A stretch of 25,978 nt of DNA from assembly GCA_900754745.1 (NCBI GenBank), contig CAAEEB010000036.1:1-25978 (forward strand). Reading direction: 5' to 3'. The stretch comes from an uncultured Collinsella sp. GTDB lineage: Bacteria; Actinomycetota; Coriobacteriia; Coriobacteriales; Coriobacteriaceae. Below are positions 1 through 25,978 of this stretch, one piece after another (position 1 is the stretch's first letter; every line of letters begins with the position of its first letter). The notes beneath the pieces are model-generated. The model was not told where the DNA came from, ran no database searches, and saw only the letters and a list, made by a program, of their open reading frames with translations. Both the position numbers and the translations under genes were made by a program.

Positions 1-80
1 CCAAGGGCGAGGGCGGCAAGGACATCAACGAAATGAGCACCGCCGAGTACATGAAGTACAAGGCGGAGCAGAGAGGCTAA
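1..80 (+). CDS. Probable capsid scaffold protein, C-terminal end only
   Basis: An open frame enters from the left edge and stops with TAA at 78-80. It encodes about 25 residues, ending in DINEMSTAEYMKYKAEQRG. The position directly before the major capsid gene, and a charged, helical tail of the kind seen at the end of phage scaffold proteins, suggest a scaffold, a protein that templates procapsid assembly and is then lost. The capsid gene starts 9 nt after the stop. With only the last 25 residues visible, the assignment rests mainly on gene order. Confidence 0.55.
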   Translation, partial: KGEGGKDINEMSTAEYMKYKAEQRG

Positions 81-89
81 GGGGTATCT

Positions 90-971
90 ATGTCGAACAC
101 CATCCTTACACCCAACATCATCGCCAACGAGGCGCTGGACGTTCTGCGCACCAACGCCGTCATGGCAAACCTCGTCCACCGCGACTACTCCTCCGAGTTC
201 GTCGCAGGCGTGGGCGACACCATCACCGTCCGCAAGCCCGCCACCTTCGAGGCCAAGGAGTTCACTACCGAGGTCGAGGTGCAGGACGCCACGGAGGGCA
301 AGGTTCCCGTCAAGATGGACAAGCTGCTCGACGTGACGTTCGCCGTCACGTCCAAGGAGCTGACGATGGGCATCGTCGACTTCTCCGCACAGTTCCTCGT
401 CCCCGCGATGCAGGCCTTCGCCGACAAGATCGACGGCTACCTGCTCTCGCTCGAGAAGGACGTCACGAACCGCGTCGATCACGCCAAGGGCGCCATCGCC
501 GTTGCGGACATCATCGCCGCCCGCAAGTTCCTCGTGGACGCCAAGGCGCCCTCCACGGAGCGCCGCTTCGTCTACGGCTCCCAGGCCGAGGCTGACCTGC
601 TCAACACCGAGGCGTTTACCAACGCCTCCGCCGTCGGCGACAACGGCACCGCCCTCAAGGAGGCATCGCTCGGCCGCAAGTACGGCCTCGACTTCTACTG
701 CGACCAGAACGTGCAGAAGACCACGGCGGAGACGGCCAACTACACGCCGTCCATCGCGTTCCACAAGAACGCCTTCGCGCTCGTGACCCGCCAGCTCGAG
801 ATGCCGCTCGGCGCCCCCAAGGCGTTCTCAACCTCCTACGACGGCTTCGGCCTGCGCGTCGTGCAGGGCTACGACCAGAAGACCAAGACCGACACCGTCT
901 CCATCGACATGCTCTGCGGCGTCAAGACCCTCAGCCCCGAGCTCGCCGCCGTCATCACCGATAAGCGATAG
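90..971 (+). CDS. Major capsid protein, P22 coat (gp5)-like
   Basis: The protein has 293 residues. Its N-terminus (MSNTILTPNIIANEALDVLR, then a segment reading VGDTITVRKP) is typical of the P22 coat protein family, which builds the icosahedral shell on a HK97-type fold. The rest alternates beta-rich segments with the helical stretch around residues 110-170, without membrane segments. It lies between the probable scaffold and the head-tail connectors, the standard capsid position. The start at 90 is preceded by AAGGGG at 79-84. It is shorter than P22 coat itself (about 430 residues), as is common for family members in phages of Gram-positive bacteria. Confidence 0.87.
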   Translation: MSNTILTPNIIANEALDVLRTNAVMANLVHRDYSSEFVAGVGDTITVRKPATFEAKEFTTEVEVQDATEGKVPVKMDKLLDVTFAVTSKELTMGIVDFSAQFLVPAMQAFADKIDGYLLSLEKDVTNRVDHAKGAIAVADIIAARKFLVDAKAPSTERRFVYGSQAEADLLNTEAFTNASAVGDNGTALKEASLGRKYGLDFYCDQNVQKTTAETANYTPSIAFHKNAFALVTRQLEMPLGAPKAFSTSYDGFGLRVVQGYDQKTKTDTVSIDMLCGVKTLSPELAAVITDKR

Positions 972-979
972 GCGCAGAG

Positions 980-1396
980 ATGCTCGAGCAGGTGCTTCTG
1001 TCGCTGCGCAACTGGTTCGTCGCGGGCAAGTGCACGGGGCGCGTCCGCATCGGGGGCGGCCGCCTCGTGCCGCCCGCGGGGCTCGACCTCAAGGACGGCC
1101 AGTACATCCGCATCACGGGCTCGACATTCAACGACGGGCTGCACTCATGGCCCTACAACGGCCTCACGGACGAGGAGTTCGTCGGCACGGTCTGGGCGCT
1201 CGCCATCCCGCAGGCCGTGGTCGACCTCGCTGACGAGATCGCGGCGTGGCAGACCGAGCACGCCAAGGAGCTGGACAGCCCGTATGCATCCGAGAGCTTC
1301 GGCGGCTACAGCTACACGCGCGTCGGCGGCGACGGCTCGCCAATCACGTGGCGACAGCAGTTCAAGGCACGTCTCGACCCTTGGAGAAAGCTGTGA
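980..1396 (+). CDS. Head-tail connector (adaptor-like) protein
   Basis: The protein has 138 residues and lies immediately after the capsid gene, where siphoviruses encode the adaptor ring that binds below the portal. The N-terminal segment MLEQVLLSLRNWF is followed by a beta-rich part (GRVRIGGGRLVPPAGLDLKDG, residues about 20-40, and QYIRITGS) and a helical stretch VVDLADEIAAWQTEHAKEL near residue 80. The C-terminus (YSYTRVGGDGSPITWRQQFKARLDPW) resembles the ends of several phage connector proteins. Its stop overlaps the GTG start of the next gene. The ribosome binding site (GCAGAG) is weak, which suggests coupling to the capsid gene 8 nt upstream. The role is inferred from position and size. 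Confidence 0.6.
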   Translation: MLEQVLLSLRNWFVAGKCTGRVRIGGGRLVPPAGLDLKDGQYIRITGSTFNDGLHSWPYNGLTDEEFVGTVWALAIPQAVVDLADEIAAWQTEHAKELDSPYASESFGGYSYTRVGGDGSPITWRQQFKARLDPWRKL

Positions 1397-1746
1397 GCCG
1401 CCTGTACGAGCGCATGGCGGTGGCGTGCGCGAGGCTCGTCTCAAACACCGAGCCCGACGGCGAGGGCGGCTTCAAGACCGTCCTCGCCGTAGGCGACGGC
1501 TTCACGGCGGCGATTGTGCGCGACAGCTCGACGGCCTCGCGCATCGCGGAGCACGACGGCGTGAGGAACGTCTACACCGTGACCACCGACGAGCCGCTGC
1601 GGTACGGCGACCTCTTCCAGCGTGCGTTCGACGGGCAGGTATTCCGCTGCACGTCGAACGCGGACGACGGCGCCGCGCCGTGCTGCGCGTCGTTCAGCTT
1701 CGGCCAGTGCAGCGCGGAGGAGTGGGAGGTGCCGGATGGCGACTAA
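1393..1746 (+). CDS. Small head completion (stopper-like) protein
   Basis: I place the start at the GTG of 1393, which overlaps the previous stop (GTGA), giving 117 residues; an ATG seven codons on (1414) is the alternative. Upstream extensions of this frame only antisense-read or shadow the previous gene. The protein begins SRLYERMAVACARL and is then beta-rich with four Cys near its C-terminus (CTSNADDGAAPCCASFSFGQC). Four Cys in a small structural protein is unusual, but no regular zinc-knuckle spacing is seen. Position second after the capsid matches head-closure (stopper) proteins. No family is recognised from the sequence itself. Confidence 0.55.
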   Translation: MSRLYERMAVACARLVSNTEPDGEGGFKTVLAVGDGFTAAIVRDSSTASRIAEHDGVRNVYTVTTDEPLRYGDLFQRAFDGQVFRCTSNADDGAAPCCASFSFGQCSAEEWEVPDGD

Positions 1747-2104
1747 GGCGGCAGCGCTGCAGGCGTGGCTCGAGGGCTTCGGGCTGCCCGTGTACCGCGA
1801 CTCGGCGGTGCCGGGCGAGGCGAAGATGCCCTACATCACCTACGACCTGCCGACCGCGGCATTCGGCACGCAGTGCAACTCCGAGGTGAACCTCTGGTTC
1901 CGTACATCGTCCGAGGCCGCGCCCAACTCCAAGGCCGAGGAGGTCGCCCGGGCGTTGGGACTGTCGGGCGTGTTGCTGCCGTGCGACGGCGGCGGCATGT
2001 GGGTGATGCAGGGCGAGCCGTTCTGCAACGCCATGGCCGACGAGGACAACGCCGTGAAGCGCCGAATCATCAACCTGACCATTGAGTACATGACCAGCTA
2101 CTAG
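1736..2104 (+). CDS. Tail completion (terminator-like) protein
   Basis: The protein has 122 residues from the ATG at 1736, which overlaps the end of the preceding gene by 11 nt. It starts with a helix (ATKAAALQAWLEGFGLPVYR), followed by a YITYDLP strand and NLWFRTSSEAAPNSKAEEVARALG, and ends RRIINLTIEYMTSY. This alternation of one N-terminal helix, strands, and a long helix is typical of tail terminator or neck proteins that cap the tail tube and dock it to the head. It directly precedes the tail tube gene, as expected. The role is inferred from position, size and this pattern. Confidence 0.6.
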   Translation: MATKAAALQAWLEGFGLPVYRDSAVPGEAKMPYITYDLPTAAFGTQCNSEVNLWFRTSSEAAPNSKAEEVARALGLSGVLLPCDGGGMWVMQGEPFCNAMADEDNAVKRRIINLTIEYMTSY

Positions 2105-2112
2105 GAGGTCAT

Positions 2113-2682
2113 ATGTCTAAGTTCACGCGCATCCCCGAGAACACGTTCAAGGAGATCGTCATCAACGCGGGCCTGCTCGCCACGAATTTCAACCCCAAGA
2201 CCGCCGAGGTCGCGGAGTCCGAGCTGATGGGCGCGACGAGCGGCGGAACCAGCTTCGCCGCCACGCCCAGCTTCATCGACTACGGCGAGGGCATCGACAA
2301 CTGCCCCGCCAACACGATGGAGCTCAAGCGCATCGACAGCATCGAGGCCAAGCTGAGCGGCACCTTCGTAACGCTGAACACCGCGCTCGGCAAGAAGCTC
2401 GCAGCCGCAGCCGACGAGACCGAGGGGAAGATCGTCCCGCGCTCCGCGCTCTCGGAGGAGGACTTCGCCGATATCTGGCTCATCGGCGATTGCTCGGGCG
2501 AGAACGGCAACGGCTATATCGCCATCCGCCTCATCAACGCGCTCAACACGGGCGGTCTGCAAATCACGACGCAGAACAAGGCTAAGGGCCAGTTCGCGTT
2601 CGAGTTCACGGGCCACTACTCAATCAAGAACCCTGAGATCGTGCCCTACGAGCTGTATATCAAACAGGAGATTGGAGCCTAA
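2113..2682 (+). CDS. Major tail (tube) protein
   Basis: The protein has 189 residues and polymerises to form the tail tube, by gene order. A very strong ribosome binding site, AGGAGG at 2103-2108, overlaps the preceding stop and sits 4 nt before the ATG, fitting a protein needed in many copies. The sequence has an N-terminal strand region (FKEIVINAGLLATNFNP), a central charged loop and C-terminal strands (KGQFAFEFTGHYS, EIVPYELYIKQE) typical of Gram-positive siphovirus tube proteins. It is followed 2 nt later by the tail chaperone gene, which is the standard arrangement. Confidence 0.82.
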   Translation: MSKFTRIPENTFKEIVINAGLLATNFNPKTAEVAESELMGATSGGTSFAATPSFIDYGEGIDNCPANTMELKRIDSIEAKLSGTFVTLNTALGKKLAAAADETEGKIVPRSALSEEDFADIWLIGDCSGENGNGYIAIRLINALNTGGLQITTQNKAKGQFAFEFTGHYSIKNPEIVPYELYIKQEIGA

Positions 2683-2684
2683 CC

Positions 2685-3110
2685 ATGAAGATGGAGAACC
2701 TTAACGCCGACGAGTTCCAGAACGCCATGTGCCTGTTGGCGGACGTGGCGGAGGACGTCATGAACGGCGAACTCGGCGCAAAGGCAAAGGCCTCCTACGC
2801 CAAGTTCCGCTCCGACTCCGCCAAGGCCAAGGCCAAGGCGACCGCCAAGGCGAAGGGCGACCCCGAGGCCGCGAAAGCAGCCGCCACCGCCGAGGTCAAC
2901 GGCCTCGCTGTGGACATGGCGGCGGGTCTTCTGCCCGACGTGCTGCGCCAGGGCGGCGAGATCAGCTACAAGCTGCTCGCCGCACTCGACGGCCAGACGC
3001 TCGAGGAGTACAAGGCCGACTTCACCGTCAAGAAGTGGGTGAACGACATCAAGGATGCCATCGACGGCATCGACGGCATCAAGGACATCCTGGCTCCTTT
3101 TTTTGGATAG
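2685..3110 (+). CDS. Tail assembly chaperone, short form (gpG-like)
   Basis: The 141-residue protein lies between the tube and tape measure genes, where phages encode the chaperone that coats the tape measure during tail assembly. It is helical and lysine/alanine-rich in the middle (residues about 40-65, a run of KAK repeats). The C-terminus ends PFFG and stops with TAG at 3108-3110, directly after a run of seven T (3098-3104). The frame of the T run is T-TTT-TTT, a canonical slippery heptamer for -1 frameshifting, so some ribosomes should continue into the longer form ending at 3400. A GGAG site precedes the ATG. Confidence 0.82.
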   Translation: MKMENLNADEFQNAMCLLADVAEDVMNGELGAKAKASYAKFRSDSAKAKAKATAKAKGDPEAAKAAATAEVNGLAVDMAAGLLPDVLRQGGEISYKLLAALDGQTLEEYKADFTVKKWVNDIKDAIDGIDGIKDILAPFFG

Positions 3111-3400
3111 CCGCCGAGGACCCATCTCACATATGGCTCTGTCTGGGCGAGTACGTCGGGCCACGGCGTGCTCGCCCTTTCTCTAGGTACATGGTCGCGC
3201 GGTGGCGCGAGCGGGACGAGCGGGAGGCGTTCCGCGTGTACCTGAGCGAGTCGGTGCGCCTCATGGCGCAGGGGAAGTGGATCAAGGAGCCATTCCTGAG
3301 CGTCGTCAACGGGGGCGACAGGTCCGAGGCGGAGGACACGCGCAGCGGCGACGAGATCGCCGCAGACATCATCGAGCGGATGGGATTGAAGGTGGTCTAG
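2685..3400 (+). CDS. Tail assembly chaperone, frameshifted long form (gpGT-like)
   Basis: The frame that lies at -1 relative to the short chaperone is open past its stop and continues to TAG at 3398-3400. Slippage at T-TTT-TTT (3098-3104) would join 140 residues of the short form to 98 more beginning WIAAEDPSHIW, giving about 238 residues (join 2685-3104 with 3104-3400). The added part is charged and helical (RYMVARWRERDEREAFRVYL, then residues reading RLMAQGKWIKEPF), like T domains that bind the tape measure. The tape measure GTG begins right after its stop. An ATG at 3191 in the same frame could start the tail part alone, but it has no good ribosome binding site. Confidence 0.8.
3098..3104 (+). 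promoter_or_regulatory. Slippery heptamer for -1 ribosomal frameshift
   Basis: Seven T occupy the last two full codons of the short tail chaperone plus the preceding base, in phase as T TTT TTT. This fits the X XXY YYZ rule exactly. The zero-frame stop follows two codons later (3108-3110). The -1 frame is open for 98 codons. The slip direction and its place between tube and tape measure match the conserved frameshift of tailed phages. Confidence 0.85.
3145..3177 (+). other. Strong 14-bp hairpin inside the frameshifted chaperone extension
   Basis: The arm GGGCGAGTACGTCG (3145-3158) pairs with CGGCGTGCTCGCCC (3164-3177), two of the pairs being G-U, leaving a 5-nt loop. TTTCTCT follows. It lies 40 nt after the slippery site, farther than usual stimulators, and inside coding sequence of the T extension. 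It could be a weak terminator that lowers tape measure expression, a ribosome-pausing element, or chance in GC-rich DNA. Only the pairing is seen. Confidence 0.5.
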
Positions 3401-5824
3401 GTGAACCTTCTCGACCTGATGATTAAGGTCGGCCTCAAGGACGAGGCCAGCGGCAAGGCGGAGGGCGTGGCCTCGAAGGTCGTGGGCACGCTCGGCAAGG
3501 CCGGAGCGACCGTTGCCAAGGCGGTAGGCGTGGGCGTCGCCGCCGTGGGGGCGGGCGTCGCTGCCGTCACGGGCATGAGCATGAACGCATACGCCGCATA
3601 CGAGCAGAACGTCGGCGGCATCCAGAAGATATTCGGCAACATGGGCAAGTCCCTCGAGGACTACGCCGCCATGACCGGCCAGACCGTCGAGCAGTGCTCC
3701 GGTAAGTGGGAGCAGCTCGAGCAGGCCCAGACGACGGTGCTGGCCAACGCCGACCGCGCCTACATAACGGCCGGCCTGAGCGCCAACCGGTACATGGAGC
3801 AGGTGACGGGCTTCTCGGCCTCGCTCGTCAAATCGCTCGGCGGCGACACGGTCAAGGCCGCCGAGTACGCCAACACGGCAATGGTCGACATGAGCGACAA
3901 CGCGAATACCTTCGGCACGGCGATGGAGGACCTCCAGAACGCCTACCAGGGCTTCGCGAAACAAAACTACACGATGTTGGATAACTTGAAGCTCGGCTAC
4001 GGCGGCACCAAGGAGGAGATGCAGCGCCTCGTCAAGGATGCGCACGCCGTCAACTCCGCCGTGGATGAGTCGAGCCTGTCCTTCGACAACATCGTGCTAG
4101 CCATCCACACGATGCAGGAGCAGATGCAGATCGCCGGCACGACCTCGCGCGAGGCCGCGACGACCATCGAGGGCTCCTGCAACATGGCCAAGGCCGCCTG
4201 GGAGAACTGGGTGACGGAGCTGAGCAAGGACGACGCCGACATGGGCAAGCTCACCGAGGAGCTGTTACAGTCGGTCGAGACGGCGGCCTCAAACGTCGTC
4301 CCGCGCGTTGCGACCATCGTCGGCACGGCGTTGTCGCAGCTACCGAGCCTTGTCACGTCGGTCGGTCCCGTGCTCGGACAGGCGTTCGTCGACATTTTCA
4401 CGCAGGCGCTCGGCAGCGCGGCTGAGGCCGTGCCCGGGCCCATGGGCGACATCCTCTCCGCCGTGTCTGACGGCGTGGACGAGATCGGCGAGCGCTTCAA
4501 GGGCCTTGGCGAGATCTGGGCGGTTGGGGACAACCCGTTGGAGTCGCTGCACCTCGCCATGACCTACGGGCTGACGCTGCTCGACGGCGACCTGTCCACG
4601 CTGCAGGAGAACATCACCTCATCGCTGCCCGGCATCGCCGAGGGCTTCGCCGACGTGGGCGGCGAGATCGTTCCCAAGATCGCCGAGGGAATCGAGATGG
4701 GGCTGTCTTTCCTCTCCGAGACGGCGGCGTCGCTCATGACATCGCTCGGCGGCTACCTGTCCGAGAACCTGCCCTCCATCATGGAGAGCGGCCTGCAGAT
4801 TCTCACCGGTCTCTCCGAGTCCATAGCCGAGAACGTGGGCGTTCTGGCAGAGGGCGCGGCGAACCTCATCGTCGGCTTGGCGCAGGGTATCGCCGACAGC
4901 CTGCCGACGCTCATCGAGCAGGCCCCGGTCATCGTGCAGAACCTCGCCAGCGCGATCAACGACAACGCGCCGATACTGCTCGGTGCCGGCATCCAGGCAA
5001 TCGTGACGCTGGCGCTTGGCATCGTGCAGGCGATACCGACGCTCATAGCCAACATACCTGCAATCTTCTCGGCCTTCGTCTCAGCGTGGTCGGCGCTCGA
5101 CTGGCTGAGCCTCGGCCGCAACGCCATCACGTTCCTCGGCAACGGAATCGCGAACATGGCCGGCTTCGTGCGCACGTGCGGCACCAACATCGTGTCCGCC
5201 ATCCGCGGTGCCATCGCCAACCTGCCGGCGACGCTTGCCGGAATCGGGCGCAGCGGAATCAGCAGCCTCGGCTCAGCCATCAGCGGCGCGGTCGGCTTCG
5301 TGACCTCGGCTGCCGCCAATATCGGCAGCTCCATCGTGAGCGCCCTGGCGTCAATCCCGGGCCGCGTGGTCTCCATCGGCTCGCAAATCGTTCAGGGAAT
5401 CGCCAGTGGAATCAGCGGCGCGGCCGGCGTGGTCGTCAACAAGATAACCGGCGTGGTCGGCGGCGCCATCGACGCGGCCAAGAACCTGCTCGGCATCCAC
5501 TCGCCCTCGCGCGTGTTCCGCAAGATATTCGGCTACGTGATGCAGGGCGCGGCCCTCGGCATCGACGACACGGCGGACGAGCCGGTTAAGTCCATGAGGT
5601 CGGCGGTGCGCAACGTCGAGAAGGCCGCCGTGTTCGGTGTGAGCGTTACCGGCGGCGGAGCATACGGATCGACCGTCTACGGCGCCAGCGGCGTCGCGGG
5701 CGGCGGCAACGTTTACAACCTCTACCTCGACAGCGACCTGCTGGGCGTCGACGGGCGCGTGGCCTCCGCCTTCAGGAGCTTCGTCGCGGCGGTGGAGCAG
5801 AGCATGGCGATGGGGGTCGCGTAG
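3401..5824 (+). CDS. Tail tape measure protein
   Basis: The longest gene of the prophage encodes 807 residues from a GTG directly adjacent to the chaperone stop, with AAGGTGG upstream. The N-terminal part (about 1-60) is Ala/Gly/Val-rich and hydrophobic, then a region typical of tape measure proteins follows (YAAYEQNVGGIQKIFG near residue 66, then FSASLVKSLGGDTVKAAEYA). Residues about 530-690 are a long run of hydrophobic, Gly/Ala/Ile-rich helices. The segment LLGIHSPSRVFRKIFGYVMQ near residue 700 is a hallmark of the tape measure C-terminus. By the rough rule of 1.5 Angstrom per residue the tail would be about 120 nm. It sets tail length and may assist DNA entry. Confidence 0.92.
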   Translation: MNLLDLMIKVGLKDEASGKAEGVASKVVGTLGKAGATVAKAVGVGVAAVGAGVAAVTGMSMNAYAAYEQNVGGIQKIFGNMGKSLEDYAAMTGQTVEQCSGKWEQLEQAQTTVLANADRAYITAGLSANRYMEQVTGFSASLVKSLGGDTVKAAEYANTAMVDMSDNANTFGTAMEDLQNAYQGFAKQNYTMLDNLKLGYGGTKEEMQRLVKDAHAVNSAVDESSLSFDNIVLAIHTMQEQMQIAGTTSREAATTIEGSCNMAKAAWENWVTELSKDDADMGKLTEELLQSVETAASNVVPRVATIVGTALSQLPSLVTSVGPVLGQAFVDIFTQALGSAAEAVPGPMGDILSAVSDGVDEIGERFKGLGEIWAVGDNPLESLHLAMTYGLTLLDGDLSTLQENITSSLPGIAEGFADVGGEIVPKIAEGIEMGLSFLSETAASLMTSLGGYLSENLPSIMESGLQILTGLSESIAENVGVLAEGAANLIVGLAQGIADSLPTLIEQAPVIVQNLASAINDNAPILLGAGIQAIVTLALGIVQAIPTLIANIPAIFSAFVSAWSALDWLSLGRNAITFLGNGIANMAGFVRTCGTNIVSAIRGAIANLPATLAGIGRSGISSLGSAISGAVGFVTSAAANIGSSIVSALASIPGRVVSIGSQIVQGIASGISGAAGVVVNKITGVVGGAIDAAKNLLGIHSPSRVFRKIFGYVMQGAALGIDDTADEPVKSMRSAVRNVEKAAVFGVSVTGGGAYGSTVYGASGVAGGGNVYNLYLDSDLLGVDGRVASAFRSFVAAVEQSMAMGVA

Positions 5825-5825
5825 T

Positions 5826-8012
5826 ATGGCGCAGGGAAACTGGGTTCAAGGCAGAGGCGCTTACGGCCTGTACTGCTGGTGCGCGTACGTGGACGTTGCT
5901 GAGGTTGGGCGTACCGACACCACGGTGACCTACCGTGTCACGCACGGCTACGGCACGCGCTACGCCATCGACTGCTACGCAAACGGCAGCTCGTCGGCGG
6001 GCGGCTCGTGGAACGGCTCGGTATACTCGACGAACAACTCCGACTGGGTATGGGTGCAGTGCACGTCGCGCGACGTCGAGCTCGCGCGCGGCAACGGCGA
6101 CGCCTACAACCACACCTTCACGGGCCAGATTAACGTCACGGGCGGCTTCGGCAACGGAACGTCCAACGCCTCCAATACCGTCACGGTCCCGTGCCGTGCC
6201 TACCACACGCCGCACACGCCGAAGAACATCAGGGCGGAGCGCCTGAGCGACACCAGCGCGAAGGTCAGCTGGGACGTCGACTACACGGGCATGAACGGCG
6301 ACTACCCCTGGTCGACCGTGACCGTCGGCGTGGTGAAGAACGTCCCGGGGAAGTTCACCGACGTCGGCACCGTCAGTTGGGATACCACGAGCCACACCTA
6401 CAACGGCCTCGAGCCGGGCTGCATGTATATCTTCTCTGCCAAGGCGACGGGCCCCGGCGGCACGTCGGACTACGGCGTGAGCGCGCCGGCGATCTACACC
6501 ACGCCGACGGCGCTCGGCATGCTCGAGGCCGTCAAGGCGGAGGCGGCGAAGGTCGTGCTCAAGGGGCACGACGCACCGGCCTTCGTCGACAGTTGGGAGT
6601 TCCAGCTCACGACCGACGGTGGAAAGACGTGGGTCGATGCGGACGTAAACGCCTCTTGGGAGGACGAGGAGGCACCGGCGGGTACGGTGCGCTACCGTGC
6701 CCGCGCGGTCAAGAGCGGCCTCAAGGGTCCGTGGACGGAGTCAAACGAGGTCACGACAATATGCCCGCCGTTGGCCCCGTCTATCAAGGGCGTGTCTGTG
6801 GCATATGCCACGGGCACGAAAGCCTCGGTCGAATGGGTGCCGAACCATCCAGACGGCTCGACGCAGACCTCGGCAGAAGTTGAGATCACGACCCCTGCAG
6901 GTCCAGTGACCGCTGAGGTCGAGGGAACGACCACACGCCATACGCTGCCGACAGACACCAAGGGTACATATAAGGTACGCGTGCGCACCAAGGGCCTCGA
7001 CGAGGATTGGGGCGCTTGGTCGAGCGCGGTCGCCTATACCGTGGCGGACGCGCCGCAGGCGTATTTCACCGATCCGGCGCAGGATTGGGCAACACTTCAC
7101 TCGGTGCCACACATGTTCATATGGGAGATCAACGACGAGACGGGTGTCAGCCGCCAACAGCTGGTGCTTTACGACATTCACAACAACCAACTGTGGGCTG
7201 GTGTGCTGGACAAGGACGTGCGCTCGTTTAACCTCGGTTATGCGCAGCACGCTTTCGTCAATCACGAGGCCTATAGGGTCGTACTTATTGTCACGGCTGG
7301 CTCGTCGCTATCGGTCGCCGCCTCGAGAAACTTCCAGACCGATTGGACGCCTCCGGCAAAGCCGTCGCTCAACGTGTTCGTTGACGATAGGCTCGGCTGC
7401 CAGTTGGCGGTATTCCCGGGCGCACCGGAGAGCGAGGACACGCCTGACACGGACTACTTCACCGTATCGCGCGTCCTTCCCGATGGTTCAACCCTGCAGC
7501 TGGGGTCGCACCTCACGGCAGGCGAGGGCGCTGGCGACCCGTTGCCACCGCTCAATTCGGAGTTCGAGTACGTTGCCGTCGCCTACGCCGCCACGGGGGT
7601 CAGCTCGACGACGCGGGTCAAGACGACCGTGGCGAGCCGTGCGGTGGCGTTCAACTGGGGCGCTGGCGCGGAGAGGTCGTGGCTGGGACGTTACCTTAAG
7701 GACGGTTCGAGCCGCAAGGTGACGCATGGCTATGAGATGCTGCATTTCGCCGACGGCGGCGACGGCCTGCCCGTCTCGTACGGAATCAACGAGAGGGACG
7801 TCAAGGACAGCATGAACTTCCTGCTGCTCGACGAGGCGGACTACAAGGCCTTCCTCGAGATTATGGACACGGCGGGACGCTTCTGGGTGCGCGACCTGTA
7901 CGGCGCGAGGTTCCGCGCTCGCCTCGGTTGCAGCGTGAAGCGTTCGAGTGGCGCATGGGTGGCTTCTTGCGACCCGACGTGGGAGACATGGGAGGAACCA
8001 GCTAATGGCTGA
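5826..8012 (+). CDS. Tail protein with fibronectin type III-like repeats
   Basis: The protein has 728 residues and follows the tape measure by one nucleotide. An aromatic and Gly/Ser/Asn-rich beta domain (about 1-125) is followed by a series of FN3-like modules: about 131-227 (begins TPKNIRAERLSDTSAKVSWD), 231-313, 318-410, and two less clear ones to about 610. A distinct C-terminal domain (about 620-728) is globular and has no recognisable motif. FN3 modules in tail proteins are thought to help adhesion to carbohydrate or cell surface. The position is that of a distal tail or tail-tip protein. The stretch about 6780-7500 uses more A/T-ending codons than either side, hinting at module exchange. 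Confidence 0.75.
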   Translation: MAQGNWVQGRGAYGLYCWCAYVDVAEVGRTDTTVTYRVTHGYGTRYAIDCYANGSSSAGGSWNGSVYSTNNSDWVWVQCTSRDVELARGNGDAYNHTFTGQINVTGGFGNGTSNASNTVTVPCRAYHTPHTPKNIRAERLSDTSAKVSWDVDYTGMNGDYPWSTVTVGVVKNVPGKFTDVGTVSWDTTSHTYNGLEPGCMYIFSAKATGPGGTSDYGVSAPAIYTTPTALGMLEAVKAEAAKVVLKGHDAPAFVDSWEFQLTTDGGKTWVDADVNASWEDEEAPAGTVRYRARAVKSGLKGPWTESNEVTTICPPLAPSIKGVSVAYATGTKASVEWVPNHPDGSTQTSAEVEITTPAGPVTAEVEGTTTRHTLPTDTKGTYKVRVRTKGLDEDWGAWSSAVAYTVADAPQAYFTDPAQDWATLHSVPHMFIWEINDETGVSRQQLVLYDIHNNQLWAGVLDKDVRSFNLGYAQHAFVNHEAYRVVLIVTAGSSLSVAASRNFQTDWTPPAKPSLNVFVDDRLGCQLAVFPGAPESEDTPDTDYFTVSRVLPDGSTLQLGSHLTAGEGAGDPLPPLNSEFEYVAVAYAATGVSSTTRVKTTVASRAVAFNWGAGAERSWLGRYLKDGSSRKVTHGYEMLHFADGGDGLPVSYGINERDVKDSMNFLLLDEADYKAFLEIMDTAGRFWVRDLYGARFRARLGCSVKRSSGAWVASCDPTWETWEEPANG

Positions 8013-9573
8013 TAACTGGATAAGGCCGTTCGATGCCTCCTACGACTTCGTGCGCGTGTCGCGCGAAACGATGCTCGAGCTCGACTTTGTGCGCGACATC
8101 AAGAACGGTGGCACCATCGAGCGCAACTCGAACACGGCGCTCTACGAGACGGCATCGCTGGACTTCGCCGACAGGTTCGACGTGGGCAACGACTACCTGC
8201 GCGTGTACCTCAATGCTGTGTTCACGGACGCAAGCAAGAAACGCGAGTGCCTGGGGACGTTCATGCCGCAGGTGGACTCGGTAGACATTGATGGCGCTTA
8301 CCGCGAAGGGCAGATCAATGCCTACGGCCTCTTGAAGCGGCTCAAGGACGACGACTTCGACGGCCCGTACGTGATTGTGGCAGACAGCAATATCGTTGAT
8401 GAGGCCGTGAAGATTGCCGAATCGGTCGGCCTCACCGTCTACGCCGACCCATGCACCCTTCTTCTCGGCAGCACCTTGGTGTTCGGCGTCGGCAAGAACA
8501 ACGAGGTCAAGACCAAGCTGGATGCCGTGAACTTCCTCCTGAAGATGGCGGGGTTCAGGTCGGCCATGACCGACCGCATGGGCAACGTGCATTTCAGGCG
8601 CTACGTCGAGCCTGCGGATATGCCGATCTCGGCGGAGTTCACCGAGGGCAAGGATGCGCGTTTTATGCCGGACATGACCGACTCGACCAACCGTGCCGAG
8701 GTCTGCAACGTGGTACACGTGGACTTCAGCACGCAGGACGCCTCGGTGCGAGGCACGGCGATAGACGACTCGCCCGATTCCGAGCTGTCGACGGTTTCGG
8801 TCGGGCGCCGCATCGTCAAGGGCTACAGCTACGACAGCTTGCCGGGTGTGGACACCGAGGACAGCAACCTCATCGAGGGCGCCGCCAATGCCCTTATCGG
8901 CGTCGGTACGAAGCAGGATAAGAACTTCCGTCAAAGCGACAACCATGGCTCCATCTCAACCGTGTACGTCCCCGATTCTCCGCAAACGGGCGTGCTCTTT
9001 GGCATCAAGATTGCGAGCAACGGCGGACGCATCGGCTTTTGTCAGGACAAAACCGGCTCGCTCGACAAGGGCAAGCCGATTACGCATAGCTTATGGATCA
9101 AGGGCACAAAAGGTGCCCGCGTGAGTATGCAGGCATGGTGGGTGCCGTCATTATCAGCCGGTCCTCACCTGCATTACTGGACGCTTACCGGCGAGTGGCA
9201 GCACCTCGTCGCAACCGAGACCCCCGCGGACGACTACCGCGACGTTTCCGCCGGGTACGTGTACCTCGAGGCTGGCGGCGAGGCCATCGTCGTCGCAGAT
9301 AAGGTCGAGGAGGGCAGCGCGGCGACGCCATGGCCGCAGGACGCGATGCAGGCGGCGGCAGACCGCAAGGCGGCTGAGCTGCTTGCGACCGAGCGCTCCG
9401 TGACCCGAACTGCAGTTTTCAAGAGCGTTTACAAGCCCATCGAGCCGTGCATGGCGGTAGCGATGAACTACAAGACGGGCGGGGTGGTCGGCAAGTTGGC
9501 AATCCAAAAGCAGACGCTGACGCTCGATGCGGCCTGTGTCATTAAGCACACGGCGAGGAGGTATGAGCGATGA
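8005..9573 (+). CDS. Tail hub / tip protein with carbohydrate-binding-like insertion
   Basis: The start is the ATG at 8005, eight nt inside the previous gene and preceded by GGAGGAACC, giving 522 residues. The N-terminal half (1-290, beginning MADNWIRPFDASYDFVRVSR, with LETASLDFADR-like strands and a YGLLKRLKDD segment) resembles baseplate hub proteins of Gram-positive phages. Residues about 290-445 look like a jelly-roll carbohydrate-binding domain: NLIEGAANALIGVGTKQDK at its start, then ITHSLWIKGTKGARVSMQAW, LTGEWQHLV, and VEEGSAATPWPQD at its end, a pattern common in phage tail CBM_4_9-type modules. The remainder (450-522) returns to the hub-like fold. No catalytic motif is seen. It probably caps the tail and binds surface glycan. 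Confidence 0.65.
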   Translation: MADNWIRPFDASYDFVRVSRETMLELDFVRDIKNGGTIERNSNTALYETASLDFADRFDVGNDYLRVYLNAVFTDASKKRECLGTFMPQVDSVDIDGAYREGQINAYGLLKRLKDDDFDGPYVIVADSNIVDEAVKIAESVGLTVYADPCTLLLGSTLVFGVGKNNEVKTKLDAVNFLLKMAGFRSAMTDRMGNVHFRRYVEPADMPISAEFTEGKDARFMPDMTDSTNRAEVCNVVHVDFSTQDASVRGTAIDDSPDSELSTVSVGRRIVKGYSYDSLPGVDTEDSNLIEGAANALIGVGTKQDKNFRQSDNHGSISTVYVPDSPQTGVLFGIKIASNGGRIGFCQDKTGSLDKGKPITHSLWIKGTKGARVSMQAWWVPSLSAGPHLHYWTLTGEWQHLVATETPADDYRDVSAGYVYLEAGGEAIVVADKVEEGSAATPWPQDAMQAAADRKAAELLATERSVTRTAVFKSVYKPIEPCMAVAMNYKTGGVVGKLAIQKQTLTLDAACVIKHTARRYER

Positions 9574-9827
9574 GCGATTCAGCGACCGAGATCAAGGGCG
9601 CTGCGGCGCGGCTGGCGGCGGCGATGCCGTCTGGCGGAAAGCGCCTGACGGTGGAGTTCGGCACGGTCGTTGGCGTACACGACACGTCGCTCGATGTGCT
9701 GCTGCACGGCACGGTGGTGACGGTCCCGATGGTGCGCTCCTGCACGGGGTGCATCATCACCGACCGTGCGGTGATTCTGTCGCAGGGTCCGCTGGCCGTG
9801 TGCGTCGGCACGATGGCGGCGGTGTAG
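9570..9827 (+). CDS. Small OB-fold-like tail or spike protein
   Basis: An 85-residue protein whose ATG overlaps the hub stop (ATGA). From residue about 27 it shows alternating beta strands (VEFGTVVGVHDTSLDVLLHG, then TVVTVPMVRS, then RAVILSQGPLAVCVGTMA), the pattern of the OB-fold domain of phage spike and puncturing proteins. The N-terminal 25 residues are Ala-rich and helical. It follows the hub directly, so a role at the tail tip is likely. Function is inferred from fold pattern and position. Confidence 0.5.
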   Translation: MSDSATEIKGAAARLAAAMPSGGKRLTVEFGTVVGVHDTSLDVLLHGTVVTVPMVRSCTGCIITDRAVILSQGPLAVCVGTMAAV

Positions 9828-9850
9828 GCCGGCGTTACGGGGGCCCGAAC

Positions 9851-9888
9851 CTGCAATGTGGCGGGGAATGGGCCCCACCACACTGCAG
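9851..9888 (+). other. Long imperfect hairpin between tail and lysis genes
   Basis: In the 78-nt gap before the lysis cassette, CTGCAATGTGGCGGGG (9851-9866) pairs with CCCCACCACACTGCAG (9873-9888), 14 of 16 positions, with a 6-nt loop. No T run follows, so it is not a standard terminator. It ends about 8 nt before the ribosome binding site (GGGAGG, 9896-9901) of the next gene. It may be a processing, stability or translation-timing element. Confidence 0.5.
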
Positions 9889-9905
9889 AACGGAAGGGAG
9901 GCCGG

Positions 9906-10319
9906 ATGGAGGTACTCAAGCTCTTCGTGCCGTACGGACCGGCTTGGCTTGGAGGCGTGCTTCTGGCGCTTATTGCCGTTTACTTTGGGCGTCAGTTTCT
10001 CGCCGAATACAAGCTGCAGAACGAGCGCAAGGCGAATCTCGACCTGAAGCGCGAGGAGCGAAAGCAGGCCGAGGTGGACGAGCGGGCGCAGCGCGACCGT
10101 GAGCGATCACAGATGGAAGGCCGCATCGCAGCCCAGATGGAGCGCAGCAACACCTTGATTGAGGGGATGAAGACCCTCATGGAGTCGGTCGTTGCGTCAA
10201 ATGACGTGCTGCACGCCGACCTGGTCCACAGCCAGGCGCGCAGCCAGGGGATGGCCGAGAAGGTCGACCACATCTACGACCGCGTCGACCTCATGTACAA
10301 CAAGGAGACAAGCAGATAG
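9906..10319 (+). CDS. Membrane-anchored coiled-coil protein of the lysis cassette
   Basis: I start at the ATG of 9906, four nt after GGGAGG; a GTG at 9858 is possible but lies inside the hairpin and has no ribosome binding site. The 137-residue product has one membrane helix (about 10-28: YGPAWLGGVLLALIAVYFG), then a highly charged coiled coil (about 33-135) rich in Arg, Glu and Gln. Such single-TM, coiled-coil proteins (XhlA-like) commonly sit beside the holin. A role in holin function or in spanning to the cell wall is plausible. It is directly followed by the holin gene. Confidence 0.6.
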   Translation: MEVLKLFVPYGPAWLGGVLLALIAVYFGRQFLAEYKLQNERKANLDLKREERKQAEVDERAQRDRERSQMEGRIAAQMERSNTLIEGMKTLMESVVASNDVLHADLVHSQARSQGMAEKVDHIYDRVDLMYNKETSR

Positions 10320-10329
10320 GAGCAATCAA

Positions 10330-10635
10330 ATGACTGAGATTCAGGCCGGCCTCACCGTCGCCACGGTGCTCGTGGTGCCGTACATCGTGCAGGCCATCAA
10401 GACTAAGGCCATGACGGGCAGCGTCGCCCGCTGGACGGCTATCGCCGTCTCGGCGGGGTGCGGCGCCCTCACGGCCATGGCGGGAGGCGTGCCCACCGAC
10501 CCCTCGGCGTGGGTGACGTCCATCTTCGCGTGTGTCGGCGGCGTGCAGGTGGCCTATGCCGCCTTCAAATCCGTCGGTATCACGGACAAATGGCTCGACG
10601 CGCTGCTCGCGCTCGGCGACATCAAGGAGGACTAA
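10330..10635 (+). CDS. Holin
   Basis: A 101-residue protein with three hydrophobic segments (about 6-24, 33-53 and 60-79) and a charged C-terminus (DKWLDALLALGDIKED). Holins form membrane lesions that release the endolysin at lysis time. The start at ATG 10330 is preceded by AGG at 10318-10321 and is 11 nt after the previous stop; the frame upstream only overlaps the coiled-coil gene. The lysin begins 2 nt after the stop. Size, topology and position fit a holin of a Gram-positive phage. Confidence 0.75.
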   Translation: MTEIQAGLTVATVLVVPYIVQAIKTKAMTGSVARWTAIAVSAGCGALTAMAGGVPTDPSAWVTSIFACVGGVQVAYAAFKSVGITDKWLDALLALGDIKED

Positions 10636-10636
10636 C

Positions 10637-11710
10637 ATGGCAGATTTCGCGAACGTCCAACCGGACGAGTACAAGCTCCTCGGCTGCAACTTCTCGGCGG
10701 GACGACCCTTCGGCATCAAGGGCGTCACGATCCACCATATGGCGGGTGACCTCAATGCGGCCCAGTGCAACAGCATCTGGGCCGCCAACGGCTGCTCTGC
10801 CCACTACTCGGTCGACCGCAACGGCTACATCGTGCAGCACGTCAACGACACCGACCGCGCCTACGCTTGCGGCGACGGCATCGGCACGGGCGGCGGCAAC
10901 GACACGACCATCAGCATCGAACACGCCAACAGCGCGCGCGGCCCGTGGACGGTTCACGAGGCCGCTATCGAGAGCGGTGCGCACCTCGTGGCGGCGCTGT
11001 GCCTGTACTACGGGCTGGGCCGCCCGGCATGGATGGTGAACGTGTTCCCGCACAAGCACTGGTCGTCCACGGCCTGCCCCGGCGAGCTGGCTGGCTCGCA
11101 GCGCGACCACTACATGCAGCGCGCCGTCGAGTGGTACGACGCGATGGTCGGCGGCGCGCAGCCGTCCGCGCCGACTGTGCAGCCCGCGGCGACCCCCGCT
11201 GCGCCTTCGGCGTCGCAGGGCGCGCCGGGCGGTTTCCCTCGCTCCACTGGCGCCCGTGTTCCCGTACACTACTCGCTGCACCTTAAGGGTGGCGGCTGGC
11301 TGGACGAGGTGACTGACTTCGGTGCCGGCGACGACGGCTTCGCGGGCTACCCGTGCCGACAGCATGACCTCCTTTGCGCCCGAGTTGATCGCGGTACGCT
11401 CAAGTATCAGGTCCACACCGTCGAGGACGGCTGGCTCGACTGGGTCGCCAAGGGCGACCGCAACGACACCGTAAACGGCTGCGCCGGTATCGCCGGTCAT
11501 ACCATCGACGGCGTGCGCATGTACTACGTGACGCCGAGCGGCGAGGAGTACAAGCAGGCGTGGTACCGCTCCCAGACCACTGCGCGCGCCGGATGGCTGA
11601 ACACCGTGTGCGACGACGGCTCTACCTATAGCGGCGACGACTACGCCGGTATCTACGGCGAGCCGCTCGACCGTCTGCAGGTCTGCGTCACCGACGGGGT
11701 GCCGTGGTAA
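10637..11710 (+). CDS. N-acetylmuramoyl-L-alanine amidase (endolysin)
   Basis: The start at ATG 10637 is preceded by AAGGAGG at 10624-10630. The 357-residue enzyme cleaves the amide bond between muramic acid and the peptide stem. Its N-terminal amidase-2 domain (about 1-165) shows GVTIHHMAGD with the ligand His at 33/34, SAHYSVDRNGYIVQHV, and HKHWSSTACPGEL with His139 and Cys147 spaced as in T7 lysozyme; Thr145 replaces the T7 lysine. A Pro/Ala-rich linker (about 172-200) leads to a C-terminal region (about 205-357) with repeated GWLDxV motifs (GGGWLDEV, DGWLDWV, AGWLNTV), resembling cell-wall binding repeats. No signal peptide is visible, as expected for a holin-dependent lysin. Confidence 0.9.
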   Translation: MADFANVQPDEYKLLGCNFSAGRPFGIKGVTIHHMAGDLNAAQCNSIWAANGCSAHYSVDRNGYIVQHVNDTDRAYACGDGIGTGGGNDTTISIEHANSARGPWTVHEAAIESGAHLVAALCLYYGLGRPAWMVNVFPHKHWSSTACPGELAGSQRDHYMQRAVEWYDAMVGGAQPSAPTVQPAATPAAPSASQGAPGGFPRSTGARVPVHYSLHLKGGGWLDEVTDFGAGDDGFAGYPCRQHDLLCARVDRGTLKYQVHTVEDGWLDWVAKGDRNDTVNGCAGIAGHTIDGVRMYYVTPSGEEYKQAWYRSQTTARAGWLNTVCDDGSTYSGDDYAGIYGEPLDRLQVCVTDGVPW

Positions 11711-11811
11711 TGGCTTTCGTCATGGGCGCGGCGCTCGGCGCGATTCTGGGCGGCTTCGTCACGGTTGTCGCGCTCGCCCTGATCTGGGGCGGGAGCGACC
11801 GTGGGCGATAA
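11710..11811 (+). CDS. 33-residue single-TM protein (DUF3789-like)
   Basis: A short ORF begins at the ATG that overlaps the last base of the amidase stop (TAATG). It begins MAFVMGAALGAILGGFVTVV, and one hydrophobic helix covers most of the 33 residues, ending in a charged GSDRGR tail. Tiny proteins of this pattern (DUF3789) occur at the end of lysis cassettes or among membrane proteins of prophages of gut Firmicutes and Actinobacteria. It has no separate ribosome binding site, so translation would depend on coupling to the amidase. Function is unknown. Confidence 0.6.
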   Translation: MAFVMGAALGAILGGFVTVVALALIWGGSDRGR

Positions 11812-11817
11812 CAACAA

Positions 11818-11853
11818 AAAGGGGCCGTGGCGGTTCGTCGCCACGGCCCCTTT
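11818..11853 (-). terminator. Strong terminator, 15-bp stem, T run on the minus strand
   Basis: GGGGCCGTGGCG (11821-11832) pairs with CGCCACGGCCCC (11839-11850), extended by AAA/TTT, around a 6-nt loop. On the minus strand the stem is followed by TTTTTGTTGTT, so the element should end thiD transcripts. On the plus strand TTTCTCG follows, which may also stop the phage late transcript. The element is therefore probably bidirectional. Confidence 0.85.
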
Positions 11854-11972
11854 CTCGTATCCCTCGAATATCCCAAGTGGGCGCAAAACCCCAAGCACGG
11901 TCAGCGTGTTGCGGTGTCGTCAGCTAGTTTTGCCTGATGGTCAGCATCAATAGCGAGCTGCGGCAAACTGTC
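11854..11972. other. Non-coding junction, probable location of a prophage attachment site
   Basis: These 119 bp lie between the last phage element and the thiD stop. No tRNA or gene is visible. An imperfect inverted repeat is present: AGTTTTGCC (11926-11934) and GGCAAACT (11962-11969), enclosing TGATG/CATCA (11935-11939 and 11945-11949). Such nested inverted repeats could be integrase core sites, but the left attachment site is outside the window, so the core repeat cannot be confirmed. Confidence 0.35.
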
Positions 11973-12803
11973 TCAGTATTGCCACATGTGGTTGACGGGG
12001 CCGGAACCTTTGCCCATGTCAAAGCCGGCGGCGAGAGCTCCGGTTAGGTAGGCCTTGCCGGCGTTGACGGCGTCGGCAAGTTCCATGCCCTGGGCCAGCG
12101 CGCAGGCGATGGCGGACGAAAGCGTGCAGCCAGTGCCATGCGTGTTGCCGGTCTCGATGCGCTTGTGGCGGAACCACGTGGTGAGCGGATCGCCCAGGTG
12201 GTTGCCCTCGTCATCGAGCGGCGCGGGCTCCGCCAGCACGTCGTTGGCCTCGTTGACAAAATGCCCGCCTTTAACGAGGGACGCGCAGCCAAAGCGGCGG
12301 GTGAGGAGCATGGCAGCGTTTTGCTGTGTGCGCTCGGAATCGACCTCGTAGTCGAGCAACGCCATGGCCTCGGGAATGTTGGGCGTGATGACGGTTGCCA
12401 ACGGGAACAGGCGGCGGGTGAGTGCCTCAGAGGCATCCTCGGCAATGAGGCGAGCGCCCGAGGTGGCGACCATGACGGGGTCGACGACGATATTTTGTGC
12501 GTCCCAGGCACTCAAGCGGTCGGCGATAACTTCGATAATCTCGGTGGACGAAACCATGCCGATTTTGACTGCGTTGGGGCGAATATCGTCAAAGACGGCG
12601 TCAATTTGCGCAGCGACGATATCGGGGGAGATATTCTGCACAGCGGTGACACCGAGCGTGTTTTGTGCGGTGATGGCGGTGATGGCCGTCTCGGCATACA
12701 GACGGTGCGCCGTGATGGTCTTAATGTCTGCCTGAATGCCGGCGCCACCGCTGGAATCGGATCCCGCGATGGATAGAACGGCGGGTACCTTACTGCGATC
12801 CAT
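11973..12803 (-). CDS. thiD: Hydroxymethylpyrimidine/phosphomethylpyrimidine kinase
   Basis: The 276-residue enzyme makes HMP-pyrophosphate for thiamine synthesis by phosphorylating HMP and HMP-P. It shows the ribokinase-fold marks: SIAGSDSSGGAGIQADIKT (11-29) for substrate binding, VVDPVMVATSGARL (106-119), TPNIPEAMALL, and ETGNTHGTGCTLSSA (217-231) with the anion hole GTGC and catalytic Cys226. The start has AAGGGAG five nt upstream. It lies 182 bp downstream of thiC in the same direction. The gap holds a hairpin and promoter-like sequences, so thiD may be expressed partly apart from the thiC riboswitch. Confidence 0.94.
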   Translation of the reverse strand: MDRSKVPAVLSIAGSDSSGGAGIQADIKTITAHRLYAETAITAITAQNTLGVTAVQNISPDIVAAQIDAVFDDIRPNAVKIGMVSSTEIIEVIADRLSAWDAQNIVVDPVMVATSGARLIAEDASEALTRRLFPLATVITPNIPEAMALLDYEVDSERTQQNAAMLLTRRFGCASLVKGGHFVNEANDVLAEPAPLDDEGNHLGDPLTTWFRHKRIETGNTHGTGCTLSSAIACALAQGMELADAVNAGKAYLTGALAAGFDMGKGSGPVNHMWQY

Positions 12804-12849
12804 GTTCGCTCCCTTGTCCGGACGGATTCAAATGGGTCTTTAAGCCTGC

Positions 12850-12890
12850 ATTATAAAGATGCCCGGGATGGCTGTATGCCGATCCCGGGC
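12850..12890 (-). other. Hairpin followed by a TATAAT box in the thiC-thiD gap
   Basis: GCCCGGGAT (12861-12869) pairs with ATCCCGGGC (12882-12890). On the minus strand the sequence continues ATCTTTATAATG, which contains a perfect TATAAT (12850-12855) 48 nt before the thiD start. The hairpin may attenuate read-through from thiC, while the TATAAT could be the -10 of a thiD promoter, with a poor CATACA -35 inside the hairpin. The rest of 12804-12985 is AT-richer than the genes, with the perfect inverted repeat CGTCAA/TTGACG (12932-12946). Confidence 0.4.
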
Positions 12891-12985
12891 GGGCGATGCA
12901 ATCTTTACGCAAATGTTAGCAAATGTTCACACGTCAACAATTGACGGGCGCTGTAGCAGGTTTGCGGGCGATTGCCGCGTAAAGG

Positions 12986-14320
12986 CTAATCCTCCATGCC
13001 AAGATCAATCGTCGTGCCCTCGAACACCTTGTTGACGGTGCGGACGGCGCACATCTTGCCACACATGGTGCAAGTGCCCTCGGTGGCGGCAGGCGACTCC
13101 TCGTAGCGCTTCTTGCCGGTGACCGGGTCGAGCGCGCACTTCCACATGGCATCCCAGTCGAGCTTGCGGCGTGCCTGGCCCATCTTGTCGTCCATGTCGC
13201 GGGCGTGGGGCACCTTTTTGGCGATGTCGGCGGCGTGCGCGGCAATCTTGGTGGCCATGAGGCCATCGAGCACATCCTGGGCGTTAGGCAGGCACAGATG
13301 CTCGGCCGGCGTCACGTAGCACAGGAAGTCGGCGCCGGAGCTTGCGGAGATGGCGCCGCCGATGGCTGCGGTGATGTGGTCGTAACCCACGCCGATATCG
13401 GTCACCAGCGGCCCCAGCACATAGAACGGGGCGTTGTGGCACAGGCGCTTCTGCAGCTTCATGTTGGCGGCGATCTCGTCGAGCGCCATGTGGCCCGGTC
13501 CCTCGACCATAACCTGGACGCCCGCGGCCCATGCGCGCTTGCACAGCTTGCCCAGCTCGATCATCTCGGCAGTCTCGGTGGCGTCGTTGGAATCGTAGAG
13601 ACAACCCGGGCGGCAGGAGTCGCCGAGCGAGATGGTCACGTCGTACTCGTGGCAGATCTCGAGCACCTCGTCGTAGAACTCGTAGAACGGATTCTCGTTG
13701 CCGGTGACCTCCATCCAGCCAAACAGCAGCGAGCCGCCGCGGCTGACGATGTTCATGAGGCGGCCGGTCTCCTTAAAGGTCTTGATGACCGATTTATTGA
13801 TGCCGCAGTGGATGGTCATAAAGTCCACGCCGTCCTCGGCGTGCGCGCGCACGACCTCGAGCAGGTCATCCTTGGTAAGCTTGACCAGCGGCTTTTCCAT
13901 GTAGCCGATGGCGTCGTACATGGGGACGGTGCCCACCATGAGCGGCGTCTCGTCGATGAGCTGCTGGCGGAACTGGCGTGTCTTGCCCGAGTTGGAGAGG
14001 TCCATGATGGCGTCGGCGCCAAAGTCCTCGGCGATCTTGACCTTCTTCCATTCCTCGGCGGCATCGGCCTTGTCGCCCGAGATGCCCAAGTTCACGTTGA
14101 CCTTGGTGGACAGTCCCTCACCGACACCAAAGGCGCGCATGCCCTTTTTGATATGCACGATGTTGGCGGGAATGGCGATGCGGCCGTCGGCCACACGCTC
14201 GCGGATGTACTCGGGGTCGCGATGCTCGCGCTCGGCGACTTCTTTCATCTGCGGTGTGATCTGCCCGGCGCGGGCGAAGTCGATTTGCGTGACGAGCTTG
14301 GGCTCGGTCAGTGTGCTCAT
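12986..14320 (-). CDS. thiC: Phosphomethylpyrimidine synthase
   Basis: The 444-residue radical-SAM enzyme converts aminoimidazole ribotide to HMP phosphate, the pyrimidine half of thiamine. The start is at 14320, with AAGGGAG at 14330-14336; an ATG at 14344 lies inside the riboswitch and is unlikely. Family segments seen include MDLSNSGKTRQFR (106-118), PMYDAIGYMEKP, FMTIHCGINKSV, SRGGSLLFGWM (193-203), GDSCRPGCLYDSNDATE (233-249) and VMVEGPGHMALDEIAANMKL. The C-terminal cluster motif is C417-x2-C420-x3-C424, one residue shorter in its last gap than in E. coli ThiC; I believe this is usual in the short ThiC group of anaerobes. thiD follows downstream. Confidence 0.96.
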   Translation of the reverse strand: MSTLTEPKLVTQIDFARAGQITPQMKEVAEREHRDPEYIRERVADGRIAIPANIVHIKKGMRAFGVGEGLSTKVNVNLGISGDKADAAEEWKKVKIAEDFGADAIMDLSNSGKTRQFRQQLIDETPLMVGTVPMYDAIGYMEKPLVKLTKDDLLEVVRAHAEDGVDFMTIHCGINKSVIKTFKETGRLMNIVSRGGSLLFGWMEVTGNENPFYEFYDEVLEICHEYDVTISLGDSCRPGCLYDSNDATETAEMIELGKLCKRAWAAGVQVMVEGPGHMALDEIAANMKLQKRLCHNAPFYVLGPLVTDIGVGYDHITAAIGGAISASSGADFLCYVTPAEHLCLPNAQDVLDGLMATKIAAHAADIAKKVPHARDMDDKMGQARRKLDWDAMWKCALDPVTGKKRYEESPAATEGTCTMCGKMCAVRTVNKVFEGTTIDLGMED

Positions 14321-14330
14321 TGGCACGGCT

Positions 14331-14419
14331 CCCTTCGTTGGCATTACCCATATCAGGTTTGCGGGTCAGGGCGGGCGCGCCCAATCTCAGCCTGCCGTCC
14401 CGTCCTGCAAGCTCCCCGT
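14331..14419 (-). promoter_or_regulatory. TPP riboswitch (THI element) of thiC
   Basis: Read on the minus strand, the leader contains the conserved TPP aptamer pieces in order: ACGGGGAGC at its 5' end, GGCTGAGATTGGG, ACCTGATATGGGTAATGCC, and AACGAAGGGAG at its 3' end. The 3' strand overlaps the thiC ribosome binding site (AAGGGAG, 14330-14336), and no separate terminator is visible between aptamer and start. TPP binding should therefore hide the ribosome binding site and block translation of thiC. Confidence 0.93.
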
Positions 14420-14435
14420 TTATGTAATGGGCTCA

Positions 14436-14441
14436 AGTATA
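14436..14441 (-). promoter_or_regulatory. Candidate -10 of the thiC promoter
   Basis: TATACT lies on the minus strand 17 nt before the riboswitch 5' end, which is a suitable distance for the transcript start. The only -35-like hexamer is a poor TTGGCC 19 nt upstream. A promoter here is expected from the riboswitch position, but the -35 is weak. Confidence 0.45.
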
Positions 14442-14491
14442 GCCTGAATGGGTACGATTGGGCCAACGAGCGTGCCTGTGGGGAGGCGAAC

Positions 14492-15007
14492 ATGGAAGAC
14501 AAGCATCTATATCGTGAGACACAATGGGATGTATCGGCCGAGGAGAGCCGCGCGCACCATGGCCTTGTCGCGATTGGTTTTGCGGTGCTTGCCGTGCTGG
14601 TGATTGCCTTTTGTATTTGGACGTTTGGCGGTCGCGGCGGCGCTGCCTGGGAGTTTGAGGCCGACGAGGCCCTGCCGATCATGACGGTGAAGGTCGCGGG
14701 CGGCAACACGGTGGCAGCTCCCGGTGACTATTGGTATCCGTGCGATGGATTTGTCCAGCTGCAGCTGAGCGGTGGTTCCATTCCTGGCGAGGAAATCGAA
14801 CGCGTGACGTTTGATGCGGCGCTCAAAACACTCACGGTGAAGCTCAAAGATCAGGGGAACGTGCCCACGACCATGGACATTGCGCTGACGGAGTGGCGTC
14901 TGGAACCTCCGTCGGGCGTTACGGTATCCGACGTAGAGCACGTTAAGGTTACCTACCAAGATGGCTCGACGAGCGAGATTGCAAAGGCCGATGGCTTGGC
15001 GGAGTAA
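14492..15007 (+). CDS. Hypothetical single-TM membrane protein
   Basis: The start is ATG 14492, preceded by GGGAGG at 14481-14486. The frame is open far upstream, but that part is antisense to thiC. The 171-residue product has a short charged N-terminus, one membrane helix (about 24-45, VAIGFAVLAVLVIAFCIW) and a beta-rich outer domain (FVQLQLSGG, VTFDAALKTLTVKLKDQG, EHVKVTYQDGS). I recognise no family. It is transcribed away from the thiC riboswitch, toward the convergent yaaA. There is nothing in the sequence linking it to thiamine beyond location. No lipobox is seen. Confidence 0.75.
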   Translation: MEDKHLYRETQWDVSAEESRAHHGLVAIGFAVLAVLVIAFCIWTFGGRGGAAWEFEADEALPIMTVKVAGGNTVAAPGDYWYPCDGFVQLQLSGGSIPGEEIERVTFDAALKTLTVKLKDQGNVPTTMDIALTEWRLEPPSGVTVSDVEHVKVTYQDGSTSEIAKADGLAE

Positions 15008-15030
15008 CGGGGTGTTTGGAAACGGCGGGC

Positions 15031-15840
15031 CTATTGTGCCTGCGCGTTCATGAAAACCAGGGTGTTTTTGTCTGAAAGCTCGGGGATGTGACGATAACCG
15101 ATGTTGAATGCGGTAAGTTCGCTTGCATCCTCGAGCTTGTTTTCTGCCATCCAGCGCACCATGGAGCCGCGCGCCTTTTTGCTGGCGGTCGAGCGCTGGA
15201 TGGGCTTGCCGTTGCGGACGCCTTCGCCAAAGAGACATGTGACGACCGTGGCGTCGGTGGTGAGGCAGGGTAGAACGGCTTTGGCGTATTCCATGCTGGC
15301 AAGGTTAACGATCGTAGCGTTGGATCCTGCCGGAGCGATAGCCCGTGCGAGCTTGTCGCCCCAAAACGAGTAGAGGTCTCGGGTACCGTCGACGGCAAGC
15401 TTCGCGCCCATCTCCAGCCGATACGGTTCAACGGCATGAAGGGGGCGCACACATCCGTAGAGTCCCGAGAGTATCCATAGATGGTCTTGCAGCCATGCGA
15501 GCTGAGCGGAATCCATCACCTCGGGCGCCATGCTCTGGTATTGAATGCCGTGATAGGACATGACGGCAGGGGAGAGGTGACGCGCGATATCGGGATCGGC
15601 GAGGTCGGCATCGCTCAGGACGGGCATGAATTCATGAAGCGTATCCAGGCACGTTGTAAGCAGCCTGTCGCTCACGTTCCACAGCGCCTGCAGGCCGCCG
15701 CTGCCTTCATCCCGCTCGATATCTAGCAGTGCGCGGTGGAGGCGAGCTGTCTCGCGCACAAAGGGTGGAATGCCCAGGATTTCAAAAGCATCTTGGGCCG
15801 CGCGCATTTGCTTGGCGGGCGAAATGATGACCTGCAGCAT
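15031..15840 (-). CDS. yaaA: YaaA family peroxide-stress protein (UPF0246)
   Basis: The 269-residue protein starts at 15840 with AGAGGAG upstream. It begins MLQVIISPAKQM and carries the family segments SYHGIQYQSM (95-104), ILSGLYGCVRPLHAVEPYRLEMG (about 123-145) and LYSFWGDKL (156-164), plus NLASMEYAKAV. In E. coli, YaaA protects against peroxide by limiting free intracellular iron and binds DNA; whether that applies here is inferred from the family. The upstream frame extends into a long hairpin and the M18 gene and is not used. It is codirectional with the M18 aminopeptidase 100 bp upstream, but the hairpin between them probably separates the transcripts. Confidence 0.9.
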   Translation of the reverse strand: MLQVIISPAKQMRAAQDAFEILGIPPFVRETARLHRALLDIERDEGSGGLQALWNVSDRLLTTCLDTLHEFMPVLSDADLADPDIARHLSPAVMSYHGIQYQSMAPEVMDSAQLAWLQDHLWILSGLYGCVRPLHAVEPYRLEMGAKLAVDGTRDLYSFWGDKLARAIAPAGSNATIVNLASMEYAKAVLPCLTTDATVVTCLFGEGVRNGKPIQRSTASKKARGSMVRWMAENKLEDASELTAFNIGYRHIPELSDKNTLVFMNAQAQ

Positions 15841-15854
15841 GGACTCTCCTCTGC

Positions 15855-15927
15855 CAAAAAAGTTGCGGTGGAATACGGTCTGTTTTGGCCGTTTATGGGC
15901 CAGTTTAGTCCGTATTTCACCGCAACT
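15855..15927 (-). terminator. Long 18-bp hairpin with T run, terminator of the M18 gene
   Basis: AGTTGCGGTGGAATACGG (15861-15878) pairs with CCGTATTTCACCGCAACT (15910-15927), one pair being G-U. The 31-nt interior holds a second stem, TGGCC (15886-15890) with GGCCA (15898-15902). On the minus strand the stem is followed by TTTTTTGG, the mark of an intrinsic terminator. It follows the M18 stop by 14 nt. The length is greater than needed for termination, so it may be a mobile palindromic repeat that serves as a terminator. Confidence 0.75.
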
Positions 15928-15940
15928 GATGAAGGGTTGG

Positions 15941-17338
15941 TTAGGCGCGCTCGATGAAGGCCTTGTAGCCGCGATAGGCCTCGTAGATGTCGGCCTTGTT
16001 TGCGACCTCCCACAGGGCATGCATGGACAGGACGGCAACGCCGGAGTCGATGACGTTCATGCCGTACTTGGCCATGATGTAGGCGATGGTGCCGCCGCCG
16101 CCCGCGTTGACGCGACCGAGCTCGCAGGTCTGGAAGTCCACGCCGGCCTCGTCCATGATGTCGCGGACGAGGGCCACGTACTCGGCGTCGGCGTCGTTTG
16201 AACCGCCCTTGCCGCGGCTGCCCGTGTACTTGTTAAAGCACAGGCCGCGACCCATAAAGGCTGCGTTTTTGGTTTCGAACTTGCCGGCGTAGCCCGGGTC
16301 GAAGCCGGCGGACACGTCAGAGGAGAGCATACGGCTGTGGGTGAGTGCGCGGCGCAGGGCCAGCGGGCTATCCTCGCCGGCGAGCGTCATGATCTCGGCG
16401 ACGGTGTTCTCGAAGAAGCGGCTCGTCATACCGGTGGCACCCACGGAACCGATCTCCTCCTTGTCGACGATGAGTGTGATGCTTGTGCGCTCCACGTTGG
16501 CGACGTTGATCTGGGCGAGCATGGACGGATAGGCGCAGACACGATCGTCTTGGCCATAGCCCAGAATCATGGAGCGGTCGAGGCCCATGTCGCGGGCCGG
16601 GCCGGCGGGCACGACCTCGATCTCGGCGGAGAGGAAGTCCTCCTCCTCGACGTCGTACTGCTCCTTGAGGATGTCCAGGAACATCTGCTTGACGGGCTCT
16701 TTGGGGGCGTCCTTGTCGTCCTCATCAAACTTGACGGGACGGCCGCCCACGATTACGTCGAGGATTTCGGCGTCGACGGCGTCCTTGGCGGGCTTGGCCA
16801 TCTGCTCGCTCGAGAGGTGGATCAGCAGGTCGGAGATGGTAAAGACCGGGTCATCGGCCTTGTCGCCGATGTTGATGTCGACGGTGGTGCCGTCCTTTTT
16901 GCAGATGACGCCCACGAGTGCGAGCGGGGAAGCGACCCAGTGGTAGCTCTTGACGCCGCCATAGTAGTGCGTGTCGAGGTAGGCCATGTCGCCGGCCTCG
17001 AAGGCAGGGTTCTGCTTAAGGTCTAGGCGCGGCGAGTCCACGTGGGCTCCCAGGATGTTAAAGCCCTGCTCGAGCGGGGCGGTGCCCAGGTTGACGAGCA
17101 TGAGGTCCTTGCCGTGATTGGCGGCGTACACCTTGTCGCCGGCCTTGAGCGCGCGGCCCTCGGCGATCACGGTCTCCAGATTGACGTAGCCCGCCTCCTC
17201 GGCCATCTTGATACCGGTCTTGACGCACAGGCGCTCGGTCTTGTTCTCGCTCAAAAACTGCTTATAGCCGCGGCAAAGCTCCTCGAGCTCCTCGATCTGC
17301 TGTGGCGTGTACTTTTTCCATGCGCAGGGACGCTCCAT
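15941..17338 (-). CDS. M18 family metalloaminopeptidase
   Basis: The 465-residue enzyme starts at 17338 with AAAGGAG upstream and removes N-terminal residues, often acidic ones, from peptides in the cytoplasm. The zinc residues of M18 enzymes can be located: His99 and Asp101 in GAHVDSPRLDLK, Asp265 in GYGQDDRV, Glu294/Glu295 in VDKEEIGS, Asp341 in SSDVSAGFDPGY and His440 in VLSMHALWE. HYYGGVKSYHWVASPLAL (124-141) is also typical. The length is normal for the family. A minus-strand extended -10 (TGATACGAT, 17388-17396) is about 50 nt before the start. I cannot tell the exact subfamily (ApeA- or ApeB-like), so no symbol is given. Confidence 0.93.
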   Translation of the reverse strand: MERPCAWKKYTPQQIEELEELCRGYKQFLSENKTERLCVKTGIKMAEEAGYVNLETVIAEGRALKAGDKVYAANHGKDLMLVNLGTAPLEQGFNILGAHVDSPRLDLKQNPAFEAGDMAYLDTHYYGGVKSYHWVASPLALVGVICKKDGTTVDINIGDKADDPVFTISDLLIHLSSEQMAKPAKDAVDAEILDVIVGGRPVKFDEDDKDAPKEPVKQMFLDILKEQYDVEEEDFLSAEIEVVPAGPARDMGLDRSMILGYGQDDRVCAYPSMLAQINVANVERTSITLIVDKEEIGSVGATGMTSRFFENTVAEIMTLAGEDSPLALRRALTHSRMLSSDVSAGFDPGYAGKFETKNAAFMGRGLCFNKYTGSRGKGGSNDADAEYVALVRDIMDEAGVDFQTCELGRVNAGGGGTIAYIMAKYGMNVIDSGVAVLSMHALWEVANKADIYEAYRGYKAFIERA

Positions 17339-17387
17339 GACGCAGGCTCCTTTCGGATCGATCGTGCTGGTTGATGTACCGTGAGCC

Positions 17388-17396
17388 ATCGTATCA
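17388..17396 (-). promoter_or_regulatory. Candidate extended -10 promoter of the M18 gene
   Basis: On the minus strand TGATACGAT reads as TGn followed by TACGAT, an extended -10 element, about 50 nt upstream of the start at 17338. The -35 position (TGCCGC) does not match well, which an extended -10 can tolerate. The same region must also hold the divergent polA promoter; a TAAACT at 17457-17462 is a weak candidate for it. Confidence 0.4.
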
Positions 17397-17504
17397 CGCG
17401 CGGGCCCGCGGCGGCAGGGAAGCCTGATGTGCGGTGGCCGCGGGGCGGGGAGCGTGTAAACTGGTGTGAGCAAACCGTGCCCAGCCCAAAGCGAGGTATT
17501 CAAT

Positions 17505-20255
17505 ATGTCTGACAAGCGCCGTACCTTTGCCGTTATCGACGGCAACTCGCTCATGCACCGCGCCTTCCACGCCGTGCCGCCCACCATGAACGCGCCGGAC
17601 GGTCGTCCCACCAACGCGATCTTTGGCTTTTTGAATATGTTCCTCAAGATGATTGACGCCTTTAATCCCGACGGCGTTGTTGTGGCGTTTGATAAGGGCA
17701 AGCCGCGCCTGCGCATGGAGATGCTGCCGCAGTACAAGGCTCAGCGCCCGCCCATGGACCCCGATCTGCACGCGCAGTTTCCCATGATTAAGGAGCTGCT
17801 CGCCGCGCTCAACGTGCCGATTCTGCAGTCCGAGGGCTGGGAAGGCGACGATATCCTGGGAACCATGGCGCGCCTGGGCGAGCAGGCCGGCTGTGACATG
17901 CTGTTGGTGACCGGTGATCGCGATATGTATCAGCTCGTGACCGAGCACGTCAACGTGGTCTCGACCCGCAAGGGCCTGTCCGACGTGGCGATCATGACGC
18001 CCGAGAGCGTGGACGATCTGTATCACGGCATCACGCCGGCGCTCGTGCCCGACTTTTATGGTCTGAAGGGCGACACGTCCGATAACATCCCCGGCGTGCC
18101 GGGCATCGGCCCCAAAAAGGCGAGCGCGCTCATTGCGCAGTACGGTAGCCTGGACGAGGTCATCGCACACGCCGACGAGGTCAAGGGCAAGATGGGCGAA
18201 AACCTGCGCGCGCACATCGACGACGCGCTGCTGAGCCGTAAGGTGGCGACCATCCGCACCGATGCGCCTGTTGAGCTCGATTTTGAGGCGACGTCCTTCC
18301 CGGCGTTTTCTGCCGATGAAGTTTCTGCGGCGCTGGGTACGCTTGGTATCACCGCCATGCAGAACCGTTTCTTGGCGCTGATTGGCGGCGAGGGCGGGGC
18401 TGCTGCTGCCTCCAGTGTGTTTGAGATGCCTGTGATGGTTCGCGCGGCCGCCGGCGATGCTGACGCGCTTGGTGCCGTTGCGGCAGGGGTGTCCCGCGCG
18501 ATTGATGCCGGCGAGTGGGTCGCTGCCGTGGTGGACGACGACAAGGAAGAGGGCGCGCTCTTTGGACTGACGCGCACGCTGTGGTTAGCGACGTCCAAGG
18601 GCCTGTTCGCGCTCGAGGAGGGCGATAGCGGTGCGGCGGCTGAGGTTGAGGGCTTCAACTTCGTCCACGGCGTGATTGCCGGCGTGCTTGCGCGCCTGTT
18701 TATGGAGGGCCGCGTGGCGAGCCCGGATATGAAAGCGCTGCTGCATGAGCTTTCGCCCATCGATTCTTCTGAGCCCGAGCTCATGGACCCGCTGTCGGCC
18801 GATTCCACCCGTATCTTCGATACCGTGGTGGCGGCCTACTTGCTTGATTCCGATCGCTCCGAATTTGACGAGGCATATCTTGCCGATACCTATCTGCAGA
18901 TGTCGTTGCCTGCGGCCCGCGGCGCGGAGGGTGCCGGTGAGGACGCTCCGGCGCCTGCCGCCCGTACTGCGGCCCTGACGCTGGCGCTCGTGGCGCCTTT
19001 GCGCGAGTGCATGGCCCGCGAGAATGCCGCCAACGTGTTCGATGGCATCGAGATGCCGCTCGTTCCGGTGCTTGCCAAGATGGAGCGCGCGGGCATGCTT
19101 GTGGACCCCGACCGCTTGCATAGTCTGTCCGAGGGCCTGGCGACTCAGATTGCCGAGGTCGAGCGCAGCATTCGCGACCTGGCGGGTGACGAGACCTTTA
19201 ACATCGGCAGTCCCATGCAGCTCTCGCATGTGCTGTTTGACGTTATGGGGCTTCCGACCAAGGGCCTCAAGAAGACCAAGCGCGGCTATTATTCGACCAA
19301 CGCCAAGGTGTTGAGCGATCTTGCTCGCGACCACGAGATCGTGCGTTTGATCTTGGACTGGCGTGAGAAGTCCAAGATTAAGTCGACCTATCTGGACACG
19401 CTGGGCCCGCTGCGCCGTGGTGACGGTCGCGTGCACACCACGTACAACCAGACCATCACCGCGACGGGGCGTCTGTCTTCGAGCGACCCCAATCTGCAAA
19501 ACATTCCGACGCGCTCGGAGCTGGGGCGTACCGTCAAGACGGCGTTCTCGGCGGGCGAGGGCAGCGTCTTTTTGGCGGTGGACTACTCGCAGATCGAGCT
19601 GCGCCTGCTGGCACATCTTTCGGGCGATGAACATCTGGTACGTGCCTTTAACGAGGGTGAGGACTTCCATGCCGAGACGGCCGCGCGCGTGTTTGGCGTG
19701 CCGGTATCCGAGGTGACGCCCGACCTGCGCAGCCGCGCCAAGGCCGTGAACTTTGGCATCGTGTATGGTCAGCAGGCCTATGGCCTGTCGCAGTCGTTGC
19801 ATATCTCGATGGCCGAGGCGCGCGATATGATCGATCGCTACTACGAGGCCTACCCAGGCGTGCGCACGTTCCTCGACAATGTGGTGGCGCGCGCCAAGCA
19901 GACGGGCTATGCCGAGACCATGTATGGCCGCAGGCGCCATATCCCCGAGCTCAAGGCCAAAAACCCGCAGCTCCGCGGCTTTGGTGAGCGCACCGCCATG
20001 AATCACCCCATGCAGGGAACCGCGGCCGACATCATCAAGATCGCCATGGCCCGCGTAAGCCGCCGCCTGGAAGAAGAGGGCTTTGCCGCTCGCATGATCC
20101 TGCAGGTACACGACGAACTGGACTTTGAGTGCCCCAACGACGAAGTCGAGCGCCTCACCACCATGGTCCGTGATGTTATGGAACACGTAGTAGACCTCCG
20201 CGTCCCCCTCATCGCCGAAGCCAGCACCGGCATAACCTGGGCCGATGCCAAATAA
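17505..20255 (+). CDS. polA: DNA polymerase I
   Basis: The 916-residue enzyme starts at ATG 17505, with GAGG at 17492-17495. The 5' nuclease domain (about 1-300) shows GWEGDDILG, LLVTGDRDMYQLV and LKGDTSDNIPGVPGIGPKKA. The middle domain (about 310-540) aligns in layout with the 3'-5' exonuclease, but the DxE metal motif is replaced by an EWVAAVVDDDKEEG segment and the other metal aspartates are not evident; only DTVVAAYLLDSD is recognisable, so proofreading is probably lost, as in many actinobacteria. The polymerase domain has motif A DYSQIELR (Asp693), motif B RSRAKAVNFGIVYG (742-755) and motif C QVHDEL (His869, Asp870). It fills gaps in repair and removes Okazaki primers. Confidence 0.97.
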   Translation: MSDKRRTFAVIDGNSLMHRAFHAVPPTMNAPDGRPTNAIFGFLNMFLKMIDAFNPDGVVVAFDKGKPRLRMEMLPQYKAQRPPMDPDLHAQFPMIKELLAALNVPILQSEGWEGDDILGTMARLGEQAGCDMLLVTGDRDMYQLVTEHVNVVSTRKGLSDVAIMTPESVDDLYHGITPALVPDFYGLKGDTSDNIPGVPGIGPKKASALIAQYGSLDEVIAHADEVKGKMGENLRAHIDDALLSRKVATIRTDAPVELDFEATSFPAFSADEVSAALGTLGITAMQNRFLALIGGEGGAAAASSVFEMPVMVRAAAGDADALGAVAAGVSRAIDAGEWVAAVVDDDKEEGALFGLTRTLWLATSKGLFALEEGDSGAAAEVEGFNFVHGVIAGVLARLFMEGRVASPDMKALLHELSPIDSSEPELMDPLSADSTRIFDTVVAAYLLDSDRSEFDEAYLADTYLQMSLPAARGAEGAGEDAPAPAARTAALTLALVAPLRECMARENAANVFDGIEMPLVPVLAKMERAGMLVDPDRLHSLSEGLATQIAEVERSIRDLAGDETFNIGSPMQLSHVLFDVMGLPTKGLKKTKRGYYSTNAKVLSDLARDHEIVRLILDWREKSKIKSTYLDTLGPLRRGDGRVHTTYNQTITATGRLSSSDPNLQNIPTRSELGRTVKTAFSAGEGSVFLAVDYSQIELRLLAHLSGDEHLVRAFNEGEDFHAETAARVFGVPVSEVTPDLRSRAKAVNFGIVYGQQAYGLSQSLHISMAEARDMIDRYYEAYPGVRTFLDNVVARAKQTGYAETMYGRRRHIPELKAKNPQLRGFGERTAMNHPMQGTAADIIKIAMARVSRRLEEEGFAARMILQVHDELDFECPNDEVERLTTMVRDVMEHVVDLRVPLIAEASTGITWADAK

Positions 20256-20289
20256 AGAAGCACCAACAAACCCAAAGTAACCAAAAGCA

Positions 20290-20323
20290 GAAGGGGGCTC
20301 CTTGCCAACAAGGAGCCCCCTTC
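20290..20323 (+). terminator. Terminator hairpin after polA
   Basis: GAAGGGGGCTCCTTG (20290-20304) pairs perfectly with CAAGGAGCCCCCTTC (20309-20323) around a 4-nt loop, 35 nt after the polA stop. ATTCAATT follows, a weak T run, but the 15-bp GC-rich stem is strong. It may also limit transcription from the minus strand. Confidence 0.8.
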
Positions 20324-20359
20324 ATTCAATTAAATTCAGCCAAAGTATCTAGGCGCCAA

Positions 20360-20556
20360 GACGCCATCCAGGCGGCAAACAAGTCACCCAAGGACCTGGC
20401 CGGGCGAGGCGGGTAAGTTTTTCGTAGATTCCGCACGAGCCGGAAAGCACTTAATGTGCTTTCCGAGCGAGCCCAGGACCTGACCGAGCGAAAAACTTAC
20501 CCTCCTCGCCCGGCCAGGTCCGACGAGTCACGTTAACGAGCCGCCAAGATGGCGTC
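20360..20556. repeat. Large nested inverted repeat between convergent genes
   Basis: The core arms are 33 nt each, 20392-20424 and 20489-20521, identical in inverted orientation except one position; each holds GGACCTGGCCGGGCGAGG and GGGTAAGTTTTTCG-like parts. The centre has a second perfect hairpin, GGAAAGCAC (20442-20450) with GTGCTTTCC (20456-20464). Outer arms, GACGCCATCCAGGCGGC (20360-20376) and GCCGCCAAGATGGCGTC (20540-20556), match at 15 of 17 positions, the right one lying in the end of the HAD gene. A third CAGGACCTG-like copy is at 20475-20483. It occupies the space between convergent genes, so it may act as a two-way transcription stop or be a mobile palindromic repeat. Confidence 0.75.
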
Positions 20557-21360
20557 GATGAGCGTCAGTACGCCCCCGTCGTTGTTGCTCGGAATGCGCC
20601 ACTTAGCATGCGCGTTCATATGCTCCTCGGCGTTGTCCACGATAAAGCTATGGCCGACGCGCTCCAGCATGGGGATGTCGTTGTAGGTATCGCCCACGGC
20701 GGCGGCATCGGCGATATCGATGTCCAGCTGCTCGCACAGGTGCGCGACGCCGGCGCCCTTGTCGACGCCCAGGTTCATAAAGTCGATCCACTCGCGACCG
20801 GCATTGGTGACATAGAGCTGGTCGGAGAACGCGGGGTTGTAGGTCTCGCGGAACGCGGGCTCGGCGTCGTAGGCAGGGAAGAAGATCGAGATCTTGTTGG
20901 ATTCTAGATCGAGGCCCTTAAAGGTGTCGACATAGTTGATCGTGTTGTAGTAGACGCTGATCTCGTCGTGATACTGGTGGTCGCGGGCGAGCACATAGAA
21001 CTCGTCGTAGCAGCACAGGACGGGAACGGCACGCGAGTCCTCCGAGGCACGGGCAAGCACTTGCTGATACAGCTCCACGTCGATGTTGCTCTTATAGATA
21101 TAGTTGCCGCGATAGATGACGCAGGCACCGTTGTCGGGACAAAAGGCGAGGCGGTTCTTGATGCCCTCGAACATTTCCTCGAGTTTGGGGGCGGGACGTC
21201 CACTGGCGGGGCAGAACACGATGCCGGCGTCGGCAAGTTTGTCCAGGCGCTCATCGAGGCCCTGGGGCAGCACGCGCTCGTCGGTCAGCAACGTCTTGTC
21301 CATGTCGACGGCGATGAGCTTAATGTTGCCGATATTGGCGTCCGATTCGTAAGTTTGCAT
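20533..21360 (-). CDS. Cof-type HAD-IIB phosphatase
   Basis: The 275-residue protein belongs to the haloacid dehalogenase hydrolases that remove phosphate from small metabolites such as sugar phosphates. The nucleophile motif is AVDMDKTLL with Asp19 and Asp21, motif II is FCPASGRP, and motif IV is AAAVGDTYNDIPML; the Lys/cap region (CPDNGACVIYRGNYIYKS) is of the IIB type. Its true substrate cannot be told. AAAGG lies about 10 nt before the start. A TATAAC on the minus strand (21396-21401) is a candidate -10. The 3' end of the gene takes part in the large inverted repeat. Confidence 0.9.
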   Translation of the reverse strand: MQTYESDANIGNIKLIAVDMDKTLLTDERVLPQGLDERLDKLADAGIVFCPASGRPAPKLEEMFEGIKNRLAFCPDNGACVIYRGNYIYKSNIDVELYQQVLARASEDSRAVPVLCCYDEFYVLARDHQYHDEISVYYNTINYVDTFKGLDLESNKISIFFPAYDAEPAFRETYNPAFSDQLYVTNAGREWIDFMNLGVDKGAGVAHLCEQLDIDIADAAAVGDTYNDIPMLERVGHSFIVDNAEEHMNAHAKWRIPSNNDGGVLTLIDAILAAR

Positions 21361-21634
21361 AAAAGCGCGCCTTTCGTTTCGAAATTGTTTCAGACGTTAT
21401 AACCACCAACTAGTAGTCGAGCGTATTTTCGCAGGATTGGCGCGTATTTGCACCATGATTCACAAAGTAATGAAAAAACTTTTCAGAAATTTGAATTTGT
21501 CGCTTGTGCAGCGGGCACTTTAGCGTAATATAGCGACCATCGAAAACGGAGGCGGAAAAACAGCCGTTTACCGAGGAATAGGTACCGTTTACGATATATG
21601 AATTGCGCCCGGCGATATGCGAAAGGAGAGGCAG
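21361..21634. other. Intergenic region between the HAD gene and the argG leader
   Basis: This AT-richer stretch is flanked by divergent genes and carries the HAD promoter candidate (minus TATAAC, 21396-21401) and the argG promoter candidate (plus, 21504-21531). Past the likely transcript start there are small potential hairpins, for example AAACGG with CCGTTT near 21545-21571. I see no ArgR-like box strong enough to call. A minus-strand open frame runs through it but shows no coding pattern. Confidence 0.5.
21504..21531 (+). promoter_or_regulatory. Promoter candidate of the argG leader transcript
   Basis: TTGTGC (21504-21509) and TAATAT (21526-21531) are separated by 16 nt and resemble sigma-70 -35 and -10 boxes. 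Transcription would start near 21538, about 97 nt before the leader peptide and 375 nt before argG. A small inverted repeat, GTGC/GCAC (21506-21518), overlaps the -35 side and might be an operator. Confidence 0.55.
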
Positions 21635-21709
21635 ATGCAGTTCGTACAGATCATCACCACTGCAGACAATGCCATCCGACGCCAGCGCGCAATTTCCCGA
21701 CGACGATAA
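21635..21709 (+). CDS. Arginine-rich leader peptide of argG (attenuator leader)
   Basis: The ORF of 24 codons has a strong ribosome binding site (AAAGGAGAGG, 21622-21631). The first half reads MQFVQIITTADNAI; the rest is RRQRAISRRR. Six of its last ten residues are Arg, encoded CGA CGC, CGC and three consecutive CGA just before TAA at 21707-21709. CGA is usually a slowly read codon. An Arg-rich short peptide ahead of an arginine-synthesis gene, followed by competing hairpins, is the pattern of ribosome-mediated attenuation: stalling at Arg codons when Arg-tRNA is scarce would favour antitermination. It has no other apparent function. Its existence is directly readable; its regulatory role is inference. 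Confidence 0.8.
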   Translation: MQFVQIITTADNAIRRQRAISRRR

Positions 21710-21819
21710 CAATCGTCTCTGTCCGCATGGGGCTCTTGCCTCAACAGAGTCATTTTGAGGTCGTTGGGTTTTAGCACGACATTGCTGCATGTTTCTAGGG
21801 CATGTATGTGCTGATTTTT
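21702..21819 (+). promoter_or_regulatory. Putative arginine attenuator, competing hairpins and terminator
   Basis: Pairings seen by eye: GACGAT (21702-21707) with ATCGTC (21712-21717), overlapping the last Arg codons and the leader stop; CTCTGT (21717-21722) with ACAGAG (21744-21749), enclosing GGGGC/GCCTC (21729-21742); CCTCAA (21739-21744) with TTGAGG (21755-21760), excluding the previous one; GTCGT (21760-21764) with ACGAC (21776-21780); and a final stem AGCAC (21773-21777) plus ACAT (21779-21782) with ATGT (21802-21805) plus GTGCT (21808-21812), followed by TTTTT at 21815-21819. The last stem looks like the terminator and excludes GTCGT/ACGAC. The chain of exclusions can link leader translation to termination. 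Confidence 0.6.
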
Positions 21820-21913
21820 GCTATTTAACCTGATATTGCACGGTATTTGACCTCAGAGTGACTTGCAACTGACCGATGTTCTAACTAGCTACCAAGGGCG
21901 AAAGGAAACAGCC

Positions 21914-23140
21914 ATGAGCAAGAAAAAAGTCGTTCTCGCATATTCCGGTGGTCTTGATACATCCGTATGTGTCAAGTGGCTTCAGGACGAGAAGAATCTC
22001 GATGTCGTTTGTGTCTGCGGTAATGTGGGCCAGGAAGAGACCGGCCTGGATGCCAAAAAGCAGAAGGCCCTCGACCTGGGCGTTTTGGACTGCCAGGTGC
22101 TCGACCTGCGCGATGAGTTCTCTGATGAGTTCCTGACCAAGGCCATCGCCGCCAACTCCATGTACGAGAACAAGTACCCGCTGCTCTCCGCTCTTTCTCG
22201 TCCGCTGCTTGCCAAGAAGCTCGTCGAGGTTGCCCACGAGTTCGGCGCCACCTATGTCGCCCATGGCTGCACCGGTAAGGGCAACGACCAGGTCCGTTTT
22301 GAGGCTGCCGTCAAGGCCCTCGATCCCGAGCTCAAGGTTATCGCCCCGGTTCGTGAGTGGGATCTGAAGTGCCGTCCGGACGAGGTCGCCTACGCCCACG
22401 CCCACAACGTGCCGGTCCCCGAGGGTGCCAACGACAACCCCTATTCCATCGACGACAACCTGTGGGGTCGTGCCATCGAGTGCGGTCACCTGGAGGATCC
22501 CTGGAACGAGCCGCTCGACGACGCCTGGGTTATGACTAAGAACCCCGAGGACACGCCCGACACCCCGACCTACACCGAGATCGAGTTCGAGGCCGGCAAG
22601 CCCGTCGCCGTCGACGGCAAGAAGATGAAGCTTTCCGAGATCGTCATCGCCCTCAACAAGATCTCTGGCGACAACGGCTTTGGTCGTCTGGACCTGGTCG
22701 AAGATCGTCTGGTGGGCCTCAAGAGCCGCGAGTGCTACGAGGTTCCCGGTGCACTGACGCTCATCACCGCCCACAAGGCGCTCGAGGACATCTGCGTCGA
22801 GGGCGACCTGCTCAAGACCAAGATCAAGCTCGAGCAGGATTGGGCCACCGCCGTGTACAACGGCCAGTGGTACAGCCCGCTCAAAAACGCGCTCGACGCG
22901 TTTATGGCCGACACCCAGAAGTTCGTGACCGGCACTGTCCGTCTGAAGTTCTTTAAGGGCAACTGCCACGTCGTCGGCCGCAAGAGCCCGTTCAGCCTTT
23001 ATGACTACGGTCTGGCCACTTACGACCGCGACACCACGTTTGACGAGAAGGCCAGCGCCGGCTTCATTGAGATCGACACGCTGTCGCTCAAGACGTGGGC
23101 TAAGGTGCAGGGTCCCAGCTCCGCTGCCGCCCAGGCGTAA
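21914..23140 (+). CDS. argG: Argininosuccinate synthase
   Basis: The 408-residue enzyme joins citrulline and aspartate with ATP to form argininosuccinate, the next-to-last step of arginine synthesis. The start at ATG 21914 is supported by AAAGGA (21901-21906); the frame extends upstream without a better start. The ATP loop AYSGGLDTSV (9-18) is perfect, and VAHGCTGKGNDQVRFE, ANDNPYSIDDNLWGRAIE, and the tail with KFFKGNCHVVGRKSPFSLYDYGLATY are family marks. The expression is probably controlled by the Arg leader upstream. argH is nearby, but separated by 528 bp that hold hairpins and a small ORF, so a single transcript is not certain. Confidence 0.97.
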   Translation: MSKKKVVLAYSGGLDTSVCVKWLQDEKNLDVVCVCGNVGQEETGLDAKKQKALDLGVLDCQVLDLRDEFSDEFLTKAIAANSMYENKYPLLSALSRPLLAKKLVEVAHEFGATYVAHGCTGKGNDQVRFEAAVKALDPELKVIAPVREWDLKCRPDEVAYAHAHNVPVPEGANDNPYSIDDNLWGRAIECGHLEDPWNEPLDDAWVMTKNPEDTPDTPTYTEIEFEAGKPVAVDGKKMKLSEIVIALNKISGDNGFGRLDLVEDRLVGLKSRECYEVPGALTLITAHKALEDICVEGDLLKTKIKLEQDWATAVYNGQWYSPLKNALDAFMADTQKFVTGTVRLKFFKGNCHVVGRKSPFSLYDYGLATYDRDTTFDEKASAGFIEIDTLSLKTWAKVQGPSSAAAQA

Positions 23141-23159
23141 GGCTTCTTTCCTTTCCTTG

Positions 23160-23222
23160 GTATCCGCGCGGCCCATCCGCGTGATACATAACGGGCGCAT
23201 GGGGTCCCTACCTTTCGTTATG
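23160..23222 (+). other. Two adjacent inverted repeats after argG
   Basis: GTATC-CG-CGCGG (23160-23171) pairs with CCGCG-T-GATAC (23177-23187), about 11 bp with one bulge and a CCCAT loop. Immediately after, CATAACG (23187-23193) pairs with CGTTATG (23216-23222) with GGGGTCCC in the centre. No T run follows either. They may stabilise the argG mRNA end or form part of a structured RNA that continues to 23330. Confidence 0.45.
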
Positions 23223-23276
23223 CTTGCTGACACTTCTTAACATCGGTGGCCCCTACGTTCCGCCCGCATATATGAT

Positions 23277-23327
23277 GCCGCACCTGCGGCTGAGTCCGAG
23301 CCCCGCCGGGGTTGTCCGGCGGGGCTC
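23277..23327 (+). terminator. GC-rich hairpins, probable argG terminator
   Basis: GAGCCCCGCCGG (23298-23309) pairs perfectly with CCGGCGGGGCTC (23316-23327), 12 bp with a 6-nt loop. A smaller stem, GCCGC (23277-23281) with GCGGC (23286-23290), precedes it. TTGCTATC follows, which is not a good T run, so termination may be partial. If partial, it would set the argG to argH ratio. Confidence 0.5.
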
Positions 23328-23377
23328 TTGCTATCAATTTGACGGCTCTGCGCCTATATATCTGAGGAGTACTCATT

Positions 23378-23548
23378 ATGTTCAACGCTATCGCCCGTGC
23401 CCTGCTCGCCCTTGCCCCCGAGCTCGATACTGCCAAGGTCGAGGATATTCCCATGAGCCTGAAGGCTTGGATCGACGGTTCGCAGGGCAACCTCAGGAGG
23501 GAGTCGATGGGCGCCAAGTGCCAGGTGCGTCACTTCTTCGCTATTTAG
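23378..23548 (+). CDS. Hypothetical 56-residue protein between argG and argH
   Basis: The ORF starts at ATG 23378 with AGGAG at 23365-23369, a good ribosome binding site at normal distance, and ends at TAG 23546-23548. Codons of its first 40 residues mostly end in G or C and use GCC, CTC, GAG and ATC as the neighbouring genes do, which supports real coding. It begins MFNAIARALLALAPELDTAK and ends CQVRHFFAI; the N-terminus could be an amphipathic helix. I recognise no family. It lies in the argG-argH gap and ends 120 bp before argH. It might be a regulatory or metabolic small protein. Confidence 0.6.
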   Translation: MFNAIARALLALAPELDTAKVEDIPMSLKAWIDGSQGNLRRESMGAKCQVRHFFAI

Positions 23549-23668
23549 CCTGTCAGCTCCGCGCGTGGCGGGGGATGTGCAAAACTAGCAATTGATAAAT
23601 CGCTTTAGCGGCATGGCGTAGCGCTTTGTTCGCCGATGTTTTGGTATCTGATGAAAGGGGACGGTCCC

Positions 23669-25099
23669 ATGGCTCTTTGGGGTGGTCGTTTTGAGGCGGG
23701 CGTGGCCGAGGTCACGCAGGAGTTTGGCGCGTCGCTGCCGGTCGACAAGCATCTCTATAAGCAGGATATTGCCGGTTCCAAGGCGCATGCCAAGATGCTG
23801 GCCGCCCAGGGCATCATCAGTGCTGAGGACGAGCAGGCGATCGCCGAGGGCCTGACCGGAATCGAACAGGATATCGATGCCGGCAACTTTACCTTCGATA
23901 TCAACGACGAGGACATCCATATGTCCATCGAGAGCGAGCTGACGCGTCGCATCGGCGAGGCCGGTAAGCGCTTGCATACCGGACGTTCGCGCAACGACCA
24001 GGTGGCGACCGACACGCGCCTGGGCGTCAAGGCACTGGCCAAGGAGCTCATGGAGGCCAATCTTGAGCTGCGCCATGTGCTGGTGGATGCGGCTAAGAAG
24101 TACGACAAGGTGATTCTGCCGGGTTACACGCATATGCAGCACGCTCAGCCCGTGCTGCTCTCGCATCATCTGCTGGCGTATTCCTGGATGTTCGCGCGCG
24201 ACTTTACACGCTTGAAGGCCGCCTTTGATGCCGCCGACAACTGCCCGCTGGGTGCTGCCGCGCTTGCCGGTACGAGCTATCCGCTCGATCGCCAGATGAC
24301 GGCTGCCGAACTTGGCTTTGCGGGCGTGATTCCCAACTCGCTCGATGCGGTTTCCGACCGTGATTTCCTGCTCGATCTGCATTACGCCGGATCCGTCATG
24401 GCGATGCACCTGTCGCGTCTTTCCGAGGAGATCGTGCTGTGGTCGAGCTCCGAATTTGGCTTTATCACGCTTTCCGACTCGTACTCCACCGGCTCGTCCA
24501 TCATGCCGCAGAAGAAGAATCCCGACTTTGCCGAGCTTATCCGCGGCAAGAGCGGCCGAGTCTATGGCAACCTGGTGCAGCTGCTTGTGACCATGAAGGG
24601 CCTGCCGCTGGCCTATAACAAGGACTTGCAGGAGGACAAGGAGGGCGCGCTCGATACCGCCCACACGCTCATGCAGTGTCTGTCGGTTATGGCCGGTATG
24701 ATTTCGACTTGGACCGTCAACGAGGATGCCATGGCGCGCGAGTGCGGCGTGGGGCACCTTGCCGCTACCGATGTTGCCGATTACCTGGCCAAGCGCGGCC
24801 TGCCGTTCCGTGAGGCGCATGCCGTGGTGGGCCATCTGGTCCTGATGTGTGAGAAGCGCGGCTGCAATCTTGAGGACCTGCCGTTTGAGGTGTTCCAGGA
24901 GGCAAGCCCGCTCTTTGAGCGCGATATTACCGAGGCGCTCGACATCCCGTCGATTGTCGCCGCGCGCACGACCGAGGGCGGTACCGCCCCTGCCGCTGTT
25001 GCCGTGCAGCTGCAGCGTGCCGAGGCACAGCTCGTGGCCGACGAGGGTGTGTTTGGGTCACTGACTAAGGTCGTCGAGATGGGCCACGGGGTAAAGTAG
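23669..25099 (+). CDS. argH: Argininosuccinate lyase
   Basis: The 476-residue enzyme splits argininosuccinate into arginine and fumarate, the final step of arginine synthesis. The start is ATG 23669, with AAAGGGG upstream; the N-terminus ALWGGRFE is typical. The fumarase/aspartase superfamily signature GSSIMPQKKNPD is at 275-286, with catalytic Ser277, and HTGRSRNDQVATDTRL is near residue 107. TSYPLDRQ and KDLQEDKEGALDT also match. The active form is a homotetramer in the cytoplasm. A terminator follows at 25152-25184. Between 23549 and 23668 I see only a poor TTGATA (23592-23597) as a possible -35. Confidence 0.97.
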   Translation: MALWGGRFEAGVAEVTQEFGASLPVDKHLYKQDIAGSKAHAKMLAAQGIISAEDEQAIAEGLTGIEQDIDAGNFTFDINDEDIHMSIESELTRRIGEAGKRLHTGRSRNDQVATDTRLGVKALAKELMEANLELRHVLVDAAKKYDKVILPGYTHMQHAQPVLLSHHLLAYSWMFARDFTRLKAAFDAADNCPLGAAALAGTSYPLDRQMTAAELGFAGVIPNSLDAVSDRDFLLDLHYAGSVMAMHLSRLSEEIVLWSSSEFGFITLSDSYSTGSSIMPQKKNPDFAELIRGKSGRVYGNLVQLLVTMKGLPLAYNKDLQEDKEGALDTAHTLMQCLSVMAGMISTWTVNEDAMARECGVGHLAATDVADYLAKRGLPFREAHAVVGHLVLMCEKRGCNLEDLPFEVFQEASPLFERDITEALDIPSIVAARTTEGGTAPAAVAVQLQRAEAQLVADEGVFGSLTKVVEMGHGVK

Positions 25100-25151
25100 G
25101 GCTTTGGCTGAAGCTGTTTTTGCCATGTATTGATAAATCATTTTTTGCTTA

Positions 25152-25184
25152 ACGGGCGCCTGCTGATGTGGGCGTCCGTATTTT
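25152..25184 (+). terminator. Terminator after argH
   Basis: ACGGGCGCC (25152-25160) pairs with GGCGTCCGT (25171-25179), one pair being G-U, with a 10-nt loop; ATTTTG follows. It lies 53 nt after the argH stop, behind an AT-rich stretch. Confidence 0.75.
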
Positions 25185-25266
25185 GTTGCTATGGGGGAGG
25201 GGCCTGTCGAGAAGTTCTGTAGGACCTTTGGGCAGGTTGTGAAGGGGGTGCGTTCACGGGCAGCAA

Positions 25267-25307
25267 CCGACCGTCCGCTCGGTTCGATGCGGTTGATGGG
25301 CGGTCGG
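25267..25307. other. Hairpin in the argH-ndk intergenic region
   Basis: CCGACCGTCC (25267-25276) pairs with GGGCGGTCGG (25298-25307), ten bp with one G-U. There is no T run. The surrounding 25185-25340 holds no ORF with a good ribosome binding site and no other recognised element. Confidence 0.4.
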
Positions 25308-25347
25308 ATGGTACTCTAGTCGGGCTTCGAAACAGAAGTGACACATA

Positions 25348-25377
25348 TGGAACGTTTCAATAAATTGCAACGTTCCA
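25348..25377. promoter_or_regulatory. 30-bp palindrome upstream of the ndk promoter
   Basis: TGGAACGTT (25348-25356) and AACGTTCCA (25369-25377) are a perfect inverted repeat; within it CAAT (25358-25361) and ATTG (25364-25367) extend the symmetry around a 2-nt centre. The palindrome lies 16 nt before the ndk -35 box, where an activator or repressor could bind. As RNA it could be a hairpin, but no T run follows directly. Confidence 0.5.
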
Positions 25378-25392
25378 AATGGCAGCTTTTTG

Positions 25393-25421
25393 TTTAACTG
25401 CAGCTAAAACTCTGTTACGAT
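25393..25421 (+). promoter_or_regulatory. Promoter candidate of ndk
   Basis: TTTAAC (25393-25398) and TACGAT (25416-25421) are separated by 17 nt and resemble sigma-70 boxes. Transcription would begin near 25428, giving a 57-nt leader. The palindrome at 25348-25377 is just upstream. Confidence 0.6.
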
Positions 25422-25484
25422 GCAGTCCAGGCGGGTGCCGGAATGGGACTTGGGCACGCGCGAACCTACTTGAAAGGCTACCTT

Positions 25485-25889
25485 ATGGCTATCGAGAAGA
25501 CCTTCATCATGATTAAGCCCGACGCCGTGCGTGACCGCAAGATCGGCGAGATTGTTGCTCGCATTGAGCGCAGCGGCCTTGTCATCGAGCGCATGGAGAT
25601 GACCACGCTCGAGCGCGCTACCGTCGAGGAGCATTACGCCCACTTGGCAGACAAGCCCTTCTTTGGCGGTCTCTGTGACTTTATGACGAGCGGTCCGGTC
25701 GTCAAGATGGTCGTTTCCGGTCTCTCCGCTGTCTCCAAGATGCGCACTCTCATGGGCGCTACCAACCCGCTTGACGCTGCTCCCGGCACCATTCGCGGCG
25801 ATTTCGCTGTCGATGTCAACGCCAACGTGATTCACGGCTCCGACTGCCTGGAGAACGCCGAGATCGAGATCAAGCGCTTCTTTGGCTAA
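25485..25889 (+). CDS. ndk: Nucleoside diphosphate kinase
   Basis: The 134-residue enzyme balances nucleoside triphosphates by moving the gamma phosphate through a histidine intermediate. The start at ATG 25485 has AAAGG at 25472-25476; a GTG- or ATG-led extension upstream lies in the leader. Motifs: TFIMIKPDAVRD with Lys11, NPLDAAPGTIRGDFA (94-108), and NVIHGSD (114-120) with the catalytic His117. Length is normal for the family. It is a single gene flanked by its own promoter and terminator. Confidence 0.97.
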   Translation: MAIEKTFIMIKPDAVRDRKIGEIVARIERSGLVIERMEMTTLERATVEEHYAHLADKPFFGGLCDFMTSGPVVKMVVSGLSAVSKMRTLMGATNPLDAAPGTIRGDFAVDVNANVIHGSDCLENAEIEIKRFFG

Positions 25890-25927
25890 ACCAGCTTTGA
25901 CTCCTTAAAGCTGTTAGCGTGTGGCTT

Positions 25928-25961
25928 GGGCGCCGCGGAACTCCATCCGCGGCGCCCTTTT
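25928..25961 (+). terminator. Terminator after ndk
   Basis: GGGCGCCGCGGA (25928-25939) pairs perfectly with TCCGCGGCGCCC (25946-25957) around a 6-nt loop, followed by TTTTATT. It is a standard intrinsic terminator 38 nt after the ndk stop. Confidence 0.9.
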
Positions 25962-25978
25962 ATTCCAGAATCTATGAA

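Follow-up and report, generated by a model that had tools for sequence, protein, structure and literature searches.

The window, that is, the whole 25,978-nt stretch of DNA that was analysed, carries the arginine-synthesis gene argG, with a short Arg-rich open reading frame (ORF) ahead of it and argH behind it:

21526 to 21531, + strand: candidate -10 (TAATAT), with a possible -35 (TTGTGC) at 21504-21509, both putative
21624 to 21631, + strand: Shine-Dalgarno sequence of the leader peptide, AGGAGAGG, invariant in the 16 aligned rows of the window's lineage
21635 to 21709, + strand: leader peptide ORF of 24 codons, MQFVQIITTADNAIRRQRAISRRR followed by the stop
21914 to 23140, + strand: argG, argininosuccinate synthase, over the cut-offs of NCBIfam TIGR00032 and NF001770
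23669 to 25099, + strand: argH, argininosuccinate lyase, downstream of argG, from the ORF list and a family match

Leader sequences were sorted by eye, without a tree, into five sequence groups: W (the window's lineage), T (C. tanakaei-like and others), P, R and E (Enorma). Among the rows printed, the candidate -10 was present in 11 of 12 from the W lineage (L003 was the exception), and 7 of 7 from the T clade had TATAGT at its position. A generic promoter scan of the window found none. A palindrome-like sequence, TGAAAAAACTTTTCA, lies at 21471-21485, 5' of the putative argG promoter, is the same in 11 of the 12 W-lineage rows printed, and is possibly an operator, perhaps of ArgR. Between argG and argH, a strong GC inverted repeat (AGCCCCGCCGG..CCGGCGGGGCT, 23299-23326) and a 56-codon ORF starting MFNAIARALLALAPE (23378-23548) were seen by eye; positions 90-11710 resemble a prophage module in the ORF list, with long tail-like ORFs and a lysin-like ORF at 10532-11710.

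Read directly in the sequence, the leader ORF begins with ATG at 21635 and ends with TAA at 21707-21709, 204 nt before argG. Its Arg codons stand at positions 15, 16, 18, 22, 23 and 24 (CGA CGC. CGC ... CGA CGA CGA). The ribosome site, the 24-codon ORF, the Arg positions and the stop agreed exactly with the initial annotation, and so did its final stem followed by TTTTT (stem 21773-21812, TTTTT 21815-21819, argG ATG at 21914). The segment 21698-21826 folded with a z of -2.66 (5 of 200 shuffles equally stable). Frames with a stop-adjacent RRR and at least six Arg in the last ten codons occurred three times in the window, both strands counted; in 100 dinucleotide shuffles of the window their mean number was 0.19 and the maximum 1. 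Because the window has two other such frames, Arg density alone is only suggestive, and it is conservation that decides whether the leader is real.

The comparison genome nearest to the window (G001) had 36% of sampled words in common with it. A peptide profile (E ≤ 0.001) detected the leader C-terminus in 47 of 65 genomes of the family, in one copy each, and all 47 matches lay, by coordinates, on the same strand as argG and within about 420 nt 5' of it. argG itself was present in 62 of the 65 genomes, and stood without a leader detected by the profile in 14 genomes of three other family genera and in G025. Within the genus, the leader was found in 39 of 43 genomes (E < 1e-6), which corresponds to 39 of the 40 argG-bearing genomes and 0 of the 3 without an argG match; the remaining argG-bearing genome was G025 (locus L016). 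In L016, argG is 85% identical to that of the window, and unrelated sequence lies upstream instead of the leader. Class-wide, the leader occurred in 41 of 296 genomes and 3 of 124 genera, all of the Collinsella family, and the 14 leader-bearing named loci belong to Collinsella, Enorma, Candidatus Limicola and an uncultured Coriobacteriaceae. A pattern scan of genome contigs returned 320 stretches, 14 of them confirmed by tblastn and all of these upstream of argG; short peptides of the W type are probably present among the other 306.

In a set of 51 argG upstream regions (the window and L001-L050), the core RR[QR]R[AT]I[SA]RRR followed by the stop was present in 34 and missing in 17, namely L016 and 16 regions from other families of the order. 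In an open scan for Arg-rich stop-adjacent frames, every same-genus row except L016 (34 of 35) had RRR and a stop 5' of argG, and none of the 16 rows from other families had the core. The conserved run of regulatory codons by the stop was also present in L078. In two rows of the neighbouring genus g22 (L089 and L094), a different ORF ends in RICALPRRR (CCC CGA CGA CGA and then the stop), and its stop codon lies 187 nt upstream of argG in L089 and 188 nt upstream in L094; it is possibly a diverged version of the same leader, and ORFs of this LPRRR type were not seen in the other fetched rows of genera g21-g23. Alignment with relatives, which had been proposed at the outset as a check, found the ORF, Arg codons, stop position and pairings kept across them.

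CGA accounted for 2 of the 217 Arg codons (0.9%) in ten window genes and for four of the six Arg codons of the leader. In a 37-codon alignment of 22 species, the ten core codons had 483 synonymous and 0 non-synonymous single-nucleotide pairwise differences (37% synonymous expected); these pairwise counts lack independence, and part of the zero follows from the choice of rows, since the core pattern used to pick the 22 rows allows few amino-acid changes. The synonymous fraction in the N-terminal 27 codons was 0.40 vs. 0.27 expected. All 22 rows had a GTG, TTG or ATG start at a constant distance from the stop and no in-frame stop between, and the N-terminus was different in the window's lineage. 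Core amino-acid exchanges in the open scan were Q/R, A/T and S/A only, and L078, missed by the core pattern, adds S/T. Five of the ten third positions of the core were invariant, which fits an extra RNA constraint on the CGA run. In many T, P and E leaders GGCATGGC...GCCATC was noticed by eye in the middle of the ORF, and it is absent in the window's lineage; it could form a hairpin, which may explain part of the N-terminal conservation. The comparison shows conservation of the ORF, its core and its codons, and the ribosome site together with the codon pattern suggests that the ORF is translated. As in ribosome-mediated attenuators, a short and presumably translated ORF lies upstream of a gene in the pathway of the same amino acid, with a conserved run of regulatory codons near its stop.

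The RNA from the end of the leader ORF to the argG start contains the following elements:

21696 to 21707, + strand: element A, CCCGACGACGAT, the last Ser-Arg-Arg-Arg codons plus the stop's first base; strand 1, complementary to C in every clade, with a register that differs between them
21712 to 21717, + strand: element A', ATCGTC, forming in the fold a local hairpin with 21702-21707 round the stop codon
21717 to 21749, + strand: hairpin B, CTCTGT (21717-21722) with ACAGAG (21744-21749) and inner GGGGC:GCCTC, from folds
21747 to 21762, + strand: element X, GAGTCATTTTGAGGTC; strand 2, overlapping B and C
21760 to 21768, + strand: element C, GTCGTTGGG, with nine pairs to A at 21696-21704 (z -4.0 in the window)
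21773 to 21819, + strand: hairpin T with U5 tail, candidate terminator of the window's lineage, -11.8 kcal/mol
21827 to 21834, + strand: element E, AACCTGAT, pairing in the fold with 21763-21770 inside X:X'
21849 to 21864, + strand: element X', GACCTCAGAGTGACTT; strand 3, covarying with X
21900 to 21916, + strand: Shine-Dalgarno sequence and start codon of argG; strand 4 of the switch wherever there is a helix S, which is supported outside the window's lineage only and mainly in the T clade

Helix statistics were calculated for 30 of the 40 leader sequences, ten near-identical W rows being dropped. Element C was complementary to A in all five groups with differing letters (GTYGGG in W and T, ATATCGTCGAGGG and variants in P, TTCGTCGAG(G/T)A in R, GTCGTCG in E). 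Compared with dinucleotide-shuffled C regions, A:C reached p ≤ 0.05 in 14 of 30 sequences (W 6/6, P 4/6, R 2/4, E 1/3, T 1/11). Judged by eye, A:A' complementarity was kept in most sequences, and hairpin B had compensated pairs between clades. X:X' formed 16 of 16 pairs in 15 of 16 W genomes despite changes of X' at several places, and its first nine pairs were complete and ungapped in 23 of 30 sequences, with several pair types per column. Its own-partner mean energy was equalled or bettered in 0 of 5000 partner permutations, and in 4 of 5000 within clades, with a fixed wide X region (an earlier self-fitted X start was misplaced in L017). In 29 of the 30 sequences X' ended 28-49 nt before the argG start; in L022 it ended 96 nt before it. 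Element E appeared as AACYYGAT in 8 of 11 T-clade rows, and there was further structure downstream of hairpin T. When X was searched broadly for duplexes with any part of the last 110 nt, 10 of 29 sequences reached p ≤ 0.05; long pairings elsewhere blurred this result, and targeted tests took its place.

Because X overlaps them, the A:C/B hairpin and X:X' are mutually exclusive, and as in ribosome-mediated attenuators one of the exclusive helices lies over the regulatory codons (A:C, taken alone, with p ≤ 0.05 in 14/30). The comparison shows A-C complementarity, X:X' covariation and their exclusivity by overlap. The earlier proposal of at least four mutually exclusive stems was right in kind, and the comparison shifts the weight among them to A:C, X:X' and, outside W, S. 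A:C, X:X' and S were all present in L077 and L078, where they were located by Enorma-type anchors and without a shuffle control. With Rfam covariance models, no family reached its gathering score on the window.

X' is also the 5' arm of a hairpin predicted to bury the argG Shine-Dalgarno sequence and start (helix S; T-clade example, GCUCAU..GGUUCC....GGAACU...AUGAGC). Compared with shuffled 5' arms, S reached p ≤ 0.05 in 14 of 30 sequences (T 10/11, P 3/6, R 1/4), and was unsupported in the window's lineage (0/6, mean z +0.3) and in E (0/3). Own vs. swapped partners gave little signal (86/2000 overall, 42/2000 within clades), as is to be expected when the argG ribosome-binding site (RBS) is almost invariant. 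Support for S comes from the shuffled 5' arms and from single cases such as L035, where GCCCA replaces GCUCAU and so matches the argG start ATGGGC, and for the T clade the comparison argues for the helix. Removing X' increased the unpaired fraction of the argG Shine-Dalgarno sequence by at least 0.05 in 21 of 30 sequences and decreased it by as much in 1, a test in which the shorter folded RNA favours a rise.

The effect of the ribosome's position was predicted with equilibrium folds. With the ribosome at the stop, expected X:X' pairs increased by more than 1 in 13 of 30 sequences and decreased by more than 1 in 0; with the ribosome on the first stop-proximal Arg codon, the response was mixed, with an increase of more than 1 pair in 8 of 30 and a decrease of that size in 3 (L060, L034, L035). 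A is hidden equally by a ribosome at the stop and by one on the Arg codons. In most rows, moving the ribosome made little difference to how open the argG Shine-Dalgarno sequence and start were predicted to be. The full leader of the window preferred A:A' plus X:X' at equilibrium even with A exposed, so that an off state would have to be kinetic. Throughout W, the full leader preferred X:X' in nearly all rows whatever the ribosome position; A:C there can therefore act only during transcription, before X' is made.

Taken together, the locus probably carries a functional, conserved arginine leader-peptide attenuator, and the preferred reading is a cis-acting, ribosome-operated arginine attenuator of argG, with a probability of about 0.62 (lowered from 0.66 because of the mixed ribosome-position result). 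We infer its polarity, and its dependence on tRNA charging, to be as follows. When charged tRNA-Arg is scarce, the ribosome would wait on CGA CGA CGA by the leader stop and cover strand A; X would be freed to pair with X', and X:X' would take X' away from the helix that closes the argG RBS, so that argG would be translated. When arginine is plentiful, the ribosome would leave, A:C would form and lock X away, and the free X' would close the argG start, most clearly in the T clade and partly in P, R and E. In the window's lineage the last step would probably be different, the first switch acting on hairpin T (U5) or on an undetected RBS structure.

Stalling on Arg codons had been proposed in the initial annotation as a means of antitermination. 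A ribosome that frees an alternative helix fits the anatomy described above, and the question is whether the output is an intrinsic terminator, as in a classical transcription attenuator. There, A:C would be helix 1:2, C with the 5' arm of T would be 2:3 and T with its U5 tail would be 3:4; arginine shortage would block T and RNA polymerase would read into argG. In the window, the predicted probability of hairpin T was 0.19 with A exposed and 0.03 with A hidden. Across six W rows it was 0.19-0.38 when the ribosome stood on the first Arg cluster and 0.00-0.24 when it hid A (positions from the Ser codon to the stop), and it decreased in the classical sense in 5 of 6, hardly in L004. These decreases favour the classical scheme, as do the runs of at least four T after the hairpin in 13 of 16 W genomes and the good U tract of the hairpin after C in 5/6 P rows and 4/4 R rows. 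However, T is weak and its U5 stem was not flagged by a generic terminator scan, the U tract is lacking in 3 of the 16 close relatives, and X', which lies downstream of T, would be unneeded for pure termination at T. In P, a GC stem with a U tract barely responded to the ribosome in 4 of 5 rows (the exception, L032, responded classically, from 0.83 to 0.25-0.35). In R, a U6 stem uses C itself (C:D hairpin); its predicted probability was 0.00-0.52 when the first two Arg codons were occupied by the ribosome, 0.43-0.95 when A was hidden and 0.03-0.86 without a ribosome, which would mean termination under starvation, the opposite polarity. With P barely responsive, R reversed and the tails mostly poor in T and E, hairpin T was not taken as the conserved output, and a classical attenuator appears doubtful as an account of the leader. 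A terminator as universal output was rejected on T probability vs. ribosome position in 23 sequences, a set that did not include L022, L059-L063 or the E clade. The intrinsic terminator was not upheld as a general mechanism, since the hairpin is weak, P mostly neutral and R reversed, and the T-clade chain ends at the argG RBS. In the window's own lineage, the terminator (the weak U5 hairpin) is the best candidate output, and the output of the attenuator seems to be clade-dependent.

The sensor could also be the nascent peptide, its RRQRAISRRR tail arresting the ribosome at the stop in response to arginine, in the manner of the fungal arginine attenuator peptide. Such a role would agree with A, I and S being kept at the amino-acid level while third positions vary, and with the constant start-to-stop distance, free of in-frame stops, in 22/22 rows; it is made quite improbable by the Q/R, A/T, S/A and S/T exchanges (L021, L026, L078), by the different N-terminus in the window's lineage, and by the polarity proposed above, under which arrest at high arginine would turn argG on, which is wrong for a biosynthetic gene. 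A regulator made of RNA structure (Rho-, RNase- or protein-directed), in which the ORF would only keep ribosomes on or off the RNA, is very improbable: helices beyond A:C are conserved and there is more structure downstream of T, but six Arg codons, the use of rare CGA and the occurrence of the leader only beside an arginine gene would be left unexplained. A composite sensor is rather unlikely; it would join a tRNA-charging readout on rare CGA with a peptide-level role, in which the conserved AIS-RRR tail would make the termination step slow or tune it to arginine, and the four-strand switch would be a single ancient design that acts on the argG ribosome site in some Collinsella lineages and on a terminator in others, its output having moved between the two.

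Bacterial arginine synthesis is textbook ArgR territory, and the initial annotation had set a peptide-coded attenuator against this usual control. No such contrast was found: of the 43 genus genomes, 42 have an ArgR homologue and 37 have ArgJ, so the leader occurs alongside ArgR. The fungal arginine attenuator peptide also combines arginine, a short upstream peptide and an arginine-synthesis gene, but acts by eukaryotic nascent-chain arrest at high arginine and involves no RNA switch.

The nearest known system in operation is the Salmonella speF leader orf34. The part of PMC6386406 available describes a short leader ORF with consecutive Arg codons, in which ribosome pausing at low arginine selects the mRNA fold, and a structure that sequesters the RBS of the downstream gene; it differs in that the target is ornithine decarboxylase and not arginine synthesis, Rho and RNase G are involved, the sensing codons are 12-13 with the stop-adjacent Arg codon not needed, and the peptide belongs to the DUF2618 family. 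Two leader peptides from the present set had no Pfam match at E ≤ 1, DUF2618 (PF10940) included. S. aureus rbfL, according to the excerpt of PMC13009471, likewise has a leader peptide with rare Arg codons and a translational output, but there the downstream RBS is blocked directly by the ribosome that has paused, expression goes down, and the target is a biofilm regulator. The actinobacterial trp, ilvB, leuS, cys and leuA attenuators share regulatory codons in a short leader ORF and competing hairpins, and the LEU element of leuA has its codon run paired with the Shine-Dalgarno box; no arginine gene is among those described in the available text of PMC1262725, and in the article as a whole 'argG' occurs 0 times and 'arginine' twice, outside that text. 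In some attenuators, according to the accessible portion of PMC9413887, the terminator is replaced by an RBS-sequestering structure. Collinsella is mentioned once in PMC8040213, for a motif upstream of L7/L12, and is not mentioned in PMC8632094. An arginine-coded attenuator of argG was named in no title or abstract opening found in the open-licence literature.

With a peptide-coded attenuator on one of its genes, conserved in three genera and coexisting with an ArgR homologue, arginine synthesis would join the pathways that are read in this way. As the helices covary while the output seems clade-specific, these leaders would offer a natural series on how attenuators shift between translational and transcriptional control. 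Collinsella is a common gut genus, and the finding bears on arginine sensing by a commensal.
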